A stretch of 39,065 bases of DNA from Chitinophagaceae bacterium (GTDB lineage: Bacteria > Bacteroidota > Bacteroidia > Chitinophagales > Chitinophagaceae). Every line of letters begins with the position of its first letter. Position 1 is the stretch's first letter. The stretch lies in contig JANYEB010000122.1 in NCBI GenBank assembly GCA_025363355.1, positions 1 through 39,065 on the forward strand, read 5' to 3'. The notes under the pieces were generated by a model, which did not search any database, was not told where the DNA came from, and was given only the letters and a program-made list of their open reading frames with translations. Both the position numbers and the translations under genes were made by a program. Shown piece by piece: positions 1 through 39,065 of this stretch.

Positions 1-683
1 GCAGCACCCAGCTCTTTTGCAAGGTCTAAAAGTATCCCCCAGTTTTCTGGTCCTTTTAATCCACGACCACCACTTACAACAATATCAGCTTCTGTTAAAC
101 TTACTTCGCCACTTACTTTATTAGTAGCTGTAACTTTTACTTTGCTCACTGCAACATCAATGTTTAAGGGGCTTACAGTAGCTGTGCCTTCACCAGCAAC
201 AACGTGAAAACTATTAGGATTTAACGAAATAATTTTAATGGCAGTTGCAATTGAAATATTAGCAGATGCCTTTCCACTAAACACCGATTTTTTTACAACA
301 AATCCATTTAAAGTATCGGGTAATGCAATAGCCCCAGCAACTAATCCAGCTTTTAAACGAGCTGAAACCCTTGCTGCAACAGCTTTTCCTGTTGTGTTGT
401 GAGAAAATATAACAACAGTTGCACTAGTTGCATTTGCAGCATCAGCAATAACTTTTGCATAAACTTGGCTATCTACATTATTCAAAGCTTCGTTAGCAAC
501 TTGATGAATTGTCGCAACTCCATATTTGCCCAAAGTAGTTAAATCATCTTTAACTGTTCCTAACACTAAGCCTTCTGCTGCAACACCTAATTGTTTTGCA
601 ACTTGAGAGCCATAGCTCAATGCTTCATAAGATGATTTTTTTACTTGTCCTTCGGCTTGATCTATAAATATTAAAACTTTCAT
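1..683 (-). CDS. etfA: Electron transfer flavoprotein alpha subunit, partial (C-terminus beyond window)
   Basis: EtfA carries the FAD of the soluble EtfAB heterodimer, which takes electrons from acyl-CoA dehydrogenases and passes them to a membrane quinone oxidoreductase. About 227 residues are visible. The protein starts MKVLIFIDQAEGQVKKSS, the usual EtfA N-terminal fold, and reaches the conserved VVSGGRGLK segment that opens the C-terminal FAD-binding domain. The rest of that domain lies before position 1. The ATG at 683-681 is the only reasonable start. It lies downstream of etfB on the same strand, with a 143-base gap filled by an inverted repeat (690-828). The two genes are probably co-transcribed from the promoter upstream of etfB. 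Identification is firm; completeness cannot be judged. Confidence 0.93.
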   Translation of the reverse strand, partial: MKVLIFIDQAEGQVKKSSYEALSYGSQVAKQLGVAAEGLVLGTVKDDLTTLGKYGVATIHQVANEALNNVDSQVYAKVIADAANATSATVVIFSHNTTGKAVAARVSARLKAGLVAGAIALPDTLNGFVVKKSVFSGKASANISIATAIKIISLNPNSFHVVAGEGTATVSPLNIDVAVSKVKVTATNKVSGEVSLTEADIVVSGGRGLKGPENWGILLDLAKELGA

Positions 684-689
684 TTTAGA

Positions 690-828
690 AATTTGGCAAT
701 TCGACAATTTGGTAATTCGACAATGAAAACGCAAATAGTCAAACGTTGTTATTAAATCAATTAAATTTTTACTTGATAAAAATAATGTCAATCATTGTCA
801 CATTATCGAATTATCAAATTGGCTAATT
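690..828. repeat. Echo-type inverted repeat between etfB and etfA
   Basis: The left arm (690-725) holds two copies of a 16-bp word, AATTTGGCAATTCGAC and AATTTGGTAATTCGAC, then AATG. The right arm (793-828), reverse-complemented, aligns to the left arm over all 36 positions with 28 identities, so the transcript could fold into a long imperfect hairpin with a 67-base loop. The right arm overlaps the etfB stop codon (827-829). No protein is encoded. Confidence 0.75.
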
Positions 829-1570
829 ATATAACCTTCGCTTCTTCGTGCAACAATCTTACTAGCTCTGCAACATTATCAGCAGCTACTAATTTAACAC
901 CAGCTTTTGCAGGAGGAAGTTCAAAACTTGCAATGCTAGTTAAAGCATCAATTGCAGCAGGTTCAACCACTTTTAAAGGTTTTGTTCTTGCAGCCATAAT
1001 GCCACGCATATTTGGAATACGTTGTTCTGCAACCCCTTTTTGGCAACTTACCACCACAGGAAATACAACATCACATACTTCTTCTCCACCTTCAATTTCT
1101 CTTGTAACTGTTGCAGTATTTGCATTTACATCAAACTTAGTTGCTAAAGAAATGTATGGAGTATCTACTAACTCAGCAATCATTCCACCAATTGAAGAAC
1201 CATTATAATCAATGGTTTCTTTACCAGTAAAAATGATATCGTATTGATTTTGCTTTGCAATTTCAGCAATTTGTGCAGCGATATAATAACTATCGTGGCT
1301 ATCAGCATTTACACGAATAGCTTCATCTCCTCCAAGAGCTAATGCCTTGCGAATAATTGGTTCAGCATCTGTTAAACCAACTGTGACTAAGTGAATAATA
1401 GTTGTAGCATCTTTTTCTTTTAATTCAATAGCACGAACAAGTGAATACCATTCGTCGTAAGGATTAATAATCCATTGTACACTAGTTTCATCAAACTTAC
1501 TATTGGCATCTTTAAAGGCAATTTTAGAAGTTGTGTCTGGTGTTTTACTAATACATACTAAAACTTTCAT
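827..1570 (-). CDS. etfB: Electron transfer flavoprotein beta subunit
   Basis: EtfB is the AMP-binding partner of EtfA in the cytoplasmic electron carrier that links acyl-CoA dehydrogenases to the respiratory chain. The 247-residue protein begins MKVLVCISKTPDTTSK and carries the family's C-terminal signature around QRIPNMRGIMAA, followed by KPLKVVEP. The frame stays open 10 codons further upstream (to 1600), but the ATG at 1570 gives the standard EtfB N-terminus and lies downstream of a good promoter match (1609-1641). It is the first gene of an etfB-etfA pair. Acyl-CoA synthetase, acyl-CoA-binding protein and 3-hydroxyacyl-CoA dehydrogenase genes elsewhere in the window fit a role in fatty acid oxidation. 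Confidence 0.95.
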   Translation of the reverse strand: MKVLVCISKTPDTTSKIAFKDANSKFDETSVQWIINPYDEWYSLVRAIELKEKDATTIIHLVTVGLTDAEPIIRKALALGGDEAIRVNADSHDSYYIAAQIAEIAKQNQYDIIFTGKETIDYNGSSIGGMIAELVDTPYISLATKFDVNANTATVTREIEGGEEVCDVVFPVVVSCQKGVAEQRIPNMRGIMAARTKPLKVVEPAAIDALTSIASFELPPAKAGVKLVAADNVAELVRLLHEEAKVI

Positions 1571-1875
1571 CGGCGTAAATTTATTTAGTTGTTTATGCAA
1601 CTAAGTTGCAAAAGTAGTTGGTTTTTTAGATTGATTGCAAAGGTTAAGCAATTATTTTTTTGGAAGAACTTATTTGGCTGTTTAGTGTTTGTTTTAAACT
1701 ATTATAGATATATAAGGAATAAGAAATCTCTCTATAATTTAATAATTTAAAATACATAAATAGCAACTTGAATTTGGTTTTACGGGAAATCGTTTGCGTA
1801 GAAATACAATTATACAAAACACGCCGATTAAACGCATACATTTACCTTTCGCCTTTAATAACATTGTAAAGCTAT
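1571..1875. other. Divergent intergenic region, etfB / aldolase
   Basis: About 305 bases separate the divergent starts of etfB (minus) and the aldolase (plus). It contains the etfB promoter candidate at 1609-1641. The rest is AT-rich; I found no exact TAnnTTTG element for the aldolase, no hairpin and no credible gene. Confidence 0.6.
1609..1641 (-). promoter_or_regulatory. Promoter candidate for etfBA
   Basis: On the minus strand TTTG (1641-1638) is followed after 21 bases by TACTTTTG (1616-1609), an exact TAnnTTTG -7 element of the Bacteroidota primary sigma factor. It lies about 38 bases before the etfB ATG. Confidence 0.6.
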
Positions 1876-2538
1876 ATGAGTAAGAAACAAATCATCTTCG
1901 ACTTAGTTCCTCAACAAGGAATCCTTCCATTATACTTCAATAAAGATACAGAAGTAAGTATCGAAATTTTAAGAGCATTATATCGTGCTGGAGTAAAAAG
2001 TGTGGAGTACACTAATCGTGGCGAAGCAGCTTTAAACAACTTTGCTGCAATGAAAAAAGTGTGTGAAGCCGAAATGAAAGATATGTACTTAGGTGTTGGT
2101 ACAATAAAAAATGCTGAAATGGCTCAACAATTTGTTGATGTTGGTGCTGATTATTTAATTAGTCCAGGATTGGTAGAAAGTGTTGCTGCTGTTGCAGATA
2201 AAAATGATATGCTTTGGGTGCCAGGTTGTATGACGCCTACAGAAATTATTAAAGCTGAGACTTTAGGTGCAAAATTCATAAAATTATTTCCAGGGAATTT
2301 ATTAGGACCTGATTTTATGAGTGGTATTAAAGAACTTTTTCAAGGATTGAAATTTATGCCTACTGGTGGTGTTGATACTACTCACGAAAATTTAAGTGGT
2401 TGGTTTAAAAGTGGTGTTTGTGCTGTAGGAATGGGAAGTAAATTAATCAGCAAACAGCTAATGGAAGCCAAAGATTATGCAGCTATTGAAAGAGATACTA
2501 AAGCTGTAATTGAAACTATAAAAGGAATTAGAGGATAA
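1876..2538 (+). CDS. eda: 2-dehydro-3-deoxyphosphogluconate / 4-hydroxy-2-oxoglutarate aldolase (class I)
   Basis: Class I aldolase that splits 2-keto-3-deoxy-6-phosphogluconate into pyruvate and glyceraldehyde 3-phosphate, the last step of hexuronate/gluconate breakdown. The 220-residue protein has the KDPG aldolase TIM-barrel layout: Glu44 in VEYTNRG (general acid/base position), GVGTI at 73-77, and the Schiff-base lysine as Lys136 in FIKLFPG. The motifs differ slightly from the enterobacterial forms, as in the longer Bacteroidota subfamily. The next gene, 80 bases downstream on the same strand, is a hexuronate-type MFS transporter, which supports a sugar-acid role. No kinase, isomerase or regulator of the pathway is adjacent. 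KDPG versus KHG preference cannot be read from the sequence. Confidence 0.88.
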   Translation: MSKKQIIFDLVPQQGILPLYFNKDTEVSIEILRALYRAGVKSVEYTNRGEAALNNFAAMKKVCEAEMKDMYLGVGTIKNAEMAQQFVDVGADYLISPGLVESVAAVADKNDMLWVPGCMTPTEIIKAETLGAKFIKLFPGNLLGPDFMSGIKELFQGLKFMPTGGVDTTHENLSGWFKSGVCAVGMGSKLISKQLMEAKDYAAIERDTKAVIETIKGIRG

Positions 2539-2542
2539 CGAT

Positions 2543-2612
2543 TATTTTAAATGTTGAATTTTAAATGTTGAATTAGCTTGCCATTTAAAATTCATCATTC
2601 AACATTCAAAAT
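2543..2612. repeat. Echo-type inverted repeat between aldolase and MFS transporter
   Basis: Two exact tandem copies of TTAAATGTTGAATT (2547-2560 and 2561-2574) are followed by an approximate inverted copy at 2583-2612, which contains ATTCAACATTC and ATTTAAAATTC. The pair could form a hairpin filling most of the 80-base gap. There is no T-run typical of an intrinsic terminator. Confidence 0.75.
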
Positions 2613-2618
2613 AAAAAA

Positions 2619-3923
2619 ATGAACAAAGCCATAGGAAAATATCGCTGGACGATTTGCAGTCTAGTGTTTTTTGCAACGACTGTAAACTATCTTGATAGAG
2701 CAGTAATCAGTTTACTGAAACCATACATTGCCGAAGACTTCCATTGGGATAAAATTGCTGAAGCTGCCAATTATGCCAACATAGAAATTGCTTTTAAAAT
2801 TGCTTATGCTTTTGGTATGTTAGGTGCTGGAAGATTCATTGACAAAATGGGAACTAAAATTGGCTATGCTGTTGCAACTGCTTTGTGGAGTGTTGCTGCA
2901 ATTTGCCATGCTTTAGCAACAGGTGTTGGTGGGTTTAGTATAGCAAGAGTTTTTTTAGGTATCACAGAATCAGGAAATTTTCCTGCAGCAATTAAAGCAA
3001 CTGCAGAATGGTTTCCAAAAAAAGAACGTGCTTTAGCAACAGGCATTTTTAACAGTGGTTCAAATATTGGTGCCATCATAGCTCCACTTACAGTTCCATT
3101 TATTGCAACAAATTGGGGTTGGCAATGGGCATTTATTCTAACGGGTGCTATTGGTTTTATTTGGTTGATTTTGTGGTTTGTTTATTACGAAATTCCTAGT
3201 AAGCAAGCTCGTTTATCGCAAGCCGAATTCGATTATATCCACAGCGATAAAGATGAAATTCAAGAAGACAATAGCCCTAAACTTTCTTGGGGTAAATTAT
3301 TAACTTTCAAACAAACTTGGGCTTTTGCAATTGGTAAATTTTTAACCGATCCTATTTGGTGGTTTTATCTTTTTTGGTTGCCCGATTTCCTCAAAAAACA
3401 ATATCATTTAAGTAACGAAGGTGTTGCATTTCCAACTGCATTGGTTTATATTATTGCAAGTTTTGGAAGCATCTTTGGTGGTTATTTACCAATGAAATTG
3501 ATGGATAAAGGAATGCCCGTTTTTAAAGCACGCAAAACAAGTATGTTGATTTATGCTTTTTGTGTTACTCCTATTGTGTTTGCTCAATTAGCAGGTAGTG
3601 TAAATATGTGGTTGGCTGTTTTTGTAATAGGATTTGCAGCAGCTGCACACCAAGCTTGGAGTGCTAATATTTTTACAACTGTGAGTGATATGTTTCCTAA
3701 AAAATCAACTGCATCTGTAACAGGAATTGGTGGTTTGTTTGGTGGCTTAGGAGGAATTATGTTATCTGCATTAGTACAAAAAAGAATGTTTGTTTATTAC
3801 GAAAGTATTGGGCAAATTCAAACTGCTTACTACATTATGTTCTTTATATGTGGAGCAGCATATTTAACAGGTTGGTTTATTATGCACTTATTAGTTCCTA
3901 AAATGAAAAGAGTAGAAGCGTAA
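2619..3923 (+). CDS. MFS transporter, hexuronate (ExuT-like) anion:cation symporter family
   Basis: Inner-membrane importer of the major facilitator superfamily, probably for hexuronates or a related sugar acid. At 434 residues with about 12 hydrophobic segments it is the usual size. The N-terminal NYLDRAVIS segment and the first-loop motif around GRFIDKMGTKIGY are typical of the anion:cation symporter (ExuT/GudP) group. The ATG at 2619 follows the echo repeat and there is no Shine-Dalgarno sequence. It probably shares a transcript with the aldolase. A perfect bidirectional terminator follows (3940-3967). The exact substrate is inferred from the neighbouring aldolase. Confidence 0.85.
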   Translation: MNKAIGKYRWTICSLVFFATTVNYLDRAVISLLKPYIAEDFHWDKIAEAANYANIEIAFKIAYAFGMLGAGRFIDKMGTKIGYAVATALWSVAAICHALATGVGGFSIARVFLGITESGNFPAAIKATAEWFPKKERALATGIFNSGSNIGAIIAPLTVPFIATNWGWQWAFILTGAIGFIWLILWFVYYEIPSKQARLSQAEFDYIHSDKDEIQEDNSPKLSWGKLLTFKQTWAFAIGKFLTDPIWWFYLFWLPDFLKKQYHLSNEGVAFPTALVYIIASFGSIFGGYLPMKLMDKGMPVFKARKTSMLIYAFCVTPIVFAQLAGSVNMWLAVFVIGFAAAAHQAWSANIFTTVSDMFPKKSTASVTGIGGLFGGLGGIMLSALVQKRMFVYYESIGQIQTAYYIMFFICGAAYLTGWFIMHLLVPKMKRVEA

Positions 3924-3939
3924 ACAAATTATATTAAAT

Positions 3940-3967
3940 AAAAAGCGAACAAATTTGTTCGCTTTTT
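3940..3967. terminator. Bidirectional intrinsic terminator
   Basis: A 28-base perfect palindrome, AAAAAGCGAAC...GTTCGCTTTTT, lies between the convergent MFS gene (plus) and EVE gene (minus), with A/T runs on both sides so it can serve both strands. Confidence 0.88.
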
Positions 3968-3973
3968 ATATAG

Positions 3974-4384
3974 TTATTTCTCTCCAGCCATTTGCATTAC
4001 AATTTTCCATTCCTCTTCTTTTACAGTTTGTACAGATAATCTTCCAAGCCTGACTAAATCCATATTTTGTAATCTTGGATCTGCTTTAATTTGTGCAAGA
4101 CTGACTGGCTTTTTTAATTTTTTAAATGGTTTCACATCAACTACAACCCAAGCTGCTTCTTCAGTTGTAGGATCTTGATAAGATTCCTTTGAAACCTTTG
4201 CTATACCAACAATTTCAAGTCCTTCGTTGCTGTGATACCAAAACAATAAATCACCTTTTTTCATTGCCTTCAGATTGTTTCTTGCAGCATAATTTCTTAC
4301 TCCATCCCAAAATGTTACACCATCTTTTTCAAACTGCTCCCAACTGTATTTAAATGGCTCAGATTTAATTAACCAATAATTCAT
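3974..4384 (-). CDS. EVE domain-containing protein
   Basis: Small stand-alone EVE-domain protein (136 residues, the usual length). EVE is a PUA-like fold that binds modified nucleobases in DNA or RNA; the cellular role of single-domain bacterial members is not settled. Family motifs seen are the N-terminal YWLIKSEP, the WDGVRNYAARNNL segment around residues 26-38, and DLLFWYHSNEG near 45-55. It is the last gene on a minus-strand run and ends at a bidirectional terminator. The preceding gap (4385-4460) contains repeated short words. No restriction or methylation gene is adjacent, so nothing in the window ties it to DNA defence. Confidence 0.9.
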   Translation of the reverse strand: MNYWLIKSEPFKYSWEQFEKDGVTFWDGVRNYAARNNLKAMKKGDLLFWYHSNEGLEIVGIAKVSKESYQDPTTEEAAWVVVDVKPFKKLKKPVSLAQIKADPRLQNMDLVRLGRLSVQTVKEEEWKIVMQMAGEK

Positions 4385-4460
4385 AATTTTTTAATGTACG
4401 ATTTTAGATGTACTAAGTACGATGTAAAGCAAATAACAGATTTGCAGATTAGCCAACAAA
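4385..4460. repeat. Echo-type short-word repeats between LutA-like and EVE genes
   Basis: The 76-base gap contains GTACGAT twice, ATGTAC twice, and CAGATT twice (CAGATTTGCAGATTAGCC). This resembles the other echo loci but there is no clear inverted arm. Confidence 0.45.
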
Positions 4461-5183
4461 CTATTCAGCACCCATTGCTAAAACATCAACCAAGTGTAAT
4501 ATTTTTAAATTGCTTTTTTTATGTTCTATGCAGCCATCAATATGCATCAGGCAACTCATATCTGTGCTAACAATATATTCGGCCTCAGTTGCAGTTGCAT
4601 TGATAATTTTTTGATCTGCCATTGCTACACTAATAGGTTCAAACTTAACTGCAAAAGTTCCACCAAATCCACAGCAGGTTTCAACATCGTTCATTTCTAT
4701 TAATTCCAATCCTTTTACATTGCGTAAAAGTGTTCTAGGCTCTTCTTTTATTTTACATTCTCGCAGTGCTGCACAACTATCGTGGTAGGTAACTTTTGCA
4801 TTGAAGGTAGCACCTAAATCTTCAACCTTCAAAACATTTACTAAAAAATCACTTAATTCATAAACTCTATTTGATATCCTATTTACACTATCTTTTCTAG
4901 CAGAGTTTTCATAAATTTTTTGATAATAATTTTTTACAAAACCAATACAACTGGCACTTGGAGCAACAATGTAATCTGTGCCAGCAAAATCTTTCATAAA
5001 CTTATCACAAACATCTTTTGCTTCACCCCAAAATCCAGCATTAAATGCTGGTTGCCCGCAACAAGTTTGATTTGGGTTGTATTTAACTGAACATCCAGCT
5101 TTTTCTAAAACCTTAATCATATTAAAGGCAACTGTTGGATACAATTGATCTATAAAGCAAGGAATAAATATTTGAACGTTCAT
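4461..5183 (-). CDS. (Fe-S)-binding CCG-domain protein, LutA/YkgE-like
   Basis: Cytoplasmic protein with two cysteine-rich CCG domains (240 residues). The motifs are CCGQPAFNAG at 41-50 and CCGFGGTFAVK at 170-180, with extra cysteines Cys9, Cys137 (HDSC) and Cys211. CCG domains bind an unusual Fe-S cluster in heterodisulfide reductases, glycolate/lactate oxidases (LutA, GlpC) and ETF:menaquinone oxidoreductases. No lutB or lutC is adjacent, so a lactate-oxidase role is not supported by context. A membrane cytochrome-b/two-cluster protein lacking a CCG domain lies at 22688-24001 and is a plausible partner (inference). A TACATTTG promoter element precedes it at 5222-5215. Confidence 0.85.
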   Translation of the reverse strand: MNVQIFIPCFIDQLYPTVAFNMIKVLEKAGCSVKYNPNQTCCGQPAFNAGFWGEAKDVCDKFMKDFAGTDYIVAPSASCIGFVKNYYQKIYENSARKDSVNRISNRVYELSDFLVNVLKVEDLGATFNAKVTYHDSCAALRECKIKEEPRTLLRNVKGLELIEMNDVETCCGFGGTFAVKFEPISVAMADQKIINATATEAEYIVSTDMSCLMHIDGCIEHKKSNLKILHLVDVLAMGAE

Positions 5184-5214
5184 TAAATAATATTAATTGT
5201 TTATGTAAGTTGTA

Positions 5215-5222
5215 CAAATGTA
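5215..5222 (-). promoter_or_regulatory. Promoter -7 element for the CCG protein gene
   Basis: TACATTTG on the minus strand exactly matches TAnnTTTG and lies 32 bases before the ATG at 5183. No good -33 TTTG is visible; that position falls inside the upstream gene's terminator hairpin (5222-5250). Confidence 0.5.
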
Positions 5223-5250
5223 AAAAGGCATTCGTTGTGAATGCCTTTTT
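5222..5250 (-). terminator. Intrinsic terminator of the pdhA-TPR run
   Basis: The inverted repeat AAAAAGGCATTC / GAATGCCTTTTT has a 5-base loop and, on the minus strand, ends in a T-run 22 bases after the TPR stop codon. It abuts the -7 element of the next gene. Confidence 0.85.
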
Positions 5251-5271
5251 AATAAAAATATTTTATTGATT

Positions 5272-5940
5272 TTAGTTTACACTGAAATCATTTTTTTCAA
5301 CACTTAAACGATAAATGAATTTATCAATTTCGCCTTGTTTAGCTTTAGGGAATTTTGCTTTGATTTCTTTATAGAATTCTAAAGCTTCTTTGTTTTTGTT
5401 TAAAGTTTCACAAAGCTGACCAGCTCTCCACAAATACTCGGCACTAGTTAATTCGTCTTCAACAAAAGTTGAAGCAGCTTTTTTGTAGTAGCTGATAGCA
5501 TCGTCATTCTTTTTTAATTCGCTATATGCATCAGCCATTGCACCATAAGCAACCATTTGAACTGGTTTAGAATCGCTAGAAAAATCTTTTAAATTCTCAA
5601 TAGCTTTATTAAAATCACCTAAATGTAAATAACTCACACCAGCATAATAATGAGCCAAATTAGCAGCTTTGGTGCCACTGAAATTTTTAATTACATAAAG
5701 AACACCCTTGTTTGTGCCATCGCCATCAATAGCTAACTTGAAACTATCTTTTCCAAAATAATCTTCTGCTTTGAACATTGCTTCTTGAGCTTTTTGTTCT
5801 TTAGGAGCAACTATAAATGCACTATATGCATAATAACCACCAATAACAACAGCAATTGCTCCAACTATTGTTAATACTTTCTTTTGATATGTTTGCCACA
5901 AATTTTGAGCTGTAAGTAACAAATCTTTTTCTTCAGACAT
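5272..5940 (-). CDS. Membrane-anchored tetratricopeptide repeat protein (YfgM-like)
   Basis: 222-residue protein with a short cytoplasmic N-terminus, one transmembrane helix at about residues 22-44 (VLTIVGAIAVVIGGYYAYSAF) and a TPR-rich periplasmic part. Repeats are visible around AANLAHYYAGVSYLHLGDFNKAIENL, VAYGAMADAYSELKKNDDAISYYKKA and SAEYLWRAGQLCETLNKNKEALEFYKEI. This matches YfgM-like SecYEG-associated or chaperone-network proteins, though Bacteroidota members are little studied. It lies 39 bases after pdhA on the same strand and ends in a strong terminator, so it is probably co-transcribed with pdhA. A direct link to pyruvate dehydrogenase is not implied. Confidence 0.78.
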   Translation of the reverse strand: MSEEKDLLLTAQNLWQTYQKKVLTIVGAIAVVIGGYYAYSAFIVAPKEQKAQEAMFKAEDYFGKDSFKLAIDGDGTNKGVLYVIKNFSGTKAANLAHYYAGVSYLHLGDFNKAIENLKDFSSDSKPVQMVAYGAMADAYSELKKNDDAISYYKKAASTFVEDELTSAEYLWRAGQLCETLNKNKEALEFYKEIKAKFPKAKQGEIDKFIYRLSVEKNDFSVN

Positions 5941-5979
5941 TTTTGTTTGTTTTTATTAAAATTTATACGATTTTATTTA

Positions 5980-6975
5980 TTAATCAACGATGAATTCGTA
6001 GTTTGAATCTACATAAACATCTTTCAATAATTCATCATCATTTGGCCAAGGGCTTTCTTCCGCAAACTTAACACTAGCTTCTACAACATCATTAATTCTA
6101 GCATCAATTGCATCTAATTCTGCTTGAGTTGCGAATTCATTTTCAAGAATTGTTGCTGTAACTTTTATAATAGGATCTTGGGCTTTATATTCTTCAACTT
6201 CATCCTTACTACGATATTTTTGTGGATCAGAAACTGAGTGACCTTTATAGCGATATGTTTTGAACTCTAATAAAGTTGGTCCATCACCTTCTCTTGCACG
6301 TTTAACAGCTCTTGCAACAGCTTCGTGAATTGCTTCCGGACTCATTCCATCAACTTTATCACCAGGCATATCATAAGCATCTGCCAATTTATAAATATCA
6401 ATTACATTACTTGTTCTTTCAATTGAAGTACCCATTGCGTAGCCATTATTTTCGCAAATAAAAACTACTGGTAATTTCCAAAGCATTGCAAGGTTAAATG
6501 TTTCGTGCAACATTCCCTGACGAGCAGCACCATCACCAAAAAAAGTAAGGCAAACATTATCTGTTCCTCTATATTTTTCGGCAAAAGCTAATCCTGCACC
6601 AGTTCCTATTTGAGCACCTACTAAACCGTGACCACCAAAAAATTTATTTTTAACATCGAAAAAGTGCATACTTCCACCTTTTCCTTTAGCACAACCTGTT
6701 GCTTTGCCATAAAGTTCAGCCATACAAGCATCTGCAGAAGTGCCTTTTGCTAAAGCTAAACCATGATCTCTATATCCAGTAATGAATGGATCGTCTTGAT
6801 TTGTTGCAGTCATACAACCAGCTGCAATAGCTTCTTGACCTACATAAGCATGAAAAAATCCTCTGATTTTTCCAGCCATTTTGTACATCTCTTCAGATTT
6901 TAATTCAAACTGTCTGATGAGTTGCATTAACTCATACCAATACAGATAGGTTTCTTTTGAAAATTTTGTTGGCAC
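5980..6975 (-). CDS. pdhA: Pyruvate dehydrogenase E1 component, alpha subunit
   Basis: Thiamine-diphosphate-dependent E1 alpha subunit of the pyruvate dehydrogenase complex (pyruvate to acetyl-CoA and CO2, cytoplasm). From a GTG start the protein has 331 residues. The ThDP/Mg2+ motif runs from GDG (147-149) to ENN (175-177), and the loop YRYKGHSVSDP (241-251) is the phosphorylation-loop region of E1 alpha. An ATG further upstream at 7026 is in frame, but a promoter (TATATTTG at 7006-6999) lies inside that extension. The GTG at 6975 also gives the family-typical N-terminus PTKFSKETYLYWYEL. No E1 beta or E2 gene is adjacent, which is common in Bacteroidota. Confidence 0.9.
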   Translation of the reverse strand: MPTKFSKETYLYWYELMQLIRQFELKSEEMYKMAGKIRGFFHAYVGQEAIAAGCMTATNQDDPFITGYRDHGLALAKGTSADACMAELYGKATGCAKGKGGSMHFFDVKNKFFGGHGLVGAQIGTGAGLAFAEKYRGTDNVCLTFFGDGAARQGMLHETFNLAMLWKLPVVFICENNGYAMGTSIERTSNVIDIYKLADAYDMPGDKVDGMSPEAIHEAVARAVKRAREGDGPTLLEFKTYRYKGHSVSDPQKYRSKDEVEEYKAQDPIIKVTATILENEFATQAELDAIDARINDVVEASVKFAEESPWPNDDELLKDVYVDSNYEFIVD

Positions 6976-6998
6976 TTGCTTTATTTTTTTTCGAGGGG

Positions 6999-7026
6999 CA
7001 AATATAGGGGATATTACCAAAAACAA
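6999..7026 (-). promoter_or_regulatory. Promoter of pdhA
   Basis: On the minus strand TTG (7026-7024), 17 bases, then TATATTTG (7006-6999). This leaves a leader of roughly 18 bases before the GTG start at 6975 and excludes the upstream ATG at 7026 as the start for this promoter. Confidence 0.65.
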
Positions 7027-7107
7027 GTTTTAGGAAGATTTGGATTCGATTGCATTGTGTTTTAGATATGATAAACTTTTCTTTAAAACGAAGTAGGCAT
7101 ATTGTGT

Positions 7108-7115
7108 CATATTTG
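7108..7115 (+). promoter_or_regulatory. Possible -7 element for hldD
   Basis: CATATTTG matches TAnnTTTG at 7 of 8 positions and lies 17 bases before the ATG at 7133. No clear -33 element. Confidence 0.3.
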
Positions 7116-7132
7116 CACTTTAATTGAAACAA

Positions 7133-8164
7133 ATGGATAAAAATTCAATAATTATAGTTACAGGAGCGGCAGGTTTTATAGGGTCTTCTATGGTTCAGTT
7201 TCTTAATGATAATAGTTACGAAAATCTAATTATTGTAGATGATTTTGGTGTTGAGGGAAAACGAAATAACTGGCAGAATAAGAAGTTTTCTAATGCAGTT
7301 GAAAGACAATCATTATTTGAGTGGTTAGAAATTAACAACCCCAAGATTGCTAGTTTTATTCATTTAGGAGCGAGAACAGATACTACAGAATTTAACTATG
7401 CTATTCACGAAGAGTTGAATGTTGAGTATTCTAAAAATGTTTGGCAATACTGCATTCAAAATAATGTACCATTAATTTATGCTTCGTCTGCTGCTACTTA
7501 TGGTAATGGAGAATTTGGGTATGATGATAACCACGAAATTCCATTTAAACTTCAACCATTAAATCCTTATGGTGTAAGCAAAAATGAGTTTGATAAATGG
7601 GCTTTGAAAGCCTCATCCCAACTTTCTCCAAAAGGAGAAGGTGTAAACGAAGCACCATTTTGGGCAGGACTTAAATTTTTTAATGTATATGGCCCTAATG
7701 AATATCATAAAGCAAGAATGGCAAGTGTTATATGGCATTCATTTAATCAGATAAAAAAGGATGGAGTTGTGAAATTGTTTAAATCTCACAGACCAGATTT
7801 TCAAGATGGACAACAACTGAGAGATTTTATTTATGTAAAGGATTTGATTAATGTTATTTTTTGGATGATGGAGGCTGTCGACAGTCAACAGTCAACAGTT
7901 AAAAGTGGATTATACAATTTAGGAACAGGAAAGGCAAGAAGTTTTGAAGATTTAGTAAAATCAACCTTTGCTGGATTGGATTTAGAACCCAATATTGAAT
8001 ATGTAGATATGCCCTTAGATATTAGAGATAAATATCAATATTTCACTGAAGCTAATATGAAGAAGTTGATAGATGCAGGTTATAGGAAAAGTTTTTATTC
8101 TTTAGAAGATGGGATTGATGATTATGTAAGGAATTATTTGAACGTAGGATTGAAAATTTATTAA
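7133..8164 (+). CDS. hldD: ADP-L-glycero-D-manno-heptose-6-epimerase
   Basis: NADP-dependent short-chain epimerase that converts ADP-D-glycero- to ADP-L-glycero-beta-D-manno-heptose for the lipopolysaccharide core. From ATG 7133 it has 343 residues; a TTG three codons upstream is less likely. The Rossmann motif TGAAGFIGS is at 10-18, the Ser-Tyr-x3-Lys centre is YASSAATYG (116-124) with YGVSK (146-150), and the family segment KFFNVYGPNEYHKARMASV is at 181-199. Two stretches look foreign: residues about 160-175 and 249-257 are encoded by low-complexity repeat text (7611-7653 and 7875-7900), and I do not expect them in the family. proC follows after 1 base. The folds look intact despite the insertions. 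Confidence 0.92.
   Translation: MDKNSIIIVTGAAGFIGSSMVQFLNDNSYENLIIVDDFGVEGKRNNWQNKKFSNAVERQSLFEWLEINNPKIASFIHLGARTDTTEFNYAIHEELNVEYSKNVWQYCIQNNVPLIYASSAATYGNGEFGYDDNHEIPFKLQPLNPYGVSKNEFDKWALKASSQLSPKGEGVNEAPFWAGLKFFNVYGPNEYHKARMASVIWHSFNQIKKDGVVKLFKSHRPDFQDGQQLRDFIYVKDLINVIFWMMEAVDSQQSTVKSGLYNLGTGKARSFEDLVKSTFAGLDLEPNIEYVDMPLDIRDKYQYFTEANMKKLIDAGYRKSFYSLEDGIDDYVRNYLNVGLKIY
7611..7653 (+). repeat. In-frame repeat-derived insertion within hldD (first)
   Basis: A stretch with the perfect hairpin TTCTCC-AAAA-GGAGAA encodes SSQLSPKGEGVNEA between the YGVSK motif and the conserved KFFNVYGP segment, where the family normally has a shorter loop. The wording resembles intergenic hairpin repeats rather than coding sequence. 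Confidence 0.6.
7875..7900 (+). repeat. In-frame repeat-derived insertion within hldD (second)
   Basis: Three 7-bp units, GTCGACA, GTCAACA, GTCAACA (7877-7897), plus a partial unit encode VDSQQSTV just before the conserved GLYNLGTGKA segment. It starts in the palindrome CTGTCGACAG (7875-7884). Confidence 0.65.
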
Positions 8165-8165
8165 A

Positions 8166-8966
8166 ATGAATAATAAAATAGCCATTATTGGTGGAGGAAA
8201 TTTAGGTTCTGCAATAGCAGAGGGTTTAATTGCAGCTAGTTTTACGCAACCACAAAATATTATTGTTACTAAAAGAAATATAACAACCTTAGATTCTTTA
8301 AAGGAAAAAGGAGTTGTGGTAACAAGCAATAATGCTGAAGCAATTGCCCAAGCTAACTATATTATTTTGGCTGTAAAACCTTTTCAAATAAAAGAGATAT
8401 TAGAGCAGTTGAAACCAAATTTGAATGCTCAACAACATACATTAGTCAGCGTTATTACTGGCGTTTGGATACACGATATTCAGGAAATTGTTGGTAATGA
8501 TTTTACAATTTATCGTGCAATGCCAAACACAGCAATTGCCATTCAAGAAAGTATGACTTGTATATGCAGTGTTAATGCTACAGATGCAACAAATGAGTAC
8601 ACATCAAACTTATTTAATCAACTTGGTAAAACGGTTTTTATTGAAGAGAAATTAATGGATGCTGCTACAGTACTTGCTGCTTGTGGTACTGCTTATGCTA
8701 TGCGTTTTATTAGAGCTAATATTCAAGGTGGAATTGAGATTGGATTTTCGGCACAAGTTGCATCTTTAATCGCAGCTCAAACTGTAAAAGGTGCTGCTGA
8801 ATTATTGTTACAGAAAAATACACATCCAGAACAAGAAATAGATAAAGTAACAACGCCAAAAGGTTGCACTATAGCAGGTTTGAACGAAATGGAACATCAA
8901 GGCTTTAGTTCTTCTTTGATTAAAGGAATTGTTACCAGTTATAAAAAAATTACAGAAGGAATGTAA
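8166..8966 (+). CDS. proC: Pyrroline-5-carboxylate reductase
   Basis: Last step of proline synthesis: NAD(P)H-dependent reduction of 1-pyrroline-5-carboxylate to L-proline, cytoplasm. The 266-residue protein is full length. It has the N-terminal Rossmann motif IIGGGNLGSAIAEGL (8-22), AVKPFQ in the nucleotide-binding half, RAMPNTA near 117-123, and the C-terminal P5CR signature around TTPKGCTIAGLNEMEHQGF. It begins 1 base after the hldD stop, so the two are very likely translated from one message, although their pathways are unrelated. Confidence 0.95.
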   Translation: MNNKIAIIGGGNLGSAIAEGLIAASFTQPQNIIVTKRNITTLDSLKEKGVVVTSNNAEAIAQANYIILAVKPFQIKEILEQLKPNLNAQQHTLVSVITGVWIHDIQEIVGNDFTIYRAMPNTAIAIQESMTCICSVNATDATNEYTSNLFNQLGKTVFIEEKLMDAATVLAACGTAYAMRFIRANIQGGIEIGFSAQVASLIAAQTVKGAAELLLQKNTHPEQEIDKVTTPKGCTIAGLNEMEHQGFSSSLIKGIVTSYKKITEGM

Positions 8967-9035
8967 TATTATTTCTATTTTAAGTTTTAGATAAACTGAC
9001 ACTTTGTGCCTTTGTGGCAAATAAAATTCGCTGCA

Positions 9036-10133
9036 ATGAAATCTTCAACAATAAACAAACAACCCCAAACCCCAAACTCCAAACAATTCTCCAAACTTCT
9101 TCTTCATTGGCATCAACATCACAATACCAGAACAATGCCTTGGAAAGGAGAAAAAGATGCTTACAAAATTTGGTTAAGTGAAATTATTTTGCAACAAACT
9201 AGGGTTGAACAAGGCTTGGCTTATTATAATAAATTTATTGCAAAATATCCTAACGTAAAATCTTTGGCAAATGCAAAAGACGACGATGTTTTTAAACTTT
9301 GGGAAGGATTAGGATATTATAGCAGGTGCAGAAATTTGCTACACGCTGCAAGAGAAATTGTAGAAAAATATAATGTAATTTTCCCCAATAAATATGATGA
9401 CATTATAAAACTAAAAGGCATTGGAACTTATACTGCTGCTGCTATTGCTTCATTTGTATATAATCAACCTTATGCAGTTTTAGATGGAAATGTGTATAGA
9501 GTTTTGTCTCGTGTGTTTGCAATTGATTTAGCAATTGATAGTAATGAAGGAAAAAAATATTTCACTCAACTTTCACAAGAATTATTGGATGTAAAAAAAC
9601 CTGCTTTATACAACCAAGCTATAATGGATTTAGGGGCAACTGTGTGTAAGCCTCAACAACCAATTTGTGATGCTTGCCCTTTGCAAAAAATGTGTAAAGC
9701 ATATCATCAAAACACCATTTCAAAATATCCTTTTAAAGGAAAAAAACTAACTGTTACAACAAGATGGTTTTACTATTTAATGTTTGAATACAACAATAAA
9801 ATTCTCATTCAGCAAAGAACTGCAAAAGATATTTGGCAAAATCTTTACGAATTTTATTTAGTTGAAACCCAAGAACAGCAGGATATTTCAAAGACTACTA
9901 TAAAAAAATGGTTGAATGGGAATCTAAATTATACAAAAAAATTTGAAATAAAATCTATCTCAAAAGAACAACAGCAAAAGCTAACACATAGAACCATCAA
10001 AGGCAATTTTATTAGCATAGAATTATTATCACAAATTGAAAATAAAAATCACTTTTGGATTAATAAAAAAGATATTAGTAAATACTCTTTTCCAAGATTT
10101 ATAAATGCTTATTTGGAACAAACTAACATTTAA
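9036..10133 (+). CDS. mutY: A/G-specific adenine glycosylase
   Basis: Base-excision repair enzyme that removes adenine mispaired with 8-oxoguanine. The ATG at 9036 gives 365 residues; an in-frame GTG at 9006 is possible but adds nothing family-like. Catalytic Glu49 lies in WLSEIILQQT, the helix-hairpin-helix in LKGIGTYTAAAI (126-137), catalytic Asp150 in AVLDGNV, and the 4Fe-4S ligands are Cys204, 211, 214 and 220 (C-x6-C-x2-C-x5-C). Residues about 235-365 form the NUDIX-like 8-oxoG-reading domain. The first 17 residues are encoded by C/A-rich repetitive text (CCCCAAACCCCAAACTCC) and look like a repeat-derived extension before the true domain start near residue 18. Confidence 0.94.
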   Translation: MKSSTINKQPQTPNSKQFSKLLLHWHQHHNTRTMPWKGEKDAYKIWLSEIILQQTRVEQGLAYYNKFIAKYPNVKSLANAKDDDVFKLWEGLGYYSRCRNLLHAAREIVEKYNVIFPNKYDDIIKLKGIGTYTAAAIASFVYNQPYAVLDGNVYRVLSRVFAIDLAIDSNEGKKYFTQLSQELLDVKKPALYNQAIMDLGATVCKPQQPICDACPLQKMCKAYHQNTISKYPFKGKKLTVTTRWFYYLMFEYNNKILIQQRTAKDIWQNLYEFYLVETQEQQDISKTTIKKWLNGNLNYTKKFEIKSISKEQQQKLTHRTIKGNFISIELLSQIENKNHFWINKKDISKYSFPRFINAYLEQTNI

Positions 10134-10169
10134 CTCACGACAAAAACTTCCGATTTCAACTCACGTTTT

Positions 10170-11267
10170 TTAAAACCACCCCCTTCTTTTAAAAACAAAT
10201 ATCATCCAAACAGGAATGCATAACATTAATGATACAGCGATGTAGAATCCATATTGATTATGCAGGTATGGAATTCTATCGAAGTTCATACCAAAAATGC
10301 CACCAATCACAGCAGCAGGAGCAAGTAAACAAGTAACAATAGTCATAACTTTCATCACTTCATTCATTTTTAAATTCACTTGGTTTATATAAAGGTCTTG
10401 CATTGCAATCATCATATCACGATAGTTTTCTACTAAATCATTTGCCTGTATCACGTGATCGTAAATATCTTTAAAGTATTTTCTAGTAGCCTCATCAATC
10501 AGGCTGCTATCACTTTTTACAAACCCATTTACAAGTTCTCTTACAGGTGCAATACTTCTTTTTAAAACAATTAATTCTTTTCTCAACTGATTAATTTTAG
10601 CGAGACTTCTGGTGTCTGGACTTTTGATAATTTCTTCTTCAAGACTTTCAATTTTGTCTCCCAATTTATCCATCACTAAAAAATAATGATCAACAATCAT
10701 ATCTATTAAAACATAGCACAAATAATCAGCCTTAGATTGGCGAATTTTTGTAGCTGCAACTTTCAATTTTTCTCTAAGTGAATTAAACACATCTCTGTCA
10801 GCATCTTCCTGAAAACTTATAACATAATGGGCACCCAATACAAAACTGATTTGTTCTCCTTCAATGGCTTCTTTTTGTTCATTAAAATACAACATATTTA
10901 ATAAGCAAAAAAGATGATTGTTAATGTCATCCATTTTAGGTCTTTGCCCTACGCTTTGTATATCTTCAGTAATTAAATAATGAATATTAAATAATGCAGC
11001 AAGCGATTCCACATTCTCTTTATTAATGCCATCAACATTAATCCATTTAACAGTATCTGTTGTTGAGAAACGGCTACAGTCTTTTAACCCAATACATTTA
11101 TGTTCAGTAAAAATTTCATTATTGTATTCGTAAACTGTAATAACAGATTCCTTTGATTCAAATCTTTGAGGAATGATTGTAGGATTCACTTTTAATATTT
11201 CTTTGGTTCTCATCAACCCAAATGGATACAATAAATATCGATAATTTAAATGTTCTTTAAATGACAT
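10170..11267 (-). CDS. corA: CorA-family magnesium/cobalt transporter
   Basis: Homopentameric inner-membrane Mg2+/Co2+ channel. The protein has a long cytoplasmic N-terminal domain, two C-terminal transmembrane helices, and the diagnostic GMN motif (IFGMNFDRIPY) at the end of the first helix. It ends in a positively charged tail, KRRGWF. I chose the ATG at 11267 (365 residues); an in-frame ATG at 11309 would add 14 hydrophobic residues (MFIILIYLSVNILF) that CorA does not normally have, and a later start near MRTKEILK is also possible. Convergent with mutY (36-base gap containing AACTCACG twice, 10132 and 10158). A terminator of the upstream APC gene lies just before it. Confidence 0.92.
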   Translation of the reverse strand: MSFKEHLNYRYLLYPFGLMRTKEILKVNPTIIPQRFESKESVITVYEYNNEIFTEHKCIGLKDCSRFSTTDTVKWINVDGINKENVESLAALFNIHYLITEDIQSVGQRPKMDDINNHLFCLLNMLYFNEQKEAIEGEQISFVLGAHYVISFQEDADRDVFNSLREKLKVAATKIRQSKADYLCYVLIDMIVDHYFLVMDKLGDKIESLEEEIIKSPDTRSLAKINQLRKELIVLKRSIAPVRELVNGFVKSDSSLIDEATRKYFKDIYDHVIQANDLVENYRDMMIAMQDLYINQVNLKMNEVMKVMTIVTCLLAPAAVIGGIFGMNFDRIPYLHNQYGFYIAVSLMLCIPVWMIFVFKRRGWF

Positions 11268-11318
11268 AAATAGAATGTTAACGCTAAGATATATGAGTAT
11301 TATAAACAAGTTTCATTT

Positions 11319-11359
11319 AACTAAAAAAGAAGCTACATGATGTAACTTCTTTTTTAGTT
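11319..11359 (-). terminator. Intrinsic terminator of the APC permease gene
   Basis: The inverted repeat AACTAAAAAAGAAG / CTTCTTTTTTAGTT has a short loop and lies 21 bases after the permease stop codon (minus strand). The stem has one mismatch and T/A runs on both sides. Confidence 0.75.
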
Positions 11360-11379
11360 AAAATATTATTTAGTTTAAA

Positions 11380-12837
11380 TTATTGATTGTTCAATTTGCT
11401 ATTTCCCTTGCTGTATGCAAAGTAAATAACAAGACCCAAAGCCAACCAAGCAAACGATAAAAGTTGGGCTCTATGATCTAAGTTATACATTAAAAATACA
11501 TTGATACAAATACCACAAACTGCAATAACTGGCAATGCTGGTACTTTAAAGTTACGTTGTAAATTAGGCTCTCTAACTCTTAATAGCCATACAGCAATAC
11601 ATACCATTGTAAATGCAAACAAGGTTCCAAAACTTGTCATATCAGCAAGTGTATTAATAGGTGTAAAACCAGCAACTAATGCAATAATTACTCCTAAGAA
11701 TATTGAATTTTTGTAAGGAGTTTTATTTACAGGATGTAGTTCAGAAAAGAATTTTGGAATTAATCCATCTTTACTCATTCCTAAAAATATTCTTGATTGA
11801 CCAAGCATCATTACCATTAATACTGATATTAAACCAACAGTTGCTGCAACAGTAATAATGAAAACAGCCCAAGGCATACCAGCAATTTCAAAAGCCATAG
11901 CTACTGGTGCTTTAATAGCGTTTGGATATTTGCCCAATGGATTAAAATCGTGATAGTTCATCATTCCTGTTAAAACCAATGAAACTAAAATATATAATAC
12001 TGTGCAGACTAATAAAGAAGCGATAATTGCAAAAGGAACATCCTTTTTTGGATTGATTGCTTCGCCAGCTTGTGTAGAAACAGCATCGAAACCTACATAA
12101 GCAAAAAAGATAGCAGCAGCACCAGAAATGATACCACCCCATCCATAAGCTTCATGAACTTTAGTACCTTCTATAATTTGTGTAGCTTCAGGAATAAATG
12201 GAACCCAGTTAGCACTATGTACACAAAAAGCACCAACTATAATAACAAATAAAACGGCAGAAACTTTTACAACAACTATAATATTGTTTGCTTTAGCAGC
12301 TTCTTTTGTTCCTTTTACAAGTAATGCTGTAACCAATAAAACAATAATTGTTGCAGGCAAGTTCATAGAAAAACCAGTTCCCTGATAACTGCCTGGGTCT
12401 TGTGTTAACCAATTGGGCAAATGCACACCAAACAATCCAATTAATTTATTAAAATAGCCAGACCAACTAACTGCAACAGTCATTGAACCCATTGCATATT
12501 CAAGCACTAAACCCCAACCAATTATCCAGGCAAAGATTTCTCCTATAGTACCATAAGCATAAGCATAAGCAGAACCTTCTACAGGAATCATACTTGCAAA
12601 TTCAGAATAACAAAGTGCAGCAAATACACAAGCAATACCAGCAATAATAAAAGATAAAGCTAATGCAGGACCCGCGTGATAATAAGCACCAGTTCCAGTT
12701 AATACAAATATGCCTCCACCGATGATAGCACCAATTCCAATAGCGGTTAAACTCCATTTGCCAAGCACTCGTTTAAGTTCGCTTTTCTTCATATCTGCCT
12801 CAAAGGCCTCAATAGACTTTCTTCTAAATAAACTCAT
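11380..12837 (-). CDS. APC-superfamily amino acid permease (CAT/YfnA-like)
   Basis: Inner-membrane amino acid transporter, 485 residues with about 12 or more hydrophobic helices. The first helix carries the APC signature GIGAIIGGGIFVLTGTGAY, preceded by LKRVLGKWSLTA. Later segments ALCYSEFASMIPVEGSAYAYAYGTIGE and FFAYVGFDAVSTQAGEAINPKKDVP match cationic-amino-acid-type (CAT) permeases. The substrate (basic amino acids versus others) cannot be fixed from sequence. It is monocistronic: a divergent promoter candidate lies at 12869-12898 and a terminator at 11319-11359. It shares its promoter region with a second, unrelated uptake system, the dicarboxylate/amino acid symporter on the plus strand. 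Confidence 0.88.
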   Translation of the reverse strand: MSLFRRKSIEAFEADMKKSELKRVLGKWSLTAIGIGAIIGGGIFVLTGTGAYYHAGPALALSFIIAGIACVFAALCYSEFASMIPVEGSAYAYAYGTIGEIFAWIIGWGLVLEYAMGSMTVAVSWSGYFNKLIGLFGVHLPNWLTQDPGSYQGTGFSMNLPATIIVLLVTALLVKGTKEAAKANNIIVVVKVSAVLFVIIVGAFCVHSANWVPFIPEATQIIEGTKVHEAYGWGGIISGAAAIFFAYVGFDAVSTQAGEAINPKKDVPFAIIASLLVCTVLYILVSLVLTGMMNYHDFNPLGKYPNAIKAPVAMAFEIAGMPWAVFIITVAATVGLISVLMVMMLGQSRIFLGMSKDGLIPKFFSELHPVNKTPYKNSIFLGVIIALVAGFTPINTLADMTSFGTLFAFTMVCIAVWLLRVREPNLQRNFKVPALPVIAVCGICINVFLMYNLDHRAQLLSFAWLALGLVIYFAYSKGNSKLNNQ

Positions 12838-12868
12838 AAACAGTTAGATTAATTTTAAAATTGAGTTG

Positions 12869-12898
12869 GAAAAGTAAGGATTTATTTTATTGTGCAAA
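12869..12898 (-). promoter_or_regulatory. Promoter candidate for the APC permease
   Basis: TTTG (12898-12895), 18 bases, TACTTTTC (12876-12869). The -7 element matches TAnnTTTG at 7 of 8 positions; the leader to the ATG at 12837 is about 30 bases. Confidence 0.45.
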
Positions 12899-12936
12899 TA
12901 AAACTTTTAATATTGCTACAATAAGAACAAACTAAT

Positions 12937-14202
12937 ATGCAAACTTCACAAGCTTCTGCTCCAAAAAGTAAATTAACTATCTACATTGTTGCTGCAATGA
13001 TTTTAGGTTTTGTGGTTGGATTACTAGTTTTCAACTATGCAGCACCAGAATTTCAAGTTGATTTCTCAAAAAATATTAAGCTACTGGGTACTGTTTTTAT
13101 TCGTTTGGTTCAAATGATTATTTCCCCTTTAGTGTTCAGTACTTTAGTAGTAGGTATTGCAAAACTTGGAGATTTAAAATCTGTGGGTAGAGTAGGTGGT
13201 AAAGCAATGTTGTGGTTTATAACTGCATCGTTAGCTTCATTACTAATAGGAATGATCTTGGTAAATTGGTTACAGCCGGGCGAAACTTTAAAAATGGCAA
13301 CTGCAGATGATGCAGGACTGAAAGATTTAGCTGCGAAAACACAAGAATTTTCATTGGCAAAGTTCATAGAACATATTATTCCTAAAAGTGTTTTTGAAGC
13401 AATGGCAACTAATGAGATTTTGCAACTAGTTGTTTTCTCTATCTTTTTTGGTGTGGCAACTGCTGCCATTGGCGAACGTGCTAAACCCATCATTAAAGCA
13501 TTGGATATTGTTGCTGAGATTGTTTTAAAAATTGTAGGTTACGTTATGACTTTTGCACCTATTGGTGTATTTGGAACAATAGCTGCCGTGGTTGCAAAAA
13601 ATGGTCCGGGTATTTTCAAATTCTACGGGGTTTATTATAGTTATTTCTTATTAGGTATTTTACTGCTTTGGATTTTATTGTATGGTGTTGGTTTTTTGAT
13701 TTTAAGAAAAAGAATGCCTGAATTATTGAAAAGAATTAGTAACCCATTATTAATTGCATTTAGCACAACAAGCAGTGAGGCTGTTTTTCCTAAACTGACT
13801 GAAGAATTAGAAAAGTTTGGTTGTAAGGATAAAATTGTTTCATTTATTCTTCCATTAGGATATAGTTTTAATTTAGATGGAAGTATGATGTATATGACTT
13901 TTGCTAGCTTAACTATTGCTCAAATTTACGGAGTGCATTTACCAATTGGTACACAACTTACGATGTTATTAGTTTTAATGCTAACTAGTAAAGGAATAGC
14001 GGGTGTGCCACGAGCATCTTTAGTTGTTGTTTTAGCTACTTGTGGTATGTTTAAAATTCCAATGGAAGGTGTAGCATTGATTTTACCCATTGATCATTTT
14101 TGCGATATGTTCAGAACTGCAACAAATGTTTTAGGTAATGCTTTGGCAACAAGTGTAGTTAGCAAATGGGAGGGAGAACTTACAGAAGGTTCAGTGGTTT
14201 AA
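12937..14202 (+). CDS. Dicarboxylate/amino acid:cation symporter (DAACS family)
   Basis: Na+- or H+-coupled elevator-type transporter of the GltP/DctA family for glutamate, aspartate or C4-dicarboxylates, inner membrane. The 421-residue length is typical. Conserved elements are the serine-rich hairpin STTSSEAVFPK (about residues 277-287), the NLDGSMMYM helix (about 310-318), the second hairpin SKGIAGVPRASLVV (about 350-363) and the C-terminal DHFCDMFRTATNVLGNALAT segment, which holds the substrate-binding Asp and Asn positions. It is divergent from the APC permease. No T-tailed terminator follows; the next structured element is the hairpin at 14288-14310. Confidence 0.92.
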   Translation: MQTSQASAPKSKLTIYIVAAMILGFVVGLLVFNYAAPEFQVDFSKNIKLLGTVFIRLVQMIISPLVFSTLVVGIAKLGDLKSVGRVGGKAMLWFITASLASLLIGMILVNWLQPGETLKMATADDAGLKDLAAKTQEFSLAKFIEHIIPKSVFEAMATNEILQLVVFSIFFGVATAAIGERAKPIIKALDIVAEIVLKIVGYVMTFAPIGVFGTIAAVVAKNGPGIFKFYGVYYSYFLLGILLLWILLYGVGFLILRKRMPELLKRISNPLLIAFSTTSSEAVFPKLTEELEKFGCKDKIVSFILPLGYSFNLDGSMMYMTFASLTIAQIYGVHLPIGTQLTMLLVLMLTSKGIAGVPRASLVVVLATCGMFKIPMEGVALILPIDHFCDMFRTATNVLGNALATSVVSKWEGELTEGSVV

Positions 14203-14287
14203 AATACTCAAAACTCTCGATTACTAACGAATCAAACTCATGATAAACTTGCGAAAAACTCAAGACTCGACCACCTAAAAAGGGAAA

Positions 14288-14310
14288 GGCCAGAGGTAGA
14301 AACCTCGGCC
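14288..14310 (+). promoter_or_regulatory. GC-rich hairpin upstream of tatD, candidate structured leader RNA
   Basis: GGCC-A-GAGGT, loop AGAA, ACCTC-GGCC: nine base pairs with one bulged A, in an otherwise AT-rich region. It is followed by CGTGTTTAATCC and CCCTATG rather than a T-run, so it does not look like an intrinsic terminator. A leader, small RNA or attenuator is possible. Confidence 0.5.
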
Positions 14311-14329
14311 CGTGTTTAATCCGTACCCT

Positions 14330-14398
14330 ATGAAAACAAACTTTAATAATTCTTGTCTATCGGTGTTATATTGTTCAGTATTTCTGACATATATATAA
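14330..14398 (+). CDS. Possible 22-residue leader peptide
   Basis: An ATG directly after the hairpin (CCCTATG) opens a 22-codon frame, MKTNFNNSCLSVLYCSVFLTYI, ending in TAA 43 bases before tatD. The peptide starts polar and ends hydrophobic. It has no run of a single regulatory amino acid. Translation is unproven; the frame may be incidental to a structured RNA. Confidence 0.25.
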   Translation: MKTNFNNSCLSVLYCSVFLTYI

Positions 14399-14441
14399 AC
14401 GGAGGCTCGTTGATTTTATTATGCAGCGTTAAAAAAACATT

Positions 14442-15209
14442 ATGATTTTCATTGATTCGCATACACATATTTACCTAGAAGATTTTGCCTTAGATATAGA
14501 CACAGTAATAGATAGAGCCGATAAAGAAGGTATAAAAAAAATATTTTTACCAGCCATAGATTCTGTTCATCATCAAGAAATGTTTTTGCTAGAACAAAAG
14601 TTTCCTGAAACCTGTTTTTGTATGATGGGTTTACACCCTTGCTCAGTAAAAGAAAATTACCAAGAAGAAATTGATATTGTAAAACAACTACTATCAACCA
14701 GAAAATTTTATGCTGTTGGAGAAATTGGATTAGACTTTTACTGGGATAAAACTTTTGCCACACAACAATATGATGCATTTGAACAACAAATGCAACTAGC
14801 TCTTGATTTCAATTTAACAATTAATATTCATACTCGCAACGCCACTCAGGAAACTATTAATCTGGTGAAACCATTTTCTAAAAAAGGACTTAGAGGAACT
14901 TTTCATTGTTTTGGTGGTACTATAGAAACAGCAAAGCAAATTATGGATATGAACTTTTTAATGGGAATCGGTGGCGTTGTTACTTATAAAAAATCTGGGT
15001 TAGATGAAACGCTTAAAGATGTTCCATTAGAATATATTGTTTTAGAAACAGATGCTCCTTATTTAACACCAGTTCCATACAGAGGTAAAAGAAATGAACC
15101 CTCATACATTAAAATAATTGCACAAAGAATTGCCGAAATTAAAAATGTAAGTATTGAAGATGTGGCAAGAATAACTACTTTGAATGCTGAAAAAATATTC
15201 GGCTGCTAA
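14442..15209 (+). CDS. tatD: TatD-family metal-dependent deoxyribonuclease
   Basis: TIM-barrel hydrolase of the TatD family; characterised members are Mg2+-dependent 3'-5' DNases or D-aminoacyl-tRNA deacylases. The 255-residue protein shows the full metal-binding set: His7 and His9 (DSHTHIYLED), Glu94 (AVGEIGLDFYW), His130 (INIHTRNA), His155 (TFHCFGG) and Asp204 (LETDAPYLTP). The C-terminal PYRGKRNEPSYI is characteristic. The ATG at 14442 is the natural start. It follows the hairpin leader at 14288-14310. The next feature on this strand, after a repeat region, is tRNA-Ser. Confidence 0.94.
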   Translation: MIFIDSHTHIYLEDFALDIDTVIDRADKEGIKKIFLPAIDSVHHQEMFLLEQKFPETCFCMMGLHPCSVKENYQEEIDIVKQLLSTRKFYAVGEIGLDFYWDKTFATQQYDAFEQQMQLALDFNLTINIHTRNATQETINLVKPFSKKGLRGTFHCFGGTIETAKQIMDMNFLMGIGGVVTYKKSGLDETLKDVPLEYIVLETDAPYLTPVPYRGKRNEPSYIKIIAQRIAEIKNVSIEDVARITTLNAEKIFGC

Positions 15210-15241
15210 TTTTTGAACGTTATTTTCGCAGCCCACTACAA

Positions 15242-15331
15242 TTTCTGATTTGAAGATTTCTGATTTGAAAATACAAGATACTCTAATCTGTGTTTACTAA
15301 ATCGTAAATCAAAAATCACTAAATCGTAAAT
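15242..15331. repeat. Echo-type repeat upstream of tRNA-Ser
   Basis: TTTCTGATTTGAAGA (15242-15256) is echoed as TTTCTGATTTGAAAA (15257-15271). Further on, ACTAAATCGTAAAT occurs at 15296-15309 and 15318-15331. The second pair is a rough inverted counterpart of the first (GATTTaGT versus GATTTGAA reversed), so weak folding is possible. Confidence 0.6.
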
Positions 15332-15335
15332 ATAC

Positions 15336-15422
15336 AGAGAGGTGTCCGAGTGGTTGAAGGAGCACGCCTGGAAAGTGTGTAAACGGGTAACTGTTTCGAG
15401 AGTTCGAATCTCTTCCTCTCTG
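15336..15422 (+). tRNA. tRNA-Ser (anticodon GGA)
   Basis: 87-nt class II tRNA. The acceptor AGAGAGG pairs with CCTCTCT (15415-15421), the discriminator is G as in serine tRNAs, the anticodon loop CTGGAAA (15368-15374) has anticodon GGA, there is a long variable arm, and the T-loop is TTCGAAT. CCA is not encoded. Confidence 0.96.
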
Positions 15423-15432
15423 CAAAAAACAA

Positions 15433-15478
15433 AAAGGCACATAGATTCATAGGTTTTCCTTTGTTTCTTTGTGCCTTT
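15433..15478 (+). terminator. Hairpin after tRNA-Ser, possible terminator
   Basis: AAAGGCACATAG... (15433-15453) pairs with ...CTTTGTGCCTTT (15458-15478) over 21 positions with a few mismatches, ending in CTTTCT. It sits 10 bases after the tRNA and could end its transcript. It is also an echo element: the 12-mer CTTTGTGCCTTT recurs at 9002-9013 before mutY. Confidence 0.5.
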
Positions 15479-15498
15479 CTAATTAAAAATAATCGAAA

Positions 15499-16776
15499 AT
15501 GAATTTAATAGAAGAACTACGTTGGAGAGGAATGATTCAGGATATAATGCCTGGAACTGAAGAACAATTAAACAAGGAACTTACAAGTGCTTATGTTGGG
15601 TTTGACCCGACTGCTGATAGCCTGCATATTGGTAGCCTTGTTCCTATCTTATTATTAAAACACCTTCAAATTTGTGGACACAAACCTTATGCTTTAGTGG
15701 GTGGTGCAACAGGAATGGTGGGTGACCCAAGTGGTAAAAGCGAAGAAAGGAATTTATTAAGTGAAGATGTTTTAAATCATAATGTAAAGGGCATTCAGTC
15801 TCAATTGGAGAAATTTCTTGACTTTAATACTTCAATACCCAATGCTGCTGAAATTGTAAATAATTACGATTGGTTTAAAAACTTTACGTTTCTAAACTTT
15901 ATCAGGGATGTAGGCAAACACATTACTGTTAACTATATGATGAGTAAAGACAGTGTGAAAAAAAGATTGGAAGGTGACACAGGAATGAGCTTTACCGAAT
16001 TTACTTACCAATTAGTTCAGGGTTATGATTTCTACTATTTGAACCTGCATAATAACTGCAAACTACAAATGGGGGGCAGCGATCAATGGGGCAATATTGT
16101 TACAGGAACTGAATTGATAAGACGAAAAAGTGGAGGAGAAGCTTTTGCCTTTACCTGCCCTTTAATCACTAAAGCAGATGGTGGCAAGTTTGGCAAAACC
16201 GAAAAAGGAAATATTTGGTTAGATGCTACTAAAACTTCGCCTTACCAATTCTATCAGTTTTGGTTGAATAGTAGCGATGTAGATGCAGAAAAATGGATTA
16301 AAATCTTCACTTTGCTACCAAAAGAAGAAGTTTTTGCAATTATTAATGCACATAAACAAGACGAAAGCAAAAGATTATTGCAAAGAAGATTAGCAGAAGA
16401 AGTTACAAAATTTGTTCACGGAGCAGATGAATTGCAATTGGCTATTGAAACAACCGAAAAACTATTTGCCAACCAAAATGCTGCTGCCGAAAGTTTAAGT
16501 GTTGAAGATTTAGAAGCAATGGAAGGAATTGTTAGAATTTCTTATGAATCACTTAAAATTAACGAAGAAATTGATATTGTTAGCTTTTTAGCAGAAACTA
16601 CTATTTTGCCAAGTAAAGGCGAGGCTAAAAAAATGGTTCAAAATGGAGGTATTCAAATCAATCGAAACAAAGTAGAAGATTTACAAATGAAACTGAATGC
16701 TTCAATGTTGCTTCATAATAAATATTTATTGGTGCAAAAAGGAAAGAAAAACTACTATTTGGTAGAGGTGAAGTAA
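15499..16776 (+). CDS. tyrS: Tyrosyl-tRNA synthetase
   Basis: Class I aminoacyl-tRNA synthetase that charges tRNA-Tyr with tyrosine. The 425-residue protein has the HIGH-type motif as HIGS (43-46), the tyrosine-binding region YALVGGATGMVGDPSGK (64-80), QMGGSDQWGNI (190-200) and the KMSKS-type loop as KFGKT (230-234). A C-terminal S4-like RNA-binding domain occupies about residues 355-425 (LPSKGEAKKMVQNGGIQINR). The KFGKT form marks the bacterial TyrRS of the TyrS type. It lies 76 bases after tRNA-Ser and ends in a strong palindromic terminator at 16802-16826. Confidence 0.96.
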   Translation: MNLIEELRWRGMIQDIMPGTEEQLNKELTSAYVGFDPTADSLHIGSLVPILLLKHLQICGHKPYALVGGATGMVGDPSGKSEERNLLSEDVLNHNVKGIQSQLEKFLDFNTSIPNAAEIVNNYDWFKNFTFLNFIRDVGKHITVNYMMSKDSVKKRLEGDTGMSFTEFTYQLVQGYDFYYLNLHNNCKLQMGGSDQWGNIVTGTELIRRKSGGEAFAFTCPLITKADGGKFGKTEKGNIWLDATKTSPYQFYQFWLNSSDVDAEKWIKIFTLLPKEEVFAIINAHKQDESKRLLQRRLAEEVTKFVHGADELQLAIETTEKLFANQNAAAESLSVEDLEAMEGIVRISYESLKINEEIDIVSFLAETTILPSKGEAKKMVQNGGIQINRNKVEDLQMKLNASMLLHNKYLLVQKGKKNYYLVEVK

Positions 16777-16801
16777 TAATTTGGAGAAAATCTTATCAGT
16801 G

Positions 16802-16826
16802 GCGTGAATATTCACGCAATTTTTTT
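16802..16826 (+). terminator. Intrinsic terminator of tyrS
   Basis: The perfect palindrome GCGTGAATATTCACGC (16802-16817) is followed by AA and seven Ts, 26 bases after the tyrS stop codon. Confidence 0.85.
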
Positions 16827-16834
16827 AGCCTGAA

Positions 16835-17044
16835 TTTCCGGCAAGCCAGCAACAACTGTTTTTTTCGTGCCTGGGTTTCCGGCAAACAAATCACAACTAA
16901 TATTTTCGCCACGGAATTTCCGCCAAATAAACCACAACTGTTTTTTTTGTGCCTGAGTTTCCGGCAAGCTTTTACAACTAATATTTTCACCACGGAATTT
17001 CCGGCAAAGAAATATTAGTTAATGTTGGCTTGCCGGAAATTCCG
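16835..17044. repeat. 41-bp tandem array with 82-bp alternating unit and terminal inverted copy
   Basis: The word TTTCCGGCAA (once TTTCCGCCAA) starts at 16835, 16876, 16917, 16958 and 16998, giving spacings of 41, 41, 41 and 40. Each of the first four units also contains ACAACT, then a T-rich stretch. Units 1 and 3 continue GTTTTTTT..GTGCCTG; units 2 and 4 continue AATATTTTC..CCACGGAA, so the real period is an 82-bp dimer. Unit 5 pairs with an inverted copy: CGGAATTTCCGGCAA (16993-17007) against TTGCCGGAAATTCCG (17030-17044), a perfect 15-bp stem. No protein is encoded; 41 is not a multiple of three and open frames here are incidental. The remaining 17045-17198, before grpE, shows nothing notable. 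Confidence 0.9.
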
Positions 17045-17198
17045 CCTAAAGAATTAGGCTTATCGATACACCTTATTTCAATAAAATCCAAAGAAGCAAC
17101 CATAATTGACGCTACACCTAAAACTTATCTGCCATTTTTTCCTCTTTATTTCCTTGGCAACAAAATTGACAATACTACCAAAATATTTAAAATAAGCT

Positions 17199-17756
17199 AT
17201 GCAAGAGAACGATATTGTAGAAAATGTAACAGAAACTACACAAACAAATTTAAATACTGACGAAAATGCAGCAGATACAACAACCGTAGAAGAAACAGTT
17301 GTTGAGAGTGAAACAGATAAACTTCAAGCTGATTTGGCTGAACAAAAAGACAAATACTTACGTTTAATGGCTGAGTTTGAGAATTACAAACGCAGAACAT
17401 CTAAAGAAAGAATTGAACTTATTCAAACTGCTGGAAAAGATGTAATTGTTTCTATGCTTGATGTATTGGATGATGTTGACAGAGCCGAAAAACAACTTAC
17501 ATCAAGCGATGATATTGCTGTTCAAAAAGAAGGAATTCAACTTGTTTTTAATAAAATAAGAACCAGTTTATACTCAAAAGGAGTTAAAGTAATGGAAAGT
17601 GTAAATACAGATTTTGATGTTGAAAAGCACGAAGCAATTACAGAAATTCCTGCTCCATCAAACAAACAAAAAGGTAAGGTTTTAGATGAAGTTCAAAAAG
17701 GATATTATCTAAACGACAAATTGATAAGATTTGCAAAAGTGGTTGTAGGAAATTAA
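17199..17756 (+). CDS. grpE: Nucleotide exchange factor GrpE
   Basis: Co-chaperone that releases ADP from DnaK. The 185-residue protein has an acidic, unstructured N-terminus (about 1-40), a coiled-coil helix (about 40-80) containing the family segment LMAEFENYKRRTSKER (56-71), and a C-terminal beta domain with ITEIPAPSNKQKGKVLDEVQKGYYLNDKLIRFAKVVVGN-type features: VQKGY and the LIRFAKVVV end. I chose the ATG at 17199. It lies upstream of dnaJ on the same strand, and the 89-base gap between them is wholly occupied by an echo inverted repeat. No CIRCE operator is visible upstream. The 41-bp array ends about 150 bases before the start. Confidence 0.94.
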   Translation: MQENDIVENVTETTQTNLNTDENAADTTTVEETVVESETDKLQADLAEQKDKYLRLMAEFENYKRRTSKERIELIQTAGKDVIVSMLDVLDDVDRAEKQLTSSDDIAVQKEGIQLVFNKIRTSLYSKGVKVMESVNTDFDVEKHEAITEIPAPSNKQKGKVLDEVQKGYYLNDKLIRFAKVVVGN

Positions 17757-17845
17757 TGTGATAATATGATGATATGATAATTAGTTAATGAAAATTTTGT
17801 TGCTCATTTAATTATCACATCATCATATCATCAAATCATCAAATT
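17757..17845. repeat. Echo-type inverted repeat filling the grpE-dnaJ gap
   Basis: The left arm (17757-17790) is built of GATAATATGATGATATGATAA-like words, in which ATGAT and ATAAT recur. The right arm (from about 17811) carries the complementary words ATTATCACATCATCATATCATC and runs directly into the dnaJ start codon at 17846. The mRNA could fold the dnaJ initiation region into a long imperfect hairpin. Confidence 0.75.
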
Positions 17846-19006
17846 ATGAAAAGAGATTATTACGAAATATTAGGGGTTAGCAAATCTTCATCTGCCGATG
17901 AAATTAAAAAGGCTTACCGTAAAACCGCAATGCAATATCATCCTGATAGAAACCCAGGAGATAAAGCAGCTGAAGATAAATTTAAAGAAGCAGCTGAAGC
18001 TTACGAAGTGCTAAGTGATGCTGATAAAAAAGCTAAGTACGACAGATACGGTCATCAAGCTTTTGGTCCAGGCACCAGTGGTGGTGGATTCCACAACTCT
18101 AATATGGACGATATTTTTAGCCAGTTTGGAGATATTTTTGGCAACAGTGGATTTGGTGATTTTTTTGGAGGAGGAAGTCAACGCTCCAGTGCCAGAGGAT
18201 CAAGTGGGGGAGGACAACGTGGTAGTAATTTAAGAATAAAAATCAAACTAAATTATGCCGAAATCGCAACAGGAATTACCAAACAAGTAAAGGTAAAAAA
18301 ACACGTAGCTTGTAATACTTGTGGTGGCAATGGTGCAAAAGATAAAAGCAGTTTTCAAAAATGTGGAACTTGTGGAGGTAGCGGTCAGGTTCGCAGGGTG
18401 CAAAATACTTTCTTAGGTCAAATGCAAACTGTTACAACTTGCCCTTCTTGCAATGGCGAAGGTTCTACCATTACATCTAAATGTGGTAGTTGCAAAGGCG
18501 AAGGAAGAATGTTTGGAGAAGAAATGATTAACATTGAAATTCCCGCAGGTGTACAAGAAGGAATGCAACTAAGTATGAGTGGTAAAGGAAATGCAGGAGA
18601 AAGAGGTGGTTATCCGGGAGATTTAATTATTCAGATTGAAGAAGAACAGCATTCAGAATTACAACGTGATGGATTAAATGTTGCTTACGATTTATATATC
18701 TCATTTCCAGATGCAGTTTTTGGTACAGAAGTAGAAGTGCCAACAATAACAGGAAGAGTAAAAATGAAAATTCCTGCTGGAACACAAAGCGGAAAAATAC
18801 TTCGTTTAAAAGGAAAGGGATTTCCAGAAGTTCAAGGATACAACAAAGGAGATCAGATGATTTATGTAAATGTTTGGACACCACAACACGTTTCAAGTGA
18901 AGAGAAATCAGCCCTTGAAAAACTAAATCATAGCGACAACTTTAAGCCTAAACCAGATAAAAAAGATAAAAGCTTTTTTGAAAGAGTAAAAGAAGCATTT
19001 AGTTAA
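17846..19006 (+). CDS. dnaJ: Chaperone DnaJ
   Basis: Type I Hsp40 that delivers substrates to DnaK and stimulates its ATPase. The 386-residue protein is full length. The J domain (1-70) has HPD at 32-34, then a Gly/Phe-rich linker (about 75-125). The zinc-binding domain has four CxxCxGxG repeats ([32 protein letters not shown]), followed by the C-terminal substrate-binding domains. It is co-directional with grpE, separated by the echo hairpin, and followed by a strong terminator. The pair forms the usual heat-shock set without dnaK in this window. Confidence 0.97.
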
Positions 19007-19012
19007 TTGACA

Positions 19013-19050
19013 AATAATAAAGCCGAGGTTTATACTTCGGCTTTATTATT
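19013..19050 (+). terminator. Intrinsic terminator of grpE-dnaJ
   Basis: AATAATAAAGCCGA (19013-19026) pairs perfectly with TCGGCTTTATTATT (19037-19050), 7 bases after the dnaJ stop codon. Confidence 0.85.
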
Positions 19051-19118
19051 ATATATAAAGCAATATTTTTAATACCACAGATTAACTTTTCTCAAACATA
19101 TACTCATTCGTTTAACCC

Positions 19119-19126
19119 TATTTTTG
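19119..19126 (+). promoter_or_regulatory. Promoter -7 element of lptB
   Basis: TATTTTTG is an exact TAnnTTTG match 15 bases before the TTG start codon of lptB, implying a very short leader. No clear -33 element. Confidence 0.5.
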
Positions 19127-19141
19127 TAAAAATTTTATACA

Positions 19142-19951
19142 TTGAGTTTAACCATACATACAAAAGACTTAGTTAAGATTTACAAGAACAGAACTGTTGT
19201 AAATAAAGTTTCTGTTGAGGTGAAACAAGGCGAAATTGTGGGTTTACTTGGGCCAAATGGAGCTGGTAAAACCACTTCTTTTTATATGGTAGTTGGATTG
19301 ATTAAACCAGATGAAGGGCGTGTTTTTTTAAACGAACAAGACATTACTAGTTTGCCAATGTATAAACGTGCTCAGCTTGGAATTGGTTATTTGCCACAAG
19401 AACCAAGTGTGTTTAGAAAATTGTCTGTCGAAGATAATATTATGGCTGTACTTGAAATGACCAAACTGAATAAAGTTGAGCGAAGGAATAAATTAGAGTC
19501 GTTACTGGATGAGTTTAATTTGAATAAGGTTAGAAAAAACAATGGCGATAGTTTAAGTGGTGGCGAAAGAAGAAGAACAGAGATTGCAAGGGCTTTGGCT
19601 GTTGATCCAAAATTTATTTTGCTAGATGAACCTTTTGCAGGAGTTGATCCAATTGCTGTAGAAGATATTCAAACAGTTGTTGCAAAACTAAAGTACAAGA
19701 ATATTGGTATTTTGATTACAGATCATAATGTAAACGAAACTTTATCTATTTGCGATAGAGCTTATTTATTAATTGAGGGTAAAATATTTAAACACGGAAC
19801 TGCAGAACAATTAGCAAATGATGAGCAAGTTAGAAGGCTATATCTGGGAACTAATTTTGAACTAAAACGTAAAGATTGGATTATAGATATGGAAAGAGAA
19901 AACGCTGAAATAAGAAACAGTGAACAGCTAGCAGTAAATGGTGAATTGTAA
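19142..19951 (+). CDS. lptB: LPS export system ATP-binding protein LptB
   Basis: ATPase of the LptB2FG complex that extracts lipopolysaccharide from the inner membrane. Walker A is GPNGAGKT (37-44), the Q-loop is Gln86 ([13 protein letters not shown], the LptB form), the signature is LSGGERRR (138-145), Walker B is FILLDEP (158-164) and the switch is His195. The start is TTG at 19142, since no ATG lies nearby and the frame gives the family N-terminus. LptB usually ends soon after RRLYLGxNFELKRK (residue about 244). Here about 25 extra residues ([24 protein letters not shown]) are encoded partly by repeat-like text (AACAGTGAACAG...CAGTAAATGGTGAATTG). Confidence 0.93.
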
Positions 19952-20015
19952 TTGGTGAGAAGGAGTTTGTTTGTTGAGGAATGACAATAAACCACAAACG
20001 ATAAACATTTTTAAT

Positions 20016-20364
20016 AACTACAAACCCGAGCTATCGCTTTATTTATAAAGAGGAAAGTCCGGACAGCATAGAGCAATTTACTGGTTAATAGCCAGGTCTT
20101 GTTTACAAGAACAGAAAGTGCCACAGAAAATAACCGCCATTTATGGTAAGGGTGAAAATGTAGGGTAAGAGCCTACGGTATATTGCAGTAATGTAGTATA
20201 TGGGTAAACCTTAAATGCTGTAATGCCACGTATAGGTGCTTTAAGAGCTGCTCGTTCAAGACTGAAAAGTGAGTACCAGGGTAGGCAGCAAGATTTAGTT
20301 AGTAATAACTAAGCTAGATAAATGATAGTTTAGAAACAGAATCCGGCTTATGAGGTTTGTAGTT
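20016..20364 (+). ncRNA. rnpB: RNase P RNA (M1 RNA, bacterial type A-like)
   Basis: Catalytic RNA of RNase P, which matures tRNA 5' ends. The P1 helix pairs AACTACAAACC (20016-20026) with GGTTTGTAGTT (20354-20364). Conserved blocks occur in order: GAGGAAAGTCCGGAC, AGTGCCACAGAAA, GGTAAGAGCCTACGG, and finally GATAAATGATAG...ACAGAATCCGGCTTA. The length of about 349 nt is normal. T-rich sequence follows. It is convergent with pyrF, only about 20 bases from its stop codon. End points are inferred from P1 and may differ by a few bases. Confidence 0.95.
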
Positions 20365-20384
20365 ATATTTTTTATTTGAGTTAA

Positions 20385-21194
20385 CTAAATGCCAGTTAAG
20401 TAATCCTGCATTTCAACTTGATACTGTTTTGCAATTTCAGCAGCTTCACTATCAAAATTTTCTTTGTCAGATGCGTAAATAATGGCTCTGCTTGCATTTA
20501 CAAGCAATCCAATACTGCTGTTCAATCCAGCATCACTCACATCTTTTAAACTACCACCTTGAAATCCAACACCAGGAACTAACAAAAAATTATCTGGAAT
20601 TATTTTTCTAATACTTGAAATTTGCTTTGCTTGTGTTGCACCTACAACAAACATTAAATTGTTAGGTGTTCCCCAACTTGCAATAGTGCTAATTACTTTT
20701 TCATATAAAAAATGATTACCTGTTTGCAGCATTTCAAAATCATTAGCACCCTTGTTACTTGTTAATCCTAAAACAATGGTAAACTTATTTTCATATTCAA
20801 GAAATGGTCTAATGCTATCTTCACCCATATAAGGAGCAACTGTGATGGCATCAAAAGGTAAGGTTTCAAAAAAAGCTTTAGCATATTGTGCAGATGTGTT
20901 GCCAATATCGCCACGTTTTGCATCAGCAATTTTAAAATGTGTATCTGGAATATGATGCAATGTTTCTTCCATCATCTCCCAACCCTTTGCTCCCATTGAT
21001 TCATAAAAAGCTGTGTTGATTTTATAGCTGACACAATATTCTTTTGTAGCATCAATAATGGCTTTGTTGAAATTAACAATGGCATTGGGTGATAGTTGTA
21101 AATGTTTGGGTATTTTACAAAGTTCAGTATCTAATCCTACACATAAATAAGATTTTTTATCAAGAATGTGCTGTGTAAGTTGCTGCTTGGTCAT
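20385..21194 (-). CDS. pyrF: Orotidine 5'-phosphate decarboxylase (subfamily 2)
   Basis: Last step of de novo UMP synthesis: decarboxylation of orotidine monophosphate, cytoplasm. The 269-residue protein belongs to the longer subfamily 2 group. It has the N-terminal LCVGLDTEL, NFNKAIIDAT, the catalytic DAKRGDIGNT block (91-100, Lys93 between the two aspartates), and VGATQAKQ followed by LVPGVGFQGG, the phosphate-binding region. A promoter candidate lies at 21210-21237. It runs convergently toward rnpB and divergently from folB. Confidence 0.94.
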   Translation of the reverse strand: MTKQQLTQHILDKKSYLCVGLDTELCKIPKHLQLSPNAIVNFNKAIIDATKEYCVSYKINTAFYESMGAKGWEMMEETLHHIPDTHFKIADAKRGDIGNTSAQYAKAFFETLPFDAITVAPYMGEDSIRPFLEYENKFTIVLGLTSNKGANDFEMLQTGNHFLYEKVISTIASWGTPNNLMFVVGATQAKQISSIRKIIPDNFLLVPGVGFQGGSLKDVSDAGLNSSIGLLVNASRAIIYASDKENFDSEAAEIAKQYQVEMQDYLTGI

Positions 21195-21209
21195 TGCGTT
21201 TTATTTATG

Positions 21210-21237
21210 CAAATAAACAAATTAACTGATTAGCCAA
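21210..21237 (-). promoter_or_regulatory. Promoter candidate for pyrF
   Basis: TTG (21237-21235), 17 bases, TTTATTTG (21217-21210), 7 of 8 matches to TAnnTTTG; 15 bases from the -7 element to the ATG. The -33 part falls in a short-word repeat region. Confidence 0.4.
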
Positions 21238-21256
21238 TAAACTAATTAACGGCTCT

Positions 21257-21264
21257 TATCTTCG
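21257..21264 (+). promoter_or_regulatory. Possible -7 element directly before folB
   Basis: TATCTTCG (7 of 8 to TAnnTTTG) ends only 4 bases before the folB ATG, so a transcript from it would be leaderless or nearly so. No -33 element is evident. Confidence 0.3.
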
Positions 21265-21268
21265 CAAA

Positions 21269-21631
21269 ATGATATCGATTCTCTTGCAAAATCTTCAATT
21301 CAAAGCTTTTCACGGTTTATATGCCGAAGAAAAAGTTTTAGGCAATGTTTTTGAAGTAAATCTTACCGTGAAATATCAGCCAGAAATATTGCCAATTATT
21401 AACATTGAACAAACTATCAATTATCAAAATTTGTTTGACATTGTAGCAAGAAGAATGAATGTTGCAACAGAGCTTTTAGAAACCTTGGTTACATCAATTT
21501 CTAATGATATTGAAACATCGTTTCCTTTTATTGAAAATATAGAAATATCAATCACAAAAAAAAATCCACCAATCAAAGGCTTTAATGGCAGTGTTGCTGT
21601 TAGTTTTGAGAAAATTATAACGAAAGAATAA
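21269..21631 (+). CDS. folB: Dihydroneopterin aldolase
   Basis: Folate pathway enzyme that converts 7,8-dihydroneopterin to 6-hydroxymethyl-7,8-dihydropterin and glycolaldehyde. The 120-residue protein has the usual size. It has the N-terminal FKAFHGLYAEEKVLGN block with the substrate-binding Glu21, the central TINYQNLFDIVARRM helix and the C-terminal ISITKKNPPIKG, which carries the catalytic lysine region. Its stop codon overlaps the start of the next gene by one base (TAATG), so the two are translationally coupled. It heads a four-gene run ending at 24001. Confidence 0.93.
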   Translation: MISILLQNLQFKAFHGLYAEEKVLGNVFEVNLTVKYQPEILPIINIEQTINYQNLFDIVARRMNVATELLETLVTSISNDIETSFPFIENIEISITKKNPPIKGFNGSVAVSFEKIITKE

Positions 21632-22383
21632 TGAGAAAGTTTTTTTTTATAGCTGCGTTAACGATAGCTACAAACATTTTTGCACAGGAAACATCTGTTT
21701 TGCTTAAAGAAGCATACAACCTTGAGTTAAAGTTTAATGAACCCGATGCTCTTGCCAAATACAAACAGGTTTTGGTGAACGAGCCATCTAACTACAAAGC
21801 TTTGTCAAGAGCTGCTGAGTTAAGCTGCTCTATTGGTGCAAGAAACACTAATGCTAAAGATAAAAGATTGCTCTATGAAACTGCGTTAGCTTTTGCAAAC
21901 AGAGCTCTTGTTGTTGATAGTAATAGTGCAAACTCATTTTACTTGTTATCACTAGCAAGTGGTAAAATGACTGAAGTTGAAACTGAAAATAAAAAGAAAG
22001 TTGCTTTTGTTAGAGATATTAAAGTGTATGCTGACAAAGCTTTACAAATAAACCCTAATCACGCACTAGCAAATTTTATTGAAGGTAAATGGCATTATGA
22101 AATGGTTACACTTGGTTGGACAAAAAAACTGGCTGTAAAAACTTTATATGGTGGTTTGCCAGACCCATCAATAGAAAAATGCATTGATTATTTAGAGAAG
22201 TGTAAAAAAAATGATCCGTATTTTGTGCTGAACTATCTCACTTTAGCAAAAGCATATAAGGAAAACAACAATGCAGTTAAAATGTTGGAAGTATTGAATC
22301 AATTAGTGAAATTACCCAAACGAAATTTTGATGATGCAGCATATATTGATGAAGGAAAAAAGATGCTGGCTGACGAGCAATAA
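21631..22383 (+). CDS. Exported TPR protein, RMDN-like
   Basis: 250-residue protein with a signal peptide (about 1-18, cleavage likely after NIFA, before QETS) followed by helical repeats: EAYNLELKFNEPDALAKYKQVL, NYKALSRAAELSCSIGAR, ANRALVVDSNSANSFYLLSLASG. The segment EGKWHYEMVTLGWTKKLAVKTLYGGLP followed by KCIDYLEKCKKNDPYFVLNYLTLAKAYKE resembles the core of the RMDN (regulator of microtubule dynamics) TPR family known from eukaryotes and some bacteria. The function of the bacterial form is unknown. It overlaps folB by one base and is followed by the acyl-CoA-binding protein. The identification rests on recognised motifs only. Confidence 0.7.
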   Translation: MRKFFFIAALTIATNIFAQETSVLLKEAYNLELKFNEPDALAKYKQVLVNEPSNYKALSRAAELSCSIGARNTNAKDKRLLYETALAFANRALVVDSNSANSFYLLSLASGKMTEVETENKKKVAFVRDIKVYADKALQINPNHALANFIEGKWHYEMVTLGWTKKLAVKTLYGGLPDPSIEKCIDYLEKCKKNDPYFVLNYLTLAKAYKENNNAVKMLEVLNQLVKLPKRNFDDAAYIDEGKKMLADEQ

Positions 22384-22415
22384 AACCTGTTAATTTGTAA
22401 TATCAAAAATTAAAA

Positions 22416-22673
22416 ATGGAACTACAACAATTATTTCAAGAAGCAGTAGCAACAAGCAAAACCTTAGCAGAAAGACCAGATAATGAAACGTTATTAAAAC
22501 TATATTCTCTATACAAACAAGCAACTGAAGGCGACAATTCAGGCGATGCTCCATCAAATCCATTTGACTTTGTAAACAAAGCAAAACACAATGCTTGGGA
22601 ATCTTTGAAAGGCACAACAAAAGATAGTGCTATGCAACAATATTTGAATTTAATGAAGCAATTAAAAGGATAA
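22416..22673 (+). CDS. Acyl-CoA-binding protein
   Basis: Small cytosolic four-helix protein (85 residues, the exact family size) that binds long-chain acyl-CoA esters. Ligand residues of the family are in place: Tyr30, Tyr33 and Lys34 in LYSLYKQATEGD (29-40), Lys55/Lys57 and Trp61 in NKAKHNAWESLKG, and a C-terminal Tyr76. ACBP is universal in eukaryotes and patchy in bacteria. It sits between the RMDN-like gene and the membrane Fe-S protein on the same strand (gaps of 32 and 14 bases). With the acyl-CoA synthetase at 31221 and EtfAB it supports active handling of acyl-CoA. Confidence 0.93.
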   Translation: MELQQLFQEAVATSKTLAERPDNETLLKLYSLYKQATEGDNSGDAPSNPFDFVNKAKHNAWESLKGTTKDSAMQQYLNLMKQLKG

Positions 22674-22687
22674 TTAATAACTAGATT

Positions 22688-24001
22688 ATGACAATTATTT
22701 TTCAAATATTATTCATACTCATTCTTTCTGTTGGAACATTTTTGTTCTATAAAAAAGCAGCTGAAATTCGTAGAAATATTTTGCTAGGGAAAGATGAAAA
22801 TTTTGGTGACAACAAAGCAGAGCGTTGGAAGAATCTTGTTTTATTGGCTTTAGGTCAAAAGAAAATGTTCAAGAATCCTCTAGTAGCTATTATGCACTTG
22901 ATTATTTATTTAGGTTTTATTATCATTAATATTGAAGTGCTTGAAATCGTTATTGATGGCATCACTGGCAAGCACAGAATTTTTGCTCAACTAATACCCT
23001 CATCACTGTATTCTTTTCTAATTAATTTCTTTGAAATATTGGCTTTTGGTGTATTTGCAGTGTGTGTTGTTTTTTTTATTAGAAGAAATGTTATCAAACT
23101 AAAACGCTTTGCTAGCAACGATTTGGCAGGATTTCCCAAAAGCGATGCAAATTATATTCTTATCACAGAAATTGTGTTAATGTCTTTGTTTTTAACAATG
23201 AATACTTGTGATACGATTTTGCAACAAAGAGGAGTTGAACATTATATTCTAACAGGAGATTTTGTTATATCATCTCATTTGCAATTTATTTTTAATGGGC
23301 TTGGTACAGGTTCTTTGGAAGTACTTGAAAGAGTTTGTTGGTGGATGCATATACTAGGAATATTTGCCTTTTTAAATTACTTACCTTACAGCAAACATTT
23401 GCACGTTTTATTAGCTTTTCCAAATGCTTATTATGCACGACTTCAACCTCAAGGCACAATGAAAAATATGCCAGCAATTCAGAATGAAGTATTGTATGCA
23501 ATGCAGCCAGAATTAGCCCCAATAGATGCTGCTGCTCCTGCAAGTTTTGGTGCAAAAGATGTGTTTGATTTAAGTTGGAAAAATTTGCTAGATGCTTATA
23601 GTTGCACAGAGTGTGGAAGATGCACTGATGCTTGTCCTGCAAACATAACTGGCAAACTTTTAAGCCCTAGATCTATAATGATGAAAACTAGAGATAGACT
23701 AGAAGAAATTGGCAAAAACATTAACATAAATAAAGAGTTTATTCAAGATGAAAAATCTTTATTGCATAACTATATTTCTGTTGAGGAATTAAGAGCCTGT
23801 ACAACTTGTAATGCTTGTGTAGAAGCTTGCCCAGTAAGCATCTCACCATTAGAAATTATTGTTGAATTGAGAAGGAGTTTGGTAATGGAAGAAAGTAATT
23901 CCCCACAAGAATGGAATGGAATGTTTAGCAATATTGAAAACAATTTTGCACCTTGGAAATTTAGTCCAGATGAAAGAGATAAATGGACTGAAACTAATTA
24001 A
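22688..24001 (+). CDS. Membrane cytochrome-b-like / bis-4Fe-4S protein (HdrE/NarI-like domain fused to ferredoxin domain)
   Basis: 437-residue fusion. The N-terminal half (about 1-240) has five or so transmembrane helices with histidines placed like haem b ligands: His70 in AIMHLIIYLG, and His221, His237 and His239 in WWMHILGIFAFLNYLPYSKHLH. The C-terminal half carries two classical 4Fe-4S motifs, Cys306/309/312/316 (CTECGRCTDACP) and Cys371/374/377/381 (CTTCNACVEACP). This is the membrane/HdrC-like part of heterodisulfide-reductase-type oxidoreductases. The CCG cluster domain usually found with it is absent here. A stand-alone CCG protein exists at 4461-5183. Electron transfer between a soluble donor (perhaps EtfAB) and menaquinone is a reasonable inference. 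Terminator follows at 24015. Confidence 0.82.
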   Translation: MTIIFQILFILILSVGTFLFYKKAAEIRRNILLGKDENFGDNKAERWKNLVLLALGQKKMFKNPLVAIMHLIIYLGFIIINIEVLEIVIDGITGKHRIFAQLIPSSLYSFLINFFEILAFGVFAVCVVFFIRRNVIKLKRFASNDLAGFPKSDANYILITEIVLMSLFLTMNTCDTILQQRGVEHYILTGDFVISSHLQFIFNGLGTGSLEVLERVCWWMHILGIFAFLNYLPYSKHLHVLLAFPNAYYARLQPQGTMKNMPAIQNEVLYAMQPELAPIDAAAPASFGAKDVFDLSWKNLLDAYSCTECGRCTDACPANITGKLLSPRSIMMKTRDRLEEIGKNININKEFIQDEKSLLHNYISVEELRACTTCNACVEACPVSISPLEIIVELRRSLVMEESNSPQEWNGMFSNIENNFAPWKFSPDERDKWTETN

Positions 24002-24014
24002 TAATATTTTGTTG

Positions 24015-24044
24015 AAAGATGCTTTAGTTAAGCATCTTTTTTTA
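24015..24044 (+). terminator. Intrinsic terminator of the folB run
   Basis: AAAGATGCTT (24015-24024), 5-base loop, AAGCATCTTT (24030-24039) and a T-run, 14 bases after the stop codon. Confidence 0.85.
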
Positions 24045-24113
24045 TTATTTTTTTTGAATTAAATAATACACTTGCAAAGTTCAAACACCACTATTTTTGT
24101 TCAATAAATTTCT

Positions 24114-24920
24114 ATGACACCATTTTCTAATAAAGTTATTGTAGTTACAGGAGGCTCTGATGGAATAGGAAAAGCATTGGTAGAAGCTTTCCTAAAATTA
24201 GATGCTAAAGTTGCCACTTGTGGAAGAAACCACGATAAATTATATCAACTTCAACAACAAAATGCAGGCAAATCTCTTTTAGTTCATACAGCCGATGTGA
24301 GTAAAGAACAAGAGTGTGAAAACTTTATAAAAATGGTTGTTGATGCCTTTGGAACTATTGATATACTTATTAATAATGCAGGTATTTCAATGCGTTCGAT
24401 GTTTGCAGATGTTGAGCTAGATACTTTACGAAAAGTGATGGATATTAACTTTTGGGGAACTGTTTATTGCACCAAATTTTCTTTGCCATATATCATCAAA
24501 AATAAAGGAACAATCGTTGGTGTTTCTTCTATTGCTGGCTACAGAGGTTTGCCAGGAAGAAGTGGCTATTCTGCAAGTAAATTTGCTGTTAATGGTTGGT
24601 TAGAAGCAATACGTACAGAGCTTTTAGATACTGGCGTGAATGTAATGTGGGTTTGCCCTGGATTTACAAGCTCAAACATTAGAAATGCAGCATTAAATAA
24701 AGATGGAAAAGCACAAGGAGAAAGCCCTTTAGATGAAGGCAGTTTAATGACATCTGAAGAATGTGCAAATCATATCATCAAATCAATCATCAAAAGAAAA
24801 AGAACATTGGTATTAACTTTCACAGGAAAAAGAACAGTTTTTATGAACAAGTTTTTTCCTACGTTAGCAGATAAATTGGTACATAAATTTTTCTTTAAAA
24901 ATGGAGTATTAGTGAAATAA
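24114..24920 (+). CDS. SDR-family NAD(P)-dependent oxidoreductase
   Basis: Classical short-chain dehydrogenase, 268 residues. It has the cofactor motif TGGSDGIG (12-19), NNAG (87-90), and the catalytic Ser139 (VSSIAGYRG), Tyr152 and Lys156 (GYSASK). The C-terminal extension with KRKRTLVLTFTGKRTVFMNKFFPTLADKLVHKFF resembles membrane-associated SDRs of the DHRS7/DltE type. The substrate is unknown; a lipid or ketoacyl substrate is possible. It starts a plus-strand run of four genes (SDR, SAM hydroxide adenosyltransferase, lipoprotein, fluC) with gaps of 22, 9 and 9 bases, so co-transcription is likely though the functions look unrelated. Confidence 0.87.
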   Translation: MTPFSNKVIVVTGGSDGIGKALVEAFLKLDAKVATCGRNHDKLYQLQQQNAGKSLLVHTADVSKEQECENFIKMVVDAFGTIDILINNAGISMRSMFADVELDTLRKVMDINFWGTVYCTKFSLPYIIKNKGTIVGVSSIAGYRGLPGRSGYSASKFAVNGWLEAIRTELLDTGVNVMWVCPGFTSSNIRNAALNKDGKAQGESPLDEGSLMTSEECANHIIKSIIKRKRTLVLTFTGKRTVFMNKFFPTLADKLVHKFFFKNGVLVK

Positions 24921-24942
24921 ATTTCACACAAAAAATTACTGA

Positions 24943-25767
24943 ATGGCAATTGTTACACTTTCAACAGATATAGGTCAACAAGATTACATTGTTGGAGCCA
25001 TCAAGGGGCAGTTATTATCATATAATCAAAGTTTGAATATTGTAGATATTAGTCATTATTTATCTCAATCAAATTTTCCTGAAGCTGCATATATATGTAG
25101 CAATGCATTCCAGCATTTTCCTAAAAACACTATTCACATTGTTTTGCTACACTTCTTTGAGAATAAAGTAAATCACTTGCTTGTTGCAGAGCATAAAGGC
25201 CAATTTATCATTTGTGCAGATAATGGTATTTTAATGATGATAACGAATGAGCGACCATCAAAAGTTCATAAAATATCATTTTCTAATTCAAAAACTTTTC
25301 TTGAAACAACAAACCTAATTGCACAAAATGTGAATGAATTAAGCAAATGTTTTAGCATTGATACAATTGGAGAAATATTTACAGAATATTTAACGAAACT
25401 GCCTTTGCAGCCAACGATATCAAACAATTGGATTAAGGGACAGATTATTTTTATAGATAATTTTGAAAACGTAGTCATCAATATTACCAAACCCATTTTT
25501 GAAGAGCAACGTAAAGGGAGGCGTTTCAATATTGTATTAAAAAGAAACGAGGTTATTGAAGATTTAAGCGATAATTATTTATCTGTTGGGGAAGGAGAAA
25601 AAATTGCTTGGTTTAATAGTGCAGGCTATCTTGAATTGGCAGTAAATAAAGGAAATATGGCTGGTCTTTTTGGTTTGCAAGGATTCAGCGAGATTAATTA
25701 TAAAGAAGGAAAATCTATGCAGAATAAACTGTTTTATTCAACAGCAACTATCTTCTTTGAAGATTAA
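24943..25767 (+). CDS. S-adenosyl-L-methionine hydroxide adenosyltransferase (SAM hydrolase) family protein
   Basis: 274-residue member of the family related to fluorinase and chlorinase; most bacterial members hydrolyse SAM to adenosine and methionine. The N-terminus TLSTDIGQQDYIVGAIKGQL (5-24) is the family's SAM-binding start. FICADNGILMMI near 89-100 and the C-terminal FNSAGYLELAVNKGNMAGLFGL segment (about 225-246) are also typical. There is no sign that it is a halogenase. The biological reason for SAM hydrolysis is unclear. It lies 22 bases after the SDR gene and 9 before a lipoprotein gene. Confidence 0.87.
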   Translation: MAIVTLSTDIGQQDYIVGAIKGQLLSYNQSLNIVDISHYLSQSNFPEAAYICSNAFQHFPKNTIHIVLLHFFENKVNHLLVAEHKGQFIICADNGILMMITNERPSKVHKISFSNSKTFLETTNLIAQNVNELSKCFSIDTIGEIFTEYLTKLPLQPTISNNWIKGQIIFIDNFENVVINITKPIFEEQRKGRRFNIVLKRNEVIEDLSDNYLSVGEGEKIAWFNSAGYLELAVNKGNMAGLFGLQGFSEINYKEGKSMQNKLFYSTATIFFED

Positions 25768-25776
25768 ATTTATATC

Positions 25777-26148
25777 ATGAAATATTTGTTTTGCTTTATC
25801 ATATTAATGTCTTGTGGCAACAAGCAATATCAACCAGCAGAAGATGCTTTAGATGCTGCAAGAGAGTTTAAAAGTGCTTGCTTAAAAGGAGATTTTAAAA
25901 AGGCTAAATTTTACATAGTTCAAAATCAAAAAAATAAAAACCTAATTTTTAATATTTCCGATGAATATTTTAAAAATACAGAAGCTCAAAAACGCGAGTT
26001 AGCCAATGCTTCGCTTAGAATTATATCAACCAAAGAAATTGATTCAGTTTCCTCTCAAATTGTTCTCAGTAGTTCTTATGATAAGAGTATTGATACTTTT
26101 TTTGCCATTAAGGAAAATAACGTTTGGCTTGTAGATTTCAAAAAATAA
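25777..26148 (+). CDS. Small lipoprotein, DUF4878/NTF2-like
   Basis: 123 residues. The N-terminus MKYLFCFIILMSCGN ends in a lipobox (LMS-Cys13), so the mature protein should be lipid-anchored in the envelope. The body (EDALDAAREFKSACLKGDFKKAKFYIVQ and the C-terminal FFAIKENNVWLVDFKK) looks like the NTF2-like DUF4878 fold: a helical start, then strands ending in a tryptophan-containing 'W-x-V-D-F' edge. Function unknown. It is in a tight run between the SAM hydrolase and fluC. Confidence 0.72.
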   Translation: MKYLFCFIILMSCGNKQYQPAEDALDAAREFKSACLKGDFKKAKFYIVQNQKNKNLIFNISDEYFKNTEAQKRELANASLRIISTKEIDSVSSQIVLSSSYDKSIDTFFAIKENNVWLVDFKK

Positions 26149-26157
26149 AACTATTCT

Positions 26158-26529
26158 ATGCTACGAAATATTTTATTTGTTGCTTTTGGTGGCTCAATTG
26201 GAAGTGTTTTTCGTTATTTAATGGGATTGTTTATTACTACAAAAAAAATTCCAGCGGCAACTTTTGCAGTTAATATTTTGGGTAGTTTTTTAATAGGGTT
26301 GTTAATGGGCTATATAATTAAACAAACTAACGCTCAAACTTGGCAACTGCTATTGGTTACAGGTTTCTGTGGCGGTTTTACAACCTTTTCTACATTCAGC
26401 TGGGATGTTATTGTAATGCTGCAACAGCAGCGATATTCAACAGCATTTTTTTATATCATAGCCACACTTCTATGTGGTGTTGTATTTACTTTTTTAGGAT
26501 TGGAACTAGCAAAGTATTTGAACCAATAA
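26158..26529 (+). CDS. crcB: Fluoride-specific ion channel Fluc/CrcB
   Basis: Dual-topology dimeric channel that expels fluoride from the cytoplasm. The 123-residue protein has four hydrophobic helices and the family signatures GGSIGSVFRYL (11-21), NILGSFLIGLL (39-49) and GFCGGFTTFSTFS (69-81), which hold the fluoride-coordinating phenylalanines and Na+-binding loop. It is single copy, consistent with a homodimer. It lies 9 bases after the lipoprotein gene; no fluoride riboswitch is visible in that short gap, so fluoride control here would have to act further upstream or not exist. Confidence 0.95.
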   Translation: MLRNILFVAFGGSIGSVFRYLMGLFITTKKIPAATFAVNILGSFLIGLLMGYIIKQTNAQTWQLLLVTGFCGGFTTFSTFSWDVIVMLQQQRYSTAFFYIIATLLCGVVFTFLGLELAKYLNQ

Positions 26530-26597
26530 TTACAAGAAACACCTTAGACAACTACAGTGTGTTGATAAAATTGCTTTACTAACTAATTTTAGCGTAA

Positions 26598-26605
26598 TAC
26601 TTTTG
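26598..26605 (+). promoter_or_regulatory. Promoter -7 element of the small gene at 26625
   Basis: TACTTTTG matches TAnnTTTG exactly, 19 bases before an ATG. No -33 element at the usual spacing. Confidence 0.45.
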
Positions 26606-26624
26606 TAAAAACAAATCCCAATCT

Positions 26625-26717
26625 ATGAAAAAGCACGTTCCTGCTATTAAAGTTGTGTTCTGGACAATCTTCATTCTATCTATTGCCTTTATTCGTTGTA
26701 ACAAACCCTATTTGTAG
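26625..26717 (+). CDS. Predicted 30-residue membrane protein
   Basis: Short ORF encoding MKKHVPAIKVVFWTIFIL plus SIAFIRCNKPYL: basic N-terminus, one hydrophobic helix (about residues 8-24), short polar tail with a cysteine. An exact -7 promoter element lies 19 bases before the ATG, which supports independent expression. It is followed by a weak stem CAAGT-AAAAA-ACTTG (26728-26742) without a T-run. I do not recognise the protein. It lies between fluC and the terminator of tRNA-Lys. It may be real but very short frames occur by chance. Confidence 0.45.
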   Translation: MKKHVPAIKVVFWTIFILSIAFIRCNKPYL

Positions 26718-26773
26718 TAGTTATTGCAAGTAAAAAACTTGATAAGGTAATTTATGTATGAATTGATACAAAC

Positions 26774-26806
26774 AAAAAAGCTACAAATAAATTTGTAGCT
26801 TTTTTT
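26774..26806 (-). terminator. Intrinsic terminator after tRNA-Lys (bidirectional)
   Basis: AAAAAAGCTACAAAT / ATTTGTAGCTTTTTT forms a perfect 15-bp stem with a 2-base centre (effective loop larger). It begins 2 bases after the tRNA 3' end on the minus strand and could also stop plus-strand transcription from fluC. Confidence 0.88.
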
Positions 26807-26807
26807 G

Positions 26808-26880
26808 TGATCCCGCTGGGACTCGGACCCAGGGCCCCATCATTAAAAGTGATGTGCTCTACCAACTGAGCTACGAGATC
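26808..26880 (-). tRNA. tRNA-Lys (anticodon TTT)
   Basis: 73-nt cloverleaf on the minus strand. Acceptor GATCTCG pairs with CGGGATC, with a T-G pair, and the discriminator is A. D-arm GCTCAGTTGGTAGAGC, anticodon loop CTTTTAA, T-loop TCCGAGTCC. CCA is not encoded. Confidence 0.96.
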
Positions 26881-26901
26881 ATTCCCCTTTTTTTCGGAGT
26901 G

Positions 26902-26932
26902 CAAAAATAGGAGTAAAATGTTATTAGCCAAA
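26902..26932 (-). promoter_or_regulatory. Consensus promoter of tRNA-Lys
   Basis: TTTG (26932-26929), exactly 19 bases, TATTTTTG (26909-26902). Both elements and the spacing match the Bacteroidota consensus. The -7 element ends 21 bases before the tRNA 5' end. Confidence 0.75.
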
Positions 26933-26959
26933 TATTTTAAAAATTATTTTTATAAAATA

Positions 26960-28681
26960 TTAATCTTCTCTATACTCAGATATTATTTTACCCCAACTAT
27001 ACTTACCAATTGTACTAAATAAAAAGTAGGTGGCAGCTAATGAAATAGGTATAAGAACAAGTACTAGCCAAGTATGTGGATATATAAAAAAATGAATTAC
27101 ACCAACAGAACCACCAATAATCATCATTAAAAAGTTTTTAATTACTGATAAAAAATTGGGTTTGTATATGGTTGTAGAGAATGGTAAATATTTAACAGAA
27201 GACATTGACATAATTGTTATAATGAATAACTGATTACTTATTGCCAAAATCATATTGGGAATAACCGAAAAGCCAATAAAACCAGTTGATGCAAGTAATG
27301 CAACAGTTGCAAGAGGAAAAAAGAACATTACTGTTACTGCTTTAATAGAACCAGCAATGATTTCTCCAGGTTTAGAAATAGGTGTTATAAAATATATCCA
27401 AGCTGCTTTGTATTTGTCACTCATTACAATGCCACCTAAAGCAGTTAATATCATTAAACTTGAAAAATAAATTATTAGTAAAATAAATATTCTGCCAGAT
27501 GATGTTTGACTAGCAATTGCAGCACTCATTTCTGATAAACTAACTTTTTTCTCTCTAAATAGCATCATAAAGATTATCACAATCATATATCCAATACCAG
27601 GATATACTTTCATTTTAAAATCTCTACTTCTCATCATCATTTTCCAAGTAAATAGAAAGCCCATTCTTTCTGTGCCAGACTTTGTTATCATTTTTGCCCA
27701 CCACTCACTGTAATTTTTTTTGCTAAAATTTTCTTTTGTTAGTTTAGGCTGATTTGTTTCTGCACTTCCAGATGTAATTAGAGTTAGTTTTTGATTAAAT
27801 GATGGGGCAAAATATTTTATAACAACCCATAATGATACAATTGGAGTTAAAACAGCTAGTAATATGCAAACAATACTTGTGCTGTTGAAACTTAATGTAT
27901 ATAGGCTATTCCACGCATTGGCAAACCAAAAAGTTGGTAGTAATTTAATCCATTTGTACTTACTGATATTAAAATCTCCATTTGATTTAGCAATCATTCG
28001 AGGTAGCACTTGCCATCCAGCATAAATACCAATTGCAAATGCAATTTGAATATAACTGATAATGTTTTTAAACTTTTCAGGCGTTGTGATTTTTAAAACT
28101 AGTAGGTAAAAAGCATTGATTAGAAAAACAGTAAATAGCGTTATTAAAACTACCAAAGGCGTAAATAAAAGCAAACCATGAAAGCCTTTTTGAACTGTAA
28201 TGAATATTGCAGTTGGAATGCTTAATGGCAAAACCATTTTACTGATGTGAATGATAATATGCAGCAGCCTTGAAAGTACAAATGTTCTGTCGTTCACAGG
28301 CTTGGGCAAGATGATAAAATTATCTCTTACATCTAATAAAACACTTGTAAAATCTGTAATAAGTGTTAATGATAGCAGCACAACAAACAGGGTAAAAAAT
28401 AAAGTAAGATTTGTTGTGTAATCATCACTCATTGTAAAAACCATTAAGTAAAATAAACCCATAAAAAGGGAAGATAACATTCCCCATAGTGTTGCATTGC
28501 TGATTTCTTTTTTGTTATTCTGTTGCTTACGCATTTGATGAAAAGAACTAGGTCGTCTATCATCCATTATTAGCTTAACAGTAAGTATAGCTTCTAAGTG
28601 CTGCATATTGCAGCCAAGTTTTTTATAAAAACTTTTAGGTAACAGAAATATGTATAGTAAAAATTTATTGAGCCAATTCAT
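26960..28681 (-). CDS. ABC-2-type transporter permease
   Basis: 573-residue polytopic membrane protein with roughly 10-12 hydrophobic segments, visible for example around residues 70-100 (MLSSLFMGLFYLMVFTMS), 105-125, 150-200 and in the last third. Conserved-looking stretches include DDRRPSSFHQMRKQQ near the N-terminus and SGTERMGFLFTWKMMMRSRDFKMKVYPGIGYM in the middle. It follows the ATPase gene by 2 bases on the same strand, so the two form an exporter. The size exceeds a single ABC-2 permease, suggesting that both half-permeases are in one chain. Substrate unknown. Confidence 0.75.
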   Translation of the reverse strand: MNWLNKFLLYIFLLPKSFYKKLGCNMQHLEAILTVKLIMDDRRPSSFHQMRKQQNNKKEISNATLWGMLSSLFMGLFYLMVFTMSDDYTTNLTLFFTLFVVLLSLTLITDFTSVLLDVRDNFIILPKPVNDRTFVLSRLLHIIIHISKMVLPLSIPTAIFITVQKGFHGLLLFTPLVVLITLFTVFLINAFYLLVLKITTPEKFKNIISYIQIAFAIGIYAGWQVLPRMIAKSNGDFNISKYKWIKLLPTFWFANAWNSLYTLSFNSTSIVCILLAVLTPIVSLWVVIKYFAPSFNQKLTLITSGSAETNQPKLTKENFSKKNYSEWWAKMITKSGTERMGFLFTWKMMMRSRDFKMKVYPGIGYMIVIIFMMLFREKKVSLSEMSAAIASQTSSGRIFILLIIYFSSLMILTALGGIVMSDKYKAAWIYFITPISKPGEIIAGSIKAVTVMFFFPLATVALLASTGFIGFSVIPNMILAISNQLFIITIMSMSSVKYLPFSTTIYKPNFLSVIKNFLMMIIGGSVGVIHFFIYPHTWLVLVLIPISLAATYFLFSTIGKYSWGKIISEYRED

Positions 28682-28683
28682 TA

Positions 28684-29463
28684 TTAAAGATTTTGTTTAA
28701 AAGCATTCATTAATTTATCTGCTGCATTACCTAAATCTTCTTTAGAAGTTAGTTGAGCAAATATGTTCTCTAAACTGTTGTTACCTTGCTGTTGTTGCAG
28801 CTCTTCAAAAGTTCCATTAGCAATAACAGTTCCTTCATTAATTAAAACAATTTTATCACTTACTTTTTCAACCACATCCATCATGTGGCTACAATAAAAA
28901 ATAGTTTTGCCATCCTTTGCTAGCTTACTAATTAAGTCTTTAATGATTATAACACTATTTGCATCAAGTCCACTTAAAGGCTCATCTAAAATAATAATAT
29001 CTGGGTTGTGTAATAAGCCAGATGTTATTAAAACTTTTTGTTTCATTCCTTTGCTAAATGTATCCATTCTTTGGTGAATGTTACCTTCAAGCCCAAATGC
29101 AGCAAGCATTGTGTGCATTCTGTCTTCAATAATATTACTAGGCAAATTGTATAATTCTCCCATAATATTTAAAAATTCATTAGGTGTTAAAACATCATAC
29201 AGTTCTGCTAATTCTGGCACATAACCAATAACACTTTTTACTTCAACAGGGTTTTTATTTACATCATAACCTTTAATAATTGCTTCTCCCTGAAAATCAC
29301 TTATCAAGCCACAAAGAATTTTAACAGTAGTACTTTTACCTGCCCCATTGGGGCCAATATATCCAATAACCTGACCAGGATATATATCAAGATTAATGTT
29401 TTTCAAAACTGCTTTAGTGCCGTAGTTTTTATAAATATTTTTCAAAGAAATGATGGGTTGCAT
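28684..29463 (-). CDS. ABC transporter ATP-binding protein (ABC-2 exporter type)
   Basis: 259-residue nucleotide-binding subunit. Walker A is GPNGAGKS (37-44); VIGYVPELAELYDVLTPNEFL holds the Q-loop region (with Glu instead of the usual Gln: PELAELYD); the signature is FSKGMKQKV; Walker B is PDIIILDEP with the D-loop LSGLDAN; the switch His is in YCSHMMDVVEK. This type (CcmA/NatA-like) pairs with ABC-2 permeases, and the permease gene follows after 2 bases. Possible roles include export of lipids, ions or peptides, or maintenance of membrane composition; nothing nearby decides. Divergent from the exported protein gene at 29571. Confidence 0.88.
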   Translation of the reverse strand: MQPIISLKNIYKNYGTKAVLKNINLDIYPGQVIGYIGPNGAGKSTTVKILCGLISDFQGEAIIKGYDVNKNPVEVKSVIGYVPELAELYDVLTPNEFLNIMGELYNLPSNIIEDRMHTMLAAFGLEGNIHQRMDTFSKGMKQKVLITSGLLHNPDIIILDEPLSGLDANSVIIIKDLISKLAKDGKTIFYCSHMMDVVEKVSDKIVLINEGTVIANGTFEELQQQQGNNSLENIFAQLTSKEDLGNAADKLMNAFKQNL

Positions 29464-29570
29464 TGCTATTATTATTTGTTGTAAAGATGTAATATTTTAT
29501 CATTCACTAAAAACATTCATTTCTCTTTTTTTTAATGGTATATTTACTTGCAGTTTTTGCAATAAATTAA

Positions 29571-30473
29571 ATGATGAACTTCTTGGTAAAATATTTTCTA
29601 GTCTTTTTTTTGTGTATCGCCTTTAGCAGTGTTTCAAATGCTCAAAAATCTGTTTCACTAAATCCTCAACAAATTAGTGCTTTAGCTTATCTTGATAGTG
29701 TAGGCAAAGTTGATTCAAGTATTTACTGGCCTAATATCAAGCCCAAACTCTTCATTCAAAATATTCGAAAAAATATTATCAGCCCAACATTTATATATGC
29801 TGGTTCTAACACAAATTTTTGTGGCTATGCAGCTTTAAGTTATAGTTGTATTAGCACATATCCTTTGCGTTATACCAAGTTTATAATTGAGCTGTATAAA
29901 AATGGTAAAGCAGATTTTCGAAAGGTTCATTTCAATCCATCCGATAAAGTAAAACAGGCAACTGGCCAGTTGAAATTTAAAGGAGAATTAGATATTAATC
30001 ACGCAGATCAAATGTGGTATATGTCGTTGGCAGATAACTTTAAAGGCTATATAAATTGGTTGAGTTTAACTTATGGTCCAGGTAAAGAAAATGTGCTTTG
30101 GCCATCTACAAATTTTGCAAAATTTAACAGAATGCTCAGGCGTATTTGTGATTATAAAGTTGATGCAGTTGGCTCTGATTTAATTAGACCAATTTTTAGC
30201 GATATAACTGCTTTTTTAAATCAAAAACTTGCTGAAAATCATCAAGTGTTTTTGTTTCTTAATAATGCTATTCTTCACAAAAGCAATCATAATAAAGTTA
30301 AGTTCCGATTTCCAACACACTATGTTGTTCTCTTCAGTATCACAGAAAGTGCTGGTATGACTAATTTAACCTATTGGGATTATGGTTTTAAAACATTGTT
30401 GCAATTACCAACAGAAACGTTTAAGGATATTCTTTTTGGTGTAACGTGGTGTAATAAAAAAGCAGAGGAATGA
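29571..30473 (+). CDS. Exported protein with possible papain/C39-like cysteine peptidase motifs
   Basis: 300 residues with a signal peptide (about 1-24, hydrophobic core FLVFFLCIAFSS, cleavage near SNA-QK). I do not recognise a named family. Three segments have the order and look of a papain-fold cysteine peptidase: Cys84 in TNFCGYAAL (81-89), similar to the C39 'CGPAAL' start; His250 in PTHYVVLFSI (248-257), like the 'GHYVVV' histidine strand; and Asp270 in YWDYG, like the following acidic residue. Between them is a long helical insert (about 105-230). It overlaps the next gene by 4 bases (ATGA), implying coupled expression with a lipoprotein. It could equally be an inactive relative; catalytic function is inferred. 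Confidence 0.55.
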   Translation: MMNFLVKYFLVFFLCIAFSSVSNAQKSVSLNPQQISALAYLDSVGKVDSSIYWPNIKPKLFIQNIRKNIISPTFIYAGSNTNFCGYAALSYSCISTYPLRYTKFIIELYKNGKADFRKVHFNPSDKVKQATGQLKFKGELDINHADQMWYMSLADNFKGYINWLSLTYGPGKENVLWPSTNFAKFNRMLRRICDYKVDAVGSDLIRPIFSDITAFLNQKLAENHQVFLFLNNAILHKSNHNKVKFRFPTHYVVLFSITESAGMTNLTYWDYGFKTLLQLPTETFKDILFGVTWCNKKAEE

Positions 30474-31081
30474 GATTAATAAAAACGATAATAATAATAG
30501 CTGTGATGTCTTGCTTTTTTGTAAGCTGTTCAACAACTTTGCCAAGCCATTATCCAGAAAAATATTATAAGCAGAATGAAGCCGCTATTATTGGCATTGA
30601 GAGTAACTACAGCAATATCTATAAACAAAAGCCTTTGGTGATTGCGTTTACAGATAATGCCTTTCGCTATGTAACAGTTGAAATGAAAACAGATTCTATG
30701 CGATACGTATATGAATTTAAAAGTACAGAAAAGCGATTAGCTGATACATTGCAAAAATTTGGATACGACGTCATTTCTGTTTTGAAACTTATCAAGGATA
30801 TGCAGCAAATCAAATGCACTTGGATAAACAGATTGGAGTATTATGTTGATGATAAAAAACAAAACCTCATTTTCTTATCTATTCGTCCAAAAGCATTTGA
30901 TGTAATGTTTTCTGGAAAAAAATATTACACACTCACATTCTACAGTCAGCCACAGTATTATGATTCAGAAGGAAGATTGCTTGACAAAAGAAACAGAAAA
31001 CGATTAAGAAAAATTAATAACGAAGTTTTCTGGCGTATTAATAGCAAAGTTTGTTACACAGTTTCTGATAGATTTAGGTAG
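30470..31081 (+). CDS. Lipoprotein of unknown function
   Basis: 203 residues. The N-terminus MRLIKTIIIIAVMSCFFVSC is a lipoprotein signal with lipobox FVS-Cys20. The mature part is mixed alpha/beta, rich in Tyr and Lys, with segments KPLVIAFTDNAFRYVTVEMKTD, CTWINRLEYYVDDKKQNLIFLSI and a basic tail (LDKRNRKRLRKI). No family recognised. Its start overlaps the end of the putative cysteine-peptidase-like gene by 4 bases, so the two products are likely made together and may interact in the envelope. The possibilities of inhibitor, anchor or substrate cannot be separated by sequence. Confidence 0.7.
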   Translation: MRLIKTIIIIAVMSCFFVSCSTTLPSHYPEKYYKQNEAAIIGIESNYSNIYKQKPLVIAFTDNAFRYVTVEMKTDSMRYVYEFKSTEKRLADTLQKFGYDVISVLKLIKDMQQIKCTWINRLEYYVDDKKQNLIFLSIRPKAFDVMFSGKKYYTLTFYSQPQYYDSEGRLLDKRNRKRLRKINNEVFWRINSKVCYTVSDRFR

Positions 31082-31152
31082 TTACGCTAGCATCTTTTTT
31101 AAAATAAAATTTGCTTGTATTTATATTTAATAGATAAAACAAATACCTTTCC

Positions 31153-31180
31153 ATTTCAATTGAAATAATCTTCAATTGAA
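31153..31180 (+). promoter_or_regulatory. Two palindromic TTCAATTGAA operator-like sites before acyl-CoA synthetase
   Basis: The palindrome ATTTCAATTGAAAT (31153-31166) and a second one, TTCAATTGAA (31171-31180), share the 10-bp core, with centres 16 bases apart, about 41-68 bases before the acyl-CoA synthetase ATG. The arrangement fits a dimeric repressor or activator. Confidence 0.5.
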
Positions 31181-31220
31181 TAACGATTGATACAAAATTT
31201 TCACACTAACAAGATTTCAA

Positions 31221-33023
31221 ATGGAACTTAAAAGATTGTTTGATGCCATAGATTTTCAACTTCATAAATTTGGTAACAAGACAGACACACTTACCTCAAA
31301 AGTCAATGGAACTTGGACTCCAAATAGTACTGAAGCAATTCAAGAAGCTGTTAATAAATTAAGTGCAGGTTTAATAAGACTTGGTGTTAGTGGAAATGAT
31401 TTAACAGCTGAAGGAGCTGATAAAATTGGCATAATAAGTAATAACAGACCAGAGTGGGTAATTGCTGATTTAGCAGTACAACAAACTGGTGCTATTTTGG
31501 TGCCATTATACCCAACAACCAATCCACTGGAAATTGAGTTTATACTAAATGATTCTCAAACAAAATATGTGTTTGTTAGCAACGATGAAATGTATCAAAA
31601 AATCAATGCTCTCAAACCCAAAATTCCATCGCTGCAAAATATTTATAGTTTCGATACTGTTCAAGGTTGCAATCATTGGTCTGAATTAACTAGCAATACT
31701 TCTCAAGAAGCATTACAAAATGTAGAAGCAATAAAAAAACAAATTCCTCCTTCACATCTTGCAACTATTATTTACACTTCTGGTACAACTGGCACGCCAA
31801 AAGGTGTTATGCTAAGCCATACCAATATTTATACTTGCATTCAGTATAGCAAAGAGAGTTTTCCATTTGAGGATAATCCTGACAAAAAAGCACTAAGTTT
31901 TCTTCCACTCAATCATATTTTCGAAAAGGTAATTACTTACATTTATTTGTATAGTGGTATCAGTATTTATTATGCTGAAAGTATTGATACCATTGGAGAA
32001 AATATTAGAGAGATACAACCTTTTGGATTTAGTTGTGTACCTCGTTTACTTGAAAAAGTGTACGAGAAAATTATGGCTAAAGGCAATGAATTAAAAGGCA
32101 TAAAAAGAATGTTGTTTTATTGGGCTGTAGGACTAGGAAAGAAATATGATAATAATGTTGATGGAGGTTTTTGGTATAATCTACAATTGTCTATTGCCAA
32201 CAAAATCATCTTTAAAAAATGGAGAGAAGCATTAGGCAATAAAATTGAATTTATTGTAACAGGTGGGGCTGCTTGTCCTATTAATTTGCTTAGAATTTTT
32301 AATGCAGCAGGAGTACCTATTTATGAAGGATATGGCCCTACAGAAAATAGTCCAGTTATTAGTGTTGGACGCAAAGGAAAAGGCAATAATAAATATGGAA
32401 CTGTTGGGCCGCCAATTAATGATATAGAAGTGAAACTTGCAGAAGATGGAGAGATTTTAGTGAGAGGAACAACTGTAATGGTTGGTTATTATAAACGCCC
32501 AGATTTAACTGCTGAAACTATTATTGATGGCTGGTTGCACACAGGTGATATTGGTGTATTTGATGAGGGAAAATATCTTAAAATCACCGACAGAAAAAAA
32601 GAATTATTTAAAACAAGTGGTGGTAAATATGTTGCACCACAACCCATAGAAAACAAGTGCAAAGAAAATAGATTTATAGAACAAATTTTAGTTGTTGGTT
32701 CAGAGAAAAAATTCGTTGGTGCATTAATTGTTCCATCTTTTTCAAGTTTGCAAGAATGGTTTAAGGAAAAAGGTATGGAATATACTAGCAATGAAGACGC
32801 AATTAAAAATTCCAAAGTGCTTGCAAAATATCAAAGCCTCATTGAGCATTACAATACTTATTTTAATCACGTTGAACAAATTAAAAAATTTGAATTACTA
32901 CCAAAAGAATGGAGCATTGAAACTGGTGAAATGACTCCTAAAATGAGTTTGAAACGCAAGGTAATAATGGAGAAATTTAAAGATGTTATTGATAGAATTT
33001 ACGCTGATAAATCTAGTTACTAA
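31221..33023 (+). CDS. Long-chain acyl-CoA synthetase (AMP-forming)
   Basis: Activates fatty acids to acyl-CoA with ATP; probably peripheral on the inner membrane. The 600-residue protein is the FadD15/FAA1 type. The AMP-binding motif YTSGTTGTPKG is at 185-195, FLPLNHIFEK follows, then the A5 motif YEGYGPTENSP (about 369-379), the GWLHTGDIG motif (about 436-444) and the ITDRKKELFKTSGGKYV segment (about 454-470) with the conserved lysine. It is monocistronic, preceded by two palindromic operator-like sites. Its last 11 bases overlap the end of exbD on the other strand. Confidence 0.93.
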   Translation: MELKRLFDAIDFQLHKFGNKTDTLTSKVNGTWTPNSTEAIQEAVNKLSAGLIRLGVSGNDLTAEGADKIGIISNNRPEWVIADLAVQQTGAILVPLYPTTNPLEIEFILNDSQTKYVFVSNDEMYQKINALKPKIPSLQNIYSFDTVQGCNHWSELTSNTSQEALQNVEAIKKQIPPSHLATIIYTSGTTGTPKGVMLSHTNIYTCIQYSKESFPFEDNPDKKALSFLPLNHIFEKVITYIYLYSGISIYYAESIDTIGENIREIQPFGFSCVPRLLEKVYEKIMAKGNELKGIKRMLFYWAVGLGKKYDNNVDGGFWYNLQLSIANKIIFKKWREALGNKIEFIVTGGAACPINLLRIFNAAGVPIYEGYGPTENSPVISVGRKGKGNNKYGTVGPPINDIEVKLAEDGEILVRGTTVMVGYYKRPDLTAETIIDGWLHTGDIGVFDEGKYLKITDRKKELFKTSGGKYVAPQPIENKCKENRFIEQILVVGSEKKFVGALIVPSFSSLQEWFKEKGMEYTSNEDAIKNSKVLAKYQSLIEHYNTYFNHVEQIKKFELLPKEWSIETGEMTPKMSLKRKVIMEKFKDVIDRIYADKSSY

Positions 33024-33501
33024 ATCCTTCCTCAAATTTACTAGCATTAATAATCATATACTTTGTTACGTCATTAATCAGCATTTCATCTAATGCATCC
33101 ACTACATTTTTATAGTTTGATGCTGATGTTGGTTTAATAAGAACCAAAGTTTCTTTTCTATTGCCAAACAGTTTGGCAACTGTTGCCTGTTTGTTTATGA
33201 TAATATCTCTCAAACTATGGATATTACTAAAGCTGCAAACCCCATAATGTAAAGAGTCGATGCCATTGTAATAATATACTTTGTTGTTACCAGAAATGAT
33301 AATATTTAGTGTTTTACTATTGGCTGCTTTAGCATCATTGCCATTTGCTGGAACATTAATTGGCATTGCAACTGGTTTTGTCATTGATGTAGATACTACA
33401 AAGAAAGTGATTAATAAAAAACCTAAATCAACCATTGGTGTTAAATCAACTCTTGGAACTGCTTTTTTACCTTTTCTATTTCTTGAAATAATTTCTGCCA
33501 T
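33013..33501 (-). CDS. exbD: ExbD/TolR-family biopolymer transport protein (orphan)
   Basis: Energy-transducing subunit that, with ExbB, couples proton-motive force to TonB or to envelope processes. From the ATG at 33501 it has 162 residues; an upstream in-frame ATG at 33534 would add 11 polar residues and is unlikely. The single N-terminal helix contains the functional Asp25 in VDLTPMVDLGFLLITFFVVSTS. A periplasmic domain of about 120 residues follows, longer than average, with FGNRKETLVLIKPTSASNYKNVVDALDEM typical of ExbD. No exbB or tonB is adjacent. The terminal 11 bases overlap the convergent acyl-CoA synthetase gene. Confidence 0.9.
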   Translation of the reverse strand: MAEIISRNRKGKKAVPRVDLTPMVDLGFLLITFFVVSTSMTKPVAMPINVPANGNDAKAANSKTLNIIISGNNKVYYYNGIDSLHYGVCSFSNIHSLRDIIINKQATVAKLFGNRKETLVLIKPTSASNYKNVVDALDEMLINDVTKYMIINASKFEEGFSN

Positions 33502-33544
33502 AGCATTTTTTTTATTGAGATGATATTGTATCATTATTCCACAT

Positions 33545-33584
33545 AAAAAAAGCCGAAGTAAATTTTACTTCGGCTTTTTTTATA
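33545..33584 (-). terminator. Intrinsic terminator of rpsA
   Basis: Near-perfect palindrome: seven As, GCCGAAGTAAA / TTTACTTCGGC, seven Ts. It is 17 bases after the rpsA stop (minus strand) and also lies before exbD. Confidence 0.88.
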
Positions 33585-33597
33585 AAAAAAGAATCAA

Positions 33598-35553
33598 TTA
33601 TTTTGTTTCTTCTGTGGCAGCTTCTCCACCTTCTAACTTAGCACGAATGCCAGCTAAAGAACCTAAATCTCCAAGTGTAGCTTTTTCAACTTTTGCTTGA
33701 ATATTTTTTACAGCTTTTTTAGTTACTTCGTTTTCAGCGATAGCTTCTTTTTTAGCACTCTCTTTTTCTTCAGCAATTACTTGCTCCCAAATACGAGTGT
33801 GACTTAAAAGGATACGCTTCTCGTTTCTGTCAAATTCAATAACAACAAACTGAGCATGCTCTTCTGCTGATACTTGTTTGCCATCTTCTTTAAACAAATG
33901 TCTAGCTGGTGCATAACCTTCTAAACCATAAGCTAATTGAACTAAAGCACCTCTGTCATCTTTACGAACAACAGTTCCTTCGTGTGTAGAACCAATACCA
34001 AAAGTATCTTCTAAGCTATTCCAAGGATCTTCTTCAAGTTGCTTGTGTCCTAATTGTAATTTACGATTGTCTTTGTCGATAGACATAATAATCGTATCAA
34101 TTGTTTCACCAACTTTAGTAAATTCACCTGGATGATTTAAACGCTTCATCCAGCTTAAATCGCTAATATGAATCATTCCACCAATGCCACTTTCTAATTC
34201 AACAAACACACCATAAGGAGTAATGTTTTTAACAGTTCCAACATGTTTGCTTCCTTCTGGGAATTTATTTTCGATAGTAGTCCATGGATCTTCAATCATT
34301 TGTTTGATAGATAAACTCATTTTGCGAGCATCTTTATCAAGTGTAACGATTTTTGCTTCGTGTTCAGCACCCATTTTAAAGAATTCTTTTGCGTTGATTG
34401 GAGTGTTAGCCCAAGTAATTTCACTTACGTGAACCAATCCTTCAACACCAGGTTGAATCTCTAAGAAACTACCGTAATCTTCAATGTTTACAACTTTACC
34501 TTTAACAATTGCACCTTCAACTAATGTTTCAGGTAACACATCCCAAGGGTGTGGAGTTAATTGTTTTAAACCAAGGCTGATACGTTTTTTGTCATCATCA
34601 AAGTCTAATACAACAACTTGAATTTTTTGATCCAATTTAACCACTTCACTTGGATGAGAAATTCTACCCCAAGAAATATCAGTGATGTAAAGTAAACCAT
34701 CTAATCCACCTAAATCCATAAATGCACCAAAGTCAGTGATGTTTTTAACAACACCTTCTAATACTTGACCTTTCTCTAATTTGCCCATAATCTCTGCACG
34801 TTGTGCTTCGATATCGCTTTCAATAAGAGCTTTGTGAGATACAACTGCATTTTTAATTTGCTCGTTGATTTTAACAACTTTAAATTCCATTGTTTTACCA
34901 ACAAATTGATCGTAATCAGTAACCGGTTTAACATCAATTTGAGAACCTGGTAAGAAAGTTTCCATACCAAATACATCAACGATAAGACCACCTTTAGTTT
35001 TGCTCGTAACATAACCAGTAACAACTTCACCAGTTTTGTTAACTTCAAGAATACGCTCCCAAGCACGTTGTAAACGAGCCTGACGACGACTAAGATGTAA
35101 ATTACCTTGACGATCTTCTTTCTCAACAACCAATACTTCAACTACATCACCAATTGAAAGGCTTTGCAAATCTCTGAATTCGTTTAAAGAAACTAAACCA
35201 TCACTTTTAAAACCAATGTTAATTACAGCATCGGTTTTAGTTAATCCAACCACATCACCTTTCAAGATTTCTCCATCAGCAATGTTTACGAAAGTTGCTT
35301 CATACACTTTGTCGTACTTAGCTTTCTCATCATTTTTGTAAACGCTAACATTACGTTTGTCAACACTCCAATCGAAATCATCGTGTGGAGTTGAAACTGG
35401 TTCAACGTAAGCTGGTTTAACAGGTGCAGCAGCTACTTCAGCCACTACTTCAGGTGCATTTGTTGTCGCAGTAGGTTCTGATGCTACAACTTCTTCGTTG
35501 GCAGCAGGGTTCTCCTGAGCATCTGCGTTTAATTGTTTAATAAAATTGTTCAT
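33598..35553 (-). CDS. rpsA: 30S ribosomal protein S1
   Basis: mRNA-binding ribosomal protein, 651 residues, longer than the E. coli form because of an acidic, low-complexity N-terminus (about 1-65, rich in Ala, Glu, Val and Pro). Six S1 RNA-binding domains follow; characteristic repeats are GDVVGLTKTDAVINIGFKSDGLV, GVVKNITDFGAFMDLGGLDGLL, GKVVNIEDYGSFLEIQPGVEGLVHVSEI and GTVKNITPYGVFVELESGIGGMIHISDLSW. In Bacteroidota, S1 helps replace Shine-Dalgarno-based initiation, consistent with the absence of such sequences here. A promoter -7 element (35590-35583), a GTAGCT/AGCTAC palindrome just upstream, and a short CCCG...CGGG hairpin with a T-run immediately before the ATG suggest regulation of its leader. 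Confidence 0.96.
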   Translation of the reverse strand: MNNFIKQLNADAQENPAANEEVVASEPTATTNAPEVVAEVAAAPVKPAYVEPVSTPHDDFDWSVDKRNVSVYKNDEKAKYDKVYEATFVNIADGEILKGDVVGLTKTDAVINIGFKSDGLVSLNEFRDLQSLSIGDVVEVLVVEKEDRQGNLHLSRRQARLQRAWERILEVNKTGEVVTGYVTSKTKGGLIVDVFGMETFLPGSQIDVKPVTDYDQFVGKTMEFKVVKINEQIKNAVVSHKALIESDIEAQRAEIMGKLEKGQVLEGVVKNITDFGAFMDLGGLDGLLYITDISWGRISHPSEVVKLDQKIQVVVLDFDDDKKRISLGLKQLTPHPWDVLPETLVEGAIVKGKVVNIEDYGSFLEIQPGVEGLVHVSEITWANTPINAKEFFKMGAEHEAKIVTLDKDARKMSLSIKQMIEDPWTTIENKFPEGSKHVGTVKNITPYGVFVELESGIGGMIHISDLSWMKRLNHPGEFTKVGETIDTIIMSIDKDNRKLQLGHKQLEEDPWNSLEDTFGIGSTHEGTVVRKDDRGALVQLAYGLEGYAPARHLFKEDGKQVSAEEHAQFVVIEFDRNEKRILLSHTRIWEQVIAEEKESAKKEAIAENEVTKKAVKNIQAKVEKATLGDLGSLAGIRAKLEGGEAATEETK

Positions 35554-35612
35554 AAAAAATCCCGCTTTTTTTAATCGGGGTGCAAAAATAAGGTTTTGTA
35601 GCTTTGAGCTAC
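35553..35612 (-). promoter_or_regulatory. rpsA promoter, leader hairpin and upstream palindrome
   Basis: TATTTTTG (35590-35583) is an exact -7 element. Upstream of it lies GTAGCT-TTG-AGCTAC (35612-35598), a perfect inverted repeat in the spacer region. The short leader holds CCCG...CGGG followed by ATTTTTT and the ATG, a terminator-like shape directly before the start codon. No -33 TTTG is visible. Confidence 0.45.
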
Positions 35613-35783
35613 TTATTTTTTAGATTTGAGAAGTAACAATTAGAAATGTCAAGATTTCCATTTGTACGATATTTTTCGTAAAACTTTGTTAAATACTGTC
35701 AACTTTGCACTGTCGTATTTACATTTTTATTTATTTGCAGTCTCAAAGGCACAATATTTGAATCACAAGAAAAAATTTTAACT

Positions 35784-37301
35784 ATGAAACTAAAACAAGT
35801 TTTAGCCATTGTAGGCATTAGTGCTACCACAGCTGTAGCAAGTGTTTGGGGATTTGGAAAAATAATGCAGAAGAAATTTAACGGTAACCAAGAAGTTGGA
35901 AAAATTCCTGCAAATTATGCGGGTTATTATGGTAGTACAAACCTCCCAGCAACAATGGATTTTACTGCTGCTGCTACAACAGCGACTCCAGCGGTTGTTC
36001 ATATAAAAACAAAAACAAAAGCAAAACAAGTAACAAACAATCTTCCCAAACAAAGAAATCCATTGAGTGATATGTTTGGTGGAGATATGTTCGACGATTT
36101 TTTTAATGGCCCAAGAATGTCGATTATTCCAGAACAAAGAGCTAGTGGAAGTGGTGTTATCATTAGTGATGATGGATATATTATTACAAATAACCACGTT
36201 GTTGCTGGTGCAGACGAGATTACTGTTACCTTAAACAATAAAAAAACATACAAAGCAACAGTTGTAGGAACTGATGCTAATACAGATTTGGCGGTTATTA
36301 AAGTTGAAGCATCGGGATTGCCATATTTAATTTATGGCAATAGTGATGATGCTAAACTTGGTCAGTGGGTTTTGGCAATTGGTTACCCATTAAACTTGGA
36401 TGTAACTGTTACTGCTGGTATTGTAAGTGCAAAAGCAAGAAATATTGGTATTATAAATTCAAATAATAATGCTGAAGCAAAAGCTCCTGTAGAAAGTTTT
36501 ATTCAAACAGATGCAGCAGTAAATCCAGGAAATAGTGGTGGTGCTTTAATTAATTTGAATGGAGAAGTAATAGGTATTAACTCTGCCATTGCATCTCAAA
36601 ATGGAAGTTACATTGGCTACTCTTATGCAATTCCCATCAACCTAGCAAAAAAGGTAGTGAATGACATTATTAAGTATGGTACAGTGCAACGTGCATATCT
36701 TGGATTAAGTTATGCTGCTGATGGAATGAGTGATGAACAAAAGAAAGAAGCTGGCATTAAAGAAGGAGAGGGTATATATATTACAGATGTTATAGAAGGT
36801 GGAGCAGCTGCAGCAGCTGGAATTAAAAAAGGAGATTTTGTAACTAAAATCAATGGAGTTGGTGTTAATTCTGCCCCAGAAATGGTAGAACAAATTGCAC
36901 GTTATAAACCAGCAGATAAGATTTCAATAACATATAATAGAGCTGGAAAAGAAAGTACAGTAAATGTTACTTTGAAAAATAAATTAAATACAACCTCAGT
37001 AGTTAAAACCTCGTCTGCACTAGAAAAATTGGGTGCTGAATATGCAACAGTTGATAAAAAAATTGCACAGGCAAATGAAATTACGGGTGGCGTTGCCATC
37101 AAAAAAATAAATGCTGGTGCATTACAAAAATCTCGCATTCAAGAGGGCTTTATTGTTATGTCTGTGAACGGACAAGAAGTGAAAACTGCAGATGATTTTA
37201 CTGCTGCTGTTAAAGGTGCAAAAGGAACAATATATTTAGATGGAATTTATCCTGGCTACTCAGAAAGTTATCGCTATCCTGTGAAGTTAGATGATGAATA
37301 A
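35784..37301 (+). CDS. HtrA/DegP-family serine endoprotease
   Basis: Envelope quality-control protease, 505 residues. The N-terminus has a hydrophobic anchor or signal (about 5-25). The trypsin-like domain has the catalytic triad His138 (ITNNHVV), Asp168 (NTDLAV) and Ser251 (NPGNSGGAL). Two PDZ-like domains follow (about 305-395, AYLGLSYAADGMSDEQ... and about 410-500, with GGVAIKKINAGALQ). The loop with MSIIPEQRASGSGV precedes the protease core as in DegP. It acts in the periplasm against misfolded proteins. Divergent from rpsA with a 230-base gap; a good terminator follows. Size and domain order are normal for Bacteroidota HtrA. Confidence 0.95.
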   Translation: MKLKQVLAIVGISATTAVASVWGFGKIMQKKFNGNQEVGKIPANYAGYYGSTNLPATMDFTAAATTATPAVVHIKTKTKAKQVTNNLPKQRNPLSDMFGGDMFDDFFNGPRMSIIPEQRASGSGVIISDDGYIITNNHVVAGADEITVTLNNKKTYKATVVGTDANTDLAVIKVEASGLPYLIYGNSDDAKLGQWVLAIGYPLNLDVTVTAGIVSAKARNIGIINSNNNAEAKAPVESFIQTDAAVNPGNSGGALINLNGEVIGINSAIASQNGSYIGYSYAIPINLAKKVVNDIIKYGTVQRAYLGLSYAADGMSDEQKKEAGIKEGEGIYITDVIEGGAAAAAGIKKGDFVTKINGVGVNSAPEMVEQIARYKPADKISITYNRAGKESTVNVTLKNKLNTTSVVKTSSALEKLGAEYATVDKKIAQANEITGGVAIKKINAGALQKSRIQEGFIVMSVNGQEVKTADDFTAAVKGAKGTIYLDGIYPGYSESYRYPVKLDDE

Positions 37302-37325
37302 AAAATAATTAACAATACAAGTTTG

Positions 37326-37353
37326 AAAGCCGAGTTTTTGCTCGGCTTTTTTT
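37326..37353 (+). terminator. Intrinsic terminator of the HtrA gene
   Basis: AAAGCCGAG (37326-37334), loop, CTCGGCTTT (37341-37349) and a T-run, 25 bases after the stop codon. Confidence 0.88.
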
Positions 37354-37391
37354 ATTCATATACTACTAATTTCGCAGCCTAAATTGCTCAT

Positions 37392-38909
37392 ATGAAATTT
37401 TTACAACAACTCAATATTAACAACACCAATCAGGGTGTTTCAACAGGAACTCATTGGATAGAAAGCAAAGGAAATTTAATTGAAAGCTATTCTCCTGTAG
37501 ATGGTAAATTGATTGGAAGTGTTGTATCTACAGATATAACATCTTATCAAAAAGTAATGGCTACAGCTACAAAAGCTTTTGAAGAGTGGAGAATGATTCC
37601 TGCACCAAAACGTGGCGAAATTGTTCGTCAAATTGGTGATGCATTACGTGAACAAAAAGAACCTTTAGGTCAATTAGTAAGCTACGAAATGGGCAAAAGC
37701 CTGCAAGAAGGTTTGGGCGAAGTACAGGAAATGATTGACATCTGCGATTTTGCTGTAGGACTTTCTCGCCAACTATACGGCTTAACAATGCATAGCGAAA
37801 GACCATTGCACAGAATGTATGAACAATGGCATCCATTGGGAGTGGTAGGAATCATTTCTGCATTTAACTTTCCTGTGGCAGTATGGGCTTGGAATGCTGC
37901 ACTGGCTTGGGTTTGTGGCAATGTATGTATTTGGAAACCTAGTGAAAAAACACCTTTATGTGGTATAGCTGTTCAAAATATTGTTGCCGAAGTTTTCAAG
38001 AAAAACAATGTACCAGAAGGTGTTAACTGTTTAGTGCAAGGTGCAAGAGAAGTAGGAGAATGGATGAGTAATGATACCAACATTCCTTTAATGAGTGCAA
38101 CAGGTAGCACAAGAATGGGCAAGGCTTTAAGTGTTGCTGTGGCTGCACGTTTGGGTAAAACTATTTTAGAATTGGGTGGCAATAATGCTATCATTATTTC
38201 TAAAGATGCTGATTTGGATATGGCTTTGGTAGGTGCTGTTTTTGGAGCAGTGGGTACAGCTGGTCAACGTTGCACCACAACACGCAGATTAATTATTCAT
38301 GAAGATGTTTACGAAGTATTTAAACAAAAACTGGTGAATGCCTACAAACAAATTAAAATTGGAAATCCTTTAGATGCAACCAATCACGTTGGTCCATTGA
38401 TTGATAAAGATGCCGTGGCAATGTATTTAAATGCTATTGAACAAGGCAAACAACAAGGTGCTAACTTTATTGTTGAAGGTAAATTAGTAGATGGGTTTGA
38501 ATCTGGCTGCTATGTTCAACCTTGTATTGCAGAAGCTAGCAATGAAATGCAAATTGTGCAACACGAAACTTTTGCCCCCATTCTTTATTTAATGAAATAT
38601 AAAACCATTGACGAAGCTATTGCAATGCAAAATGGCGCGCCTCAAGGTTTATCTTCAAGTATGTTTACCTTGAATATGAGAGAGGCAGAATTATTCTTAT
38701 CTCACAAAGGAAGTGACTGTGGTATTGCCAACATTAATATTGGAACAAGTGGTGCCGAAATTGGTGGTGCTTTTGGTGGAGAAAAAGAAACAGGTGGAGG
38801 ACGTGAAAGTGGTAGCGATGCATGGAAAGCATATATGCGTAGACAAACCAACACACTTAACTGGGGCAGCACCTTGCCACTAGCACAAGGAATTAAATTC
38901 GACTTTTAA
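37392..38909 (+). CDS. ALDH7-type aldehyde dehydrogenase (alpha-aminoadipic semialdehyde dehydrogenase / antiquitin-like)
   Basis: NAD+-dependent aldehyde dehydrogenase of the ALDH7A1 (antiquitin) group, which oxidises alpha-aminoadipate semialdehyde (piperideine-6-carboxylate) in lysine breakdown. The 505-residue protein has SAFNFPVAVWAWNAALAWVCGN near 156-177, the general base Glu260 (LELGGNN), and the catalytic Cys294 in the ALDH7-specific GTAGQRCTTTRR. The C-terminal INIGTSGAEIGGAFGGEKETGGGRESGSDAWKAYMRR block is typical. It is followed after 24 bases by a 3-hydroxyacyl-CoA dehydrogenase gene, suggesting a short catabolic operon. Lysine degradation is a reasonable assignment but other aldehydes are possible. 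Confidence 0.9.
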   Translation: MKFLQQLNINNTNQGVSTGTHWIESKGNLIESYSPVDGKLIGSVVSTDITSYQKVMATATKAFEEWRMIPAPKRGEIVRQIGDALREQKEPLGQLVSYEMGKSLQEGLGEVQEMIDICDFAVGLSRQLYGLTMHSERPLHRMYEQWHPLGVVGIISAFNFPVAVWAWNAALAWVCGNVCIWKPSEKTPLCGIAVQNIVAEVFKKNNVPEGVNCLVQGAREVGEWMSNDTNIPLMSATGSTRMGKALSVAVAARLGKTILELGGNNAIIISKDADLDMALVGAVFGAVGTAGQRCTTTRRLIIHEDVYEVFKQKLVNAYKQIKIGNPLDATNHVGPLIDKDAVAMYLNAIEQGKQQGANFIVEGKLVDGFESGCYVQPCIAEASNEMQIVQHETFAPILYLMKYKTIDEAIAMQNGAPQGLSSSMFTLNMREAELFLSHKGSDCGIANINIGTSGAEIGGAFGGEKETGGGRESGSDAWKAYMRRQTNTLNWGSTLPLAQGIKFDF

Positions 38910-38933
38910 AACTATCAAAATATAAATTGCTAT

Positions 38934-39065
38934 ATGAAACAAATTTCAGTAATAGGTGCAGGCACAATGGGTAATGGCATTGCACACGTTTTTGCACAAA
39001 CAGGTTTTGCTGTAACCATCATTGATGTTAATGGTGTTCAACTAGAAAAAGCATTGGTAACTATT
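38934..39065 (+). CDS. 3-hydroxyacyl-CoA (3-hydroxybutyryl-CoA) dehydrogenase, partial (N-terminus)
   Basis: 44 codons are visible before the window ends. The protein begins MKQISVIGAGTMGNGIAHVF, the classical GxGxxGxGxA NAD-binding start of 3-hydroxyacyl-CoA dehydrogenases (PaaH/Hbd), followed by the second strand FAVTIIDVN with the Asp that selects NAD+. It oxidises 3-hydroxyacyl-CoA to 3-ketoacyl-CoA in fatty acid or amino acid breakdown. It starts 24 bases after ALDH7 on the same strand. The length and C-terminal domain cannot be judged. Confidence 0.9.
   Translation, partial: MKQISVIGAGTMGNGIAHVFAQTGFAVTIIDVNGVQLEKALVTI

Follow-up and report, generated by a model that had tools for sequence, protein, structure and literature searches.

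Between the tyrS and grpE genes of a member of the Chitinophagaceae lies a tandem array of units of about 41 bp, and the question is whether this array is a functional element or an ordinary minisatellite. The window, by which is meant the whole stretch of DNA analysed (39,065 nucleotides), is contig JANYEB010000122.1 of assembly GCA_025363355.1.

The array between tyrS and grpE

The features of the locus, in window coordinates, are as follows.

15499–16776, plus strand: tyrS, upstream neighbour of the array; an ORF, with 78–91% identical proteins in three genus mates
16802–16825, plus strand: intrinsic terminator of tyrS, GCGTGAATATTCACGC followed by a T-run, directly preceding the array
16828–17044, no strand: the array, units of ~41 bp in alternating A/B (82-bp) order, from TRF periods of 41 and 81 and from direct and inverted repeats
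16832–16838, no strand: GAATTTC dyad box 1, from the sequence; the motif class was tested separately
16835–16875, plus strand: unit A, core TTTCCGGCAA, from sequence and repeats
16876–16916, plus strand: unit B, from sequence and repeats
16914–16920, no strand: GAATTTC dyad box 2, from the sequence
16917–16957, plus strand: unit A', core TTTCCGCCAA with one mismatch, from sequence and a core search
16958–16997, plus strand: unit B', 40 bp, from sequence and repeats
16995–17001, no strand: GAATTTC dyad box 3, from the sequence
16998–17029, plus strand: last unit, truncated, from sequence and repeats
17030–17044, minus strand: inverted core copy, perfect 15-bp stem with 16993–17007, from a reverse-complement check
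17036–17042, no strand: GAAATTC dyad box in the inverted copy, from the sequence
17044–17059, no strand: small hairpin GCCTAA-AGAA-TTAGGC abutting the array, without a T-run, from folding
17199–17756, plus strand: grpE, downstream neighbour; an ORF, with relatives in 39 of 41 genomes

Direct copies of the core begin at 16835, 16876, 16917, 16958 and 16998, as the first-pass annotation of this DNA had it, except that the copy at 16917 is inexact, and an inverted copy lies at 17030–17039. The spacings of 41, 41, 41 and 40 bp given there are correct. So is the 82-bp dimer order, which is supported because TRF scores the dimer (period 81/82, 87% matches, score 252) above the monomer (period 41, 70% matches, zero indels, score 154). 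The perfect 15-bp stem was likewise recovered, 16993–17007 being the exact reverse complement of 17030–17044. The core forms the right half of the palindromic box GAATTTC, and the first unit pairs with the right end of the array across ~20 bp. Two further points of the same annotation are corrected: it had denied any variability of the spacers, whereas the block of 6–8 bp behind each core is different in every unit (GCCAGCA, ACAAATC, ATAAACC, GCTTTT), and the terminator of tyrS directly precedes the array.

The periodicity of the array is beyond chance, because its lag-41 identity of 0.59 (shuffles: mean 0.27, maximum 0.36) and its TRF scores exceed those of all shuffles, the top score among 300 dinucleotide shuffles being 65. 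The stem taken alone is weaker evidence, because a 15-bp perfect inverted repeat also appears in 9 of 300 shuffles.

A single locus carries the array in its own 3.6-Mb genome. No homologue was found in three genus mates, in 395 other genomes of the family, or in phages or plasmids, and no Rfam model matched over 16.8–17.1 kb; the array is therefore specific to its lineage. The first-pass annotation had tied a functional reading to conservation of the cores in relatives, and the array fails that test, because neither genus nor family holds a homologue. Most blastn matches in the family were short chance matches, nearly all within open frames, and a viral pattern match (L105) was a chance occurrence inside an apparent phage tape-measure gene. 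Arrays of 18 bp containing the same 10-mer are present in several viral contigs (L227, L229, L234, L255 and others); these arrays probably code for 6-residue repeats in phage proteins, and were set aside as coding repeats.

In none of the three genus mates does grpE follow tyrS, and they carry no such array either 3' of tyrS or 5' of grpE; conserved synteny of the two genes was rejected. By these comparisons, the array is a lineage-specific feature of a junction not seen in relatives.

The start of grpE lies 155 bp past the end of the array. Between the two, at 17129–17169, an intact element was observed, an inverted repeat CTGCCA...TTGGCA followed by TTGGCAACAAAATTGA, which resembles a sigma-54 (-24/-12) site and is conserved in varied form among genus mates and other genomes of the family (G001–G003, G006 and G014). 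Farther along the window, downstream of dnaJ and ABC-transporter genes, a class A RNase P RNA is found at 20018–20366 (plus strand).

Periods of the arrays in the host genome and in relatives

The suggestion that a period close to four helical turns reflects helical phasing was supported by a TRF survey of non-coding arrays with base periods of 15–130 bp. In 1.07 Mb of the host genome, the period is close to a multiple of 21 bp in 26 of the 32 arrays. The corresponding counts are 14/15 in two termite-gut Tannerellaceae MAGs (240 kb), 1/2 in four other family genomes (400 kb) and 0/5 in genus mate G001 (320 kb). Averaged over 23 arrays, autocorrelation peaks at exactly lag 21 (0.54), lag 42 (0.67) and lag 63 (0.49), over a background of 0.27, and is flat elsewhere. 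The substitution:indel ratio in the host-genome arrays is ordinary (~13:1), and therefore selection for phase is not demonstrated.

The host-genome arrays are mutually unrelated in sequence, save for the pairs L297/L380 and L270/L295, and most of them are 21-bp direct repeats beside other genes; such a 21-bp repeat is absent from the unit of the window array. The window array has an inverted unit within it, and so does just one further array among those sampled. Two candidate traits of these arrays were rejected. Short-loop palindromes do not characterize them all, dyad symmetry being a property of the DUF6261 arrays described below, and there is no cognate LytTR regulator beside each array, since only one of the 19 neighbour proteins scanned is a LytTR protein, and it lies 447 bp from its array.

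Arrays of 21/42 bp were also observed in the host genome 57–200 bp upstream of ORFs of ~220–240 aa without a Pfam match (L286:9053-9188, L289:17599-17832, L302:984-1175, L380:4676-4883, L288:14120-14371 and L307:16375-16612). These ORFs of about 230 aa are not DUF6261, and with their arrays they possibly constitute a second array–gene family. The paralogues at L286 and L370:9208-9792 each keep an array, with unrelated sequences. The array upstream of the L370 ORF (9208–9792, minus strand) is a degenerate 42-bp one, in which the palindrome CAAGTAGG-NNN-CCTACTTG is conserved and the spacer has diverged, and which shows a matched two-sided change between units.

Arrays upstream of DUF6261 genes

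When 84,980 genomes were scanned for pairs of cores 36–56 bp apart, 40–42-bp tandem arrays turned up in termite-gut Tannerella and others. In the host genome, one of the 41-bp arrays (L270) has as its neighbour a member of the Pfam family DUF6261 (E 3e-25). The family is rare among relatives, occurring in 3 of 41 genomes including the host, and in 14 of 396 in a wider family set. The host has three copies, on contigs C129, C126 and C154, each with an upstream array. All six array-rich genomes of Tannerella(ceae) and Puniceicoccales contain DUF6261, in 3–44 copies, against none of four other genomes giving a match and none of 14 control genomes. No relatives of DUF6261 were found in viral contigs.

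When an array is defined as a strong 20–22/40–43-bp periodicity within 400 bp of a DUF6261 gene, 30 of 38 genes in the discovery set have one upstream and 1 of 37 downstream (Fisher 2e-12). For 22 loci of 11 further genomes, taken as an independent set, the values are 18/22 upstream and 3/22 downstream, and the strongest of all lags from 15 to 66 is 41–43 in each of the 18 upstream arrays. By the same measure, ordinary genes of the host genome (at least 150 aa) have arrays in 5.5% of cases upstream and 5.9% downstream. An upstream array is missing, by this measure, at 8 of the 38 and 4 of the 22 DUF6261 genes. The arrays usually lie ~25–350 bp upstream of the gene, mostly less than 140 bp. Examples in isolates are a 41-bp array of 3.6 copies in Prevotella nigrescens (NZ_CP082843) and a 42-bp array of 4.0 copies in Parabacteroides distasonis (NZ_OY725748), where a second DUF6261 gene has at most a degenerate array. 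A Bacteroidota -7 box (TAnnTTTG) stands between array and start codon in a minority only. In one family genome (G264), two DUF6261 genes, L443 and L450, were observed to have a 41-bp array downstream instead of upstream.

The units of these arrays tend to be their own reverse complements: 12 of 26 are so at p < 0.05 (Fisher 3e-9), and in the independent set 7 of 18 are dyad-symmetric (Fisher 2e-5). A core of the form GAA-N1-3-TTC, often AAGCTTTC, is present in 13 of 28 units (shuffles: mean 0.9, maximum 5) and in 4 of the 18 independent ones (shuffles: mean 0.5, maximum 3), these counts being for a motif picked after inspection of the data; it is absent from nine direct-repeat arrays. The symmetry seems to belong to the DNA and not to one RNA strand, because one-sided changes leading to G-U and to A-C are equally frequent (21 versus 20). 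With compensatory changes in only 4 cells against 892 unchanged, nothing suggests that an RNA fold is under selection.

The arrays are thus shown to be phased, to sit upstream of DUF6261, to tend towards dyad symmetry and to share a core of the GAA-N-TTC type, and a class of DUF6261-linked phased arrays, each with a sequence of its own locus, is well supported. Conservation concerns architecture, namely the period, the dyad, the short core and the place before DUF6261 genes, and not sequence. The search of the genome and its relatives that had been proposed earlier for the window array therefore has a divided outcome: its sequence recurs nowhere, and its architecture is conserved before DUF6261 genes.

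The window array agrees with the class in its periods (41 and 81; lag-41 identity as given above), in the self-complementarity of its unit consensus (0.63, p ~0.002), and in having four boxes of the GAA-N1-3-TTC type, a motif present in only 13/28 and 4/18 of the class; its host genome carries DUF6261. There is no DUF6261 gene ~25–350 bp beyond it, grpE being next, and in sequence it does not match any of the three arrays found at DUF6261 genes in its genome. It is accordingly called an orphan and not a full member, because no DUF6261 gene adjoins it. Orphan arrays do occur, since a second one in the host genome (L295) shares 82% identity with an array that belongs to a DUF6261 gene in another part of that genome. 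The window array thus probably belongs to the DUF6261-linked class, as an orphan, with the provision that assigning a single array carries error, because most of the other host arrays consist of 21-bp direct repeats and lie next to other genes.

Possible function and alternative explanations

A symmetric protein that binds cooperatively would require a period of four turns, a dyad, a short core and an upstream place. The favoured reading is that each array is a double-stranded DNA platform offering 2–8 equivalent sites on one helical face, 41–43 bp being about four turns of B-DNA, to which such a protein would bind cooperatively and so control the linked gene. The first candidate for this protein is the linked DUF6261 protein itself, because the array sequences are locus-specific and diverge, weakly, together with the protein (Mantel r 0.23, p 0.001, with few pairs driving the signal); the gene would then be autoregulated. 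The copy in the window could be a site acting in trans, or the remnant of a cassette that has lost its gene. The first-pass annotation had also suggested a nucleoid element; one of a general kind is less probable than an element that is tied to a gene and has orphan copies. The binding model is held with lower confidence than the membership of the window array in the class, and the two combined, the array as a dyad-symmetric 41–43-bp orphan and as a putative platform for a cooperative symmetric protein controlling the linked gene, fall a little short of an even chance.

More tentatively still, the arrays and proteins might form a two-part system, in which each DUF6261 protein is paired with its own phased palindromic array and orphans such as that between tyrS and grpE are putative trans-acting sites. 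Such a system would span the Bacteroidales, the Bacteroidota family of the window and a MAG labelled Puniceicoccales, with up to 44 DUF6261 copies per genome, and its array sequences would change fast while period, symmetry and position are kept.

The strongest alternative, although an unlikely one, is an ordinary lineage-specific minisatellite without function, grown by slippage and unequal exchange, the 41-bp period reflecting a replication or recombination enzyme that favours duplications of that length. The lack of homologues in relatives and the ordinary ratio of substitutions to indels agree with this, and satellites that are unique to a genome and unrelated to one another are known in prokaryotes. 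The passages of Subirana and Messeguer (2019; PMC6749651) used here describe them as tandem arrays, often unrelated within one genome and patchy between species, as are the present arrays. Unlike those satellites, the present arrays have periods clustering at 21 and 41–43 bp, and the dyad-symmetric ones go with the 5' flank of the genes of a single protein family, a link that goes unmentioned in those passages. A minisatellite origin leaves unexplained why 79–82% of DUF6261 genes have an array upstream and few have one downstream, as well as the dyad symmetry and the shared core; the orphan copy in the window, taken by itself, could still be such a minisatellite.

An RNA model is improbable. 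It is suggested by the type III toxin–antitoxin loci (ToxIN, CptIN, TenpIN), in which a tandem array stands directly upstream of a small gene and varies in sequence by locus, as it does here; the array would be transcribed and cut into hairpins of ~41 nt that bind or inhibit the protein encoded downstream. Many units of the DUF6261 arrays can indeed fold as whole-unit hairpins, and the whole window array folds with z values of -6.5 and -5.2 on its two strands. The wobble changes without strand bias and the scarcity of compensatory changes, however, argue against RNA-level selection, and the units are degenerate, some being only 60–70% identical. The gene concerned is DUF6261, whose proteins match no PADLOC model, and among PDB chains only a 63-residue stretch of one, BibA, is similar (E 0.0014). 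No toxin gene of the ToxN, CptN or TenpN type follows the window array, where grpE stands.

Least probable is the remnant of a small mobile element, with the inverted ends of ~20 bp (16832–16851 and ~17023–17043) as putative terminal inverted repeats and inner units as putative transposase-binding sites, since the inverted ends, and a tyrS–grpE junction unique to the host species among the genus members examined, are set against similar units inside the array, an inverted unit in only one other sampled array, and the lack of any relative of this single-copy array elsewhere in the genome, genus, family, phages or plasmids, where a MITE or insertion sequence would have further copies or related elements.

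Other known repeat systems share some of these features. Operator and iteron arrays, such as the LytTR-type direct repeats ~21 bp apart, have the same whole-turn spacing of sites, short conserved core and variable spacer; there one regulator normally has one consensus, whereas here every locus has its own. The REP/BIME elements with their RAYT transposases consist, like the present arrays, of palindromic repeats that lie between genes and are associated with a protein family, but a REP is one sequence dispersed genome-wide. The DUF6261 arrays are neither uniform nor dispersed, and the window array is confined to its single locus. It does not resemble a CRISPR, in which near-identical repeats alternate with unique spacers of ~30 bp, its whole unit being repetitive and its variable block only 6–8 bp, and no cas genes were seen among the ORFs of the window.

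A literature search gave no report of a link between arrays and DUF6261, which was mentioned only in an unrelated context. As far as could be found, the link to the gene, the symmetry and the fixed period are undescribed. DUF6261, a multi-copy family of unknown function, thereby gains a first functional handle, a linked DNA array with measurable period and symmetry, and one that is present in the culturable Parabacteroides distasonis and Prevotella nigrescens. It is also seen that intergenic repeats unrelated in sequence can share a strict helical period of two or four turns within one genome. This makes it possible to test directly the old question whether minisatellites of bacteria are junk or serve as platforms for proteins.

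As to the proteins themselves, some DUF6261 members (at L399, L402, L411, L416, L421, L422 and L426), in which a signal peptide is not obvious, have a C-terminal stretch like bacterial Ig-like domains (DFTVTYKNN...GKGKYKG...TVTFII).
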